Positions 1-64,000 of a stretch of DNA of 64,000 nt are shown piece after piece. The translations under genes were made by a program, and so were the position numbers. Location: contig NZ_CP086615.1 of NCBI RefSeq assembly GCF_020883455.1, positions 248,001-312,000 on the forward strand. Reading direction: 5' to 3'. The first letter of the stretch is position 1. The number at the start of each line of letters is the position of its first letter. The notes beneath the pieces are model-generated. The model saw only the letters and a list, made by a program, of their open reading frames with translations. It made no database searches and was not told the DNA's origin. This DNA comes from Spiribacter halobius (lineage in GTDB: Bacteria; Pseudomonadota; Gammaproteobacteria; Nitrococcales; Nitrococcaceae).

Positions 1-2
1 TG

Positions 3-140
3 GCCGTCGACGGCATGGTCTGGGGCTGGATCGGCCTTATTCCGCTCGCCACCGCCGTCGTCGGTTACTGCCCGGCCTACCGGCTCATCGGCCTGAGCAG
101 CTGCCGGCAGCGGCCGACCACCCGCAACGCTCAAGGATAG
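3..140 (+). CDS. DUF2892 (YgaP-type) inner-membrane protein, C-terminal part
   Basis: The last 45 codons of a gene whose start lies before the window. The translation shows one hydrophobic segment followed by GYCPAY and a short polar tail. DUF2892 proteins are small two-helix membrane proteins with a GxCPxY-type motif, found alone or fused to rhodanese domains (E. coli YgaP). The stop lies 5 bases before the next gene, and a secreted DsrE-like protein and a rhodanese follow on the same strand, which supports a role in sulfane-sulfur handling. Identification rests on the motif and context only, because the N-terminal half is missing. Confidence 0.7.
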   Translation, partial: AVDGMVWGWIGLIPLATAVVGYCPAYRLIGLSSCRQRPTTRNAQG

Positions 141-145
141 CCCAC

Positions 146-580
146 ATGAGACCCTTGCAGATCCTGTTCCTCGCCGCGCTGCTGGTGGTGCTCGCCGCGC
201 CCGCAGCGGCGCAGTCGGAGCGATCACTGCTCACCATCGTCACCAGCGGCGAGGCCGAGACCCAGGCCATGGCGCTCATCCTCACCCGTCAGGCCCGGGC
301 GGCCGGCAGCGACGTGCGCGTACTGCTCTGCGACGCCGCCGGCGACCTCGCACTGCGCGGTGCCACCGACACGAGTCCCGTCATCCAGCCGGCGGGCATG
401 AGCCCGGCGGCCATGCTGCGCGGTTTGCTGCAAGCGGGCGTCACTGTCGAGGTGTGCGCCATCTACCTGCCGAACCGTAGCGCCGACGAAGACGACCTGG
501 CCGAGGGCGTGCGCGTCGCCCGCCCCGATGCCATTGGCGCCCTGGTGGCCGATCCGGCCGTTCGCCTGTTCACGTTCTAG
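146..580 (+). CDS. Secreted DsrE-family-like protein
   Basis: 144 residues with a clear signal peptide (about 1-22, ending APAAAQ). The mature part has the alternating strand and helix pattern of the DsrE/DsrF sulfur-relay fold. The segment VRVLLCDAAGDLAL carries Cys62 at the position where sulfur-relay relatives bear their persulfide, and a second cysteine is at 104. The signal peptide implies periplasmic action, unlike cytoplasmic DsrEFH or TusBCD. It sits between a DUF2892 protein and a secreted rhodanese, probably as one operon. The exact substrate is unknown. Confidence 0.75.
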   Translation: MRPLQILFLAALLVVLAAPAAAQSERSLLTIVTSGEAETQAMALILTRQARAAGSDVRVLLCDAAGDLALRGATDTSPVIQPAGMSPAAMLRGLLQAGVTVEVCAIYLPNRSADEDDLAEGVRVARPDAIGALVADPAVRLFTF

Positions 581-601
581 CAGACCTCGAGGGCCGTCCA
601 G

Positions 602-1549
602 ATGTGCACTATGAGACAGTTCGCAGCGCAGCGGGTTCTGCCCCGCGCGCTGCTCGGCCTTGCCTTGCTTCTGCCCGTCGCGGCGGCTGCGGCGAGCCCC
701 GCGGTGGTCGACGCCGAGTGGCTGCGACAGCACCACGACCGCGTCGCCGTCGTGGAGACCTCCCGCTCCGTGGATGCCTTTGCGGACACCGGGCATATCC
801 CGGGCGCGGCGTTCGTCGCCATGGGCGAGTTCCTGGCGGAGCGCGAGGGGCGCCACGGGCGCATCCGCTACCTGCTGCCGGAGGCGGAGGCCTTCCAGGC
901 CACTGTCCGCGGGCTTGGCGTCGACGCCGGGGAGACGGTGGTCATCGCCCCTGCCGGGCACACGGTCTATGGCGACGCGACCGTGGCGGCGCGGCTGTAC
1001 TGGCAGCTCCGCTACTACGGCCATGACGACGTCGCCGTACTCGACGGCGGAGTGGCTGCCTGGCGTGCGACCGGCGGCGCCGTGACCGACACCCTCGCGG
1101 ACACCGCCGCCGGCGACTTCACGGCGAGGGCGCCGCGCTCGGAGCTACTCGCCACCAGCGCCGAAGTCGAGGGCATCGTCGCCGGCGAGGTCAACGCACG
1201 GCTGCTGGACAATCGGCCACTGGAGCCATTTGCGGGACTGGCCGGCCAGGACTACGTCCGTGGCCTGGGCCATCTGCCGGGGGCCGAGCCGCTGCCGTTC
1301 ACGCTGTTCGTCACCGAGCGCGAGGGTATCGTCCACTGGCGCTCCCGCGAGGAGGTGAGGCGGCTGGTACAGGCTCTGGTTGGGGCCTCACCGGGGCCGA
1401 TGGTGACCTACTGCAACTCGGGGCATGTGTCTGCCCTCGCCTGGTTCGCGCTGAGCGAGATCGGTGAACTGCCGCAGGTGCGTCTCTACGACGGCTCTCT
1501 CCACGAGTGGACCCTGGATGGGGATCGCGAGCTGGTAATCGGCCGGTAG
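602..1549 (+). CDS. Periplasmic tandem-domain rhodanese (sulfurtransferase)
   Basis: 315 residues: signal peptide (about 1-31), an N-terminal rhodanese domain (about 35-165) and a C-terminal one (about 190-310). The catalytic loop of the second domain reads YCNSGHVS with Cys271. The equivalent loop of the first domain (IAPAGH) lacks cysteine, as expected for the inactive domain of tandem rhodaneses. The family moves sulfane sulfur from thiosulfate or 3-mercaptopyruvate to thiols or cyanide. GAGGG lies just upstream of the ATG at 602; an internal ATG at 611 has no such site. Probably co-transcribed with the DsrE-like gene and convergent with hemH. Confidence 0.85.
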   Translation: MCTMRQFAAQRVLPRALLGLALLLPVAAAAASPAVVDAEWLRQHHDRVAVVETSRSVDAFADTGHIPGAAFVAMGEFLAEREGRHGRIRYLLPEAEAFQATVRGLGVDAGETVVIAPAGHTVYGDATVAARLYWQLRYYGHDDVAVLDGGVAAWRATGGAVTDTLADTAAGDFTARAPRSELLATSAEVEGIVAGEVNARLLDNRPLEPFAGLAGQDYVRGLGHLPGAEPLPFTLFVTEREGIVHWRSREEVRRLVQALVGASPGPMVTYCNSGHVSALAWFALSEIGELPQVRLYDGSLHEWTLDGDRELVIGR

Positions 1550-1562
1550 CGAGCGCCGGCGT

Positions 1563-1612
1563 GGCCTGCCGTGGGCTGGCGCCGCCCTGGCGACGCCCAC
1601 CCGCGGCAGGCC
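1563..1612. terminator. Bidirectional terminator-like hairpin
   Basis: An imperfect inverted repeat (GGCCTGCCG on one side, CGGCAGGCC on the other, with GGGC/GCCC inside) fills the 65-base gap between the convergent rhodanese and hemH genes. There is no clear T-run, so it is called from position and stem only. Confidence 0.5.
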
Positions 1613-1614
1613 GT

Positions 1615-2724
1615 TCACACCTCCGAGCCGAGGGCGTGGGCGCGTGCCAGCGTCGCCTCCGGTTCCCGCAGGCCGCGGGGCGGGCCACCCGCCTCCGGCC
1701 AGCCCTGGACGTGCTCGAGCACGAGCCGGGTGAGCAGCTCCAGGTGGTCCTCGCGGTCGTTCAGGGCCTTGATGTAACGGAGCTCCCCGCCGCCGGCCTC
1801 CTCGAAGATCTCGGCGTTTTCGCCGCCGATCTCCTCGATGGTCTCCAGACAGTCCGCCGAAAAGCCCGGGCAGACGACGTCCAGGGTCTTCAGGCCGGAC
1901 TTGCCGAGGGCCTCGACGGTCTCGTCGGTATAGGGCTGCAGCCACACCTCGTTGCCGAACCGGGACTGGAAGGTGACCTGCCAGGCATCGTCCGCGAGCT
2001 CCAGGCGCTCGGCCACGAGACGGGCGGTCTTGCGGCACTGACAGTGGTACGGATCGCCATCCAGTAGGTAGCGCCTCGGCGTGCCGTGGAAGGAGAACAG
2101 CAGCTTCTCCCCGCGCCCGTGCTCTGCCCAGTGCTCGCGGATGCTCGCGGCAAGGGCGTCGATGTAATCGGCGTCGTCGTGGTACTGGCCGATGAAGCGC
2201 AGCTCCGGCACCCAGCGCCAGCGCTTGAGCTCGTCGGCCACCGCGTCGAAGGTGGAGCCGGTAGTGGCGCCGGAATACTGCGGGTAGAGCGGCAGCACCA
2301 CGATGCGCTCGGCGCCGGCGTCGCGGAGCTTGCGCAGCCCCTCGGCCATGGACGGATTGCCGTAGCGCATGGCGAGCTCCACGGCCACCGGCCCCTGCAG
2401 GCGCTCGCGCAGGCGGCTGGCGATGCCCTCGGTCTGCGCCCGGGCGGTGGTGAGCAGCGGCGAGCCCTCGTCGGTCCACACCGTGGCGTAGGCCGCGGCG
2501 GACTTCTTCGGCCGCGTCCGCAGGATGATCCCGTGCAGAATCACCCACCACAGCGCTCGATTGATCTCGATCACCCGGGGGTCGCCCAGGAACTCCGCCA
2601 GATACCGGCGCAGCGCCGCCTTCGTGGGGGCGTCCGGCGTGCCCAGGTTGGTCACCAGTACGCCCAGGCGGGGCCGGTCGTCGTGGCGAAAGCCGGGCTT
2701 GTTGCTGTACAGGGGCTTGGGCAT
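1615..2724 (-). CDS. hemH: Ferrochelatase
   Basis: Inserts Fe2+ into protoporphyrin IX, the last step of protoheme synthesis, at the cytoplasmic face of the inner membrane. The 369-residue product shows the family landmarks: VLVTNLGTPDAP near the N-terminus, LPLYPQYSGATTGS, and FSFHGTPRRYL with the conserved metal-site histidine. VCPGFSADCLETIEEI with the conserved glutamates follows. The start at 2724 (MPKPLYSNKPGF) gives a family-like N-terminus; the frame stays open about 20 codons further without homology. The C-terminal tail after about residue 345 is longer than in E. coli. hemE and hemB lie elsewhere in the window, so heme genes are dispersed here. Confidence 0.95.
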   Translation of the reverse strand: MPKPLYSNKPGFRHDDRPRLGVLVTNLGTPDAPTKAALRRYLAEFLGDPRVIEINRALWWVILHGIILRTRPKKSAAAYATVWTDEGSPLLTTARAQTEGIASRLRERLQGPVAVELAMRYGNPSMAEGLRKLRDAGAERIVVLPLYPQYSGATTGSTFDAVADELKRWRWVPELRFIGQYHDDADYIDALAASIREHWAEHGRGEKLLFSFHGTPRRYLLDGDPYHCQCRKTARLVAERLELADDAWQVTFQSRFGNEVWLQPYTDETVEALGKSGLKTLDVVCPGFSADCLETIEEIGGENAEIFEEAGGGELRYIKALNDREDHLELLTRLVLEHVQGWPEAGGPPRGLREPEATLARAHALGSEV

Positions 2725-2834
2725 GGCGTCGTTCCTGCTGACTCCGTGGCATAGATTGGCCCGGGGGCGACCATAGAGGCCCATGGGCGGGCGCGCAAAT
2801 CAATCGGTATGAGTGTGGCGATAGAGCCGATGGA

Positions 2835-3809
2835 TCAGACGCCGCCGCCGGCCGCGGCGGACTTTCCTCGGTAGAGATCGGCATCGGCGCGCTGCAGCCA
2901 GTGTTCGACGCGCTCGCCCGGCAGACGTTCGGCTACCCCGATGGATACGCCGATGCGCTCGCCTATACGGAAGTCCGCGGCCGCGACGGCCTCGGCAAGG
3001 CGCTGCGCGAGCTGTCGCGCACCGTCCAGGGGCGTCTCCGGAAGCAGCACGAGGAGCTCGTCTCCGCCCACACGGTAGGCGCTGTCGGAAGCGCGCAGGT
3101 GCTCCCTCAGCAGGCCACCCAGCCGTACCAGGACCTCGTCCCCGGCGGCGTGGCCATGCCGGTCGTTGAGCAGCTTGAACCGGTCCAGATCGATCATGAG
3201 CACGCTGGCGACCCCCTCCCCCTCGGCCACCCGGTCGAGGGCCGGGCGCAGGGCCCGCCGGTTGCCGAGGCCGGTGAGCTCGTCGCGGTGGGCGAGCCCG
3301 TCCAGCTGCTGCCAGCTCTCCTCCAGGGCGCGCCAGATGAACAGCACGAACACGAACAGCAGCAGCGTGGTCTTGAGGAAGGTGAACGTCTCGGCGCCAC
3401 CGGCCCACAGGCTGACGTTCCAGGTGCCGGCGGCGATCAGCGCCAGATTGGTGAGGCCGCCGACGGTGAGCCCCATGAGCGTGAAGTTGAGCGCCAGGAA
3501 GGGGAATATCCAGTAGCTCGGGCCGTGGGGCAGGTGCGCCGCGGAGACCGCGATCACGCCATTGATGGCAAGCATCGCGGGCACGGTGTAGCGCGGTGGC
3601 GGCAGATGCCCGCTGATCCGGTACCAGATCAGCAGGAAAGCCGCCGGCAGGAGTGCGACGGCACCGGCCAGCGCGGCAGTCCGGCCGCCGGTGGCGAGGC
3701 TGATGACGATGAAGGGCAGCAGGGCCAGCGCCCAGACACCGAGCACGGCCGCGCGGGTGCGCTCGGGCAGCAGCAGGGCGTGGCGGGCGGCGTTGGTGTC
3801 GCTCGGCAT
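2835..3809 (-). CDS. Membrane-anchored diguanylate cyclase (GGDEF)
   Basis: 324 residues: five or six hydrophobic segments (about 20-160), a short linker, and a GGDEF domain (about 170-320). The active-site loop is GGDEL (248-252), and an allosteric I-site RxxD (Arg239-Asp242) lies exactly five residues upstream. The protein should therefore make cyclic di-GMP with product inhibition. The membrane part resembles no sensor domain I can name. A second, larger diguanylate cyclase lies directly upstream on the same strand. Confidence 0.9.
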   Translation of the reverse strand: MPSDTNAARHALLLPERTRAAVLGVWALALLPFIVISLATGGRTAALAGAVALLPAAFLLIWYRISGHLPPPRYTVPAMLAINGVIAVSAAHLPHGPSYWIFPFLALNFTLMGLTVGGLTNLALIAAGTWNVSLWAGGAETFTFLKTTLLLFVFVLFIWRALEESWQQLDGLAHRDELTGLGNRRALRPALDRVAEGEGVASVLMIDLDRFKLLNDRHGHAAGDEVLVRLGGLLREHLRASDSAYRVGGDELLVLLPETPLDGARQLAQRLAEAVAAADFRIGERIGVSIGVAERLPGERVEHWLQRADADLYRGKSAAAGGGV

Positions 3810-3892
3810 CGGCGTTGGCGGGTTGCCCTGGAGAGGATCGGTCAGTCGCGGCGGAGCCGCATCATGCCACGGCGACGGCCTGGCCGTCCGGC

Positions 3893-5731
3893 TCAGGCGA
3901 GCTCCCCGGCGACACAGACGCGGTTGCGGCCGGCGGCCTTGGCGGCGTAGAGCGCCTCGTCGGCCGCCTGGATCAGGCGCTCCTCGCTGTCGCCATGCTG
4001 CGGCGCCATGGCAATGCCGAGAGAGAGGGTGAAGTCACCCAGCGCTTCGCCCTGGTGGACGACCGCTGCCTCGGCCACGCACCGGCGCAGCTCCTCGGCC
4101 CTCTGCCGCGCATGCTCGAGGTCGGCCCCGGGGAGCACGACGGCGAACTCCTCGCCGCCGAAGCGGCAGCAGATGTCCTCGCCACGGAAATTCTCCCCGA
4201 GCAGCCCGGCGAGGTGGCGCAGCACGGCATCGCCGGCGTCGTGGCCATGATCGTCGTTGAGCTGCTTGAAGTGGTCTAGGTCGAACAGCAGCAGCGCCAC
4301 CGACTGCTCCGCGCGGGCGCTGCGGCGCAGCTCCCGTGGCAGGGCCTCCGCCAGCATGCGCCGGTTGTAGAGGCCCGTGAGCGGATCGCGCAGGGACTGC
4401 TCCTGCAGCCGGTGGCGCAGCTCCAGGTTGGCCAGGGCGAGCGCCACGTGCTCGGCCATGGTGGCGGCTAGCTGGTGCTCGGCGTCCGTCCAGTCCAGCG
4501 TCCCTTCGTGTTCGGGCTCGTCGTTGCGCAGATGCAGCACGCCGAGGGTTTCGCCCTGGGCGACCAGCGGGATGCAGATGTAGGGCGCCGGGTGTGCCGG
4601 GTCCACGTGGCCGCAGCTCAGCTCGCCCTCGTCGCCGGCGCCGGTGTGGGTCTTGCCCCGGCGCAGGGCCCAGCACTCGCGGGCGGCGAACGCTGACGCG
4701 CCGAGGCGTTCGGCATGCCGCCCCCAGCTGCGGAGCCGGAGCACGTCCTGGTCCTCGGTGAGCATGAGCAGCGCCCCGCTGTCGTCCGGAAACAGCTCGC
4801 GGGCGGTCTGGGCCACCACCCGGTAGGCCTCTTCGCGGTCGTCCGCGGCCTGCAGCAGCTCGCCCATGCGGGTGAGCAGGTTGCTCTCACGGGTGCGCAG
4901 GGCCACCAGCCGATCCACCCGCTCGCGCAGCTCCGCCTGGGTACGCTGCTGCTTCTGCACGGTGGCCTGCAGCCGATCCGCCATGCGGTTGAAGGCGGTC
5001 GCCATGGCGGAGATGTCGCGATCCCCGCGCACGGTCATGCGCCGGTCGAGCTCGCCGTCGGCAATGCGCTGGGCGCTGTCGGTGAGATCGCGCACGCTGC
5101 GCGAGAGGCCGAGCAGCAGCAGCGCACCAACACCGGCGGTAATGCACACCGCAGCCGCAAGCCACACCCAGGCTACGGTCTCCATGCGGTGGAAGCCGCT
5201 CTGGCTGGCGGCGAGCTGGTCCTGCAGGCGCTGCTCGGCGGCCTCCAGCAGCTCGCGCAGGGTCTCCCGGAAGGCGCTGACCAGGCCGGTGCCCTCGCGG
5301 GTGCTGACGATGGCGGCGAAATCCTGCCCGCCGCGCCGGGCCTCGATCAGCTCGCTTGCGACGGAGCGCTGCCAGCGATCGAACAGCTCCCGCGCCAGCG
5401 CGGTGCGCCGGCGCTGCTCGGGGCGGTCGGCGACCTGCCGTGCCAGCGTCTCGATGGTCCGCGAAAACCGGAAGACGGCGATGTCGTAGGGATCCAGGAG
5501 ATCCTCGTCGCCGGTGATGAGGTAGCCGCGGAGGCTGGTCTCGGCATCGATCAGCAGCCGCTCCACCAGCCGGGCGGTGCTGATGATGTCCTGGGTTTCG
5601 GTGACCTGCTCGTTGGTGGTCAACGTGGTGCGCAGGCCGAGGGTGACGTAGATCGCCAGTGCGCCGATGGCGAGCACCGGCAGCAGGTAGACCAGAGCGA
5701 CCCGGGTCGGCAGCGAGAGTTTGCCGCGCAT
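3893..5731 (-). CDS. CHASE3-HAMP-GAF-GGDEF diguanylate cyclase
   Basis: 612 residues: transmembrane helix 1 (about 10-33), a periplasmic all-helical CHASE3-like region (about 40-180, with SLRGYLITGDEDLL typical of CHASE3), transmembrane helix 2 (about 187-210), HAMP (about 208-262), a GAF domain (about 285-440) and a GGDEF domain (about 445-610). The active loop is GGEEF (525-529), preceded at the usual distance by an RGED I-site. It should synthesise cyclic di-GMP in response to a periplasmic or cytoplasmic signal. With the neighbouring cyclase and the VpsR-like activator at 27541, it hints that cyclic di-GMP signalling matters in this organism. Confidence 0.92.
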   Translation of the reverse strand: MRGKLSLPTRVALVYLLPVLAIGALAIYVTLGLRTTLTTNEQVTETQDIISTARLVERLLIDAETSLRGYLITGDEDLLDPYDIAVFRFSRTIETLARQVADRPEQRRRTALARELFDRWQRSVASELIEARRGGQDFAAIVSTREGTGLVSAFRETLRELLEAAEQRLQDQLAASQSGFHRMETVAWVWLAAAVCITAGVGALLLLGLSRSVRDLTDSAQRIADGELDRRMTVRGDRDISAMATAFNRMADRLQATVQKQQRTQAELRERVDRLVALRTRESNLLTRMGELLQAADDREEAYRVVAQTARELFPDDSGALLMLTEDQDVLRLRSWGRHAERLGASAFAARECWALRRGKTHTGAGDEGELSCGHVDPAHPAPYICIPLVAQGETLGVLHLRNDEPEHEGTLDWTDAEHQLAATMAEHVALALANLELRHRLQEQSLRDPLTGLYNRRMLAEALPRELRRSARAEQSVALLLFDLDHFKQLNDDHGHDAGDAVLRHLAGLLGENFRGEDICCRFGGEEFAVVLPGADLEHARQRAEELRRCVAEAAVVHQGEALGDFTLSLGIAMAPQHGDSEERLIQAADEALYAAKAAGRNRVCVAGELA

Positions 5732-5767
5732 GTTGACTGTCTGCCGTGGCCTGGCCCGGATAACAGG

Positions 5768-6637
5768 CTATGTCCCGCCCCCGGCCGGCCGGTCGGGGCG
5801 GAACAGCGTCCCGCAGAAGGCCGGCGGGGTAAGCGCCGCCTGGTGCATCGCGGCACTGTAATAGCGCAGCTCCGGCAGGGTAACCGTGCGGTAGGCCTCG
5901 GGTTCGAGACCGAGCAGGCCGAGCGTCGCGCTCCACCAGCCGGACGGATAGCTCGGCACCGGAAAGTGCAGGGTCGCCCGGGCCGCGAAGCCGGCCTCGG
6001 CCAGCGCGCCGTGCAGGGGGCGGATGACGCTCTCGGCGTGCAGCAGGGGGGATTCGCTCTGCTGCACCAGCACGCCGGGCGATCGCAGCACCCGGCGGAC
6101 GTCGCTCAGGAACGGCGCCCCGAACAGGCCAGCGGCGTGGCCCACCGGGTCGGTGCTGTCGATGATCACCACGTCGAAGGAGGCCGCTGGCGCCTGGCGC
6201 AGGTAGGCGACGCCGTCCTCGAAGCGCAGCGTGACCCGCGGGTCGTCATTGCCGGCGGTGAGCTCGGGGAAGAAGCGCTCCGCCGCCCGGGTGACGGCCT
6301 CGTCGATGTCCACCTGCACGGCGCGGGTGACGCTCTCATGGCGCAGCACCTCGCGCAGGGTGCCGCAGTCGCCGCCGCCGATCACGAGCACGTCCCGCGG
6401 TGCCGGGTGGGTGGCCAGGGCCGGATGCGCCATCATCTCGTGGTAGAGGAAGTTGTCCCGCCCCGTGAGCATGACGCAGCCGTCGATCACCAGCAGCCGG
6501 CCCCAGTGGGCGGTTTCGTACACCTCGATGTACTGCCAGGGGGTGCGCTCCTCGTGGAGCTTCGAGGTCACCCGCAGCGAGAAGGCGACGCCTTCGCTCG
6601 CGAGCGGCTCCGAGAACCAGTCGGTATCCAGGGTCAC
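5768..6637 (-). CDS. speE: Spermidine synthase (polyamine aminopropyltransferase)
   Basis: Transfers the aminopropyl group of decarboxylated S-adenosylmethionine to putrescine. About 289 residues. Landmarks are GCVMLTGRDNFLYHEMMAHP, the nucleotide-binding VIGGGDCGTLREVLRH, QVDIDEAVTRAAERFFPEL, and the catalytic-loop DSTDPVGHAAGLF. I chose the GTG at 6637 (protein begins MTLDTDWFSEPL) because AAGGAGG lies 11 bases upstream; a longer reading from GTG 6667 has no ribosome binding site. Divergently placed from speA, so both arms of polyamine synthesis flank one short intergenic region. Confidence 0.92.
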   Translation of the reverse strand: MTLDTDWFSEPLASEGVAFSLRVTSKLHEERTPWQYIEVYETAHWGRLLVIDGCVMLTGRDNFLYHEMMAHPALATHPAPRDVLVIGGGDCGTLREVLRHESVTRAVQVDIDEAVTRAAERFFPELTAGNDDPRVTLRFEDGVAYLRQAPAASFDVVIIDSTDPVGHAAGLFGAPFLSDVRRVLRSPGVLVQQSESPLLHAESVIRPLHGALAEAGFAARATLHFPVPSYPSGWWSATLGLLGLEPEAYRTVTLPELRYYSAAMHQAALTPPAFCGTLFRPDRPAGGGT

Positions 6638-6718
6638 GATGCGGGAGGCCTCCTTGGGGCAATACACCGGCGCGGCGCCTGTCGGCCACGGCTGGCGACG
6701 TTTCGTGCTCCGACGCCC

Positions 6719-6852
6719 GGTTTCGAGTTTCGGGTTTCGGGTTTAATGTTGGCGCCCCCGGCAGCGTGCGGGTGGCGCCGGCGCCGATCCGGAGCCTTGA
6801 ACCCGCAACCTTAAACCCGAAACGTCGGACCCGAAACGTTGAACCCGTAACC
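6719..6852. repeat. Heptamer-array inverted element (TTTCGGG type)
   Basis: Left arm: runs of GGTTTCGGG-like units ending GGGTTTAA. Right arm: the inverse (TTAAACCC, CCCGAAAC, repeated). Between them is about 50 bases of unrelated GC-rich sequence. It fills most of the speE-speA divergent spacer, so any promoter of either gene must lie in it or overlap it. It resembles the copy at 50726-50857. Confidence 0.7.
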
Positions 6853-6877
6853 CTCGGCCCCTCGGAATCCCAGCGCC

Positions 6878-8758
6878 ATGGAAGATCTCCCCGCCGTCGC
6901 CTACAACCTCGCCCAGTGGAGCGGTGGCTATTTCCGGGCCGATGACCGGGGCCGGCTGCTGGCGGTCCCCGACCGGGGGGCCGGCGGGCCCGCCGTCGTG
7001 CTCGAGGAGGTGGTGGCGGAGGCCCGCGCCGCCGGGCTCGCGCTGCCCCTGCTGGTGCGCTTCGCGGACATTCTCCAGGACCGGGTGCGGCATCTGTGCG
7101 CGGCCTTCGACGCGGCCTGTGCGGCCGAGGATTTCCAGGGCGGCTACACCGCCGTCTACCCGATCAAGGTCAACCAGCAGCGCCGGGTGGTGGAGGCCAT
7201 CCTTGCCGGGGCGCCCGGGCGCGTCGGTCTCGAGGCCGGCAGCAAGCCGGAGCTCATGGCCGTGCTCGCGGCGGCGCCGCCGGGGAGCCGGGTCATCTGC
7301 AACGGCTACAAGGACCGCGAATACGTGCGCCTGGCCCTGCGGGCGCGCCAGCTGGGGCTGGACGCCCGGCTGGTGGTGGAAAAGCGCTCCGAGCTCGCGG
7401 TGATCATCGACGAGGCGGCGCGGCTCGGTCTGCGGCCGAACCTCGGGCTGCGCGTGCGCCTCGCCTCCCTCGGCGAGGGCAAATGGCAGAACACCGGGGG
7501 AGAGAAGTCGAAGTTCGGGCTCTCCGCCACGGATGCCCTGGCGGTGGTGGAGCGCCTGCGCGCCGCGGGGCTGCTCGAGTGCCTCGACCTGCTGCATTTT
7601 CACCTCGGCTCGCAGATCGCCAACATCGCCGACATCCAGCGCGGCATGCGCGAGGCGATCCGCTACTACGTGGAGCTGCACCGCCTGGGCGCGCCGGTAA
7701 CGGTGGTCGACGTCGGCGGCGGGCTCGGCGTCGACTACGAGGGCACCCGCTCGCGTAGCCACTGCTCGATGAACTACTCCCTGGAGGAGTACGCGCACAA
7801 CGTCGTGCATACGGTGCGCGAGATCTGCAGCGAGCATGACCTGCCGCAGCCGCACCTGGTCACGGAGGCCGGCCGCGCCATGACCGCGCACCACGCGGTG
7901 CTGGTGACCGACGTCATCGACGTCGAGTCCGTGGCCGATGGCCCGCCGCCGACGGAGCCGCCGGGCGAGGAGGCTCCCCTAGTGCTGCGCGACCTCTGGC
8001 GGGGCTATGCCTCGGCCGCGGAGCGCTCGCCGCTGGAGGTCTGCCATGACGCCGCGCACTGGCTCGCCGAGGCCCGCAGTCAGTACCAGCACGGCGTGCT
8101 CGGGCTTGCCGGGCGAGCGGAGGCGGAGCGGCTTTACCACGCCACCTGCCTTGCCGTGCGCCGGCGCCTGGACCCGCGCATTCGGGCGCACCGTGAGCTG
8201 CTGGACGAGCTCGACGAGAAGCTCGCCGACAAGGTGTTCGTGAATCTTTCCCTGTTCCAGTCCATGCCCGATATCTGGGCCATCGACCAGATCTTCCCGA
8301 TTCTGCCCCTGCACCGGCTGGACGAGCCGCCGCAACGCCGGGCGGTGCTACAGGACCTCACCTGCGACTCCGACGGCGCCATTCACCAGTACGTCGCCCG
8401 CGACGGCGTCGAGACCACACTGCCGCTGCCCGGCCCCGGCGCGCCGCTTCTGCTCGGGGCGTTTCTGGTCGGGGCGTACCAGGAGATCCTCGGCGACATG
8501 CACAACCTCTTCGGCGACACGGACTCGGTGAACGTCTCGCTGACCGCTGACGGCTGGCGGCTGGATGACCCCCACAATGGCGACAGCATCGAGTCGGTGC
8601 TGGCGCACGTGCGCTTTGGCGAACGCGAGCTGCTGCAGGCCTATCGCCGGCGCGTGGCGGCCTCCGGCCTGCCCGCGGCGGCGCGTACGGAGTGCCTGCG
8701 CGAGCTCGAGGCGGGGCTGCAGGGCTCGACCTATCTGCGAACGGAGGAAGGGGAATGA
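6878..8758 (+). CDS. speA: Biosynthetic arginine decarboxylase
   Basis: PLP enzyme converting arginine to agmatine, the first step of the putrescine route. 626 residues, the usual length of this large family. YPIKVNQQRRVV contains the PLP-binding lysine, LHFHLGSQ and DVGGGLGVDYEGT are the glycine-rich phosphate-binding elements of the alanine-racemase-type barrel, and MPDIWAIDQIFPILPLHRL with CDSDG forms the C-terminal active-site region. The start MEDLPAVAYNLAQWSGGYF fits the family. The stop overlaps the next gene's start by four bases (ATGA). Confidence 0.95.
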   Translation: MEDLPAVAYNLAQWSGGYFRADDRGRLLAVPDRGAGGPAVVLEEVVAEARAAGLALPLLVRFADILQDRVRHLCAAFDAACAAEDFQGGYTAVYPIKVNQQRRVVEAILAGAPGRVGLEAGSKPELMAVLAAAPPGSRVICNGYKDREYVRLALRARQLGLDARLVVEKRSELAVIIDEAARLGLRPNLGLRVRLASLGEGKWQNTGGEKSKFGLSATDALAVVERLRAAGLLECLDLLHFHLGSQIANIADIQRGMREAIRYYVELHRLGAPVTVVDVGGGLGVDYEGTRSRSHCSMNYSLEEYAHNVVHTVREICSEHDLPQPHLVTEAGRAMTAHHAVLVTDVIDVESVADGPPPTEPPGEEAPLVLRDLWRGYASAAERSPLEVCHDAAHWLAEARSQYQHGVLGLAGRAEAERLYHATCLAVRRRLDPRIRAHRELLDELDEKLADKVFVNLSLFQSMPDIWAIDQIFPILPLHRLDEPPQRRAVLQDLTCDSDGAIHQYVARDGVETTLPLPGPGAPLLLGAFLVGAYQEILGDMHNLFGDTDSVNVSLTADGWRLDDPHNGDSIESVLAHVRFGERELLQAYRRRVAASGLPAAARTECLRELEAGLQGSTYLRTEEGE

Positions 8759-9639
8759 GCGCAGGTGTTATCGGCCTCGGCGTCATGGGTCAGGGCATGG
8801 CCCGCAATCTCGCCCGCGAGGGCCGCCTGGCCGCGGTCTGGAACCGCACTCGCGAGCGAGCCGAGACGCTCGCGGGCGAGCTCGGAGTGCCCGTGGCGGA
8901 GGATCCGGCCGCCCTCGCCGCCGCCTGCGAGACGGTGATCATCTGCGTCTCTGCCGATGCCGACGTGCTGGAGGTGGTGGACGCCCTGCTGCCGGGCCTG
9001 CAGCCGGGGCAGGTCGTGGTCGACTGCTCCACGGTGGGTGTCGATACGGTGGCCGAGGCGGCCCGATGCACGGTCGAGCGCGGCGCGAGCTTCCTGGACG
9101 CTCCCGTGACCGGAGGCCGCGAAGGCGCGGAGGCCGGGACGCTGATGGTCATGGTGGGGGGCGAGGCAGGGGCGCTGGAGCAGGCCCGCCCGGACCTCGC
9201 GCCCTTCGCCGCCGAGATTGCGCATATGGGGCCGACTGGCTACGGCCAGCGGGCGAAGGCCGTGAACCAGATCCTCGCCGCGGGCGTCATTCAGGCCATC
9301 AGCGAGGCGCTGGCGTTTGCCGATGCCAGCGGCCTCGAGCGCGAGCGGCTGCTGCCGGTGCTGGCCGGCGGCGCCGCTGGCAGCCGCCTGCTCGAGCGCC
9401 GCGGCGAGCGCATGCTCGCCGGCGACTTCGAGCCCGGCTTCCGCATGGCCCTGCACGACAAGGACCTGGCCCTGTGCCAGCGCCTGCTTACCGAGCTGAA
9501 CGTCAATCTGCCGCTGGTGGAGATGACCCGCAAGCACTACGCCCTGCTCATGGCCCGCGGCCACGGCGACGAGGACATCTCCGCGCTCTACCGGCTGAAG
9601 CGGGAGCAGTTCGAGGGGGGGAACCGGCGCGGCCTCTAG
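8755..9639 (+). CDS. NAD(P)-dependent beta-hydroxyacid dehydrogenase family protein
   Basis: 294 residues starting MSAGVIGLGVMGQGMARNL, a Rossmann dinucleotide fold. DAPVTGGREGAEAGTLMVMVGG is the substrate-binding segment of 3-hydroxyisobutyrate and tartronate semialdehyde reductases, and YGQRAKAVNQIL contains the catalytic lysine. The substrate cannot be told from sequence: hydroxyisobutyrate, tartronate semialdehyde or a related semialdehyde. The start is fixed by the four-base overlap with speA and by GAGGAAGG upstream, so the two are translationally coupled. Confidence 0.88.
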   Translation: MSAGVIGLGVMGQGMARNLAREGRLAAVWNRTRERAETLAGELGVPVAEDPAALAAACETVIICVSADADVLEVVDALLPGLQPGQVVVDCSTVGVDTVAEAARCTVERGASFLDAPVTGGREGAEAGTLMVMVGGEAGALEQARPDLAPFAAEIAHMGPTGYGQRAKAVNQILAAGVIQAISEALAFADASGLERERLLPVLAGGAAGSRLLERRGERMLAGDFEPGFRMALHDKDLALCQRLLTELNVNLPLVEMTRKHYALLMARGHGDEDISALYRLKREQFEGGNRRGL

Positions 9640-9644
9640 CGGCC

Positions 9645-9766
9645 GAGTTCAAAGTTCCAAGTTCAAAGTCCAAAGACCGCGAATTCCAGCGCTGCGTCAT
9701 CGAAAAGCGTAGGGCGGTTCGGCGGCGGTCTTTGAACTTTGAACTTCGAACTTTGAACTTCGAACT
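9645..9766. repeat. Heptamer-array inverted element (TTCAAAG type)
   Basis: Left arm: GAGTTCAAAGTTCCAAG and continuing seven-base units. Right arm: CTTTGAACTTTGAAC and similar. The core between (about 55 bases) is unique. It fills the gap between the convergent oxidoreductase and SPOR genes, directly abutting the hairpin at 9767. Confidence 0.75.
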
Positions 9767-9810
9767 ATCCTGCTCCGGGCCGGAGGTTAACCTCCGGCCC
9801 GGAGCAGGAT
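9767..9810. terminator. Perfect 20-bp palindrome formed from the SPOR gene 3' end
   Basis: Arms 9767-9786 and 9791-9810 are exact reverse complements with a four-base loop TTAA. The right arm is the last coding bases of the SPOR gene and the loop contains its TAA stop, so the left arm is an exact inverted copy of the gene's end. There is no T-run, but the stem is strong enough to act as a transcript stabiliser or terminator. Confidence 0.7.
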
Positions 9811-10422
9811 CGCCTCAACCTCATTCTCCGCCAGCCGCTCCCGCACCCGGTTGATCTCCTCGCGGTCGCTGTAGGGGCCGATGCGGACTCGGTGCCAGGT
9901 TTCGCCGCCGGGGAGCTCGACCTCCTGGATTCTTGCCTCGACCCCGAGCAGGGCGAGGGTGGCCTTGAGGCGGTCGGCGTCGTCGAAGTTGCGGAAGGAG
10001 CCCGCCTGCAGCAGGTAGCGTTCGCCGGAGCCATCGGCGTTGCCCGTTGCCGGCTCCGGAGGCGCCGAGGCCGGCGTGTCGTCGGTTCGGGCGGTGCGCT
10101 CGGGGGCCTGGGGCACCTCCACCTCCTGCTCCGGCAGCAGCTTGTAGAACTCGAAGCGCGGGCCGTCGTCGTCGCCGCTGGTATCGCCGCTCGCGGCGCG
10201 GTCGGCAGCGCCCCCGCCGGCGCCGTCCTCCGGCGGGGCGAGGAGCTCGCCGATCGGGTCGCGGGCCTCATCGGCCGGCCGGCTGCCCTCCAGGTGCACC
10301 AGAAAGGCGATGAACAGACCCACCGCCAGGCCGGACAGTCCCCACACCCAGCCCGGCAGCGCGCCGCCGCTACCGCCGCGGCCCTTGCTGGCCTGGCCGC
10401 TACTGCGCTTGCGGCTCGCCAC
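9787..10422 (-). CDS. SPOR-domain cell-division or envelope protein (FtsN-like)
   Basis: 211 residues: a basic cytoplasmic N-terminus (about 1-20), one transmembrane helix (about 24-44), a long low-complexity acidic and proline-rich periplasmic linker (about 45-130) and a C-terminal SPOR domain (about 133-205, LLQAGSFRNFDDADRLKATL ... HRVRIGPYSDREE). SPOR domains bind denuded peptidoglycan at the septum. The start lies two bases after the argS stop, the same argS-SPOR arrangement as in many gammaproteobacteria, which suggests an FtsN-like role. The sequence is too divergent to assign ftsN firmly. Confidence 0.85.
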   Translation of the reverse strand: MASRKRSSGQASKGRGGSGGALPGWVWGLSGLAVGLFIAFLVHLEGSRPADEARDPIGELLAPPEDGAGGGAADRAASGDTSGDDDGPRFEFYKLLPEQEVEVPQAPERTARTDDTPASAPPEPATGNADGSGERYLLQAGSFRNFDDADRLKATLALLGVEARIQEVELPGGETWHRVRIGPYSDREEINRVRERLAENEVEAILLRAGG

Positions 10423-10424
10423 GG

Positions 10425-12185
<1,761 letters not shown>

Positions 12186-12240
12186 GGGCCTGAGCGGGTT
12201 CGGTGGCGAAAGGGGCGCCTATTATCGCTGCGCGTGCAGC

Positions 12241-12505
12241 GAGTTCAAAGGCTCGCGTTCCGAGTTCCGAGTTCAAAGTTCAAAGTTCAAAGTTCAAAGC
12301 TCAAAGGCCGAAGGGGCGCGCCGGAATCGTGGCGATGGTGCGTGGGCCGCGGTGGTCGCAGGGGATTCGGTGCGAGGGCGCACCTCCTGCACGCTCTGCT
12401 GCCCCCGTGGCGGCTGATCGGAGCCTGGTAGGAGCGGCGCCCCCGCCGCGAATCTCCCTGGGGGCATCTGCACGTTGAACCTTGAACTTGCACCTTTGAA
12501 CTCGG
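12241..12505. repeat. Heptamer-array inverted element (TTCAAAG type) spanning the argS-priA gap
   Basis: Left array at 12241-12309 (GAGTTCAAAG then repeated AGTTCAA units). The right arm at 12469-12505 (GTTGAACCTTGAACTTG, TTTGAACTC) is its inverse. The core between includes a REP-like hairpin. Beyond the right arm, CGGCCC/GGGCCG forms a short stem directly after the priA stop. Apart from this element I see nothing in the 333-base gap between argS and priA. Confidence 0.65.
12424..12457. repeat. REP-like hairpin (GTAGGAGCGG type)
   Basis: GGTAGGAGCGGCGCC followed by GCCGCGAATC resembles the repetitive extragenic palindromes of Pseudomonas and relatives, which carry a GTAGGAGC head and a CCGCGAA tail. 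Only one copy is seen in the window, and no RAYT transposase is present. Confidence 0.45.
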
Positions 12506-12518
12506 CCCGGCAGGGCCG

Positions 12519-14702
12519 CTAGAGCGTCTCGACCGGATCCACGTCGATCGACCAGCGCACGCGCCTGGCCTCCGGCAGTGCCGCCACCCGGGGCAGCCAG
12601 ACGTCGAGCAGAGCGTGCAGGTCGCGGCGGGCGTCGGCCTGGAGCATGAGCTGGGCGCGGTAGCGGCCGGCGCGGCGCTCCATGGGGGCGGGCAGCGGGC
12701 CGAGCAGCTCCACACGGGTGGCGGGTGCGGTGTTGCGGGCGGCATCGAGGAAGGCACGGGGGGCGGCTGCTCCGGGGGCCTCGGCGCGCAGCAGCGCGAG
12801 CGAGCGCTCCGGCGGCAGACCGGCCGCCTGGCGCTCGGCCAGCGCGGCCTGCGCGAACGCGGGGTAGCCGTGATGGATGAGCGTCTGCAGCAATGGGTGC
12901 TCGGGGTGATGGGTCTGGATCAGCACCTCCCCGGGTCGCTCGGCGCGGCCGGCGCGCCCGGCCACCTGCACGATCAGCTGGGCGAGGCGTTCCGGGGCGC
13001 GGAAGTCGGCGCCGAACAGACCCTGGTCGGCATCGATGATGCCCACCAGCGTCACCGCCGGCAGGTGATGGCCCTTGGCGAGCATCTGCGTGCCCAGCAG
13101 CAGCCGCGCCTCGCCGCGGCGCACCGCCTCCATGCGGGTCTCGAAGCTGCCGCGGCGGCGGGTGCTGTCGCGATCGATGCGCACCAGGCTGGTCTCCGGA
13201 AAGGCGGCCTCGAGGGCCGCCTCGACGCGCTCGGTGCCGAGGCCCAGGGGGCGCAGGTCGACGCTGCCGCATTCCGGGCAGTGCCGTGGCAGCGGCTGCT
13301 CGCGGTCGCAATGGTGGCAGTGCAGGCGGGCCCGGCCGCGGTGATAGGTGTAGCGGGCGTCGCAGCGCTCGCACTCCGCCATCCAGCCGCATTCGTGGCA
13401 GAGCAGGGTCGGCGCATAGCCGCGCCGGTTCAGGAACAGCAGGACCTGGCCGTCGTGGTCCAGATGCTCCCGCACCCGCTGCAGCAGCGGCTGCGACAGG
13501 CCCTCCTGCATCGGCCGCCCGCGCACGTCCAGCAGCCCGAACCGGGGCGGGCGCGCGCCGCCGGCCCGCTCGCCGAGGTGCAGATGCCGGTAGCGGCCCC
13601 GGCCGGCGTTGGCAAGGCTCTCCAGCGACGGTGTGGCGGAGCCGAGCACCACCGGCAGGTCGAGCCGCTGGGCGCGAATCACGGCGAGGTCCCGCGCCGA
13701 ATAGCGGAAGCCGTCCTGCTGCTTGAGCGAGGCGTCATGCTCCTCGTCGACGACGATGAGTCCCGGGCGCGCCAGCGGCGTGAATACCGCCGAGCGCGTG
13801 CCGATAATCACGTCCGCGACCCCCTCCCGCGCAGCGAGCCAGGCGTCCAGGCGCTCGCCGTCGGCGAGGCCGGAATGGAGGACGGCGAGCCGGCCTCGCA
13901 GGCGCCGCCGGAAGCGGGTGAGGAGCTGCGGCGTGAGCCCGATCTCGGGGACGATAACCAGCGCCTGCCGGCCGGCAGCGAGGCAGCGGGCGATGGCATC
14001 GAGGTAGACCTCGGTCTTGCCGCTGCCGGTGACGCCGTCGAGCAGCAGGGCGGTGAAGCCTGTTGCGGCGGCAAGGGCCGCCGCCGCGTCGGCCTGCTCC
14101 CGGTTGAGCGCCGGAGCGGGGTCTTCGCTGTCGCCCTCGATCAGGCCGTAGTCCCGGCGCTGCACGACCTCGGCCCAGCCGCGGCTGGCCAGGCGCTCCA
14201 GCGCGCCGCGGGCGTCGCCGCCCATGCCGGGGAGCTGCGCGGGCCGGAGCACCCCCGCAGCCTGGAGCTCGGCCAGCAGCAGCGCCTGGCGGGGAGCGCG
14301 GGCGCGCAGCGCCGTCACGTTGGCGGCGGCGCCGGCCTCGGTGAGCCGCCAGTAGCGTTCCTCGCCGGGCGTGGCCGGCGCGCCCTGGCGCAGCCGGCGG
14401 GGCAGCGCGGTGGCAATGCAGTCGCCGAGGGGATGGTGGTAGTACTGGGCGCCCCAGCGGAGCAGGGCGAGCAGCTCGGTATCCAGCAGGGGCGTCTCGT
14501 CGAGGACGGTCTCCACCGCGCGCAGCCTGTCGGGCGGCAGCTCGCTCTCCCCGGCATGCCCGGTGACCACGCCCACCACCCGGCGCCGCCCGAGCGGCAC
14601 CTGCACCCGGGCGCCCACCGGCGGGGGGAACGCCGGTGCCCGGTAGTCCAGCGGACCGGCCAGCGGCCCAGGCACCGCGACCTTGACGACGGCGACGCTC
14701 AT
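12519..14702 (-). CDS. priA: Primosomal replication restart helicase PriA
   Basis: 3'-to-5' superfamily 2 helicase that reloads the replisome at stalled forks. 727 residues: the N-terminal 3'-DNA-binding domain (about 1-105), a winged-helix region, Walker A GVTGSGKTEVY, Walker B VVDEEHDASLKQ, and the zinc-binding insertion with four cysteine pairs (CHEC, CERC, CHHC, CPEC). The C-terminal helicase lobe follows (IDADQGLFGADFRAPERLAQL). It starts 68 bases from the divergent DnaJ-related gene. Confidence 0.97.
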   Translation of the reverse strand: MSVAVVKVAVPGPLAGPLDYRAPAFPPPVGARVQVPLGRRRVVGVVTGHAGESELPPDRLRAVETVLDETPLLDTELLALLRWGAQYYHHPLGDCIATALPRRLRQGAPATPGEERYWRLTEAGAAANVTALRARAPRQALLLAELQAAGVLRPAQLPGMGGDARGALERLASRGWAEVVQRRDYGLIEGDSEDPAPALNREQADAAAALAAATGFTALLLDGVTGSGKTEVYLDAIARCLAAGRQALVIVPEIGLTPQLLTRFRRRLRGRLAVLHSGLADGERLDAWLAAREGVADVIIGTRSAVFTPLARPGLIVVDEEHDASLKQQDGFRYSARDLAVIRAQRLDLPVVLGSATPSLESLANAGRGRYRHLHLGERAGGARPPRFGLLDVRGRPMQEGLSQPLLQRVREHLDHDGQVLLFLNRRGYAPTLLCHECGWMAECERCDARYTYHRGRARLHCHHCDREQPLPRHCPECGSVDLRPLGLGTERVEAALEAAFPETSLVRIDRDSTRRRGSFETRMEAVRRGEARLLLGTQMLAKGHHLPAVTLVGIIDADQGLFGADFRAPERLAQLIVQVAGRAGRAERPGEVLIQTHHPEHPLLQTLIHHGYPAFAQAALAERQAAGLPPERSLALLRAEAPGAAAPRAFLDAARNTAPATRVELLGPLPAPMERRAGRYRAQLMLQADARRDLHALLDVWLPRVAALPEARRVRWSIDVDPVETL

Positions 14703-14770
14703 CGGCGCGGCGTGCCGGTCATCACCCGGGCGGGGCGCTGGCGGCTGTAGCCCGGGCTAGTATCCGCCCC

Positions 14771-15373
14771 ATGACCATGACCATGACCACGACCGTGACC
14801 GCGCCCGCCTGCCGTTGGCCCCATCTGCTGGACCCCATTGCCGGCATGCTGCCGCCGCCTCCGGGGGCGGTGGACGAGTTCCGGCTCATCCGCGCGCTGC
14901 AGGCGCGCGGCGATCTGGCGGAGTTCCCGGCGGAGGGGCTTGCCACGCCGCTTGCGCTCTATCGCACCCACTTCGTCCTGTTTCACTGCCTGCATCACCT
15001 TGATGCTGCCCTGGGCGAGCGCGGTGAGGCGCTCGAGATCCACTGTCTGAGGATACGGCGCCTGGCGCGCCCCGCCGAGGGTCGCCAGCGCCCGGGCTTC
15101 GTGGACCCCATGCGCAGCTTCTACCTCGACGGCCGCAATCTCGATGATGTGGACACGGCGCAGGTCGAGCGCCTGCTCGGTGACTTCTGGCGCCGTTTTG
15201 CCCGGCGCGACGGGCGCGCCGAGGCCCTCGCCGAGCTCGGGCTGGAGGACCCGGTGACCGACGCCGAGATCCGTCAGGTCTACCGGCGCCTGATGATGCG
15301 CCATCACCCGGACCGGGGCGGCGATACCGCCACGGTGCAGCGGCTCAACGATGCCGTCGCCCGGCTGCTCTAG
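14771..15373 (+). CDS. DnaJ-related protein (N-terminal DNAJ_related domain plus J domain)
   Basis: About 200 residues. The first 125 are a conserved domain seen only ahead of a J domain in gammaproteobacteria (LIRALQARGDL, YRTHFVLFHCLHHL). The last 60 form a J domain with the HPD tripeptide (RHHPDRGG) needed to stimulate DnaK ATPase. It lacks the Gly/Phe and zinc regions of DnaJ, so it is a specialised co-chaperone. The N-terminus MTMTMTTTVT comes from three tandem ATGACC hexamers and the true start among these ATGs is uncertain. The TAG stop is also the first bases of the inverted element that follows. Confidence 0.85.
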   Translation: MTMTMTTTVTAPACRWPHLLDPIAGMLPPPPGAVDEFRLIRALQARGDLAEFPAEGLATPLALYRTHFVLFHCLHHLDAALGERGEALEIHCLRIRRLARPAEGRQRPGFVDPMRSFYLDGRNLDDVDTAQVERLLGDFWRRFARRDGRAEALAELGLEDPVTDAEIRQVYRRLMMRHHPDRGGDTATVQRLNDAVARLL

Positions 15374-15640
15374 GGAAGCGCTGATCAATTCCCGCGGGCC
15401 TCTGCGCTCCAGAGCGGCGGCCTGGCAAGGCGGCGTTCGCAGTGAATGGCCGTAGCCCTTTACAAGAACGCCAACGCAGTCCAGGGCGCCGCTCTGGAGC
15501 GCCCTTCGGGGCCGCAGGTCGCGCGCGCAGCCGGCGTTGCGCTGCTTGACTGTACCCCCGGTACAGCGCTGCGCAGCGCGCCTTGTCTGCGCACGCGACC
15601 TGCGGCCAGAGGCCCGCGGGAATTGATCAGCGCTTCCCTA
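15371..15640. mobile_element. MITE-like element with perfect 34-bp terminal inverted repeats
   Basis: Arms 15371-15404 and 15607-15640 are exact reverse complements (TAGGGAAGCGCTGATCAATT at the outer edge). Inside are two more perfect stems: 15405-15420 with 15487-15502 (GCGCTCCAGAGCGGCG), and 15510-15523 with 15594-15607 (GGCCGCAGGTCGCG). The 270-base element could fold almost completely. It encodes no protein and no target duplication is evident. Its left end supplies the stop codon of the DnaJ-related gene and its right end runs into a TAGCCCGC hairpin. With that hairpin it accounts for the whole 316-base gap. Confidence 0.75.
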
Positions 15641-15669
15641 GCCCGCGAATCGGTGCGATGAGCGGGCTA
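15639..15669. repeat. TAGCCCGC-family hairpin, short copy
   Basis: TAGCCCGCGAATCGGTGC runs into GATGAGCGGGCTA. It shares the TAGCCCGC/GCGGGCTA ends and the CGAATCGG core with the copies at 16269, 20318 and 27204. It lies just upstream of the next gene's start. Confidence 0.6.
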
Positions 15670-15689
15670 TTGCCGCTACACTCGCGGCC

Positions 15690-16271
15690 ATGAGCGACAC
15701 CGATGATCTCGACGCCGCGGCGGCACGCCTGTGGCAGTTCGCCGTCGCCCTCTACGAGATGGAAGGGGTCAAGGCGGCCTGCCTCAGCATCCAGGCCCGT
15801 TACGGGATCAGCATCAGCCTGCTGCTGGGGGCGGTCTGGGCCGGTGGCGCCGGCTACGGCCGGCTCGGGGCCACGGACCTGGAGACGGCGATCCGGCGCG
15901 GCGTGGAATGGCATCGCGAGATCATCGAGCCCATGCGCAGCCTGCGCCGGCGGCTGCGGCAGGCGCCGCCGAAGGGGCTCGAGAAGACCACCGAGCGTCT
16001 GCGCCGCGCGGTGCTGGACCAGGAGCTCGAGGCCGAGCGCATCCAGCAGCGGCTGTTCCTGGAGGATTTCCCGGCCGGCTGCACGGCGGCGCCGGAGCCG
16101 GAGCGCTGGCGCGACGCCGCCGCCAACGCCGCGCTCTATACCCGCAAGAGCTGCCCGCGCCCCGAGCGCGAGGCGCTGGACGCGCTGGTGCTGATCCTGC
16201 AGACGGCCTTCCCGGACGTCTCAGCCGGTGCCCTGGCCGGCGAGGCCGAGGCGGTGTGGCAGGTGCGCTAG
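15690..16271 (+). CDS. TIGR02444/DUF2390 family protein
   Basis: 193 residues, mostly helical. WQFAVALYEMEGVKAACLSIQARYGISI and LLGAVWAGG are characteristic of the DUF2390 (TIGR02444) family of small uncharacterised proteobacterial proteins. There is no signal peptide or membrane segment, so it is cytoplasmic. Function is unknown. It is convergent with the next gene, and their two stop codons form the ends of one hairpin element. Confidence 0.85.
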   Translation: MSDTDDLDAAAARLWQFAVALYEMEGVKAACLSIQARYGISISLLLGAVWAGGAGYGRLGATDLETAIRRGVEWHREIIEPMRSLRRRLRQAPPKGLEKTTERLRRAVLDQELEAERIQQRLFLEDFPAGCTAAPEPERWRDAAANAALYTRKSCPRPEREALDALVLILQTAFPDVSAGALAGEAEAVWQVR

Positions 16272-16321
16272 CCCGCCATCTCCACGCCCTCGCTTCGCGA
16301 ATCGGGGAGAAATGCGGGCTA
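16269..16321. terminator. TAGCCCGC-family hairpin joining two convergent stop codons
   Basis: TAGCCCGC at 16269 and GCGGGCTA ending at 16321 are inverted, with CGCGAATCGGGGAGAAAT in the right half. The first three bases are the TAG stop of the DUF2390 gene, and the last three, read in reverse, are the TAG stop of the opposing gene. It probably serves as a two-way terminator. Confidence 0.65.
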
Positions 16322-16756
16322 ACGGATCTGGATGCCGCCTCCCGGCACGCCGCCGCCTCCGCCGCCGGGCATGCCCCCGCCGCCGTAGCCGCCCTGGCCA
16401 CCCAGCTGGTCGGGCGTCATGATCCGTGAGGCCTGCTCGCGCTGCATCTCCTTGAGCTCCTCCATGGTGCGCTCCAGCGACTCCGCAGCCGCCGCCGGGA
16501 ACTGCGCCATGGCCTCCTCGAGGTTGCTTGCCTCCAGCTCGAAGTTGAGGGGCAGCGCGCCCACGGGGGTCATGACCTGGGTCTGGCCGAGGTAGAGCAC
16601 CTCACGGCTGCTGTCGTCGCTGCCATCCCGGGTGACCGGCGTCAGGCGCTGAATGGTGCCGATGCGCCGGTCGGTAAAGACTTCCTCGCGATAGAGGCCG
16701 TCCGGATCCATCCGCAGCTGCTCAAGGGCCTGCTGCTGCTCGTCGGAAGCGCTCAT
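16319..16756 (-). CDS. Conserved hypothetical protein with Gly-rich tail
   Basis: 145 residues from ATG 16756, preceded by AGGAG at good spacing. The central part (YREEVFTDRRIGTIQRLTPV, VLYLGQTQVMTPVGALPLNF) looks like a conserved small cytoplasmic domain of unknown function. A helical stretch (about 80-110, EEAMAQFPAAAAESLERTM) follows, then a flexible Gly/Pro-rich tail ending IQIR. There is no signal peptide. I do not recognise a named family and assign no function. Confidence 0.75.
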   Translation of the reverse strand: MSASDEQQQALEQLRMDPDGLYREEVFTDRRIGTIQRLTPVTRDGSDDSSREVLYLGQTQVMTPVGALPLNFELEASNLEEAMAQFPAAAAESLERTMEELKEMQREQASRIMTPDQLGGQGGYGGGGMPGGGGGGVPGGGIQIR

Positions 16757-16854
16757 GGGCTGCTCCTGTGCGATGTCTGCTGACTGTGGCGCCACATGGT
16801 ATCAGAGCGTCGCGTGCCCGCCTCGATATGCGGCTTCATCGGGCGCTGCTGGTC

Positions 16855-17113
16855 AACACAACGACACCGCGGACACAACGATTCACAACGCGGGAAGAAG
16901 ACAACCGCGAAGACGCGAAGGACGCGAAGGATTAGGGGTAGGGATGGCGGTGAGCCATGCCGGAAACGCCAGCCCTCGGCGGCGTGCGTGATGTCCCGTG
17001 CGAGGTGGCACACAAGAATGCTTTTGCGCCGTCCTTCGCGTACTTCGCGTCTTTGCGGTTATTCCCTGCCCCTTCCCGCGTTGTGAATCGTTGTGTCCGT
17101 GGTGTCGTTGTGC
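16855..17113. repeat. CACAACG / CGCGAAGGACG interspersed element, copy 1
   Basis: Outer arms: CACAACGACACCGCGGACAC on the left and the inverse GTGTCCGTGGTGTCGTTGTG on the right. Inner arms: ACCGCGAAGACGCGAAGG and its inverse (CCTTCGCG, CTTCGCGTCTTTGCGGTT). The core is about 80 bases. The same architecture recurs at 22301 and 24407, and in reduced form at 42943. It occupies most of the 435-base gap ahead of pntB's terminator; I see no gene in it. Confidence 0.8.
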
Positions 17114-17130
17114 TGAATCCGCCGACGCAA

Positions 17131-17168
17131 CAAAGCAAAACGCCCGGCCGCAGTAGCAGCCGGGCGTT
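17131..17168 (-). terminator. Rho-independent terminator of the pnt operon
   Basis: Read on the minus strand, AACGCCCGGC and GCCGGGCGTT form a 10-bp stem with a 10-base loop, followed by TTTTGCTTTG. It lies just downstream of the pntB stop. Confidence 0.8.
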
Positions 17169-17191
17169 CCGGGGGCCGGGCGAGGTTAAGG

Positions 17192-18685
17192 TCAGAGGTT
17201 CTTGACCGCCTGGACCATGCCCGCGGCCACTTTCTGGCCGTCACCGAAGACCATGCGGGTGTTGTCCGCGAAGAACAGCTTGTTCTCCACGCCGGAGAAG
17301 CCGGCGCCGCGGCCGCGCTTGATCACCAGCACGTTCTCGGCGTCCTTCACCTTGAGGATCGGCATGCCGTAGATCGGGCTGTCCGGCTCCTCCTCGGCGG
17401 CCGGGTTCACCACGTCGTTGGCGCCGATGACCACGGCAACGTCGGTGGTGGCGAACTCCTCGTTGATATCTTCCATGTCGAAGATCATGTCGTAGGGCAC
17501 GCCCGCCTCCGCCAGCAGCACGTTCATGTGGCCCGGCATGCGGCCGGCCACGGGGTGGATGGCGAACTTCACCTCCACGCCCTTGTCCTGCAGCAGCTCC
17601 ACCAGCTCCCAGATCTTGTGCTGGGCCTGGGCCACCGCCATGCCATAGCCGGGTACGATCACCACGCGCTCGGCATAGGCGAGCATATAGCCGGCGTCCT
17701 CGGGGGAGACGTCCTTCATCTCGCCCTCGGGCCCTTCGGCGCTGCTTTGCGGGGCCGCGCCGAAGCCGGAGAACAGCACGTTGGCGAGGGAGCGGTTCAT
17801 GGCCTTGGCCATGAGCTGCGTAAGCAGCGTACCCGCCGCGCCCACGACGGTGCCGGCAATGATCATCGCCGGGTTGCCGAGTACGTAGCCCTCGAAGCCG
17901 ACGGCGAGGCCGGTGAGGGCGTTGAACAGCGAGATCACCACCGGCATGTCGGCGCCACCGATGGGCACCGCCATGAACACGCCGAACAGCAGCCCGAAGG
18001 CGAAGAACGCGACCACCACGGCCAGGCTGTCGGTGAAGTAGGTCATGACGCCGAACAGCACGGCCAGTGCGAACACGGCGACGTTCACGAACTGCTGGCC
18101 AGGCACCAGGCGGTTGCGCTGCATGCGGCCGTCGAGCTTGGCCCAGGCCACCAGCGACCCGGAGAAGGCGACGGTGCCGATCAGCGCGCCGAGGATGCCG
18201 AGAATCGCGACATCGCCGCCGAGCGCGGTGGCGATGCTGGCGGGCTCCGCGCCCTCGGCGAGCAGCGCCGCCTCGGCGGCGGCCAGGCTGAGCCCCGCGC
18301 TCTCGGCCAGCGCCTGCGCCTGAGTCTGCAGGTCCTCCGGCAGGGTGCGCAGTGCGCGCAGCATCTCCACCGCGGCGATGGCCGCGGCCGCGCCGCCACC
18401 CATGCCGTTGTAGAGCGCCACCATCTGCGGCATGCCGGTCATCGCCACGCGCCGGCCGGACCACCAGGCGAGGACGCCGGAGACGGCAATGGCGATGATG
18501 ATCAGCGTGTAGTTGGTGACGCCATGCACCGCGGGATGGACGAAGGTCACCAGCGTCGCCAGGACCATGCCCACGCCGGCCCAAACGATGCCCCGGCGCG
18601 CCGTCTTCGGCGAGCTCATGGCCTTCAGGCCGAGGATGAACAGGACTGCGGCGAGCAGATAGCTCGTCTGGACGATGAAGTTCAT
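17192..18685 (-). CDS. pntB: NAD(P) transhydrogenase subunit beta
   Basis: 497 residues. The membrane subunit of proton-translocating transhydrogenase carries domain II helices (about eight or nine hydrophobic segments, 1-275) and the NADP(H)-binding domain III (about 300-497, VIVPGYGMAVAQAQHKI, AGRMPGHMNVLLAEAGVPYD, VIGANDVVNPAA). It couples the proton gradient to reduction of NADP+ by NADH. It overlaps the upstream pntAB stop by four bases, so the three genes form one operon. Confidence 0.97.
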   Translation of the reverse strand: MNFIVQTSYLLAAVLFILGLKAMSSPKTARRGIVWAGVGMVLATLVTFVHPAVHGVTNYTLIIIAIAVSGVLAWWSGRRVAMTGMPQMVALYNGMGGGAAAAIAAVEMLRALRTLPEDLQTQAQALAESAGLSLAAAEAALLAEGAEPASIATALGGDVAILGILGALIGTVAFSGSLVAWAKLDGRMQRNRLVPGQQFVNVAVFALAVLFGVMTYFTDSLAVVVAFFAFGLLFGVFMAVPIGGADMPVVISLFNALTGLAVGFEGYVLGNPAMIIAGTVVGAAGTLLTQLMAKAMNRSLANVLFSGFGAAPQSSAEGPEGEMKDVSPEDAGYMLAYAERVVIVPGYGMAVAQAQHKIWELVELLQDKGVEVKFAIHPVAGRMPGHMNVLLAEAGVPYDMIFDMEDINEEFATTDVAVVIGANDVVNPAAEEEPDSPIYGMPILKVKDAENVLVIKRGRGAGFSGVENKLFFADNTRMVFGDGQKVAAGMVQAVKNL

Positions 18686-18993
18686 TCCTGCGCCCCCTTC
18701 TTCTTCTCGTCCTTGCTCTTGAACATCTCGAGCATGCGCTCGGTGACCACGTAGCCGCCGACCGCGTTGCCGGCGGCGAGCACCACCGCGATGAACCCGA
18801 CCACCTGCTCGGCAGCCGTCTCGGCGTGGCCGAGGACCACCATGGCGCCGACCACCACGATGCCGTGGACGAAGTTGGAGCCGGACATCAGCGGCGTGTG
18901 CAGGATCACCGGCACACGGCTGATCACCTCGAAGCCGGTGAAGGCCGCGAGCATGAAGATGTACAGGGCCACGAAGCCTTCGATAGCCATCAC
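18682..18993 (-). CDS. pntAB: NAD(P) transhydrogenase subunit alpha part 2
   Basis: 103 residues, three or four hydrophobic helices. This is the membrane portion of the alpha subunit that is separate in split-alpha transhydrogenases (IFMLAAFTGFEVISRVPVIL, PLMSGSNFVHGIVVVGAM). The start and stop each overlap the neighbouring pnt genes by four bases. Confidence 0.95.
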   Translation of the reverse strand: MMAIEGFVALYIFMLAAFTGFEVISRVPVILHTPLMSGSNFVHGIVVVGAMVVLGHAETAAEQVVGFIAVVLAAGNAVGGYVVTERMLEMFKSKDEKKKGAQE

Positions 18994-20120
18994 TTGCCTC
19001 CTTCCAGACGCTCGCGGGTGGGGGCGTGGCGGACCTCGCCGTCGTGGGTCAGGCAGCTGTCGGCAAGGACCTGGTCGTCCCAGTCGAGCTGGATCTCGCC
19101 GTCCTTCACGATCAGCGCCAGCAGGTTGTAGAGGTTGCGGGCGTACATCTCGCTCGCGTGAGTCGCCGCCATGCTCGGGATGTTCTTCGGCCCGGCGACC
19201 ACCACCCCCTGATGGGTGATCTCCTTGCCTGCCTGGGTAAGCTCGCAGTTGCCGCCGGTCTCGGCCGCCATGTCGACGATCACCGAGCCGCCGCGCATGC
19301 GCTCCACGGTCGCCTTGTCGATGATCTTCGGCGCCGGGCGGCCGGGGATGGCAGCGGTGGTGACCACCGCATCGGCGCTGGCGATGTGGTCGGCGAGCAC
19401 TTCCTGCTGCTGGCGGCGTTCGTCCTCGGTGAGCTCGCGGGCATAGCCGCCCTCGCCTTCGGCCTTGACGCCGGTCTCGATGAACTTGCCGCCGAGGGAC
19501 TCCACCTGCTCCTTGGTGGCCGAGCGCACGTCATACGCCTCGACAATGGCGCCAAGGCGTCGGGCCGTGGCGATGGCCTGCAGACCGGCAACGCCGGCGC
19601 CAATCACCACGACCTTCGCCGGGCGCACGGTGCCGGCGGCAGTGGTCAGCATCGGGAAGAGCTTGGGGCTCAGCTGTGCGGCAAGCAGCGCGCACTTGTA
19701 GCCGGCGATGTTGGCCTGCGAGGACAGAGCGTCGATGGACTGGGCGCGGGTGATCCGCGGCACCAGCTCCATGGCGAAGCTCGTCACCTTGCGCTTGGCG
19801 AGGTTGCGGATACGGGAGTCACCCTCATGGGGGGTGAGAAAGCCCAGCAGCAGCGCGCCCTCGGGGAGCTTGCCGGCCTCTTCGACGGTTGGTGGCTGCA
19901 CCCGGAGGATGATGTCCGCCTTCTCGTAGAGCGCTTCGGCCCCGTCCACGATCGTGGCGCCGGTGTACTCGTCGTCGGCGAAGCCGCTGGCGGCGCCGGC
20001 GCCCTTCTGCACCAGGACCTCGACGCCCAGCTTGTCGTACTGCTTGAGGACGCTCGGCACCAGTGCCACCCGGCGCTCGCCGGAGGCCGTTTCCTTCGGC
20101 ACGGCAACTCGTATGGTCAT
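18990..20120 (-). CDS. pntAA: NAD(P) transhydrogenase subunit alpha part 1
   Basis: 376 residues starting MTIRVAVPKETASGERRVAL, the alanine dehydrogenase/PNT fold. The NAD-binding motif is VVIGAGVAGLQAIATARRLGA (about residues 165-185), and the RQD-type loop is represented by SALSSQANIAGYK. This is the soluble domain I that exchanges hydride with NADP(H) on PntB. First gene of the pntAA-AB-B operon; its promoter should lie in 20121-20317. Confidence 0.97.
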   Translation of the reverse strand: MTIRVAVPKETASGERRVALVPSVLKQYDKLGVEVLVQKGAGAASGFADDEYTGATIVDGAEALYEKADIILRVQPPTVEEAGKLPEGALLLGFLTPHEGDSRIRNLAKRKVTSFAMELVPRITRAQSIDALSSQANIAGYKCALLAAQLSPKLFPMLTTAAGTVRPAKVVVIGAGVAGLQAIATARRLGAIVEAYDVRSATKEQVESLGGKFIETGVKAEGEGGYARELTEDERRQQQEVLADHIASADAVVTTAAIPGRPAPKIIDKATVERMRGGSVIVDMAAETGGNCELTQAGKEITHQGVVVAGPKNIPSMAATHASEMYARNLYNLLALIVKDGEIQLDWDDQVLADSCLTHDGEVRHAPTRERLEGGK

Positions 20121-20317
20121 CAGGTTCTCTCCCGTCTTATTCGTTCAGCGTCGGAGAGCCGGTGGCTGGCAGCGGCAGAGCCGCGCCACCCGGGCATCCA
20201 GTATAGGGCAGCCCGTGCGCACCCACGCCTGCGGGGGCCGTCCCCGGGCCGCCGGAACACCCGGCCCGGCGGCGGGGGCGAACCGCGCATTGTACAAGAA
20301 TGGGACTGGAGCGCATC

Positions 20318-20491
20318 TAGCCCGCATATCTCACCGGTTCGCGCAGCGAGGGCTCCGCGCTGCCCAACGCGCGGGAGAGCCCGGGCGCGCAGGCGTACGC
20401 GACAGTACGTCGAGCACCCGGGCCGAGCGCAACGCAGGACTGTCCGCCATGTCCGCGCCCGCAGCCGTGAATCGGTGGGATATGCGGGCTA
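20318..20491. repeat. TAGCCCGC-family element, long copy
   Basis: The ends TAGCCCGCATATCTCACCG and CGGTGGGATATGCGGGCTA are inverted repeats with one mismatch and enclose about 135 bases of GC-rich sequence with further short stems. In the 515-base gap between pntAA and the HNH gene, this is the only structure I can define; the flanks hold no gene I can support. Confidence 0.65.
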
Positions 20492-20635
20492 GTAGCCGCC
20501 GAGCGCCCGCGCGGACCCGGCCGGTTGCGGGTACTGTCAACTCGGCGTAACGCTTGCACCGTACGCTCCGGGTGTGGATTATCGAGAGCGTGACGCCGTT
20601 CCCGCGACGGCGTCGCGCGAACAGCGGGGTGAGGC

Positions 20636-21253
20636 GTGACCACGCTTGATCAGCACATCCTGCGCACCGATGTCTCGGGTATGCCGCTCGAGTGGATCAC
20701 TTACCAGGACGCGGTGCGGCTCTACTACCTCGATCAGGTGGCGTATACCTGCGGGCGGCTGCTGTACCGCGTGCGCGGTGGCTACAATGCCCTCACCGGC
20801 AGGCGCAGCGTGATCGAGGTGAACTCCATCGTCGCCACGGCGGGCGCCGTGCAGGCCACCCTCAAGGGCAACCCTGCCTACATCCCGCCGCTCAACAACG
20901 CCACCCTGTTCCGCCGGGACGACCAGATCTGCCTCTACTGCGGCGACTCGCGCCGCGCCAGCGAGCTCTCCCGGGACCACGTGCGCCCCATCAGCCGCGG
21001 CGGGCAGGACATCTGGATGAACGTGGTCACCGCCTGCAAGCGCTGCAACAACCACAAGGGCAACCGCACGCCGGAAGAGGCAGGCATGCAGCTGCTGGCG
21101 GTGCCGTTCACCCCCACCCACGCCGAGTACGTCTACCTGCAGGGCCGGCGCATCCTGGCGGACCAGATGGCCTTCCTGCGGGCGCACTTCCCCCGCCGCA
21201 GCCCCCTGCGGCGCCGCCTCGGCCTCGCCAGCGGCCAGCGTCGGCTGCTCTAG
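20636..21253 (+). CDS. HNH endonuclease family protein
   Basis: 205 residues. The HNH module spans about 93-150: zinc cysteines CLYC (99, 102) and CKRC (134, 137), the catalytic-type DHVRPISRGG (His115) and NNHKGN. The N-terminal 90 residues (DVSGMPLEWITYQDAVRLYY) are typical of a widespread stand-alone HNH family near housekeeping genes. The start is GTG with GGGGTGAGG upstream. It may nick DNA, but the cellular role of this subfamily is not established, and no methylase or phage gene is nearby. Confidence 0.85.
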   Translation: MTTLDQHILRTDVSGMPLEWITYQDAVRLYYLDQVAYTCGRLLYRVRGGYNALTGRRSVIEVNSIVATAGAVQATLKGNPAYIPPLNNATLFRRDDQICLYCGDSRRASELSRDHVRPISRGGQDIWMNVVTACKRCNNHKGNRTPEEAGMQLLAVPFTPTHAEYVYLQGRRILADQMAFLRAHFPRRSPLRRRLGLASGQRRLL

Positions 21254-21273
21254 GGCGCGCCCCGGGTTGCTGC

Positions 21274-21314
21274 TATCGGCGCTCCCGCCCCGCCTCGCAC
21301 TGCCAGCGCTGATG
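21274..21314. repeat. Short dispersed repeat, copy 1
   Basis: Contains TATCGGC and CCCGCCTCGCACTGCCAG followed by CGCTGA. The same string with one change occurs at 56039-56072. Both lie in intergenic DNA. Confidence 0.45.
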
Positions 21315-21414
21315 CCCGCCGCCGCGGGGGTCGGGGTCGGTCAGGTCCCCTGTCAATTCGGCATCGGCCTCCTCGGCTGTCCGCTCAGCTTGCCGCCATT
21401 GCGGGTGATCGCCG

Positions 21415-22284
21415 ATGCCGCCTGAGGCCGGGCTGACCGAGGTCGTTGCGGGCGCGCTCGGCGTGTCGACGACGGAGGCCGCGGCCGCGCTGCGCGGGCA
21501 CGGCGGCACCGGCGTCGTGCACGTGGATGCCCGCGCGGCCTTCCTGAAGTGCCTGCCGCGCGATGAAGGCGAGGCGCTCGCCGCGGAGGCCGACGGCCTC
21601 GCGGCCCTGGCCGGCACGCCGGGCCTGCGGGTCCCGGCTGTGCTGGCCTGCGCCGAGGCTGGCGGCCGCGCCTTCCTGCTCACCGAGTACATCGCGCTGC
21701 GTCCGGCGCGCGGCGCCGCCAGCGCCGCGCTGGGGGAGGCGGTCGCGGCGCTGCACGCACGCTGCGGCGAGCGCCACGGCTGGCACCGGGACAACTTCAT
21801 CGGCGCCACGCCGCAGCCGAACACGCCCGATACGCACTGGGCGAGGTTCTATCGGGAGCAGCGCCTGCGGCCGCAGTGGCAGCGGGCCCGGCAGAACGGC
21901 GCCGGCGCGGCTCTGCTGCGCGCGGTGGAGCAGGTGATGGAGCGACTGCCGGCGCGGCTCGAAGGTCATCAGCCCGCGCCTTCCCTGCTCCATGGCGATC
22001 TCTGGGCCGGCAACGCCGCAGCGGATGCGCAGGGCCGCCCGGTGCTCTACGACCCGGCAGTGCACTACGGCGACCGCGAATGCGATCTGGCCATGGCAGC
22101 GCTCTTCGGCGGCTTCGATGCCGATTTCAGCGCCGCCTACGAGGCCGCCTGGCCCCTACCCGAGGGCCACCGGCAGCGCCGTCCCCTCTATCAGCTCTAC
22201 CACCTGCTTAACCACTTCAACCTCTTCGGCGGTGCCTACGAGGCGAGCGCCCGCCGAGCCGCCGAGGCGTTTCTGGCGGATTGA
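21415..22284 (+). CDS. Fructosamine kinase family protein (ketosamine-3-kinase-like)
   Basis: 289 residues with an aminoglycoside-phosphotransferase-type kinase fold. The nucleotide-binding lysine is in ARAAFLKCLP, the hinge in FLLTEYIAL, the catalytic loop in SLLHGDLWAGN and the metal-binding aspartate in LYDPAVHYGDRECDLAM. GWHRDNFIGATPQPN is the family signature. It phosphorylates protein-bound ketosamines so that they decompose, repairing glycation damage. A plain housekeeping gene with no operon partner. Confidence 0.92.
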   Translation: MPPEAGLTEVVAGALGVSTTEAAAALRGHGGTGVVHVDARAAFLKCLPRDEGEALAAEADGLAALAGTPGLRVPAVLACAEAGGRAFLLTEYIALRPARGAASAALGEAVAALHARCGERHGWHRDNFIGATPQPNTPDTHWARFYREQRLRPQWQRARQNGAGAALLRAVEQVMERLPARLEGHQPAPSLLHGDLWAGNAAADAQGRPVLYDPAVHYGDRECDLAMAALFGGFDADFSAAYEAAWPLPEGHRQRRPLYQLYHLLNHFNLFGGAYEASARRAAEAFLAD

Positions 22285-22300
22285 CCCTTCGACAGGGGGG

Positions 22301-22491
22301 GGGTTAAACACAACGACACAACGGGCACAACGAGGCACAACGAAAAGAGGGGAACGACGCAAAGACGCGAAGGACGCCAAGCGGGACCGCCAAGCAGTTT
22401 GTTTTTCAGCTCTTTGCGTACTTTGCGCCTTTGCGGTTTTTCCCTTTCACGTTGTGGACCGTGGTGTCCGTTGTGTCGTTGTGTTTAACCC
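22301..22491. repeat. CACAACG / CGCGAAGGACG interspersed element, copy 2
   Basis: GGGTTAAACACAACGACACA on the left, its exact inverse at the right end. Inner arms are CGCAAAGACGCGAAGGACGC and the inverse TACTTTGCGCCTTTGCGG. It fills the space between the fructosamine kinase and mlaA stops. Confidence 0.8.
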
Positions 22492-22540
22492 GGCGCCGGA
22501 TACAGCAATACGACCCCTCGCAGGCCCACGGTTGCGCGGC

Positions 22541-23293
22541 CTAATCGCCGCTCTCCAGCTCGTCGAAGAAGTCGCCGTAAGGGTCTTCATCCTGGGGCGG
22601 GTTGCCGTCGTAGACCTGCTGTTCCCGGTACTGCAGATAGGCCGACCGGGTGAAGGCGTAGGGGTCAATGGCGGACTCGTCGCGCAGGCGGGCGGCGCGG
22701 TCGAGCTGGGCGCGGGTGTTGATGACGTTCACCGCGGTGAAGGCGCCCATGGTCACCGTGTCCAGGGCGACGTAGGTGAGCACGTTGGTGTAGTAGCCCA
22801 CCGGATAGCGGGTGACGTCGCGGCCGCTGGAGGGCCCGAAAAGGGGCACCACCAGGTAGGGGCGGTTCTCCACCCCCCAGACGCCCAGCGTCTGGCCGAA
22901 GTCCTCCTCGCGGGCGGCGATGCCGAGATAACGGTCCGCCGGGTCGAACAGTCCGAGCACCCCCACCGTGGAGTTGACCAGGAATCGCGCCGTGGTGGCC
23001 GAGGCGTCGCGGAACTTGCCCTGCAGGAGGTTGTTCAGCACCACCCCGGGGGCGGCGAGGTTGTCGAAGAAATTGCCTACGCTGTCGCGCACGCCCGGCG
23101 TGGTGATGCGGGTCCAGCCCCGGGCCGCCGGGGCGAGTGCGTAATCATCCAGGACCTCGTTGAAGCCGTAGACGCCGCGGTTGACGCCCTCCAGCGGATC
23201 CGACGGGCCGGTCGAGGGCTCGCCGCCGGTGCTCGCGCAGCCGGTGAGCAGGGCGAGCAGCAGCAGCCATAGCCAGGGCCGGATCGTGCGCAC
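22541..23293 (-). CDS. mlaA: MlaA (VacJ) outer-membrane lipoprotein
   Basis: About 250 residues from GTG 23293, chosen because GGAGGAAG precedes it and it yields a proper lipoprotein signal (LLLLALLTGCAS with the lipobox cysteine). SDPLEGVNRGVYGFNEVLD, LLQGKFRDASATTARFLVNSTVG and the hydrophobic loops are standard MlaA features. It removes mislocalised phospholipids from the outer leaflet of the outer membrane and passes them to the MlaC/MlaFEDB system, which is not in this window. The tail is acidic. Confidence 0.93.
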   Translation of the reverse strand: MRTIRPWLWLLLLALLTGCASTGGEPSTGPSDPLEGVNRGVYGFNEVLDDYALAPAARGWTRITTPGVRDSVGNFFDNLAAPGVVLNNLLQGKFRDASATTARFLVNSTVGVLGLFDPADRYLGIAAREEDFGQTLGVWGVENRPYLVVPLFGPSSGRDVTRYPVGYYTNVLTYVALDTVTMGAFTAVNVINTRAQLDRAARLRDESAIDPYAFTRSAYLQYREQQVYDGNPPQDEDPYGDFFDELESGD

Positions 23294-23398
23294 GGCGCTT
23301 CCTCCTGCCGGTGAGAACACGGCCCGGTCGGGCCACACGCCGGCGCCAAGCCTAGCAGGCCAGGGCCGCTGGTGGGAGAGACGGTAAACTCCCGCGCC

Positions 23399-24394
23399 AT
23401 GCGATCACGACATCAGCCAAGGGACGAGACCGCGCCCGGCTGGCCCTCGGTGCTGCCGGCGCCGCTTGGCGAGCGGCTGGCGACGCTGCTCGGGGCCGAA
23501 GGCCGTGCCGCGTGGCTCGCCCAGGCCAGCGCCGCGCCGGTGACGGCCTTTCGCGTCAACACGCTGCTGGCCGATGCCCCGGCGGTCCTGGCGGAGCTGC
23601 ACGCGGCCGGGCTCGACCCCGCGCCCGTCCCCGGCTGCCCGGGCTGTTTCACCGTGCCGCCCGGCCAGCGGCGCGCACTCACCGAGACGGCGGCGGTCGC
23701 CGCGGGTCGGGTCTACATCCAGACGCCCTCCAGCGTGCTGGCGGCGTCGCGGCTCGGGGTGCGGCCCGGGGACGAGGTGCTGGACCTGGCGGCGGCCCCG
23801 GGCGGCAAGACCCTGGTGCTGGCCGCGGCGCTGGGCGGTGCGGGGCGGCTGGCCGCCGTCGAGCGCTCGCGCCCGCGCTTCTATCGCCTGAAGCGCAACC
23901 TCGCCGCGCACGGTGCGGGCTGGGTACACACCTATCTGAAGGACGGCACGGCGGTGGGGCGCCTCACGCCGGAGCGCTTCGATCGTGTGCTGCTGGATGC
24001 CCCGTGCTCCGCCGAGGCGCGCATCCGCTCGGACGAGCCGGCGACCTTCGCCGACTGGGGCCCCCGCCGCCACCGCCGGCTCGCCCGCCTGCAGGGCCGG
24101 CTGCTCGCCTCCGGGCTCGCGGCACTCAAGCCCGGCGGCCGCCTGCTCTACGCCACCTGCACCTTCGCCCCCGAGGAGAACGAGGCCGTCCTCGACACCG
24201 CCGTTGGCGGCGGCGGCCTGCGCGTCCTGCCCCTCGGGGAGCTCCCCTGCGCGACGCGCCCGGGGCTCACCGAATGGGAGGGTCGCCGCTACCACCCGGA
24301 CCTCCGGCACGCCGCCCGCATCCTCCCCCAGGGCCCCTGGGAGGGCTTCTTCATCGCCCTGCTGGAGAAGCAAACCCGTATATCCGGGGGCTGA
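23399..24394 (+). CDS. NOL1/NOP2/sun-family RNA m5C methyltransferase
   Basis: 331 residues from ATG 23399. An N-terminal substrate domain (FRVNTLL) precedes the SAM-dependent core. YIQTPSSVLAASRLGV and DLAAAPGGKTLVLAA are SAM motif I, DAPCSAEARI is motif IV with the release cysteine, and LYATCTFAPEENEAV is motif VI with the catalytic cysteine. It methylates cytosine at C5 in RNA, probably rRNA. It lacks the C-terminal PUA-like domain of RsmF and the NusB domain of RsmB, so the exact target is open. Confidence 0.88.
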   Translation: MRSRHQPRDETAPGWPSVLPAPLGERLATLLGAEGRAAWLAQASAAPVTAFRVNTLLADAPAVLAELHAAGLDPAPVPGCPGCFTVPPGQRRALTETAAVAAGRVYIQTPSSVLAASRLGVRPGDEVLDLAAAPGGKTLVLAAALGGAGRLAAVERSRPRFYRLKRNLAAHGAGWVHTYLKDGTAVGRLTPERFDRVLLDAPCSAEARIRSDEPATFADWGPRRHRRLARLQGRLLASGLAALKPGGRLLYATCTFAPEENEAVLDTAVGGGGLRVLPLGELPCATRPGLTEWEGRRYHPDLRHAARILPQGPWEGFFIALLEKQTRISGG

Positions 24395-24406
24395 TTCCTG
24401 CGCCGC

Positions 24407-24590
24407 TTTCAACACAACGACACCACGGACACAACGAGGCACAACGATAGAGAGGACTGACGCAAAGACGCGAAGGACGCCAAGGCCACCGCTAAGCAGT
24501 TTATTTTTCAGCTCTTCGCGTACTTTGCGCCTTTGCGGTTTTTCCCTCTGGCGTTGTGATCCGTTGTGTCCGTGGTGTCGTTGTGTTGAA
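24407..24590. repeat. CACAACG / CGCGAAGGACG interspersed element, copy 3
   Basis: TTCAACACAACGACACCACG on the left and CGTGGTGTCGTTGTGTTGAA on the right are exact inverses. The inner arms repeat the CGCAAAGACGCGAAGG motif and its inverse. It lies between convergent genes. Confidence 0.8.
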
Positions 24591-24613
24591 CGCACGCCAG
24601 CCCGATCGAAGCC

Positions 24614-25627
24614 CTACTCAGGCGCCGACTCGAAGGAGTCGTAGAAGAGCCGGGACGGGTCCAGGCCGGCCCTGGCGAAGTCGCGTTTGGCGGCGTTGAT
24701 CATGGGCGGCGGGCCGCTCATGTAGACGTCGAAGTCGGTGAGGTCCGGGTGCTCGGCGAGCACCTGCTCGTGGACGAAGCCGGTGGCGCCGTCCCAGTCG
24801 CCCCCGGGCTTCGGCTCCGAGAGCACCGGCACGTAGCGGATGTGGTCGTTCTCCGCCGCCCACTGCTGCGGCAGCTCGTCCAGGTAGAGATCCTCCCGTG
24901 CGCGGGCACCCCGGTAGAGGTGGATGGGGCGTTCGACGCCGATGTGCAGGGCGTGCTCGATGATGCCCTTGACCGGGGCGAAGCCGGTGCCGCCGGCGAC
25001 CATGATCATTGGCCGGTCGCTATCGTCGCGCAGGTAGAAGTTGCCGAGGGGGCCCTCGAAGCGCAGCAGCGCGCCCTCGCGCATGCCGTCGAAGACGTGC
25101 CCCGAGAAGGCACCACCCGGCAGATGGCGCACGTGCAGCTCCAGGCGCTCGTCGTCGTGGGGGGCGTTGGCGAGGGAGAAGCTGCGCCGGCGCCCGCCTC
25201 GCAGGAGGATGTCCAGGTACTGGCCGGCGAGGAACGGCAGGCGCGTGCCCGCGGGCAGCCGCAGCCAGAGGCGGCGCACGTCCGGCGCCAGGTCTTCGAT
25301 GCCGGTGACCCGGGCGGGTAGCTTGCGCGGGATGATGTCCCCGGCCTCGCGTACCTCGCGCACGGCGATCAGCAGATCGCTCTGCGGCCGCGCCTGGCAG
25401 AACAGGGCGTCCCCGGCGTCGGCCTCGTCGGCCTCCAGGGCCGGCGGCAGGCCGTCCGGGTAGGCGATCTCGCCTTCCACTACCTGTCCGCGGCAGGTCC
25501 CGCAGGTGCCGCCGCGGCAGCTGTAAGGGAGCATCAGCCCGTTGCGCAGGGCGGCGTCGATGACGCTCTCCCCCTCGTTCACCTCGAAGGCGTGGTCACT
25601 GCCCTGAATGCGCACCTGATAACCCAT
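24614..25627 (-). CDS. Ferredoxin-domain flavin reductase (AscD/CDP-glucoseen-reductase type)
   Basis: 337 residues: an N-terminal plant-type 2Fe-2S domain (CRGGTCGTCRG giving C-x4-C-x2-C, with the fourth ligand in FCQAR), an FAD domain (RRSFSLANAP) and an NAD-binding domain (MVAGGTGFAPVKG, MSGPPPMI). It moves electrons from NAD(P)H through FAD and 2Fe-2S to an unknown acceptor. The start overlaps the ubiD stop by one base (TAATG), the position taken by the flavin reductase Fre in E. coli. It may therefore supply reduced flavin or electrons linked to ubiquinone synthesis; that role is inferred. Confidence 0.9.
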   Translation of the reverse strand: MGYQVRIQGSDHAFEVNEGESVIDAALRNGLMLPYSCRGGTCGTCRGQVVEGEIAYPDGLPPALEADEADAGDALFCQARPQSDLLIAVREVREAGDIIPRKLPARVTGIEDLAPDVRRLWLRLPAGTRLPFLAGQYLDILLRGGRRRSFSLANAPHDDERLELHVRHLPGGAFSGHVFDGMREGALLRFEGPLGNFYLRDDSDRPMIMVAGGTGFAPVKGIIEHALHIGVERPIHLYRGARAREDLYLDELPQQWAAENDHIRYVPVLSEPKPGGDWDGATGFVHEQVLAEHPDLTDFDVYMSGPPPMINAAKRDFARAGLDPSRLFYDSFESAPE

Positions 25628-27105
25628 TACCCATCGTCTCCTTCCAGTCCGAGCTCCGGCCACAGGACGTCGACGCGGCGCTTGACCGCGTCGTCCATGA
25701 CGATGGGACGGCCCCATTCGCGCTGGGTTTCACCAGGCCACTTGCTGGTGGCGTCGAAGCCGATCTTGGAGCCGAGCCCGGAGACCGGCGAGGCGAAGTC
25801 CAGGTAGTCGATGGGGGTGTTCTCCACCATCACCGTGTCCCGGGCCGGGTCCATGCGGGTGGTCATGGCCCAGATCACGTCCTCCCAGCGCCGGGCGTCG
25901 ACATCGTCGTCGGTCACGATAATGAACTTGGTGTACATGAACTGGCGCAGGAACGACCACACGCCCATCATCACGCGCTTGGCGTGGCCCGGGTACTGCT
26001 TGCGCATGGTCACCACCGCCATGCGGTAGCTGCAGCCCTCCGGCGGCAGGTAGAAGTCCACGATCTCCGGGAACTGCTTCTGCAGGATCGGCACGAACAC
26101 CTCGTTCAGCGCTACGCCCAGCACCGCCGGCTCGTCCGGGGGGCGGCCGGTGTAGGTGCTGTGGTAGATCGAGTCGTCACGGTGGGTGAGGCGCTCGATG
26201 GTGAACACGGGGAACTCGTCCACCTCGTTGTAGTAGCCGGTGTGGTCGCCGAAGGGCCCTTCCGGTGCCGTATCCCCCGGGTGGATATGCCCCTCGAGCA
26301 CGATCTCCGCCGAGGCGGGCACCTGGAGATCGGAGCCGAGGCAGTTCACGAGCTCCGTGCGCCGGCCGCGCAGCAGCCCCGCGAAGGCGTATTCCGAGAG
26401 GGTGTCCGGCACCGGCGTTACCGCGCCGAGCAGGGTTGCGGGGTCGGCGCCGAGAGCCACCGCGACGGGGAATGGCTCCCCTGGCCGGGCGCGCTGCCAG
26501 GCCTGGAAATCCAGCGCGCCGCCGCGGTGGGAGAGCCAGCGCATGATCACCCGGTTGCGGCCGATGACCTGCTGGCGGTAGATGCCGAGGTTCTGGCGTC
26601 CGCCGTCGGGCCCGCGGGTGACCACCAGCGCCCAGGTGATGAGCGGGCCGGCGTCGCCGGGCCAGCAGGTCTGGATCGGCAGCTCGCCGAGGTCCACCGC
26701 CGCACCCTCGCGGACCTGCGCCTGGCAGGGGGCGCGACGGCGCACCTTGGGCGCCATGTCCAGGACCTTGCGGAACACCGGCAGGTTGTTCCAGGCCTCG
26801 CGCATGCCCCTGGGCGGCTCCGGTGCCTTGAGGAAGGCGAGCAGGCGGCCGATCTCGCGCAGGGCCTCGGTGTCCTCGGCGCCCATGCCGAGCGCCACCC
26901 GCTGCGGGGTACCGAAGAGATTCCCCAGTACCGGCATGCGGTGCTCGCCGGGGCGCTCGAACAGCAGCGCCGGCCCGCCCCGGCGCAGGACGCGGTCGCA
27001 GACCTCGGTCATCTCCAGCTTCGGATCGACCCGTGCCGCGATGCGTCGCAGCTCGCCACGGCCCTCGAGCTGCGCCATGAAGTCGCGCAGGTCCCGGTAT
27101 TCCAC
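25627..27105 (-). CDS. ubiD: UbiD 4-hydroxy-3-polyprenylbenzoate decarboxylase
   Basis: 492 residues from GTG 27105 (protein begins [19 protein letters not shown]), preceded by AGGGGAG six bases upstream; this matches E. coli UbiD (497). The frame is open for 93 codons further upstream without homology. [41 protein letters not shown] with the catalytic Glu/Arg cluster, and [23 protein letters not shown] are diagnostic. It uses prenylated FMN (made by UbiX) to decarboxylate the ubiquinone precursor. Translationally coupled to the downstream reductase. Confidence 0.95.
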
Positions 27106-27203
27106 CGCATGCTCCCCTGGCTGAACGGACGGCGATTGTAGCCACGCCCCTCTGGCCGCGGCGAGTGCGGTCCGGTTCCCCGGGTTCCATGGATGCAACG
27201 CTC

Positions 27204-27259
27204 GCCCGCCTGTCTCACCGATCCACGCCCGCAGCCGCTGATCGGTGAGCCAGGCGGGC
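27204..27259. repeat. TAGCCCGC-family hairpin, degenerate copy
   Basis: GCCCGCCTGTCTCACCGATC and GATCGGTGAGCCAGGCGGGC are inverted around about 16 bases. It shares CCCGC, CTCACCGAT and their inverses with the other family members. It lies in the 435-base gap between ubiD and the VpsR-like gene. The rest of the gap has an AT-richer stretch (27360-27490) that probably holds the activator's promoter, but I cannot place its elements. Confidence 0.55.
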
Positions 27260-27540
27260 CAGGCATCGTCCGTGACCGGGCTTCGGCGGCGGTCTCCTGA
27301 TGCCCTGACGCTCCGAGGCGCCGTTGTGCTCGTGACCTGTTCCGCCGGGAGGCGTCGTGCGGTGTTAAGTTGCGGAGTGCGCAAAACTGGGCGGGAAAAG
27401 TGTAAAGAATCCGGTACTTGTTTCCGCTTGTCGGCTTAAATGTTTCGTGATGCAAGAAATCGCCTGACATCTGCTATGTAAACGGAAGAGATCGGTAACA
27501 CGGCGGTGGCCGGCGCCGGAGGGCACCGGGGAGTGATTCC

Positions 27541-28893
27541 GTGACGGGCATGAGGCTGGCGGTGTTGCAGGGTGCGGGGGACACCGGGCTGGTGGCCGTG
27601 GACGCCCTGCGTCCGGAGTGGGATGTTCAGCGCTGTGCCAACCTCAACGAGCTCTCCGCCGCCCTGCATGAGCGCACGCCGCAGGTCGTCCTGTTCCGGG
27701 CCGACGAGGCGCTGGTGCCGCTGGAGTCCCTGGAGGGGCTGGTGGCCGGGAGCCCGCTGGTTCAGTGGATCGCGCTGGTGACACCCGAGGAGCTTGAGGA
27801 CCCACGGGTGCGCCGGCTGGTGGCGCAGACCTGCACCGACTACCAGACACTGCCGCTGGACGCCGTCCGACTGCGCCATACCGTGGGTCACGCGGCGGGC
27901 ATGGGCCGGCTGCGGGCGCGGGTCATGGAGGGGGTGACCTCACCCTCGGAGCTCGGCCTGGTCGGCGCCAGCCCGGTGATGCTGAAGCTGATGCGCGGGC
28001 TGGAGAAGGTGGCCGCCGTGGATGCGCCGGTGCTCGTTCACGGCGAGACGGGCACCGGCAAGGAGCTCGTCGCCCGGGCCATCCATGCCCGCTCGAGCCG
28101 CCGCCGCGGCCCCTTCGTCGCGGTGAACTGCGGTGCCCTGCCGCCGACCCTCATCCACTCGGAGCTCTTCGGCCACGAGCGCGGGGCCTTCACTGGCGCG
28201 GCCAGCCGGCGGATCGGCCGTATCGAGACCGCCCGCGGCGGTACGGTGTTCCTGGACGAGATCGGCGATCTGTCGGCGGAGCTGCAGTCGCATCTGCTGC
28301 GCTTCCTCGAGGAGTCCACCATCGAGCGGCTCGGTAACGGCGATCCCATACGCGTTGACGCGCGGGTCATAGCGGCCACTCACGTGGACCTGGAGGGCGC
28401 CGTGGCCGAGGGGCGCTTTCGGGAGGATCTCTACTACCGCCTCAACGTGCTCCGGCTGGACACCCCGCCGCTGCGCGAGCGGGGCGACGACATCGAGCTG
28501 CTGGCGCGTTTCTTCTTCCAGCGCTATCGCAGCGAGTCGGCGCCCGGCGTGCGCGGGTTCAGCCGCGAGGCCATCGCTGCGATGCAGCAACATCCCTGGC
28601 CGGGAAACGTCCGCGAGCTGCTCAACCGCGTGCGCCGGGCGCTGGTGATGAGCGAGCGTCGCCTGATCGGCGCCGCCGATCTCGGCCTCGATCGCCGGGC
28701 CCGACCCCGCCGCCAGGAGACGCTGGAGCGGGCGCGCATCGCCGCCGAGCGCGAGGCGGTGCTTGGCAGCCTGCGCGCCAATCGCAACAACGTCACCCGC
28801 GCCGCCCAGCAGCTCGGCGTCTCCCGGGTGACGCTCTACCGGCTTCTGGACAAACATGGGCTGCGCTCCCACGGCGCGGCCGAGGCTCAATAA
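27541..28893 (+). CDS. VpsR-type sigma-54-dependent transcriptional activator
   Basis: 450 residues: an N-terminal receiver-like domain (about 1-125) with the TCTDYQTLP-type end seen in VpsR relatives, an AAA+ domain (about 138-370) and a Fis-type helix-turn-helix (about 405-440, TRAAQQLGVSRVTLYRLL). Walker A is GETGTGKE (168-175), the sigma-54 contact loop is intact as GAFTGA (215-220), and Walker B is GGTVFLDEIGD. VpsR of Vibrio cholerae binds cyclic di-GMP and controls biofilm matrix genes. Here the gene adjoins a fibre-type locus with a matching promoter. GTG start with GGGGAG upstream; ATG 27550 is the alternative. Confidence 0.9.
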   Translation: MTGMRLAVLQGAGDTGLVAVDALRPEWDVQRCANLNELSAALHERTPQVVLFRADEALVPLESLEGLVAGSPLVQWIALVTPEELEDPRVRRLVAQTCTDYQTLPLDAVRLRHTVGHAAGMGRLRARVMEGVTSPSELGLVGASPVMLKLMRGLEKVAAVDAPVLVHGETGTGKELVARAIHARSSRRRGPFVAVNCGALPPTLIHSELFGHERGAFTGAASRRIGRIETARGGTVFLDEIGDLSAELQSHLLRFLEESTIERLGNGDPIRVDARVIAATHVDLEGAVAEGRFREDLYYRLNVLRLDTPPLRERGDDIELLARFFFQRYRSESAPGVRGFSREAIAAMQQHPWPGNVRELLNRVRRALVMSERRLIGAADLGLDRRARPRRQETLERARIAAEREAVLGSLRANRNNVTRAAQQLGVSRVTLYRLLDKHGLRSHGAAEAQ

Positions 28894-28934
28894 GCGCCGC
28901 GCAGGCGGCGGCCCGGCGACGGAAAGGAGGGGGC

Positions 28935-29999
28935 ATGATCAGGGGGCAGGGAATTGGGGCATGGGCCCTGGCTGCGTCGCTCGCGGCCGGGCTGGCGGGC
29001 GCGCAGGAGACGCCGGACGGGCCGGTGGGGCAGGCGCCGCAGGAGGCGGAGCCGGAGCGCCCGGAGGTCGCGGCCATCGCGGACGTCGGCGGCGTCCTCA
29101 CCCGCGATGGCGCACTGGTCGTAGAGCCGTCGATCCAGCTCAGCAACTCCCAGGTGAACCGGTTCACCTTTCTCGGCGTGGAGATTCTTGAGACCTTCCT
29201 CATCGGGGTGCTCGAGGCGGAGGACGTGGACCGCGACGTGATCTCACCGGCGCTGGAGTTCCGCTACGGTGTCACGGACCGCTTCGAGCTGGGGCTCGAG
29301 GTGCCCTGGGTTTACCGCGAGGAGCGGCGGGTGGCCCGGATCCCGAACGTGGACACCGGCGAGGGCAGCGCGCCGATCACCCAGGAGCTGGACGGCGACG
29401 GCCTGGGCGACGTGTCCGTCTCGGCCCACTGGCAGATCAACCGGGGCGACCGCGACGGCCCGTTCTGGGTGGCCAATCTGCGCTACAAGAGCACCACCGG
29501 CGAGGGCCCCTTCGACATCGACTACGACGACGCCGCCATCGAGCAGGAGCTTGCTACCGGCTCGGGCTTCGAGGCCGTGGAGCCGAGCATCACGGTGCTC
29601 GGCACCAGCGACCCGCTGGTGCTCTATGCCAACCTCGGCTATCTCTTCAATCTCGAGGACGATGTCAATCGGACGCTGGGCAGTGGTGACCAGGCCCGTC
29701 GTATCGGCCGGGTGGACCCGGGCGACGCGGTGCGTACGAGCTTCGGTCTCTCGGTGGCGCTCAACCCGAACAGCTCGCTGAGCTTCGGCTACAAGCACGA
29801 CTTCATCCGCGAGACGGTCACCGAGATCAACGGCACGGATTTCCGCTCGGAGACGCTGGACGTGGGTGCGCTGCTGATCGGCTACAGCCATTCCCTCGGC
29901 CCGCGCCTCGGGGCCGGGGTCAGCCTGGAAATCGGCGCCACCGCAGACGCCCCGGACATCAGCGTGACGTTCCGGTTGCCGTATACGTTCGGGCCGTAA
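28935..29999 (+). CDS. Outer-membrane beta-barrel protein (FapF/MetA-pathway transporter-like)
   Basis: 354 residues with a signal peptide (about 1-23, ending GLAGAQ), a short linker, then repeated amphipathic strands ending in a terminal aromatic-rich strand (VTFRLPYTFGP), the pattern of outer-membrane barrels. FRYGVTDRFELGLEVPWVYR and SFGYKHDFIRETVTEINGTD are typical of the Phenol_MetA_deg/transporter family, to which the FapF export pore is also matched. It follows the activator by 41 bases with a strong GGAAAGGAGG site. A role as secretion pore for the secreted proteins of this locus is inferred; the coiled-coil plug of true FapF is not obvious. Confidence 0.75.
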   Translation: MIRGQGIGAWALAASLAAGLAGAQETPDGPVGQAPQEAEPERPEVAAIADVGGVLTRDGALVVEPSIQLSNSQVNRFTFLGVEILETFLIGVLEAEDVDRDVISPALEFRYGVTDRFELGLEVPWVYREERRVARIPNVDTGEGSAPITQELDGDGLGDVSVSAHWQINRGDRDGPFWVANLRYKSTTGEGPFDIDYDDAAIEQELATGSGFEAVEPSITVLGTSDPLVLYANLGYLFNLEDDVNRTLGSGDQARRIGRVDPGDAVRTSFGLSVALNPNSSLSFGYKHDFIRETVTEINGTDFRSETLDVGALLIGYSHSLGPRLGAGVSLEIGATADAPDISVTFRLPYTFGP

Positions 30000-30072
30000 T
30001 CCGAGGGCGCGCGGTCCGCGGCGTGGTTGAATGCGTCCCGGGCCGTGCCCGGGCGGTTGTGAGGGCGTGTCC

Positions 30073-30166
30073 CGCGGGACACGGCGTGAATACCTCCCTG
30101 TAGCCTCCACTGCGGCATCCCTGCCGCATCGGAGCCCCCAGGGATGGGTTCACGGCGTGTCCCGCG
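30073..30166. repeat. Nested-hairpin element, degenerate copy
   Basis: CGCGGGACACGGCGTGAATA at the left and TTCACGGCGTGTCCCGCG at the right are near-exact inverses. Inside, TGCGGCA and TGCCGCA form a small hairpin with loop TCCC, and CTCCCTGTAG follows the family's conserved segment. It is the least regular of five copies (others at 37007, 37303, 54238 and 58256). Confidence 0.6.
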
Positions 30167-30167
30167 A

Positions 30168-30269
30168 GTAGGTCGGCAAGCGCGTAGCGCTCGCCGACAC
30201 ACCGGCAGGCGAATCCGCAGGCCGCGCTGAGCGCGGCTGTCGGCGAGCGCTACGCGCTTGTCGACCTAC
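30168..30269. repeat. Inverted repeat with 32-bp arms at the fibre-operon 3' end
   Basis: Arms 30168-30199 and 30238-30269 match as inverses with one mismatch (GTAGGTCGGCAAGCGCGTAG at the outer end). The loop is 38 bases. The right arm contains the TAG stop of the 224-residue gene, so the hairpin caps the fibre-operon transcript and probably terminates it. Confidence 0.7.
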
Positions 30270-30940
30270 TGTGACAAGGCCCGGCCCAGCGCCCTGGCTC
30301 GGACAACGTCCCGGGCCCGGGCGGCGAAGCTGGAGAAGTTGTGAATGCGGAGCTCCAGCTCGACTGCGTGATGGATGCTGCGATTGTCCGCCGTGTTGGT
30401 GATGGTCGAGACCACCTGGTGTGGGTTCACGATATGGTCCACGCGGGTCTGGCCGGTGACCGTGCGTCCCGCTGCCACGGGGTTTGCCTCCGTGACCGTC
30501 GCCGGGGCGACGCTCCCGCCTGTGGCGACGGCGTTCGGCGTTGCCGAGGCGGCGTCGATGCGGCTCGCGGCCGATTCGCCCGCGCTCTGTGTAGTCACGG
30601 TCGGAGCGGTGGTCGCCGATGGTGACGCATCCGTGACCGTGGCGGGCGCCTGCAGTCCGGCCTGCACGAGCCGTTGCGTCATCATCGCCTTGCCTTCGGC
30701 CAGACGGGTGATCTGCATCTCCGTCGCGGCGGCGAGGCGCTGATCGATGTAGGTGCGCATGCGCGCCGTCAGGTCCATGCGCAGGCCGGCCACCTCGAGG
30801 CCGCCGCGCAGGCCGGCGAGCTCGCCGTCGCTCAGGGCCGTGCGGGGAAAGCTCGCCGCGCTGGCCGTTCCAGCCAGCAGGGCGCCTGCAATGACCAGGG
30901 CGGCAAGCCCTGCCGTGGGTCGATATCGCTGACCGTCCAT
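30266..30940 (-). CDS. Secreted fibre-operon protein with GG-type leader motif (FapE-like position)
   Basis: 224 residues with a signal peptide (about 1-29). LSDGELAGLRGG (36-47) looks like a double-glycine leader placed just after it. The central region (about 95-175) is rich in Ala, Thr, Val and Ser, and the C-terminal part (HAVELELRIHNFSSFAARAR) is more ordered. It is the last gene of the five-gene operon, six bases after the C39 peptidase gene. Position and composition recall FapE, but sequence identity is not evident to me, so the function is inferred. Its stop lies inside a hairpin arm. Confidence 0.7.
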   Translation of the reverse strand: MDGQRYRPTAGLAALVIAGALLAGTASAASFPRTALSDGELAGLRGGLEVAGLRMDLTARMRTYIDQRLAAATEMQITRLAEGKAMMTQRLVQAGLQAPATVTDASPSATTAPTVTTQSAGESAASRIDAASATPNAVATGGSVAPATVTEANPVAAGRTVTGQTRVDHIVNPHQVVSTITNTADNRSIHHAVELELRIHNFSSFAARARDVVRARALGRALSQ

Positions 30941-30946
30941 GAACTG

Positions 30947-31654
30947 CTACCTCCCGAATTCGTTGAGTCCGGGCAGGTCGATGCCGTGCAGCGGCAGCCC
31001 GGGGAGCCGGCGACCGGCCGGCAGGGGGGCGTCCGGGCGCACCGCCCAGTCCGCCGGATGATTGAAATGCGCCCGGGCGACGTCGATGCGTCCCCGGGCA
31101 GCGAGAAGAATCCCGTTCCAGATGGACTCCATCAGCGCCCTCGGCACCACGGCCAGCCCACCGGCGGGATCTCCCACCAGCACCTCGTCGCCGCGTACGC
31201 CCTTGATCACCACGAAGTGCCGGTAGCCGTTGGTGTTCACCAGGGCAATGGCAGGCACACCGATGGCGGCGAGCTGGTCCAGGTCCATGCGGAAGCCGTC
31301 CGCCTGGAGTCCGAGGCCGTCCAGATAGCGCTTGAGGTCCAGCATGGAGAAGCCTTCCCGCCGGATCAGCGCCTGGTCGCCGGTGGCGTACATGGCCTCG
31401 AAGACGCTGGCCTCGTTGCGGGGGAGCTCGTAGTGATAGCTGAGCAGCGTCGCCACCGCCGCCGAGCCGCAGCTGAAGTCGTACTGCTGGCCCACGACCC
31501 GCTGCCAGCGGCGCTCGGTGAGGCTGACGAGCGACGGCGTGCGGGCGAGATCCATGGCCCGCAGGGCCGGTGAGCGGGCATCGCTCGCGTGCGGCACGGA
31601 CAGCGCCGTCAGCGCCAGGGCGCAAAGCACGATCAGGCCAGACATCCGTGACAT
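30947..31654 (-). CDS. Periplasmic C39-family cysteine peptidase (FapD-like)
   Basis: 235 residues from ATG 31654 with GGGAG upstream; the frame continues six codons to a TTG. A signal peptide spans about 1-25. The papain-like triad is visible: QYDFSCGSAAVATLL (Cys62), GYRHFVVI (His146) and GDPAGG (Asp162). C39 peptidases normally cut double-glycine leaders inside ABC exporters. This is a stand-alone secreted form, as FapD is in Pseudomonas amyloid operons. Neighbouring secreted proteins with GG- or RG-type sequences after their signal peptides are candidate substrates. Confidence 0.85.
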   Translation of the reverse strand: MSRMSGLIVLCALALTALSVPHASDARSPALRAMDLARTPSLVSLTERRWQRVVGQQYDFSCGSAAVATLLSYHYELPRNEASVFEAMYATGDQALIRREGFSMLDLKRYLDGLGLQADGFRMDLDQLAAIGVPAIALVNTNGYRHFVVIKGVRGDEVLVGDPAGGLAVVPRALMESIWNGILLAARGRIDVARAHFNHPADWAVRPDAPLPAGRRLPGLPLHGIDLPGLNEFGR

Positions 31655-31676
31655 GGCGCAGCGCTCCCGCAAGGCC

Positions 31677-32033
31677 TCAGTGCAGATGCACGCTCATGCT
31701 GACGCCCGTGGAGAAGGCGTTGTTGTTCCCCGAATTGAGGACGTTGACGCCCACGCCGGAGAAGTTGGCGAATGCGCCCTCACCCACGGTGATGTCGCCG
31801 TTATTCATGGTGCCGACGTTGAAGCTGGCGCCGGTGACGCTGGCGCGCATGTCCTGGCGGCTGGTGACGATGGTGATCTGGTTGTCCGCGCCCCTTGCGG
31901 CCTCGAGCTCGGCACTGTCGGCGACGGGCAGGCTGTCCAGCGCCGCCATGGGATCCGCCGCGCCGGCTGCCAGGCTCGCCAGACCGAGGACGGCGGCGAC
32001 CAGGGTCGGAGAGAGAAGCTTTGCCGTATTCAT
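31677..32033 (-). CDS. Small secreted fibre-operon protein with QDMRASVTGA motif
   Basis: 118 residues: signal peptide (about 1-25), a short leader-like segment (SAELEAARGAD, 40-50), then the motif SRQDMRASVTGA (58-69) shared with both large Gly-rich proteins. The C-terminus is a strand-prone Asn/Gly/Val-rich region (FSGVGVNVLNSGNNNAFSTG) typical of secreted beta-rich fibre proteins. It may be a minor subunit or nucleator in the manner of FapB or CsgB. Spaced 62 bases after the second Gly-rich gene. Confidence 0.75.
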   Translation of the reverse strand: MNTAKLLSPTLVAAVLGLASLAAGAADPMAALDSLPVADSAELEAARGADNQITIVTSRQDMRASVTGASFNVGTMNNGDITVGEGAFANFSGVGVNVLNSGNNNAFSTGVSMSVHLH

Positions 32034-32095
32034 GACCCGAACCTCGTGAAGAGAGGGGCCGGCGACCCCCCAAGGCGGTCGCCGGCCAACAGGCC

Positions 32096-33460
32096 TCAGT
32101 TGCCGATGTTGACGTTGGAGTGCGCGGCCACCGACACACCGCCCACGCTGGCGTTGTAGAGACCGCTTGACAGGTTCATGGAGTTGATCCCGCCGAAGGT
32201 CCCCGAGCCGACGTTCACGCTGAGGGCGCCGGTGGAGAGCATGCCGCCCGAGCCGGCACCCCCTGCGCCGCCGTTGCCGCCGTTGCCGCCGGCACCGCCC
32301 TGGTTGTTGCCGGCGAGGCCACCGCTGGCCGCGCCGCCGACCCCACCGTTGCCGCCGTCACCGCCGGCACCGCCCGTGGCCACGTTGTTGCCGTTGCCGG
32401 TGGCTCCGCCGTCGGCTCCGTTGCCGCCGGCCGCCGTCTGGCCGCTGGCATCCGCCGCGCCGCCGGCACCGCTGGTACCGCCGTTGCCGCCGGTGCTCGT
32501 CTGAGTGCCGCTGGCGTCGGCCGTCTGGTCGGTGTCGTTGTCGTTCTCCTGGCTGTCGCTGGTGTCGTCGAAGTCGTTGCGGTTGCGCTGGGTGGTGGTG
32601 TTGGTGTTGTCGGCATCCCCGTAGGCATAGCCGTCGGCATAGCCGCCCTCGGCATCACCCGAGTCCCCTCCCTCGGCATCGCCATAGGCGTCGGCGTAGC
32701 CGCCGTCACCGCCGTCGCCGGCGTCACCGTAGCCCTTGGCCTTGGCATCGCCGCCGTCGCCACCGTCGCCGCCATCGCCGGCACCCACGGAGACGCCCAG
32801 GGAGGCACCCACGGCGAGGCCGCCGCTGGCACCGTTGCCGCCGTCACCGCCGGCCGCCCCGTTGCCACCCTGGATGTTGATGGCCGCACCGGTGACGTGG
32901 GCACGCATCTCCTGGTAGGAGATCACCTCGGTAACCGTGTTGAACGACTCGCTGTAGGCCTCTGCGGTGCCGCCGAAGCCACCCGCGCCACCGGCGCCGC
33001 CGGCGCCGCCTGCACCTCCGGCCCCGGCCGTGCCGGCCGTGCCGGTGCCCGTGCCGCCGGCCCCGCCGGTGGCGCTGGCATCACCGGCTGTGGCCGTGCC
33101 GGTCTGCCCGGTGGTGTTGGCGTTGCTCTGGCTGACCGCCTCTTCCGGGAATTCGTCGTTGCTGTTGGACTGACTCGTGTAGTTGTCGTTGTAGGCGTCG
33201 GCATCCGCGTCGGCATCGGCATAGCCCCCGTTGCCGCCGTCGTTGTTGCTGGCGTTGGCATCGCCGCCGGTCCCGCCATCGCCGCCGTAGCCGCCGTAGC
33301 CGCCATCCCCGGCGTGGGTTGTCGCCGTGGCCGAGGAGTTGACGGTGTTGCTCTGGTTGTCACCGAACTTGTTGATCGGGTTGGCCGAGGCCGCCGAGGC
33401 GAGCAGGGCCGCCAGCGCCAGCGCCGAGCCGTAGGTTGCGAGAGTCTTTCCGGTACTCAT
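32096..33460 (-). CDS. Secreted (GGX)n glycine-rich fibre protein, paralogue B
   Basis: 454 residues: signal peptide (about 1-26, ASAANP junction), a first GGX-rich block (about 51-80), an Asn/Gln/Ser-rich segment (85-120), a second GGX block (to about 165), the hinge YQEMRAHVTGA (182-192), long Gly/Asp/Ala repeats, a second Asn/Asp/Thr segment, a third GGX block, and a conserved C-terminal block (MLSTGALSVNVGSGTFGGIN ... SNVNIGN). There are no cysteines. It is colinear with the upstream paralogue over its whole length. Probably exported through the outer membrane to form an extracellular fibre or matrix. Confidence 0.8.
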   Translation of the reverse strand: MSTGKTLATYGSALALAALLASAASANPINKFGDNQSNTVNSSATATTHAGDGGYGGYGGDGGTGGDANASNNDGGNGGYADADADADAYNDNYTSQSNSNDEFPEEAVSQSNANTTGQTGTATAGDASATGGAGGTGTGTAGTAGAGGAGGAGGAGGAGGFGGTAEAYSESFNTVTEVISYQEMRAHVTGAAINIQGGNGAAGGDGGNGASGGLAVGASLGVSVGAGDGGDGGDGGDAKAKGYGDAGDGGDGGYADAYGDAEGGDSGDAEGGYADGYAYGDADNTNTTTQRNRNDFDDTSDSQENDNDTDQTADASGTQTSTGGNGGTSGAGGAADASGQTAAGGNGADGGATGNGNNVATGGAGGDGGNGGVGGAASGGLAGNNQGGAGGNGGNGGAGGAGSGGMLSTGALSVNVGSGTFGGINSMNLSSGLYNASVGGVSVAAHSNVNIGN

Positions 33461-33492
33461 CTCAATGCTCCTTGACGCACGCGGGTGCGGTC

Positions 33493-34863
33493 TCAGTTGT
33501 TACCGATGTTGACGTTGGAGTGCGCCGCCACGGACACACCGCCGACGCTGGCGTTGTAGAGGCCGCTCGAGAGGTTCATCGAGTTGATGCCCCCGAAGGT
33601 GCCGCTGCCCACGTTGGCACTGAGCGCGCCGGTGGAGAGCACGCCGCCGGAACCGGCACCGCCGGCACCGCCTGTGCCGCCGTTACCGCCCACGCCGCCG
33701 GCGTTGCCGGAAGCGTCACCGCCAGTGCCAGCGCCGGCCACCGCGGCGTTGCCGCCGTTGCCGCCGTTGCCGCCAGTAGCATTGTTGCCGCCGTTGCCGG
33801 TGTCGCCGCCATTGCCGCCGTTGCCGCCCACCGCGTTCTGCGCGCTGGCCGTGGCCGCCCCGCCGTCACCACTGGTGCCGCCGGCGCCGCCGGTGCTGTC
33901 CTGATCGGCGGTGGCCGTCGCGGTCTGCGTGGTCTCGTTGTCGTTGCTCTGGGTCTCGCTGTTCTCCTCCGGCACGTTGTTGCGGTTCACCTGACGGGTG
34001 CTGTTGCTGTTGCTGGCGTAGGCCTCGGCGTCGCCATAGCCGTCATCGCCGTCGGCCTCCCCGGAGTCGCCCCCGTAGGCCATACCCTCGGCGTAGGCGT
34101 CATCGCCCTCGCCACCGTCGCCGGCATCGCCCTTGCCCTTGGCATAGGCTTTGCCCCCTTCGCCACCCTCGCCACCGTCGCCAATGGCAACGGAGGCGCC
34201 GGCGGAGATGCCCACGGCTGCGCCACCACTGGCGCCGTTGCCGCCGCTGCCGCCGGCGGCGCCATTACCGCCGTTGATGCGGATTGGCGCACCGGTGACG
34301 TTGGCGCGCATCTCCTGGTAGGAGATCACCTCGGTCACGCTGTTGAACGACTCACTCCAGGCTGAGGCCGTGCCGCCGGAGCCGCCCGCGCCACCGTTGC
34401 CACCGGCGCCGCCGGCACCACCGGCACCTGCCGTTCCGGCCATGCCCGTGCCGGCGCCGCCGTCGCCCGCGGTCGCCGTGCCCACGCCGCCAGCAGCGTC
34501 CGCATCCTGCGTGGTGTCATTGGTGTTGCTCTGGCTGGCGGTCTCCTCGTCCGCCAAGTCGTTCTCGTTGTTCTGCCAGGTGTCGTTGTAGTTGCTGGAG
34601 TAGGCGTCGCCGTCGGCGTCGGCGTTGCCGCCGTTGCCACCATCGTTGTTGCTGGCGTTGGCGTCGCCGCCGGTGCCGCCATAGCCGCCGTCACCACCCT
34701 CGGCGCCATGGCCGGCGTTGGTTTCGGCGTAGGCGTCGGACTCGACGCCGTTGTCCTGCCCACTACCAAACTTGTTGATGGGATTCGCGGATGCCGCTGT
34801 CGCGTAGAGTGCAGCCAGCGCGAGGGCCGAGGCGCACGCCACGACGGTTTTCCTGGTGCCCAT
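33493..34863 (-). CDS. Secreted (GGX)n glycine-rich fibre protein, paralogue A
   Basis: 456 residues and the first gene of the operon. The same plan as its neighbour: signal peptide to about residue 26, NPINKFG, GGX blocks, an Asn/Asp/Gln-rich stretch, YQEMRANVTGA (182-192), acidic Gly repeats (DGGEGGEGG), a further Asn/Thr/Gln segment (about 284-320), Asn-rich GGN repeats (345-372) and the conserved C-terminus (VLSTGALSANVGSGTFGG ... HSNVNIGNN). The C-terminal 65 residues and the N-terminus are nearly identical to paralogue B, pointing to tandem duplication. Poly-GGX suggests polyglycine-II-like or beta-roll packing. Confidence 0.8.
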   Translation of the reverse strand: MGTRKTVVACASALALAALYATAASANPINKFGSGQDNGVESDAYAETNAGHGAEGGDGGYGGTGGDANASNNDGGNGGNADADGDAYSSNYNDTWQNNENDLADEETASQSNTNDTTQDADAAGGVGTATAGDGGAGTGMAGTAGAGGAGGAGGNGGAGGSGGTASAWSESFNSVTEVISYQEMRANVTGAPIRINGGNGAAGGSGGNGASGGAAVGISAGASVAIGDGGEGGEGGKAYAKGKGDAGDGGEGDDAYAEGMAYGGDSGEADGDDGYGDAEAYASNSNSTRQVNRNNVPEENSETQSNDNETTQTATATADQDSTGGAGGTSGDGGAATASAQNAVGGNGGNGGDTGNGGNNATGGNGGNGGNAAVAGAGTGGDASGNAGGVGGNGGTGGAGGAGSGGVLSTGALSANVGSGTFGGINSMNLSSGLYNASVGGVSVAAHSNVNIGNN

Positions 34864-35220
34864 AACTCGTCTCCTTAAGGGTTGCCCTTCGATTTCCCTG
34901 CCCCGTCACGCCGCCTCCGGGCGGTCGCGGCAAAGGGGGCCGCTGTGACCCCGGATGGTGGACACATCACCAATGACCCGCCCCCACCCGGCACCGGGAA
35001 CGCAGCAATGGCTATGCCATGCCCGCGGGTTATTCGTAAGACGCTGATATGGAGAGGAAAATAGCGTCGGGCGGCCAGCTGCGTCCGCCGTATCGGGGTT
35101 GGCGACCGTCAGCCCGCTGAAACACCGCCCGGAGAAATACGGCGCCTCGCCCCGCAATCGCGGGCCTGGGCGGCGTGGCGCGGAAGCGTTAAGGCCGGGA
35201 TACGCGCGGGTGGCGCCGGC
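34864..35220. other. Upstream regulatory region of the fibre operon
   Basis: 357 bases between the first Gly-rich gene and the xthA stop. It holds a sigma-54 promoter match at 35004-35019 and an AT-richer stretch just beyond it (35028-35065) suitable for activator or IHF binding. The nearer 130 bases would be the 5' leader. I see no gene in it. Confidence 0.6.
35004..35019 (-). promoter_or_regulatory. Sigma-54 (RpoN) promoter for the fibre operon
   Basis: On the minus strand TGGCATAGCCATTGCT matches the consensus TGGCAC-N5-TTGC, with GG and GC exactly ten bases apart (the -24/-12 signature). It points toward the first Gly-rich gene, whose start is about 130 bases beyond the predicted transcription start. 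The locus also encodes an activator with an intact GAFTGA loop. Confidence 0.65.
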
Positions 35221-35991
35221 TCAGGCGTCGGCGAGCTCGGCGACCACGGGGGCGTGGTCGGATGGGCGCTCCCAGGCCCGGGGGCCCCGGTCCACATAGC
35301 TCGCCGTGAGCGCCCCGGTCACGGTGGGGCTGGTCAGGATGAGATCGATGCGCAGGCCGCGGTTGCGCTTGAAGTTGTTCATTCGGTAGTCCCACCAGGA
35401 GAAGACGGCTTCGTCCTGGGGAAAGCGGCGGAAGCTGTCGGTCAGTCCCAGCGCCATTAGCGCCTGCAGCGCCTCGCGCTCGGGGGTCGAGCAGAGTACC
35501 TGCTCGCGCCAGGCCTCCGGGTCGTGGACGTCCCGGTCCTCGGGGGCGACGTTGAAATCCCCAACCACCACGAGGCGCGGGTGGCGTGCCTGCTCGGCGG
35601 CGAGCCAGTCGCGCAGCCGCGCCAGCCAGTCCAGCTTGTAGGCGTACTTGTCGCTGCCCACGGCCTGGCCATTGGGGACGTACAGGTTCACGAAGCGCAG
35701 GTCACCGATCGTCGTGGCCAGCACCCGGCGCTGAGGGTCATCGAGGCCGGGGATGTCGGTCACCGGTGCCGACAGCGGCTGGCGTGCGAGCACCGCCACG
35801 CCGTTGTAGGTCTTCTGGCCGCTGCACAGTGACTCGTAACCCGCCTCGCGAAGAGCGTCGCGGGGAAAACGCTCGTCCGGGAGCTTGGTCTCCTGCAGGC
35901 CGACCACATCCGGCTGCGCCTGCTCCAGCCAATCCAGCACCTGGGGCAGGCGTACGTTGAGGGAGTTGACGTTCCAGGAGGCAAGCTTCAC
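35221..35991 (-). CDS. xthA: Exodeoxyribonuclease III
   Basis: 256 residues. Mg-dependent AP endonuclease and 3' repair exonuclease. MKLASWNVNSLNVRLPQVLDWL, LQETKLPD (metal-binding Glu), VVGDFNVAPEDRDVHDP (catalytic Asp/Asn) and SDHAPVVAEL (catalytic Asp-His) are all present. It starts 15 bases after the egtD stop, so it may be read from the same transcript, although it has no obvious link to selenium metabolism. Confidence 0.95.
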   Translation of the reverse strand: MKLASWNVNSLNVRLPQVLDWLEQAQPDVVGLQETKLPDERFPRDALREAGYESLCSGQKTYNGVAVLARQPLSAPVTDIPGLDDPQRRVLATTIGDLRFVNLYVPNGQAVGSDKYAYKLDWLARLRDWLAAEQARHPRLVVVGDFNVAPEDRDVHDPEAWREQVLCSTPEREALQALMALGLTDSFRRFPQDEAVFSWWDYRMNNFKRNRGLRIDLILTSPTVTGALTASYVDRGPRAWERPSDHAPVVAELADA

Positions 35992-36006
35992 GAGGGGGCT
36001 CCGGGT

Positions 36007-36936
36007 TCAGACCAGCAGGACGACGGCGAACCAGCCGTCGGCATCCGTCCACCAGCGCTCGCAGTCCCAGCCACCGGCGGCTGCCAGCGCGGCGAATCCG
36101 TCGCGAGTGTACTTGTGGGAGGTCTCCGTGTGCAGGCTCTCACCGGCCTCGAAGCGGAACCGCTCTCCGGCCACGGTGACCGTCTGCGGCCGCTCGGCGA
36201 TCAGGTGCATCTCGACGCGCGGCGGGTCGTCGGCATAGCGCGCCTCGTGCCGAAACGCCTCGGGATCGAAGTCGCCGCCGAGCTCGCGGTTGATGCGCCG
36301 CAGCAGGTTGCGGTTGAACTCCGCCGTCACCCCGGCGGCGTCATCGTAGGCCGGGATGAGGACCGAGGCGGGCTTGTCCAGGTCGAGCCCGAGCACGAGG
36401 CAGCCGTCCGCGCCTAGCAGGCGCCGGCAGCGAGCGAGCAGCGCGCCGGCCGCTTCGTCGTCGAGGTTGCCGAGGGTGGAGCCGGGGAAGAAGCCGGCCC
36501 GCCGGCGGTGCGCCGGCAGCCCATCCGGTAGCCCGAAGTCGGCGGTGAAGTCGGCCACCACCGGTTGCACGGTGAGCTCGGGAAACGCGCCCTGCAGCGA
36601 GCGCGCCGCCTCGTGCAGGTATTCCTCGGAGATGTCCACGGGGACATAGCCCGCGGGCCGGCTCAGGGCAGCGAGCAGCGGCCCGGTCTTGCGGCTGGAG
36701 CCACTGCCGAGCTCCACCACCAGCGCCTCCGGCCCTATGGCCTCGGCGATCTCTTCCATGTTCCCGTCGAGGATGGCGAGCTCGGTACGGGTCGGGTAGT
36801 ACTCGGGCAGCCGCGTGATCTCCTCGAAGAGCTCGGAGCCGCGCTGGTCGTAGAGCCAGGCCGAAGGGATACGCTTCGGTGAGCGGGCGAGCCCTTCCAG
36901 GACGTCCCTGCGGAAGGCGTCTTCGGTTCCGGTCAT
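36007..36936 (-). CDS. egtD: L-histidine N-alpha-methyltransferase (EgtD)
   Basis: 309 residues from ATG 36936. It trimethylates histidine to hercynine with three S-adenosylmethionines. Family marks: SAWLYDQRGSELFEEITRLPEYYPTRTE, SAM motif LVVELGSGSSRKTGPLL, PVDISEEYLHEAA and FFPGSTLGNLDDEAA. Hercynine is the backbone of both ergothioneine and selenoneine. The EgtB-like, SenB-like and SelD genes in the same 9-kb region imply the selenium branch. It is separated from the transporter genes by 574 bases carrying two nested hairpins, so it may have its own promoter. Confidence 0.93.
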   Translation of the reverse strand: MTGTEDAFRRDVLEGLARSPKRIPSAWLYDQRGSELFEEITRLPEYYPTRTELAILDGNMEEIAEAIGPEALVVELGSGSSRKTGPLLAALSRPAGYVPVDISEEYLHEAARSLQGAFPELTVQPVVADFTADFGLPDGLPAHRRRAGFFPGSTLGNLDDEAAGALLARCRRLLGADGCLVLGLDLDKPASVLIPAYDDAAGVTAEFNRNLLRRINRELGGDFDPEAFRHEARYADDPPRVEMHLIAERPQTVTVAGERFRFEAGESLHTETSHKYTRDGFAALAAAGGWDCERWWTDADGWFAVVLLV

Positions 36937-37006
36937 GGTTCGTCCTTGTATTGGCGTGCGAATGAGGTGGCCGCGGCCGCGCGGGAGACGTATGGGCCGT
37001 GCCCGG

Positions 37007-37114
37007 GGCGAGTTCGGGTGGGCGCGCACGGGACACGCCGTGAATACGTCCCTGTAGGCTCGTAGGCGAGGTCCCTCTCGCCTACGGTCCCGTGCGCGCC
37101 CACCCAAACTCGCC
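37007..37114 (-). repeat. Nested-hairpin element, copy B
   Basis: Outer arms 37007-37034 and 37087-37114 (28 bp, one mismatch). Inner stem CGTAGGCGAG/CTCGCCTACG with loop GTCCCT. On one side only is the shared segment, here in reverse (ACGCCGTGAATACGTCCCTG, then TAGGCT). Same design as copies C, D and E, but with arms of unrelated sequence. Confidence 0.8.
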
Positions 37115-37302
37115 CTGGCGAGCTCAGTGCACTCCTCCGCGACCGCGTGATCGGGAGGCGCCCGTGCTCGGGTCCACCCCGCAGCCGCCGTGGCGGGGTC
37201 AGCCTGCCCCCTGGGCGGCGGTGCGCGGAGGCGCCGCATTCACCGGCGCGCAAGTGACTGCCCCCTCTTCCAAGGGCCGTGCGGCGAGCACGGGGCATGC
37301 GT

Positions 37303-37412
37303 GAGCGGGAGGCGGTATCCCTCGCCGGGACCGTATGCGACAGGGATGTCGCATCCGAGCCTACAGGGACGTATTCACGGCGTGTCCCGGCGAGGGATAC
37401 CGCCTCCCGCTC
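37303..37412 (+). repeat. Nested-hairpin element, copy C
   Basis: Outer arms 37303-37331 and 37384-37412, a perfect 29-bp match. Inner stem ATGCGAC/GTCGCAT with loop AGGGAT. The shared segment GAGCCTACAGGGACG, then TATTCACGGC, lies between the inner hairpin and the right arm. Confidence 0.82.
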
Positions 37413-37510
37413 GGGGCACGGCCGGGCGGCGGGTGACGAGAGCACCGTTCGGGATGCCGCATCCAGGTCCCGGCGCGACCATTGAGCAGGCGCTTCCTGG
37501 CTCACTGCGC

Positions 37511-39031
37511 TCACGCTTCGCATGTCGGCGTGGTGCGCAGGTGAAGGCGGCGGCGGAGGTGGCGGGCGAGGGCGTCGACGGCGATGTTGAGCGCGGCGGT
37601 GATGAGGATGAGCACCAGGGCGCGGTCGAAGCGCAGCTCCTGGATGGCGCTATCCACGTAGAAGCCGAGCGTTGTGATCCCGAGGATCCCCAGGATCGCC
37701 GTCTCACGCATGATGATCTCCCAGCGGTAGAACAGGAACGCGAGAAACGAGCCGTACAACCGCGGGACCACCTCGAAGGCGTAGCGGTTGAGCCCGCGGG
37801 GGGCGTCGGGGCGGAGTACGAGCTCGTTGCTCTGGCGGCCGATGAGATGGCCGATGATGGCCCCGTTGTGCAGCGCCAGGGCGACCGCCGCCGGCAGCAT
37901 GGAGGGCCCCCAGAGCTGCAGCAGGATGTAGGCGAGCAGGTACTCGGGGGTGGAGCGCGCGACGATGAGCACCGCGTGGCCGAAGCCGCCGCCGAGGCGG
38001 CCGGTGAACTGCCGGGAGATCATCGGGAAGCTCGCGAGTGCCAGCAGCCCCGTCGCCACCAGGGCGATCTGCGTGAGCACCAGGGTCGCGGCGATACCCG
38101 GCAGGGCCTGGTTCATCAGGAGATCGCCGAGCCAGGGGAACAGCCCCGGCAGGCCCTCGCCGGCGCGCAGCGGCGCCGGCACGATGTCCTCGGTGAAGAA
38201 CCGCCCCATGTTGCCCCACATGATCGGCAGGCCCGTGCCGAGGAACCAGGGTGCCGCCAGCAGGTAGAGGGGGACCAGGCGCGGCCGCACCCACAGCCGC
38301 AGGCTCGCGATGAGCGCGAAGAACACCAGCAGCAGCATCCCGACCTCGCCGTAATGCCCCTCGCCGTAGGCGCTCTCCAGATAGAAGCCGAGGGTGGGCA
38401 TGCCAACGAAGCCGAGCACGGCGCTGGAGCGCAGGCCGCACTCCAGGCGGTAGCTGGTGTAGCTCATCAGGTGCGGCCAGACGTCCGGCACCCGGGCGTA
38501 CCAGAAGGCGGCGACGAGCCCCGTGCCCGGGGGCAGGGCACGGGTGGGTGTGGGGTCCGCCTCCTCCAGGATCTCCGAGTAGACGCGGGCGAACACCCCG
38601 GCGTAGGGGATGGCGATGGCGAGCACGCCGGTGAGCGGATGCAGCCCGAAGATCTGCAGGAAGATCAGCGCCCAGAACAGCTCATGGATGGCCCGCACGA
38701 ATGCGCAGCCCGTGCGCACGGCCCGGTACTGGAACACCAGCGCCAGGCCCATGCCGGCGGCAGCGCCGAGGGCGACGCCGCAGAAGGCAAAGGCCACGGT
38801 GCGCAGCAGCGCCGTCCCGGCGGTGTCCAGGGTGGCGAAATCCGGCTGCAGGATTCCGCCGAGGAAGCGGCCCAGTTCCGCCCACGGCGAGACCGCGCTG
38901 ATCTCCAGGTCCGCCGGAATCAGGCAGACCAGGGCGACGGCCACGAGTCCGAGGCTCGTGCGCACTGTGCGCGAGGCGAGGGCATCGCCGTCGGCACCGA
39001 GCCAGCGGCCGGTGCGCTCCGTCACCGCCAT
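37511..39031 (-). CDS. PhnE-type ABC permease, double-domain (proposed selenium oxyanion importer)
   Basis: 506 residues with two consecutive permease domains (about 80-270 and 330-500). Each has a membrane-spanning bundle with an EAA-like cytoplasmic loop (RVPDVWPHLMSYTSYRLE in the first, EVVPRLYGSFLAFLFYRWE in the second). PhnE permeases are usually single-domain dimers, so this is a fused pair. It lies 27 bases after the ATPase gene in the senA-phnD-phnC-phnE order. Substrate inferred from context as selenate or selenite; phosphonate or phosphite cannot be ruled out by sequence. Confidence 0.85.
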   Translation of the reverse strand: MAVTERTGRWLGADGDALASRTVRTSLGLVAVALVCLIPADLEISAVSPWAELGRFLGGILQPDFATLDTAGTALLRTVAFAFCGVALGAAAGMGLALVFQYRAVRTGCAFVRAIHELFWALIFLQIFGLHPLTGVLAIAIPYAGVFARVYSEILEEADPTPTRALPPGTGLVAAFWYARVPDVWPHLMSYTSYRLECGLRSSAVLGFVGMPTLGFYLESAYGEGHYGEVGMLLLVFFALIASLRLWVRPRLVPLYLLAAPWFLGTGLPIMWGNMGRFFTEDIVPAPLRAGEGLPGLFPWLGDLLMNQALPGIAATLVLTQIALVATGLLALASFPMISRQFTGRLGGGFGHAVLIVARSTPEYLLAYILLQLWGPSMLPAAVALALHNGAIIGHLIGRQSNELVLRPDAPRGLNRYAFEVVPRLYGSFLAFLFYRWEIIMRETAILGILGITTLGFYVDSAIQELRFDRALVLILITAALNIAVDALARHLRRRLHLRTTPTCEA

Positions 39032-39058
39032 GACAGGCCTCCATCGGCGCAGCCGCGC

Positions 39059-39709
39059 TCAGTAGAGGTCATTCAGATCCGCCTTGCCCAGGCGCGCGGC
39101 GGGTTCATCCAGGGCGATTCCGCCATCGCGGATGCCCACGACGCGATGGGCGAAGCGCAGGGCCAGGTCGATGTCGTGCAGCCCCAGGACGGCGGTATCG
39201 TAGGTCTCGGTGAGGGCCTCCATGACGGTGACCGCCAGCGGGCCGTCCAGCGCCGAGACCGGCTCGTCCGCCAGCAGCACGCCGGCATTCTGGAAGAGGG
39301 CTCGCGCCACGGCGACGCGCTGGCGCTGGCCGCCGGAGAGCTCCCCGGCACGGGACCAGAGCTGATCCGCCATGCCCAGGCGAGCCAGCAGCGGCCGGAT
39401 GGCGTCGACCTCCCGCCGGAACGGCCGGATCAGGTTGGCCAGGTTGTAGGCGGTGCCGTGCTCGGCCAGGCGGCCCATGTAGACGTTGTGAAAGACAGAC
39501 AGCGTCTGCACCAGGCCGAGGTCCTGAGGCACCAGGGCCAGGTCCCGCCGTGCCGGGTTGTACAGCAGCGAGAGCAGGGTCGACTTGCCGGCCCCGCTCC
39601 GCCCCACCAGCGCAACCCGCTCGCCCCGGCGGATGGTGAGCGTCAGCGGGCCGAGCACGGCGGTCTCGCCGTAGCTCGCCCGGGCGTCACGCAGCGCGAG
39701 CGCCTCCAT
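39059..39709 (-). CDS. PhnC-type ABC ATPase (proposed selenium oxyanion importer)
   Basis: 216 residues: Walker A GRSGAGKST, Q-loop VPQDLGLVQTLS, signature LSGGQRQRVAVARAL, Walker B VLLADEPVSALD and the H-loop histidine in LGLHDIDLAL. It is compact, lacking any C-terminal regulatory domain. The start overlaps the stop of the binding-protein gene by one base, so the two are coupled. It powers the double-domain permease encoded next. Confidence 0.9.
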   Translation of the reverse strand: MEALALRDARASYGETAVLGPLTLTIRRGERVALVGRSGAGKSTLLSLLYNPARRDLALVPQDLGLVQTLSVFHNVYMGRLAEHGTAYNLANLIRPFRREVDAIRPLLARLGMADQLWSRAGELSGGQRQRVAVARALFQNAGVLLADEPVSALDGPLAVTVMEALTETYDTAVLGLHDIDLALRFAHRVVGIRDGGIALDEPAARLGKADLNDLY

Positions 39710-40569
39710 CAGTCGATAAGGCCGATCGCCTGCGCCGTCTCGCGGATGCTGGCGTAGTCGTCGTTCTCCGCCGGGATGAAGCCGGAGCGCGGGAAGCGCT
39801 CGAGCAGGTCCGGGTCGTCCATGCCGAGCAGGGCCTGCTGCACCCGGTCGGCGAAGCCGTCGCCGAAGCGCTCGTCGACATCGCCGCGGATGCTCCACTG
39901 GTAGTCCGGATAGGGCGGCGTCTCCCAGATCACCTGCACCGCGTCGGTATCCACCTCGCCGGCCGCGACGGCCTCTTCCCAGACCGCGTAGTTGAGTGCC
40001 CCGGCCTGATAGCTGCCGCTCTCCACGAGACGCAGCGTGCGGCTGTGATTGCCGCTGAAGCCCACCCGCTCGAAGATCGCCTCCGGCGCCTCGCCGAAGT
40101 GCTGCCGCAGATGGTATTCGGGCATCAGCCGCCCGGAGGTGGAGCCCTTGGAGCCAAAGGTGAAGGTCAGCCCGCGCAGGCCCTCCGGCAGCTCGTCGGC
40201 GGGCTCCAGGCCGCTGCTCTCGTGGGCGATGAAGTAGGTGCGGAATTCGGTGTCCTCGACGCCCTGGGCGATGGCGCGGGAGCCGGGCACGGCGTCCCGG
40301 GCCTGCACGCCGGATAGACCGCCGAACCAGGCGAGCTGCACTTGGCCGTTGCGGAAGGCGCTCACCGCGGCGGCGTAGGACTTCACGGGTACGTAGCGCA
40401 CGTCGACGTCGAGCCGGCTCTCCAGGTAGTCGGCTACGGCGCCGAAGCGCTCCTCCAGGGCGCTCTCGTCCTGGTCGGGGATGGCGGTGAAGACGAAGGT
40501 CTGGGCGCCGGCCACCGGCGCGGCGAGCCCCAGGGCGGCAATGAGCAGTCGGCGCAGCAGGTTACGCAT
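39709..40569 (-). CDS. PhnD-type periplasmic binding protein, putative selenium oxyanion binder
   Basis: 286 residues with a signal peptide (about 1-22, PVAGA). FTAIPDQDESALEERFGAVA, YVPVKSYAAAVSAFRNGQVQ, LAWFGGLSGVQARDAVPGS and the ligand loop SKGSTSGRLMPEYHL belong to the PhnD superfamily. The subgroup beginning FTAIPDQDE, found beside selD, has been named a putative selenate-binding protein (TIGR04553, from memory). It lies 29 bases after senA. Together with the ATPase and permease it should feed selenium into the pathway encoded around it. Confidence 0.85.
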   Translation of the reverse strand: MRNLLRRLLIAALGLAAPVAGAQTFVFTAIPDQDESALEERFGAVADYLESRLDVDVRYVPVKSYAAAVSAFRNGQVQLAWFGGLSGVQARDAVPGSRAIAQGVEDTEFRTYFIAHESSGLEPADELPEGLRGLTFTFGSKGSTSGRLMPEYHLRQHFGEAPEAIFERVGFSGNHSRTLRLVESGSYQAGALNYAVWEEAVAAGEVDTDAVQVIWETPPYPDYQWSIRGDVDERFGDGFADRVQQALLGMDDPDLLERFPRSGFIPAENDDYASIRETAQAIGLID

Positions 40570-40598
40570 GGTGTCAGTCCCTTGTGGTTGACAGTGGC

Positions 40599-41918
40599 TC
40601 AGAGCGCGCAGGTGCGGAAGCCCGCGATGGTGTCGTTGCGCTCGGGGGTAAAGAAATTGCGGAAATTGTTGTTCACGAGCCGGGAACGGGTGGCCCAGGC
40701 GCCGCCACGCAGCACCCGCCGGCCTTCCTTGAACCAAGGCTCCGAGTAGTCGGCGTAGAGGTCGGCCTGAAAGCCGGGGAAGGGCTGGAACAGGCTGCTG
40801 GTCCACTCCCAGACGTTGCCGAGCATCTGCCGGCAGCCGCAGGCGCTCTCGCCCTCGGGGAAGGCAGCGACGTCCACGGCGCCGAGGCGGTAGCCGTCCA
40901 GGTTGGCCGGCGGCCGCTCGGGCAGCGCGTCGCCCCAGGGGTAGAGGCGCTTGCCGGGGGCCAGGCGGTCGCCGTCCGGGACGCGGCTTGCAGCCACCTC
41001 CCACTCCACCTCCGTGGGCAGGCGCCGGCCCGCCCAGGCGCAGTAGGCCTCCGCCTCGTAGTAGCTGACGTGCGCCACCGGCTGGTGCGGCGGCAGCGGG
41101 AGCCAGCGGTCGAACCAGCGCAGCTGCCAGCCGTCGCCGTCGCGACGCCAGTAACAGGGCGCCTCGAGCCCTTCCGCCTCGCGCCAGGCCCAGCCGGCCT
41201 CGCTCCAGAGCTCCCGCCGCCGATAGCCGCCGTCCGCCACGAACTGGGCGAACTCGGCGTTGGTCACCGGCGCCCGGGCGATGCGGAACGGCGCCACGCT
41301 GACCGTGTGCGGCTGCTTCTCGTTGTCGAAGCGAAACGGCACGGTCTCGTCGGAGCCGAGCAGATGCTCGCCGCCCGGCACCGCGACATCCCCCGGCAAC
41401 GGGCCGGCGGCCGCCTCGGGCAGGTCGGCGGGTGTGGCCAGCGCCGGCGGTGGGTCGGAGAGGGTCTGGCGGGTGTAGGCGAAGGCCTCGCCGTGCATGT
41501 CCTCGTGGAAGATGGCGAGCTGCCAGGCATAGCTGGACGCCGCGTCGGCCGTGCCCTCCGGCAGGCGGGCCACCATCTCGTCGCGCACCTGGCGCAGGTA
41601 GTCCAGGGTGTCCGCCATGGTGGGCAGCGGGAGATCCCAGCGGTCGTCGTGGGCCACGCCCATTGAGTCATAGAGCCGCTCGGCGTGGGGAATGCGGTAA
41701 TCCGGCAGCCCGTGCAGCTCGCGCAGCACGAAGTGGTCGTAGAAGAACCCCACGTGGCCGATCTCCCACTGGGGCGGATTGACGATGCTAAGCTTCGGCC
41801 CGAGCCGGCGCTCGCCGGAGAGATCGCCGGTGAGCTCGACGGTGCGCCGGCGGGCGTCGTCGAGCATGGCCGCGAGCCGCTCGGATGCCACTGGATGGGT
41901 GCTCGGCACTTCGATCAT
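40599..41918 (-). CDS. senA: Selenoneine synthase (EgtB-like SenA)
   Basis: 439 residues: an N-terminal DinB-like four-helix domain and a C-terminal formylglycine-generating-enzyme/sulfatase-modifying domain (about 160-435, GNVWEWTSSLF, VLRGGAWATRS). The iron site is H55 (WEIGHVG) with H138 and H142 in HEDMHGE. EgtB joins a sulfur donor to hercynine and SenA does so with a selenosugar. I call SenA because SenB and SelD are adjacent and EgtA/C/E are absent from the window; EgtB remains possible. ATG 41918 has GGGGGAAG upstream; ATG 41867 is an alternative that would widen the gap to senB. Confidence 0.82.
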   Translation of the reverse strand: MIEVPSTHPVASERLAAMLDDARRRTVELTGDLSGERRLGPKLSIVNPPQWEIGHVGFFYDHFVLRELHGLPDYRIPHAERLYDSMGVAHDDRWDLPLPTMADTLDYLRQVRDEMVARLPEGTADAASSYAWQLAIFHEDMHGEAFAYTRQTLSDPPPALATPADLPEAAAGPLPGDVAVPGGEHLLGSDETVPFRFDNEKQPHTVSVAPFRIARAPVTNAEFAQFVADGGYRRRELWSEAGWAWREAEGLEAPCYWRRDGDGWQLRWFDRWLPLPPHQPVAHVSYYEAEAYCAWAGRRLPTEVEWEVAASRVPDGDRLAPGKRLYPWGDALPERPPANLDGYRLGAVDVAAFPEGESACGCRQMLGNVWEWTSSLFQPFPGFQADLYADYSEPWFKEGRRVLRGGAWATRSRLVNNNFRNFFTPERNDTIAGFRTCAL

Positions 41919-41944
41919 CGTGCTTCCCCCAAGGATGCCGTCAA

Positions 41945-42910
41945 ATGCGAATCACGCTGGTCACGCCCGCCGCGCCCCGCTCCCGCGCCGGCAATCGCGC
42001 GACAGCCACGCGCTGGGCGGGCCTGCTGCGCGGGCTCGGCCACCGCGTGCGGATCGTCGAGGACTGGCAGCCCGGCGACCCTGCCCCGGAGCTGCTGCTG
42101 GCGCTGCACGCCTGGCGCAGCGCGGGGGCCATCGCCCGCTTTGCCGAGGCACAACCGCAACGCCCCCTCGTGGTAGTCCTGACCGGCACCGACATCTATC
42201 GGTTCCAGCACAGCCACCCCGCCGAGACCCTGCCGAGCCTGGAGCGCGCCCACGCCCTGATCGGCCTGCATGCGGACGTCGCCCAGGACATCCCGGCGCG
42301 CTTCCGGGATCGGCTGCACACCGTGCTGCAGTCCGCCCTGCCGCTGCCGGCAAGCTATCGCGGGCCGGTGCGCGGGCGCTTCGAGGTCTGTGTCATCGGC
42401 CACCTGCGCCCGGAGAAGGACTCCCTGCGCGCCGCCTATGCCGCGCGCCGCCTGCCTGCCGGCTCGCGGGTTCGGGTCGTCCAGGCCGGCCGCGCCCACA
42501 GCGAGGACTGGGCCGAGGCGGCGCGCTCGGAGATGGCGCTCAACCCCCGCTACCGCTGGCTCGGCGAGATCCCCCACGGCGACGTGCGGCGGCTCCTCGC
42601 CCGCAGCCGTGCCATGGTCATGAGCTCCGTCATGGAGGGCGGCGCCAACGCGGTCTCCGAGGCCTGCGTGGCGGGCCTGCCGGTGCTGGCCTCGGAGATC
42701 CCGGGCAACACCGGCCTGCTCGGCGCCGACTACCCCGGCTACTACCCGCCGCAGGACACCGCCGCGCTGGCGTCCCTGCTCGAGCGCAGCGAGCGCGACC
42801 CGGCCTTCCTCGAGCGCCTGCGCCGCCACTGCGCGGCGCTGGCCCCCCGCTTCACCCCGGCGGCCGAGCAGGTCGCCCTCGCCCGCGTCCTCGCCGCGGT
42901 CACGGCCTGA
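41945..42910 (+). CDS. senB: Selenosugar synthase SenB (TIGR04348 glycosyltransferase)
   Basis: 321 residues, a GT-B glycosyltransferase. N-terminal MRITLVTPAAPRSRAGNRAT and ATRWAGLLRGLGHRV, the acceptor region VVVLTGTDIYRFQ, and the donor-site EGGANAVSEACVAGLPVLAS with the conserved Glu pair fit the TIGR04348 family, whose Variovorax member couples selenophosphate to a UDP-sugar. It is transcribed away from senA with only 26 bases between the annotated starts, and convergently with the SelD fusion gene. AAGGA precedes ATG 41945. Confidence 0.85.
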   Translation: MRITLVTPAAPRSRAGNRATATRWAGLLRGLGHRVRIVEDWQPGDPAPELLLALHAWRSAGAIARFAEAQPQRPLVVVLTGTDIYRFQHSHPAETLPSLERAHALIGLHADVAQDIPARFRDRLHTVLQSALPLPASYRGPVRGRFEVCVIGHLRPEKDSLRAAYAARRLPAGSRVRVVQAGRAHSEDWAEAARSEMALNPRYRWLGEIPHGDVRRLLARSRAMVMSSVMEGGANAVSEACVAGLPVLASEIPGNTGLLGADYPGYYPPQDTAALASLLERSERDPAFLERLRRHCAALAPRFTPAAEQVALARVLAAVTA

Positions 42911-42942
42911 GTCCGACCGGTACGCGGCCGGAATCGGAGACG

Positions 42943-43088
42943 ACCGCAAAGACGCGAAGCACGCAAAGAGGACCGCCAAGGTCGTGAATTCCAGGAAACA
43001 CGCGGCCTTCGGACCCGCTCCGGGTTCCTGCACGGACAGCCTTTCTCGCCTTTGCGCCATCTTTGCGTCCTTCGCGTCTTTGCGGTTC
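42943..43088. repeat. CGCGAAGGACG interspersed element, core-only copy
   Basis: ACCGCAAAGACGCGAAGCAC on the left, CTTTGCGTCC with TTCGCGTCTTTGCGGTT on the right, and about 85 bases between. It has the inner arms of the elements at 16855, 22301 and 24407 but lacks their CACAACG outer arms. It separates the senB and selD stops. Confidence 0.7.
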
Positions 43089-43129
43089 ATTCCGCGCATC
43101 GGGGCGTTCGCAGGTGAAGCGGCACCGCG

Positions 43130-45406
43130 TCAGGCGATGAGGCGGATCGGCTCCAGGGCCTCGCCCTGGGCCTCGACGCGGCCGATGATGGCGGTATGGG
43201 GGTAGCCCAGGGCGCGCAGGGCGGCGACGCAGGCGTCGGCGCGTGCGGCCGGGACGCTGGCCAGCAGGCCGCCGGCGGTCTGCGGGTCGAAGACCAGCGG
43301 ATAGCGCGGGTGCCCGGCCACCTCCTCCTGATTGCGCAGGGCCCGGCGCAGGCGGACGTTGGCCGGCTGCAGGGAGCTCAGGATCCCCGCCGCCACCGTC
43401 TCCTCGGCGCCCTCCAGCACCGGCAGCTTCGCCAGATCCAGAGAGGCGTCCACGCCGGAGGGGCGGGTCATCTCCACCAGATGGCCGAGCAGGCCGAAGC
43501 CGGTGACGTCCGTGCAGGCCGTCGCCCCGTGCTGGTGCAGGCACTGGGCGGCGCGGCGGTTGGACTGGCACATGGAGGCCAGCGCCGCGTCGATCCAGCG
43601 GCCCCTGGCCGCGAGCCGGGCGTGGGCGGCGAACAGCGTCCCGGTGCCTACCGGCTTGGTGAGGATGAGCACATCCCCCGCCTGCATGCCGCCCTTGCGC
43701 ATGACGTCCTCGGCGGCGTCGTCGATCAGGCCGTTGACGGCGAAGCCCAGCGCGAGCTCGCGACCCTCGCCGGTGTGCCCGCCCACCAGGGCGCAGTCGG
43801 CGTCGTTCAGGATCTCCAGCGCGCCGGACATCATCTGGTACACGGTGTCCTCGACCTTGGCCTCCAGCCCCTGGGGCACGGTGGCGATGGCGGTGGCGGA
43901 CTGGGCCTCGGCGCCCATGGCGAAGATGTCGCCGAGGGCATGGTTCGCCGCCACCTGGCCGAAGACGTAGGGGTCGTCGATGAAGGCCCGGAAGAAGTCC
44001 ACCGTATGCACCATCGCCTTGCCCGGCGGCACCCGCACCACGGCGGCGTCGTCCGGGGCGTGCAGGCCGATGAGCACGTCCTCGCGGTCCACCGGCTGCA
44101 GCGCGCCCAGCGCCCGCGAGAGGGTCGAGGCGCCCACCTTGGCGCCACAACCCCCGCAGCGCATGGCCACGGCGGAGATGGCCTGGCGCGCCTCCTCCCC
44201 CTCCAGGGCCACCTCCGACTTCGGCGCCTTGCCCTCCTCGTCCATGGCGGGCAGATCGCGGAAGCGGGCCATGAAGCGACGGTCGATCCAGTCTTTCCAG
44301 CGCCAGACCCAGTCGCCCTCGGCGTGGAAGGCGCCGCGGGAGGCGATGGCGTGGCGGTCGCCGGTGCTGATCAGCGCCAGCCAGCGGCGCTGCGGCCGGT
44401 AGGGCCGCAGCGGCCGGCCCTGCACGGCACGGCGCAGGTTGCGGGCCAGCGGCGGGCCCTGACGCACGGCGAACACGCCGGCCTTCTCACGCGGATGGTG
44501 GTCCATGCTGGCGATGTCGCCGGCGGCGAAGACGTTCGGGTCGGTGACCGTCTGCAGGGTGTCGCTGACGCGAATGAAGCCCTGCCCGTCCAGCGCGAGG
44601 CCGGTGTCCCGCAGCCAGGGCGCGCCACCGGCCCGGGTCACCCAGACCACCTCGTCGGCGGCGAAGTGCTCGCCGCTGGCGGTCACCAGGCCGCCCTCGT
44701 CCACCCGCGTCACCTCGCTGCCGGTGTGCAGGCGTACGCCGCGGGCGGCGAGCGTCCGTCGGAAGCGCTCGCGCACCGGCGGCGCGTGGGTGGGCAGCAC
44801 CTCCGCGCTGCGGGTGAAGAGATGGAACTCCAGCTCCGCCGGATCCCGGCCCTGGGCCTCGAGCTCGTGGCGCAGTCGGTACTGCATGGCGAGCACCAGC
44901 TCGACGCCGCCGGCGCCACCGCCCACGACCGCGATGGTGGTGCGCCCGGGATGCCGCTGCACCCGGGTGAGCAGGGCGAGCCAGCGGTCATTGAACCGGT
45001 GGATGGGCTTCACGGGTACGGCGTGGTCACTGGCGCCGTCCACCTCGCCGAGCTGGGGCGTGGAGCCGATGTTGATGGATAGCCGGTCGTAGGGCACCGG
45101 CGGGCGATCGCGGCAGATCACCCGACGCGCCTCGCGGTCCAGGCCCACCGCCTCCGCGCGATAGAAGCGCGCGCCGGCGAACTCCGCCAGTCGGCTCAGA
45201 TCGATGTGGACTTCGTCGTAGGCGTAGTGCCCGGCGATGTAGCCGGGCAGCATGCCGGAGTAGGGCGTGTGGGTGTCGCGGCAGATCAGGGTCAGGCGCA
45301 CCCCGGGCACCGGCTTCATGCCGAAGCGCCGCAGCACGCCGACGTGGCTGTGGCCCCCGCCCACCAGGACGATGTCCCGGAGGACGGGCTGCTCGGATGA
45401 CTGCAT
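43130..45406 (-). CDS. selD: Selenide, water dikinase fused to a flavin oxidoreductase (SelD/SenC)
   Basis: 758 residues. About 1-385 is a pyridine nucleotide-disulfide oxidoreductase of the NDH-2/SQR type (VLVGGGHSHVGVLRRF, VVGGGAGGVELVLAM, VFAAGDIASMD). About 410-758 is selenophosphate synthetase. The catalytic loop reads CGGCGAKVG: Cys420 is the nucleophile position, encoded as cysteine and not selenocysteine, and the next position is Ala422 where E. coli has a second cysteine. NGLIDDAAEDVMRKGG and the C-terminal DVTGFGLLGHL are SelD. The fused reductase may deliver selenide. It lies 33 bases after prlC. Confidence 0.93.
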   Translation of the reverse strand: MQSSEQPVLRDIVLVGGGHSHVGVLRRFGMKPVPGVRLTLICRDTHTPYSGMLPGYIAGHYAYDEVHIDLSRLAEFAGARFYRAEAVGLDREARRVICRDRPPVPYDRLSINIGSTPQLGEVDGASDHAVPVKPIHRFNDRWLALLTRVQRHPGRTTIAVVGGGAGGVELVLAMQYRLRHELEAQGRDPAELEFHLFTRSAEVLPTHAPPVRERFRRTLAARGVRLHTGSEVTRVDEGGLVTASGEHFAADEVVWVTRAGGAPWLRDTGLALDGQGFIRVSDTLQTVTDPNVFAAGDIASMDHHPREKAGVFAVRQGPPLARNLRRAVQGRPLRPYRPQRRWLALISTGDRHAIASRGAFHAEGDWVWRWKDWIDRRFMARFRDLPAMDEEGKAPKSEVALEGEEARQAISAVAMRCGGCGAKVGASTLSRALGALQPVDREDVLIGLHAPDDAAVVRVPPGKAMVHTVDFFRAFIDDPYVFGQVAANHALGDIFAMGAEAQSATAIATVPQGLEAKVEDTVYQMMSGALEILNDADCALVGGHTGEGRELALGFAVNGLIDDAAEDVMRKGGMQAGDVLILTKPVGTGTLFAAHARLAARGRWIDAALASMCQSNRRAAQCLHQHGATACTDVTGFGLLGHLVEMTRPSGVDASLDLAKLPVLEGAEETVAAGILSSLQPANVRLRRALRNQEEVAGHPRYPLVFDPQTAGGLLASVPAARADACVAALRALGYPHTAIIGRVEAQGEALEPIRLIA

Positions 45407-45439
45407 TGCGGGGCTCCCAGTCCGGTTGGGTTTCCGGCC

Positions 45440-47473
45440 TCAGGCCGCCAGACCGCTTGCGCGCAGCAGTGGCTCGATGCTGGGTTCGCGGCCGCGGAAG
45501 GCGACGAAGAGGCTCATGGCATCCTCGGACCCGCCCTTTTCGAGAATGTTCTCGAGGAAGGCGCGCCCGGTCTCCGCGTTGAATATCCCCTCTTCCTCGA
45601 ACCGCGAGTACGCGTCCGCGGAGAGTACCTCCGCCCACTTGTAGCTGTAGTACCCCGCCGCATAGCCGCCGGCGAAGATGTGCGCAAAGCTGTTGGGGAA
45701 GCGGTTGAAGGCCGGCGGCCGCACCACCGCCACCTGCTCGCGCACCGCCTCCAGCAGCTCGTAGATGCGCGCCTCGGCGTCCGGCTCGGTGTGCAGGCGC
45801 AGGTCGAACAGCGAGAACTCCAGCTGGCGGACCATCTGCATGGCCGCCTGGAAGTTGCGCGCCGCGCGCAGACGCTGGAAGAGCGCTTCCGGTATCGGCT
45901 CGCCGGTCTCGTGATGGGCGGCGAAGAGATCCAGCGCCTCGCGCTCCCAGGTCCAGTTCTCCAGGAACTGGCTTGGCAGCTCCACGGCGTCCCAGGCGAC
46001 ACCGTTGATGCCGGCCACACTCGCCGCATCGACCCGGGTGAGCATGTGGTGCAGGCCGTGGCCGAACTCGTGGAACAGGGTCTCCACCTCGTCGTGGGTG
46101 ATCAGCGCCGGGCGCCCGCCCACCGGCGGGGTGAAGTTGCAGGTGAGAAAGGCCACCGGCGTCTGCAGCCGTTCGCCATCCCGCAGGCGCCCGCGCAGCG
46201 TGGCCATCCAGGCGCCGCCGCGCTTCTGCGGGCGGGCGTAGAGGTCGGTGTAGAACTGCCCGCGGAGGGTGCCGTCCGGGTCGCGGATCTCGTAGAAGCG
46301 GACGTCCTCGTGCCAGACATCCACCCCCTCGCGCGCCTGGATCCGCACGCCGAACAGCCGCTCCACCACCTGGAACAGCCCGTCCATCACCCGATCCGCC
46401 TGCAGATAGGGGCGCAGATCCTCCGGCGAGAGCTCGAATCGGGCCTCGCGCAGGCGCTCGCTGTAGTAGCCGACGTCCCAGGCCTCGAGCGTCTCGAGGC
46501 CGTCCTGCTCGCGGGCGAAGGCCGCGAGCTCGGCGAACTCCTGCTCGGCCACCGGCTTGGCCCGTTGCGCCAGATCCTCGAGGAAGCCGATCACCTGCGC
46601 CGGGCTCTCGGCCATCTTCGGCTGCAGGGAGAGCTCGGCGTAGCTGGCGAAACCGAGCAGCGCGGCCTGCTCCCGGCGCAGGGCGAGGATCTCCCGCATC
46701 AGCGGGAGGTTGTCCCAGCGCCCGCCATGGGGGCCGGTGTCCGAGGCCCGGGTGGTGAAGGCCTCGTAGACCTCCCGGCGCAGCTCGCGGTCCCGGGCAT
46801 GGCCGAGGATTGCCTGCACCACCGGCACATCCAGGGTGACCCGCCAGCCCTCGACGCCGGCCTGCTCCGCCGCCTGGCGCATGACCCCGAGGGCCGATTC
46901 CGGCACGCCGGCGAGACGGGCCTCGTTGGTCACGTCGAGCTGCCAGGCGTTGGTGGCATCCAGGAGATTCTCCTGAAAGCGGGATGACAGCTCCGAGAGG
47001 CGGCTCGCGATCTCGGCATAGCGGCGCTTCTCCGTCTCCGGCAGGGCGACGCCGGCGAGGCGGAAGTCCCGCAGGGCGTTGTCCACGGTCTGGCGCTGGG
47101 CCTGGTCCAGCTCCGCGAAGGCGCCGCTCTCGCGCAGGGCCTGCATGGCCTCGAACAGCTCCGTGTTCTGGCCGACCTCGGTCTGGTAGGCGGAGAGCTT
47201 GGGCAGGCAGGCGTTGTAGGCGGCGCGCAGGCCCTCACTGTTGCGCACGGCGTTGAGGTGGGAGACGGGAGACCAGACCCGTTCCAGACGATCCTCCAGC
47301 CGCTCCAGCGGAGCCACCAGGTTGTCCCAGCCCCAGGGGCCGCCAGCGTCGAGCAGCTGCCGGATTGCGGCGCGGTTGTCCGCGAGCACGGTGTCCACCG
47401 CCGGCTCCACGTGCTCGGGGCGGATGCTGGAGAAGCGGGGCAGGGCGTCGTCGGCGAGCAGGGGGTTGGTCAT
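45440..47473 (-). CDS. prlC: Oligopeptidase A (M3 metallopeptidase)
   Basis: 677 residues from ATG 47473 (MTNPLLADDALPRFSSIRPE), the E. coli length. The zinc motif is TLFHEFGHGLHHML with the downstream glutamate in INGVAWDAVELPSQF; SYKWAEVLSADAYSRFEEEG is near the C-terminus. A cytoplasmic peptidase degrading signal peptides and short oligopeptides. Its stop lies 33 bases before the SelD fusion gene, so selD may be read through from it. Divergent from the glutathione reductase gene. Confidence 0.96.
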   Translation of the reverse strand: MTNPLLADDALPRFSSIRPEHVEPAVDTVLADNRAAIRQLLDAGGPWGWDNLVAPLERLEDRLERVWSPVSHLNAVRNSEGLRAAYNACLPKLSAYQTEVGQNTELFEAMQALRESGAFAELDQAQRQTVDNALRDFRLAGVALPETEKRRYAEIASRLSELSSRFQENLLDATNAWQLDVTNEARLAGVPESALGVMRQAAEQAGVEGWRVTLDVPVVQAILGHARDRELRREVYEAFTTRASDTGPHGGRWDNLPLMREILALRREQAALLGFASYAELSLQPKMAESPAQVIGFLEDLAQRAKPVAEQEFAELAAFAREQDGLETLEAWDVGYYSERLREARFELSPEDLRPYLQADRVMDGLFQVVERLFGVRIQAREGVDVWHEDVRFYEIRDPDGTLRGQFYTDLYARPQKRGGAWMATLRGRLRDGERLQTPVAFLTCNFTPPVGGRPALITHDEVETLFHEFGHGLHHMLTRVDAASVAGINGVAWDAVELPSQFLENWTWEREALDLFAAHHETGEPIPEALFQRLRAARNFQAAMQMVRQLEFSLFDLRLHTEPDAEARIYELLEAVREQVAVVRPPAFNRFPNSFAHIFAGGYAAGYYSYKWAEVLSADAYSRFEEEGIFNAETGRAFLENILEKGGSEDAMSLFVAFRGREPSIEPLLRASGLAA

Positions 47474-47580
47474 GATGGTCCTTGCCTGGATGCGAATGGC
47501 GCGAGTGCGTAGATTACCGGACGTGCGCCGCCCCGCGCAGGGCGGCATCCTGTGCGACCACTCCGGGACGAGGTGATTCC

Positions 47581-48942
47581 ATGACCGCAGACGGCGCGTA
47601 CGACCTCATCTGCATCGGCGGCGGCAGCGGTGGCATCGCCACCGCCCGGCGCGCGGCGAGCCACGGCGCGCGCTGCGCGGTGGTGGAGGCCGATCGCCTC
47701 GGCGGCACCTGCGTAAACGTCGGCTGCGTGCCGAAGAAGGTGATGTGGAACGCCGCCCACGCCATGGAGGCGGTGCAGCGGGCGCCGGACTACGGCATCG
47801 ACGTGCGCGCCGGCGGTCTGGACTGGGCGACGCTGGTGAGCCGGCGCGAGGCCTACATCGAGCGGCTGAACGGGATCTACGCCCGCAACCTGGAGAAGTC
47901 CGGAGTAGACCTGATCCGCGGCGAAGCGCGCTTCGTGGACCCGCACACCATCGAGGTGGCGGGCGAGCGCTACCGCGCCGAGCGCTTCGTGGTGGCCACC
48001 GGGGGCGTGCCCGGGCGCCCGAACATCCCTGGCGGCGACCTCGGGATTGACTCCGACGGCTTCTTCGCCCTGCGCCATCGCCCGGAGTCCATTGCCGTGG
48101 TGGGCGCAGGCTACATCGCCGTGGAGCTCGCCGGCATGCTCCACCAGCTGGGCAGCCGGGTGCAGCTGGTGGTACGGCGGGAGGCGCCGCTGCGGAGCTT
48201 CGACGAGATTATCCGGGAGGCCTATGTGGAGTCCCTGGACGGCCATGGCCCGGAGCTCGTGAACCGCTTCACCCCGGCGGGGCTCGAGGCCGGCTACGGC
48301 GGCTACACCCTGCACGCGGAGGACGGCCGCAGCCTGGAGGGTCTGGAGCAGGTGCTCTGGGCCGTGGGCCGGGTGCCGAACACGGATGGCCTGGGGCTGG
48401 AGCAGGCCGGGGTGGCCCTGGCGGAGGACGGCAGCGTGCCCGTGGACCGCTGGCAGGCCACCAGCGTCCCGCACATCTTTGCCCTGGGCGACGTCACCGG
48501 CAACGCCTTCCCCCTGACCCCGGTGGCCATCGCCGCCGGCCGGCGTCTGGCGGACCGGGTCTGGGGCGATCGCGAGGGCCGCCACCTGCCCTACGAGATG
48601 ATCCCGACGGTGGTGTTCACCCATCCCCCCATCGGCACCGTGGGCCTCACCGAGGCCGAGGCGCGGGAGGCCTACGGCGACGACGTCACCGTCCACAGCA
48701 CCCGCTTCGTGCCCATGGAGTTCGCCCTTGCCCCCCAGGAAGCCAAGCAGCGCAGCGCCATGAAGCTCGTCTGCGTCGGCGAGGAGCAGCGCATCGTGGG
48801 CGCCCATCTCTTCGGCACCGGCGTCGACGAGATGCTCCAGGGCTTCGCCGTCGCCATCCGCATGGGCGCGCGGAAAGCCGACTTCGACGATACGGTGGCG
48901 ATCCACCCGACCAGTGCGGAGGAGCTTGTGACCATGCCCTGA
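47581..48942 (+). CDS. gor: Glutathione-disulfide reductase
   Basis: 453 residues from ATG 47581 with GAGGTG upstream. FAD motif [17 protein letters not shown], redox-active disulfide [16 protein letters not shown](P) motif [19 protein letters not shown] with arginines (RREAPLR) fitting NADPH, and the C-terminal [15 protein letters not shown] carrying the catalytic His-Glu. It keeps glutathione reduced. That also supports non-enzymatic reduction of selenite to selenide, so its place near the selenium cluster may be useful; co-regulation is not shown. Its 3' end is duplicated in inverted form after the stop. Confidence 0.95.
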
Positions 48943-48959
48943 AGAGGCATGGTCACAAG
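48925..48959. terminator. Hairpin made from an inverted copy of the gor 3' end
   Basis: CTTGTGACCATGCC (48925-48938, coding) and GGCATGGTCACAAG (48946-48959) are exact inverses. The seven-base loop contains the TGA stop. A seven-base repeat array follows without a gap. Confidence 0.7.
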
Positions 48960-49116
48960 TTGCAAGTGGCAAGTTGCAAGAATCAAGTGGGAAGGGGCAT
49001 TGAGTAACGGTGACCGCCGTAGGGTTATCCTCTTGTTTGCCACTTGCCACTTGCCACTTGCCACTTGCCACTTGCCACTTGCCACTTGCCACTTGCCACT
49101 TGCCACTTGCCACTTG
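48960..49116. repeat. Heptamer-array element with 11 tandem TTGCCAC units
   Basis: Left array: TTGCAAG, TGGCAAG, TTGCAAG (from 48960). A core of about 45 bases follows, then 11 exact tandem copies of TTGCCAC from 49037 to 49113. The two arrays are roughly inverse. The long array ends 15 bases before the carbonic anhydrase ATG and includes or adjoins its leader. Confidence 0.85.
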
Positions 49117-49128
49117 GAACTCGAAAGA

Positions 49129-49656
49129 ATGATCGAACCCTACGAGGCCACCCACCCCGACATCGCCCCCACCGCCTGGGTGCACGCCACCGCCGTGGTG
49201 ATCGGCGACGTGGGCCTTGCCGAGCACGTCTCGGTGTGGCCGACGGCGGTGCTGCGGGGGGACGTCAATCACATCCGTATCGGGGCGCGCAGCAACGTGC
49301 AGGACGGGACCGTGGTGCACGTTGCCCACAAGGGACCCTACCAGCCCGGGTTTCCGACGCTGGTGGGGGAGGACGTCACCATCGGCCACAGGGCCATCGT
49401 GCATGCGTGCACCATCGGTGACCGGGTGCTGGTGGGCATGGGCGCGGTGGTGATGGATGGCGCGGTCGTGGAGCCCGACACCATTCTGGGCGCGAATACC
49501 CTGGTGCCCCCCGGCAAGCGGCTCGCTGGCGGTCATCTGTACGTAGGCAGCCCCGCGCGCTGCGTGCGTGAGCTCACCGATACCGAGCGCGAGCAGCTCG
49601 TGTACTCGGCGCGGCACTACGTGAAGGTCATGCAGCGCCACCGGAACGGCGGCTGA
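49129..49656 (+). CDS. Gamma-class carbonic anhydrase family protein (YrdA-like)
   Basis: 175 residues, a left-handed parallel beta-helix of hexapeptide repeats (VVIGDVGLAEHVSVWPTAVL, IGARSNVQDGTVVHVA). The zinc-ligand histidines are His64 or 67, His87 and His92 (VGEDVTIGHRAIVHAC). YrdA and PaaY relatives bind metal; some hydrate CO2 and others act as thioesterases. No good ribosome binding site is visible because a heptamer array ends just upstream. It abuts the next gene with no gap. Confidence 0.9.
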   Translation: MIEPYEATHPDIAPTAWVHATAVVIGDVGLAEHVSVWPTAVLRGDVNHIRIGARSNVQDGTVVHVAHKGPYQPGFPTLVGEDVTIGHRAIVHACTIGDRVLVGMGAVVMDGAVVEPDTILGANTLVPPGKRLAGGHLYVGSPARCVRELTDTEREQLVYSARHYVKVMQRHRNGG

Positions 49657-50706
49657 ATGGCGCGCAGGTCCATCACCATCGGCGATCAGGAGATCGCGCC
49701 GGGCAGCCGCGCTACGGTCGATATCCCCGCGGCCCTGCTCTACACCCACGCCCCGGTGACCCTGCCGGTGCACGTGGTCCACGGGCGCCGGGACGGCCCG
49801 GTGCTGCTGGTCTGCGCCGCCATCCACGGCGACGAGATCAACGGCGTCGAGATCATCCGCCGGCTGCTGCAGGTGCCTGCCCTCTCCCGACTGCGGGGCA
49901 CGCTGCTGGCAGTGCCCATCGTCAACGTCTTCGGCTTCACCGACCGCTCCCGCTATCTGCCGGACCGGCGGGACCTCAACCGCTCCTTTCCCGGCAGCGA
50001 GCGCGGCTCCCTCGCTGGCCGCCTGGCCTGGCTTTTCAAGACCCGGGTGCTCGACGCCGCGAGCCATGTGATCGACCTGCACACCGCCGCCATCCATCGT
50101 GACAACCTGCCCCAGGTGCGCGCCAATCTGGACGAGCCGGAATGCGCCGCCATGGCCGAGGCCTTCGGCACCCCGGTGGTGGTGAACACGCCGCTGATCG
50201 AGGGCAGCCTGCGCCAGGTCTGCAACGATGCGGGCATGCCGGTGGTGACCTACGAGGCCGGTGAGGCACTGCGCTTCGACGAGCAGGCGATCAAGGCCGG
50301 GCTGTCCGGCGTGGTGCGGGTGATGCGCCATCTGGGCATGGTGAGCCAGCGGGCCGTCGGCCGCTCGCGCGCGGCGGAGAGCTATGCCGCCAACACCAGC
50401 CACTGGATGCGCGCCGAGCAGGACGGCATCTTCCGCGCCATCGTGCCCCTGGGCGCCTCGGTGAGTGAAGGCACGGCGCTCGGCTTCATCGCCGATCCCT
50501 TCGGCGAGCGCGAGATCACCGTCCGCGCCAGCGTCAGCGGCATCGTCATCGGCCGCAACAACCTGCCTCTGGTCCACGAGGGCGAGGCCCTGTTCCATAT
50601 CGCCCGGTTCGATTCGGTCCGCCGCGTGGCCCGCTACGTCAGGGCCTTCAACCGCGAGCTGGAGGAGGATCAGGAGTGGGCGGCCGAGGAACCCCCGATC
50701 GTCTGA
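49657..50706 (+). CDS. Succinylglutamate desuccinylase/aspartoacylase family protein
   Basis: 349 residues with an M14-like zinc hydrolase core: the metal motif HGDE (57-60), RDLNRSFPG and VIDLHTAAIHR with the third ligand. A C-terminal beta-barrel region resembling biotinyl-type domains follows (VSEGTALGFIADPFGEREI, VRASVSGIVIG). Members remove acyl groups from amino acids or peptides. The substrate is unknown. ATG 49657 directly follows the carbonic anhydrase stop, so the two genes are coupled. Confidence 0.87.
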   Translation: MARRSITIGDQEIAPGSRATVDIPAALLYTHAPVTLPVHVVHGRRDGPVLLVCAAIHGDEINGVEIIRRLLQVPALSRLRGTLLAVPIVNVFGFTDRSRYLPDRRDLNRSFPGSERGSLAGRLAWLFKTRVLDAASHVIDLHTAAIHRDNLPQVRANLDEPECAAMAEAFGTPVVVNTPLIEGSLRQVCNDAGMPVVTYEAGEALRFDEQAIKAGLSGVVRVMRHLGMVSQRAVGRSRAAESYAANTSHWMRAEQDGIFRAIVPLGASVSEGTALGFIADPFGEREITVRASVSGIVIGRNNLPLVHEGEALFHIARFDSVRRVARYVRAFNRELEEDQEWAAEEPPIV

Positions 50707-50725
50707 TGGTCCGAGGTTCCTCGGC
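50683..50725. terminator. Hairpin made from an inverted copy of the deacylase gene 3' end
   Basis: GCCGAGGAACC (50683-50693, coding) and GGTTCCTCGGC (50715-50725) are exact inverses. The TGA stop is in the loop. The heptamer array starts at the next base. Confidence 0.6.
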
Positions 50726-50857
50726 GGTTTCGCGTTTCGGAGCGGGCGTTTCGGGTTTCGCGTCTAAGGTTGAAGGTCAGGGAGCGATCAACCCCACGGG
50801 TGGTGCTCGCCACCCGCGCGTTCGGCCGCTGAACCTTAAACCCGAAACTCGCAGACC
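50726..50857. repeat. Heptamer-array inverted element (TTTCGGG type)
   Basis: GGTTTCGCGTTTCGG and GCGTTTCGGGTTTCGCG on the left, AACCTTAAACCCGAAACTC on the right. The core is about 70 bases. Same unit as the speE-speA copy. It fills the gap between the convergent deacylase and antiporter genes. Confidence 0.7.
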
Positions 50858-50875
50858 AGGTCCCGACCCTGCCAG

Positions 50876-52096
50876 TTAGCCTCGAAGTCGCCCCCCAGGT
50901 CCGCCCCGTGCCAGTAGCCGTCCCAGCACCGGCGGCGTAAGCGCGCAGGTGCCGAGGGTCACCAGCGTCATCGCGCCGTAGAGGGTGTCGGGCACCACGC
51001 TCGGCCCAAGCCGCCGGGCCTGGTCTACCACCACCATGGCGATCTCCGCCCGCGGCACCATGCTCACGGCGAGGGGTAACGCCGTTCCTGCCGGGGCTGC
51101 CAGCAGCGCCGGCAGCCAGGTGCCGACGAGCTTGCCGGCCACCGCCGCCAGCAGCAGCACCGCGCCGACGGCGAGGGCGCTCTGCAGGGCTGCGGGCTCG
51201 AGCTTCAGGCCTATGCCGATGAAGAAGAACGGCACGAGGAAATCGTGCAGCACCAGATAGCTCCGATCCTCGCGCACGCCCTCGGGGGCGCCGCTGAAGA
51301 TCAGCCCGGCGAAAAGCGCACCGATGGCGAGGGAGAAGCCCAGCAGCCCGGCGCCGGCGGCAATGAGCGCGCCGAGCGCTACTACTACCAGCAGGCGGGC
51401 GGGCGGCGTCTCCCAGCGCTCCAGTGCGCGGGTAAGCGGAGGCTCCAGCCAGTGGGCGAAGGCCCAGCAGCCGGCGGTGAATGCGGCGAGCCCAAGCAGC
51501 AGGGTCGATAGGGTGGTGGCGAGATCAGCCCAGGCGATGCCGTGAGCGGCCTGCAGCGTCGGGATGGCGGCGAGAAGCAGGGCCATCAGCAGGACGCCGG
51601 AGAGATCGTCCAGCTCGGCCACGTCCAGCGCCAGGGTGCCGGCCTCGGTATCCAGCTGGCCGGCCTCCTGCCAGGGCGGCAGAGCGACGCCGATGCTTGT
51701 GGCCGTTAGCGCGACCCCGGCCACCAGGGACGCAATCTCGCCCAAGCCCATCATACGTGCTGCCGCCCATCCGGCCAGCCCGGAGACCGCAACGCTGATG
51801 AGCCAGATCAGGCTCGCTCGGGGCAGCTTCTCCAGCAGGCGCTGCGGGTGGCTGCCGAGCCCGACGCGGAAGAGCAGGGCGACCAGGCCGAGGGCACCCA
51901 GCAGCTCGAAGGCGAACCGTGCCGGCTCGCTGAACAGGGCGAGCGCCTCGTCCGCCAGGCCGAAGCCGAGGCCGATGAGAATGTAGCCAACCAGCGGTGG
52001 GATGCCGAGGCGCGGCGCGAGCCCCCGCCAGAGCGTCGCCAGCAGCGTGGCGAGGCCGACCAGCCCGACCAGCAGGGCATCCAGCGCCCCATGCAC
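50876..52096 (-). CDS. CPA2-family cation:proton antiporter
   Basis: 406 residues, about 11 or 12 hydrophobic helices (LGIPPLVGYILIGLGFG near the start, VALTATSIGVALPPW, LALDVAELDDLSGVLLMALL with the transport aspartates, SMVPRAEIAMVVVDQARRLG near the end). These are the marks of KefB/NapA-type Na+/H+ or K+/H+ antiporters. It lacks the C-terminal TrkA-N domain of Kef proteins, so it is probably ungated by glutathione adducts. The stop is ten bases from the aroE stop side, in tandem on the same strand. Confidence 0.88.
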   Translation of the reverse strand: MHGALDALLVGLVGLATLLATLWRGLAPRLGIPPLVGYILIGLGFGLADEALALFSEPARFAFELLGALGLVALLFRVGLGSHPQRLLEKLPRASLIWLISVAVSGLAGWAAARMMGLGEIASLVAGVALTATSIGVALPPWQEAGQLDTEAGTLALDVAELDDLSGVLLMALLLAAIPTLQAAHGIAWADLATTLSTLLLGLAAFTAGCWAFAHWLEPPLTRALERWETPPARLLVVVALGALIAAGAGLLGFSLAIGALFAGLIFSGAPEGVREDRSYLVLHDFLVPFFFIGIGLKLEPAALQSALAVGAVLLLAAVAGKLVGTWLPALLAAPAGTALPLAVSMVPRAEIAMVVVDQARRLGPSVVPDTLYGAMTLVTLGTCALTPPVLGRLLARGGPGGRLRG

Positions 52097-52106
52097 TGCG
52101 GAGCGC

Positions 52107-52925
52107 TCAGGGCTGCAGGTCGCGCCGCAGGGCCTCGATCACCGGCTCGGTGTCCGGGCGCACCCGGCGCCAGAGCTCGAAGGCGGCCGCCGCCTGCTCC
52201 ACCAGCATGCCGAGGCCATCGGCGGTGATGCGTGCGCCGTGGTCACGGGCCCAGGCCACGAAGGGGGTGGTGCGGTCGCCGTAGACCATGTCGTAGGCGG
52301 TGGCACCGTTGGCCACCAGGCTGTCGGGCAGTGGCGGCAGCTTGCCTCTCAGCCCGCTGGAGGTGGCGTTGATGACCACCTCGAAGCGCTCGCCCTCGAG
52401 CTCATCCAGTCCGCAGGCGCTGATCCGGCCGAGATCGGCAAACGTCTTGGCCACCGCCTCGGCCCGCTCACGCGTCCGGTTGGCGACCAGGACCGTTGCC
52501 GGCTGCTCGGCCAGCAGCGGCTCGAGCACCCCGCGCACCGCGCCGCCGGCGCCCAGGATCAGGATGCGCTTGCCACCGAGGCCGACGCCGAGGTTGTGGC
52601 GCAGGTCGTGCACCAGGCCTTCGCCGTCGGTGTTGTCGCCGTAGATGGTCTCGCCGAGGATCAGGGTGTTCACCGCGCCGGCCCGTTCGGCGCGCTCGCT
52701 GCGCTGCCCGGCGATGCCGAAGGCCTCCTCCTTGAACGGCACGGTGACGTTGAGCCCGTGCCCGCCCTCGTCGGCGAAGCTCGCCACGGCCGCGGCGAAG
52801 CCGTCCCGCGGGACCTCCCGGCGCTCATAGCTGAGCTGCTGGCCCGTCTGCTCCGCGAACATCGTATGGATGCGCGGCGACAGGGAATGGCTGACGGGAT
52901 TGCCAAATACGGCGTAGAGGTCCAT
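52107..52925 (-). CDS. aroE: Shikimate dehydrogenase
   Basis: 272 residues. It reduces 3-dehydroshikimate with NADPH in aromatic amino acid synthesis. AVFGNPVSHSLSPRIHTMFAE is the shikimate-binding site (SLS), LNVTVPFKEEAFGIA holds the catalytic lysine, GDNTDGEGLVHDL the aspartate and ILGAGGAVRGVLEPLL the NADP fold. Upstream of the antiporter gene with ten bases between, possibly co-transcribed. Confidence 0.95.
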   Translation of the reverse strand: MDLYAVFGNPVSHSLSPRIHTMFAEQTGQQLSYERREVPRDGFAAAVASFADEGGHGLNVTVPFKEEAFGIAGQRSERAERAGAVNTLILGETIYGDNTDGEGLVHDLRHNLGVGLGGKRILILGAGGAVRGVLEPLLAEQPATVLVANRTRERAEAVAKTFADLGRISACGLDELEGERFEVVINATSSGLRGKLPPLPDSLVANGATAYDMVYGDRTTPFVAWARDHGARITADGLGMLVEQAAAAFELWRRVRPDTEPVIEALRRDLQP

Positions 52926-52936
52926 GGGGACACCTT

Positions 52937-53032
52937 AGTTGCAAGTTTCAAGTGGCAAGTTGCAAGTGCCGAGTAGGGCATCGTCGATCAGGCTGTCCGG
53001 GCTTCTTGCAACTTGTTACTTGGTGCTTGTCA
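52937..53032. repeat. Heptamer-array inverted element (TTGCAAG type)
   Basis: GTTGCAAGTTTCAAGTGGC and following on the left, CTTGCAACTTGTTACTTGG and following on the right. The core is about 45 bases. It lies between aroE and hemB and abuts the perfect palindrome at 53033. Confidence 0.7.
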
Positions 53033-54106
<1,074 letters not shown>

Positions 54107-54237
54107 CTATAGGAGCCCGCGACGTGAGGTCCTGCCCCACCTCACGCCCGCTGGCTCGGTGCCTGCTTCCGCGGCGAACCTTGGCGCGCAGGACTTCTCC
54201 CGTAATCATCGCGGCGGAGAGCACAGGCGACACTCTA

Positions 54238-54343
54238 GCGGGGAGCGGCAGGAGCGGCCGGGACCGTAGGCGAGAGGGATCTCGCCTACGAGCCTACAGG
54301 GATGTATTCACGGCGTGTCCCGGCCGCTCCTGCCGCTCCCCGC
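54238..54343 (+). repeat. Nested-hairpin element, copy D
   Basis: Outer arms 54238-54264 and 54317-54343, a perfect 27-bp match (core GGAGCGGCAGGAGCGGCC). Inner stem CGTAGGCGAG/CTCGCCTACG with loop AGGGAT. The shared segment AGCCTACAGGGATG, then TATTCACGGC, follows on one side. It sits in the 380-base gap between hemB and the Nudix gene, which otherwise shows no gene. Confidence 0.82.
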
Positions 54344-54447
54344 GCCGGGCACCGCCCTAGCACCAATGGGAGCGCCGCGGGGCTGCAATTGTACTCGCTC
54401 TTTGCCGGCATTATGCCTGCGTCATGGATGCGTGCCCAAAGTATGGC

Positions 54448-54912
54448 CTAGCTTTCCGGCCGTGGCGGCAGGCGCTCCGCCATCCAGTCCAGCACCCGGC
54501 GCACCCGGGGCGAGGTCAGCGCGTAGGCCTCGTCGAAATCCACCCAGCGCCATTCCTGGTGCTCCGGCTCGCCCAGCTCCGGCGCGATCCCGAGCACCAC
54601 CTCTCGCTCCGGCGTCTCCGCCAGGTAATAGCGCGCCACCTTGCCGCGGGCGTAGGGGCCGGTCTCGTAGTAGTCGTAGCCCCAGCGGAACGCCAGCTCG
54701 CGAATGCCGGTCTCCTCCGCCACCTCGCGGCAGGCCGCCTCCAGTGGCTGCTCCCCCGCCTCCACCTGCCCCTTGGGAAAGTCCCAGTACTGATAGGCGC
54801 GCAGCAGCAGCAGGCGCCACTCCCCTGCCTCCGCGCGCACCAGCGCTACACCCGCCGAGAGCACGCGGATGCGGCCCCGGCCGCGGGACGGATGGCGACG
54901 GGTTTCAGCCAT
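54448..54912 (-). CDS. Nudix hydrolase (Ap4A/nucleotide-type)
   Basis: 154 residues from ATG 54912. The Nudix box is complete: [20 protein letters not shown] followed by TGI (G-x5-E-x7-RE-x2-EE-x-G). [14 protein letters not shown] and [12 protein letters not shown] resemble bis(5'-nucleosyl)-tetraphosphatases. It hydrolyses a nucleoside diphosphate linked to another moiety; the substrate is unproven. It overlaps the 3' end of hemE by eight bases and is coupled to it. Confidence 0.88.
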
Positions 54913-55969
54913 GCCGCTGGGGGCTGAGCTCATGCACCGCCTCCACCATGGCCAGCACGTGCTCGGGCGGGATCTGCGGATGCACCCCGTGGCCCAGGTT
55001 GAAGACGTGCCCCGTGCCGTTGCCGTACTCCGCCAGCACCCGTGCCACCTGCTCACGGATCACCGGGGGGCGGGCGTAGAGCACGCTCGGGTCGAGGTTG
55101 CCCTGCAGCGCCACGCGGTCGCCCACCCGGGCCCGGGCGTCACCCAGGTCCATTGTCCAGTCCAGCCCCAGGGCGTCCGCGCCCGACTCCGCCATGGCCT
55201 CGAGCCAGAGCCCGCCGCCCTTGGTGAAGAACACCACAGGCACGCGGCGGCCTTCCCGTTCACGCACCAGCCCCTCCATCACCTGCCGGGCGAAGGCAAG
55301 GGAGAAGCGCCGGTAGGCGTCGTGCGCGAGCGCGCCGCCCCAGGTGTCGAAGATCATCAGCGCCTGGGCGCCGGCGGCGCTCTGGGCGTTCAGATAGTCG
55401 GTCACCGCCCGGGCGACCTTGCCGAGCAGCCGCTCCAGGGCCTCAGGCTGGTCGTAGGCGAGCGCCTTGATGTGGCGGAAGTCCCGGCTGCTGGCGCCCT
55501 CCACCATGTAGGTGGCGAGCGTCCAGGGGCTGCCCGAGAAGCCGATCAGCGGCACGCTGCCGGCGAGCGCCTCGCGGATATGGGCCACCGCATCGGTGAC
55601 GTAGGCGAGCTCCCGGGCGACGTCCGGCTCCGGCAGTGAATCGATGGCCGCGGCGTCGCGGACCGGATGGCGGAAGCGCGGGCCCTCCCCGGTCTCGAAG
55701 TAGAGGCCGAGACCCATGGCGTCCGGCACCGTGAGGATGTCGGAGAACAGGATGGCCGCGTCCAGCGGGAAGCGCCGGAGGGGTTGCAGCGTCACCTCGC
55801 AGGCGAGCTCCGGGTTCCGGCAGAGATCCATGAAACTGCCGGCGCGCTCGCGTACCTTGCGATATTCGGGCAGGTAGCGCCCGGCCTGGCGCATGATCCA
55901 CACCGGGGTACGGTCCACGGGCTCGCGCAGCAGGGCGCGCAGCAGTCGGTCGTTGTCGAGTTGGCTCAC
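54905..55969 (-). CDS. hemE: Uroporphyrinogen III decarboxylase
   Basis: 354 residues from GTG 55969, the E. coli length. It converts uroporphyrinogen III to coproporphyrinogen III. The two signatures are present: [20 protein letters not shown] near the start and [16 protein letters not shown] in the middle. The frame is open further upstream without homology. Downstream Nudix gene overlapped. Confidence 0.96.
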
Positions 55970-56038
55970 GGTGCACACGGCCTGACAGGCGGCAAAGCCG
56001 TCAGTGTACCCGGGATGGCCGCGACGTCGTAGGCGCGG

Positions 56039-56072
56039 TATCGGCCCCGCCTCGCACTGCCAGTGCTGACGG
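56039..56072. repeat. Short dispersed repeat, copy 2
   Basis: TATCGGCCCCGCCTCGCACT, then GCCAGTGCTGACGG. It is nearly identical to 21274-21314. Upstream of the glutathione S-transferase gene. Confidence 0.45.
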
Positions 56073-56123
56073 CAGCTTCCGCGCGAACTTGGCTGAGGAA
56101 AGCAATCAGAATGAGGAAAGGCG

Positions 56124-56744
56124 ATGCTGACCATCTGGGGACGTAACAGCTCGATCAACGTGCAGAAGGTGCTCTGGGTCTGCGAGGAGCTCGGCCTGGA
56201 CTATGAGCGCCACGACCTGGGCGGCGAGCACGGGGGGCTTGATGACCCGGCCTACCGCCGCCGCAACCCCCATGGCCGCGTGCCCACCGTGGAGGACGAC
56301 GGGCTGGTGCTCTGGGAGTCCCACAGCATCGTGCGCTACCTGGCCGCGCGCCACGATCCGGGCGGGCTCTGGCCGCGGGACCCCGGCGAGCGGGCGCTCG
56401 CCGAGCGCTGGATGGACTGGGAGCTGGGGACGCTCTGGGTGCGCTTCCGCCCGCTGTTCATCGCGCTCGTGCGCACGCCCGCGGCGGAACGCGATCCGGC
56501 CCAGGTAGAGCGCCAGCTGGCCGAGACTGTGGATGGCTTTCAGCTGCTGGACCAGCATATGGCCGGGCGGGATCACGTGGCCCTCGGCCGCCTCACCATC
56601 GCCGATATCCCCCTCGGCTGCGCCCTGCACCGCTGGCTCAACCTGCCCGTCGATCGGCCGGAGCTGCCCAATCTGCAGGACTGGTACGAGCGCCTGCAGG
56701 AGCGGCCTGCCTATCGCCGGGCGGTCATGCAGCCGGTTCGGTAG
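56124..56744 (+). CDS. Glutathione S-transferase family protein
   Basis: 206 residues. Thioredoxin-like N-terminal domain ([40 protein letters not shown] with the glutathione-binding Glu-Ser) and an all-helical C-terminal domain ([33 protein letters not shown]). The Ser-rich N-terminus suggests a theta/beta-like class. Substrate unknown. Convergent with gltD. Confidence 0.92.
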
Positions 56745-56761
56745 CTGGCCGCGGGCCGGGT

Positions 56762-58177
<1,416 letters not shown>

Positions 58178-58255
58178 TCAGTATCCCTTTCCAATTGCCG
58201 CTGCGGCGCCCCGGCCCAACAGGCCCCGGAGCGCGAATCCGCCCCCAGGGTAGGG

Positions 58256-58364
58256 CCCGGATGGCGGTGGCTCCCTTGCGGACCGTAGGTCGCCCGGACG
58301 GCGACCTACGAGCCTACAGGGATGTATTCACGGCGTGTCCGCAAGGGAGCCACCGCCATCCGGG
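58256..58364 (+). repeat. Nested-hairpin element, copy E
   Basis: Outer arms 58256-58283 and 58337-58364, a perfect 28-bp match (core ATGGCGGTGGCTCCCTTGCG). Inner stem CGTAGGTCGCC/GGCGACCTACG with loop CGGAC. The shared segment AGCCTACAGGGATG, then TATTCACGGC, follows. Located between gltB and gltD. Confidence 0.82.
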
Positions 58365-58463
58365 ACCGGATCGAAGCCACAAACGCAATGACCAGCGCCA
58401 CTCGGGGCCGGATCGAAGCCACAGACGTACGGCTTGCACCACTGGAGGCCGGTTCGAAGCCAG
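58362..58463. repeat. Direct repeats in the gltB-gltD spacer
   Basis: Two near-identical 24-base units (58363 and 58404; shared CCGGATCGAAGCCACA) and a partial third (GCCGGTTCGAAGCCA at about 58448). With the nested hairpin they take up most of the 324-base gap; I see no gene in it. Confidence 0.6.
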
Positions 58464-58492
58464 CGCGTAAGATCACCTTCTCCCCCCGACGA

Positions 58493-62956
<4,464 letters not shown>

Positions 62957-63193
62957 GCGGACTGCCTCTCGAGTTTCCGGGGGACCGGGCCGCGGCTGCC
63001 TCCGACCGGCGCCGTCGGGCAACGATCTCAGGGCAGGCGTAGCGGGGTGATGCCGAGCATGGGGTGGGTGGCCCGGTCCCGACCAAAGGGCAAATGGCCG
63101 GTCAATATAACCCGCACCCGATGGCGCGGCAAACCGGGGGGCTGGCGGGGAGCGGACCCGGCGGCCGGCCGCCGGGTCCTGGAGGCGGCGCGG

Positions 63194-63736
63194 TCAGCCC
63201 ACCGCGCGCCGCGGCCGGTTGCCGCCGCCGGCCTGCAGCTGGTCGCGCACGGACTTCGCGACGTGCCCGTCGCCGGCCGGGCGCTCCAGCAGGCTGCGCA
63301 GCATCCAGGCGGTCTTCTCGTGCACGGTGAGGCGGTCGTCCATGAGGTTCACGGTGGCGTCGTCGCCGGCGGCCTCGGCGGTCTTGCGTGCCTCACGCAG
63401 GCTCGCCAGCGTCTTCTCGTGGTCGGCGACCAGCTGGCGCAGCATCTCTTCCGGCACCGGCACGCCGCGCTCTTCGCTGATGCTGGTCAGCTCGAGCAGG
63501 TCCGCAAAGCTGCCCGGCGCGAACACGCCCAGGGCCCGGATGCGCTCGGCGATCTCGTCCACCGCCTCCCAGAGCTCGCGATACTGCTTCTCGAACTCCT
63601 CGTGCAGCGGCTGGAAGTCCGGCCCGACCACGTTCCAGTGGAAGCCGTGGGTCTTCATGTAGAGCGCGTAGCTGTCCGCCAGCGCCCGCGCCAGCTTGCC
63701 GGCCACCGCTTCTCGCGTCGTGTTCTGCTTGGCCAT
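63194..63736 (-). CDS. Dps-family DNA-protection/ferritin-like protein
   Basis: 180 residues. The inter-subunit ferroxidase site is recognisable: KTHGFHWNVVGPDFQPLHEE with His, and ELWEAVDEIAERIRALG with Asp/Glu. It oxidises and stores iron with H2O2, protecting DNA. The C-terminal tail is basic (NRPRRAVG), possibly for DNA contact. The start follows a GGAGG-like site. It probably has its own promoter. Confidence 0.92.
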   Translation of the reverse strand: MAKQNTTREAVAGKLARALADSYALYMKTHGFHWNVVGPDFQPLHEEFEKQYRELWEAVDEIAERIRALGVFAPGSFADLLELTSISEERGVPVPEEMLRQLVADHEKTLASLREARKTAEAAGDDATVNLMDDRLTVHEKTAWMLRSLLERPAGDGHVAKSVRDQLQAGGGNRPRRAVG

Positions 63737-63821
63737 GGTTCACCCTCCTTCGATGCCATGTCCCACACCGGGAAAGTGTGGACGGAGGCTGGGACCGTTC
63801 AAGGTTGGAATGGTTCCAATG

Positions 63822-63930
63822 AGAGTTCAAAGTTCAAGGTTCAAAGGGGGAAGGCCCCGTGCGGCCCCCGAGCCGTGGTGCCAGGCACGGGGCCGTCCCC
63901 CTTTGAACTTTGAACTTGCTGCTTTGAACT
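63822..63930. repeat. Heptamer-array inverted element (TTCAAAG type)
   Basis: GAGTTCAAAGTTCAAGGTTC on the left, CTTTGAACTTTGAACTTG on the right. The core contains GGCCCCGTGC/GCACGGGGCC, a further stem. It lies upstream of the Dps gene and abuts the palindrome at 63931. Confidence 0.75.
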
Positions 63931-63974
63931 GCGCCTGACCTGAGGCGCGCCGCTGCGCGCCTCAGGTCAGGCGC
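63931..63974. terminator. Perfect 20-bp palindrome at the 3' end of the last gene
   Basis: 63931-63950 and 63955-63974 are exact inverses with a four-base loop CGCT. The right arm includes the last codons and the TGA stop of the partial gene running off the window, so the left arm is an inverted copy of that gene end. Confidence 0.7.
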
Positions 63975-64000
63975 TTGGGGGTGTGCAGCCGCTCATGCTC
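63962..64000 (-). CDS. C-terminal end of an unidentified gene
   Basis: Reading the minus strand, 12 codons (EHERLHTPKRLT) precede a TGA at 63962-63964 inside a perfect hairpin. It is called because the same hairpin-plus-array arrangement marks true gene ends at 9767 and 53033. Too short to identify. Confidence 0.35.
   Translation of the reverse strand, partial: EHERLHTPKRLT

Follow-up and report, generated by a model that had tools for sequence, protein, structure and literature searches.

What does a short motif, Q(E/D)MRAxVTGA, do in three neighbouring proteins of very different size? The three genes lie on the minus strand of the window, which is the whole 64,000-nt stretch of DNA analysed and the frame of all coordinates, and they encode putative secreted structural proteins. 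P1 (456 aa, 33493..34863) is a FapC-like large subunit composed of a Sec signal, a Gly-rich body, the motif strand (residues 183-192) and a C-terminal core (residues 408-456); in relatives, too, a P1-type gene precedes the gene of the small subunit. P2 (454 aa, 32096..33460) is a second FapC-like large subunit, and both were defined as open reading frames. P3 (118 aa, 31677..32033) is a FapB-like small subunit, identified by a FapB-repeat profile match and by the homologue that precedes the C39 peptidase gene in relatives; it contains a signal, a C39-type leader and a single core without an insert. The motif reads QEMRANVTGA in P1 (34288..34317), QEMRAHVTGA in P2 (32885..32914) and QDMRASVTGA in P3 (31827..31856), all on the minus strand. 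As the original prediction stated, it occupies residues 183-192 of P1 and P2 and 60-69 of P3; it is followed by the segments PIRINGG, AINIQGG and SFNVGT, respectively. The same prediction spoke of two 450-residue proteins and of otherwise dissimilar contexts, which needs correction: the lengths are 456 and 454, P1 and P2 are tandem paralogues with 317/454 identical residues (70%) over the whole length, and P3 is homologous to both across the region after the motif.

The DNA pattern for Q[ED]M-x3-VTGA had exactly three matches in the 4.17 Mb genome that contains the window, all of them the motifs above; the reversed-pattern control had none. Outside this genome, four matches came from the 54-genome order scan, three of them in frame in P1-type genes, and three from the remainder of the 370-genome class scan, one of them in a P1-type gene; both samples were drawn sets rather than censuses. 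The matches in G005, G035, G036 and G323 are in frame within P1-type genes as judged by offset, and the remaining three are in G311 (with an in-frame stop), G239 and G050. The motif is thus real and specific to this cluster within its own genome. It was not widespread in unrelated proteins in the order and class scans, and C39 peptidase and barrel genes do accompany the motif-bearing subunits, as had been anticipated.

Profile-profile comparison of the P3 family with uninserted P1-type cores gave a match of 96.7% (P 3.6e-10), against 2.1% at most in the column-shuffled control. In this alignment the motif of P3 lies opposite [SE]LxGTVxGNxV, column for column with strand 1 of the P1-type cores. 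Many large subunits end in a contiguous core of the form xxLxGTVxGNxV...NxIxxGSFxxxxGIxQVxQNSGxNSLxQQxxxVQANV, and the same elements are contiguous in P3; whereas in P1 and P2 of the window, and in the loci L057, L063 and L069, a low-complexity block splits strand 1 from the rest of the core. In these inserted P1 proteins the strand-1 profile block lands on the motif, weakly with a distant profile and strongly with a clade profile. The motif is best read as no independent module; the alignments indicate that P1, P2 and P3 have a small repeat-like core in common by descent, with the motif as its strand 1. They also indicate that a Gly-rich block of about 205 residues is inserted after strand 1 in the large subunits, with 206 aa in P1 (33643..34260, minus strand), between strand 1 and the remaining core, and 205 aa in P2 (32243..32857, minus strand). 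The C-terminal cores follow at 33496..33642 in P1 and 32099..32242 in P2, also on the minus strand.

FapC was described as a Greek-key solenoid in which every repeat makes up one layer and the linkers vary, and its repeats contain disordered residues, the longest stretch in repeat 3 (PMC12392863). By analogy, strand 1 together with the remaining core could form a similar Greek-key layer with the Gly-rich block looped out; this stays conditional because the AlphaFold models were of low confidence (mean pLDDT 63 for P3 and 38 for P1). Searches of Pfam, NCBIfam, PHROGs and PDB sequences with P3 returned nothing useful, and its apparent relatives elsewhere in the same genome proved to be signal-peptide look-alikes. 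The repeat part of the core is apparently present in tandem copies in L058 and L059, as judged by eye. Large subunits of the same type in L060, L062, L064, L065 and L070 have Asn/Ser/Asp-rich repeats (DNSDNS) in place of the Gly-rich bodies, with the same C-terminal core.

The reading preferred here, with a probability of roughly 60%, is that the motif represents strand 1 of a core common to P1, P2 and P3 of a Fap-related extracellular fibre system. The degree to which its letters are kept was analysed across the Gly-rich clade (Nitrococcus, Aquisalimonas, Halomonadaceae, Kiloniellaceae and relatives), with 25 gene clusters compared. The Gln is constant in P1 and P3 across the 25 clusters, and x-Q-x-[ML]-x-[SA]-x-V-x-G-[AS] is the dominant and sole recurring pattern; the Arg position is mostly occupied by T, N, S, D, K or another residue. 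The clade therefore appears to keep only the looser pattern and not the literal motif. G79, G93 and G102 do not vary among 40 P3-type proteins, and the leader residue Leu43 is nearly invariant; none of the motif residues reaches 90% conservation. The originally predicted common docking, nucleation or export site holds in part. The motif may well be a common functional element of putative secreted structural proteins, as the first conserved strand encoded near C39 and barrel genes; the idea of a short module placed in unrelated proteins does not hold, and its literal letters are not conserved in the 25 clusters.

A narrower version, in which like strands pair so that P3 templates P1 and P2, with coevolution of the letters inside each genome, is rather unlikely. 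It would explain why the same pattern occurs in P1 and P3 of the 25 clusters, and why the two motifs in the window agree at 8/11 positions; moreover, the within-genome identity of P1 and P3 motifs was slightly above the permuted value (4.38 vs 4.01, P 0.016, phylogeny not controlled). However, with BLOSUM scores the same covariation gave P 0.10, or 0.22 without the window, again with phylogeny uncontrolled, and the P1 motifs of three other clusters match the P3 motif of the window equally well (8/11).

A role in export was also considered. The protein E (224 aa, 30266..30940, minus strand) is assigned as a FapE homologue by profile matches to FapE over the leader and to P3 over the C-terminal repeat. 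The comparison with FapE over the leader region gave 95% (P 4e-8), while the FapE model of NCBIfam was not matched; the C-terminal repeat of E matched P3 at 97% (P 6e-11), and in the profile comparison E has this repeat without the motif strand. A conserved leader, LxxxRG[GAR], is found on both P3 and E. In P3 it is the C39-type leader ELEAARGA (31887..31910, minus strand), in which Leu43 and the leader pattern are shared with relatives; in E it is the double-glycine leader GELAGLRGG (30800..30826, minus strand). By simple patterns, on which all these counts depend, an [LM]xxxRGG leader like that of E was seen downstream of the C39 gene in 55/72 loci, and L-x3-x-[GA]-x was present in 68/78 P3-type proteins, with RGG and RGR as the commonest endings. 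At the equivalent place, FapE of 13/13 classical Fap loci has RG[RK], found by pattern in 12 loci and by reading in L071 (ELANQRGRF).

It has been reported that FapC secretion requires FapD catalysis, and that FapE is N-terminally processed and secreted together with the fibre (PMC5557850); the substrate of FapD was described as unknown (PMC5557850, PMC6173800). On the strength of the requirement for FapD catalysis and of the FapE processing (PMC5557850), we propose that the C39 peptidases of both branches, the present one and Fap, cut after the LxxxRG leader. Leaders on two proteins encoded beside the peptidase, together with the equivalent in FapE, would provide a precise candidate cut site for FapD, which is essential for Fap secretion. 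The alternative that the motif itself is an export or docking signal, which every secreted subunit would present to the barrel or to the C39 peptidase, is improbable. It would account for the presence of the motif in all three putative fibre subunits together with secretion genes, and FapC has no known targeting sequence (PMC6173800). However, the FapE homologue E lacks the motif, the motif letters vary between genomes with no residue (nearly) invariant in the P3-type proteins, and the better conserved LxxxRG[GAR] leader suits recognition by the peptidase. Among docking, nucleation and export, the last appears least supported, since E, as a relative of the secreted FapE (PMC5557850), has the C-terminal repeat but no motif strand. 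A fibre-core strand, and via it docking or nucleation, thus seems to fit better than an export signal.

The remaining genes of the cluster point to the same kind of system. The C39 peptidase (241 aa, 30947..31672, minus strand), predicted to be periplasmic, matched Pfam PF03412 (7.5e-20) and NCBIfam FapD (5e-41, 140 bits, cut-off 330 bits), and has the catalytic residues Q62, C68, H152 and D168; its assignment as a FapD homologue is also consistent with its place in the tree. F (354 aa, 28935..29999, plus strand) is a FapF-like outer-membrane barrel that matched NCBIfam FapF (5.4e-38, 131 bits, cut-off 700) over model positions 92-420, with the first 91 positions unmatched. P3 matched the FapB repeats in profile comparison (93%, P 2.8e-7); the P1 cores gave no significant profile match to whole classical FapC. 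By model and profile matches, C39 is homologous to FapD, E to FapE and F to FapF. P3 belongs to a large family of small proteins, as seen in relatives from the same order and class and in 80 named loci, the latter picked by C39 similarity: in 78 of the 80 a P3-type gene lies directly upstream of C39, and the remaining two loci begin at or near C39. Draft or metagenome assemblies are the source of several of these relatives, and the starts of open reading frames were set mechanically.

Upstream of F lies R (27541..28893, plus strand), a sigma-54 enhancer-binding regulator with a VpsR domain according to domain searches, which adjoins F in many relatives. A sigma-54 -24/-12 promoter site, TGGCATAGCCATTGCT (35004..35019, minus strand), is located 141-156 bp before P1. 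No other site in the window is free of mismatches, and similar sites occur near the P1 start in 41/70 relatives vs 4.3 matches expected from background. Nothing usable on sigma-54 control of fap was found in the literature. Beyond this site, an exodeoxyribonuclease III-like gene (35221-35991) adjoins the P1-type gene, as it does in the distant relatives L036, L037 and L039, a synteny conserved without obvious reason. Further out, the translations at 36007-37239 and 40599-41918 read like egtD and egtB of ergothioneine synthesis, and those on the minus strand at 37511-41004 resemble phosphonate-type ABC transporter genes.

A phylogenetic tree of the C39 peptidases was reconstructed after the loci had been sorted by gene content, by eye, into Fap, Fil-like and own-type. 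The 47 own-type rows fall on one side of a branch with support 100/98, apart from Fap (13 rows) and Fil-like (5 rows). Members of the own-type branch belong to Pseudomonadota, Myxococcota and Thermodesulfobacteriota; that homologues of fapD and fapF also lie together outside Proteobacteria was already noted (PMC6173800). A second C39 cluster was observed in Nitrococcus-type genomes (L045:4406-9724 and L046:596-5420). Several small exported proteins with the leader L(T/N)xxQ[ML]DxVxxG are encoded there beside an ATP-grasp-like protein, a FapF/FilC-like barrel and a C39 peptidase that belongs to the Fil-like branch; the cluster may represent a distinct secretion system that uses leaders of its own. 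One genome, G095, has seven C39 homologues of this general kind on several contigs.

That the cluster is a bacteriocin-like or pilus (Fil-type) system instead of a fibre system is very improbable. Double-glycine peptides are the usual substrates of C39 peptidases, and the FilB and FilC models also match, although below their cut-offs (98.6 vs 475 bits and 50 vs 630 bits, respectively). On the other hand, no ABC transporter gene was seen in the cluster or beside the peptidase, which has C39 domains only; the subunits have Sec-type signals, the tree parts the own branch from the Fil-like rows, and P3 and E match FapB and FapE. Finally, the idea that an unrelated small protein resembles the two Gly-rich paralogues by chance can practically be dismissed: shuffled mature P3 gives an 8/10 match to P1 in 12/2000 trials (0.6%), so that, P1 being compositionally biased, the single P1-P3 comparison is only moderately unlikely by chance, but the same columns align by profile over many genomes, which refutes this idea, and the pattern recurs in the 25 clusters.

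For the preferred fibre-core reading, the core ancestry, the insert, the linkage to FapD, FapE and FapF homologues, and the sigma-54 activator gene with its promoter site are read from sequence; fibre formation, the cleavage of P3 and E, and export form the inferred part of the mechanism. R would turn on the operon, and P1, P2, P3 and E would cross the inner membrane via Sec. The periplasmic C39 peptidase might then cut P3 and E just after LxxxRG[GA], and the products might exit through the FapF-like barrel. Outside the cell, P3, with its single uninserted core, may act like FapB and seed P1 and P2, whose cores would stack as cross-beta layers, strand 1 first, with the Gly-rich inserts as the surface coat of the fibre. 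A wider proposal can be made tentatively, with the odds somewhat against it: that this is a distinct, undescribed Fap-like branch in which C39 frees a FapB-like nucleator and a FapE homologue at LxxxRG[GAR], coupling maturation, export and nucleation; that the subunits co-assemble via a shared core split by the Gly-rich insert; and that RG[RK] is the FapD site in FapE. No description of these subunits was found in the literature searched. The branch also shows a single repeat core serving both small and large subunits, whose bodies differ widely (Gly-rich or Asn/Ser/Asp-rich), and inserts at one position of this core bear on how amyloid scaffolds might carry cargo.

Comparison with known systems also showed both similarities and differences. 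Curli have Asn/Gln-rich strand-turn-strand repeats in their secreted subunits, which may resemble the present ones; whereas a C39 peptidase and a FapF-like barrel here replace the curli export genes, and a Pfam search of P1, P2 and P3 gave no curlin match. Type 1 secretion of double-glycine (C39) substrates shares the peptidase and the [L/M]xxxRGG leaders, but the present peptidase is predicted to be periplasmic and is not fused to an ABC transporter. The Fil system, a putative pilus system of Acinetobacter, likewise has a C39 peptidase and a barrel; however, its model matches are weaker and the Fil-like rows form a separate branch of the C39 tree. With Fap, the functional amyloid of Pseudomonas (fapABCDEF), the system shares FapD, FapE and FapF homologues, Fap-like repeats at the C terminus of large and small subunits, the LxxxRG[x] leader on both FapE and E, and a long linker in the large subunit. 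In contrast to Fap, no FapA was seen here, the subunits have one divergent repeat instead of three and do not fit GX4NX3GX6N, and the large subunit lacks CxxC, there being no Cys in mature P1 or P2. The published Fap repeat X15GX4NX3GX6NX7 is absent from P3 and E, is confined to chance matches within the Gly-rich body in P1 and P2, and is found in 4/78 P3-type proteins; in Fap loci, FapC and FapB give three matches each (one FapC gives four). Moreover, the small subunit bears a C39-type leader and is encoded between the large subunits and C39, the barrel and regulator genes are on the opposite strand, and the peptidase is on a separate branch. Because the published Fap repeat does not fit the subunits and CxxC is missing from the large ones, these comparisons indicate that the system is a sister of Fap, and not a Fap operon.
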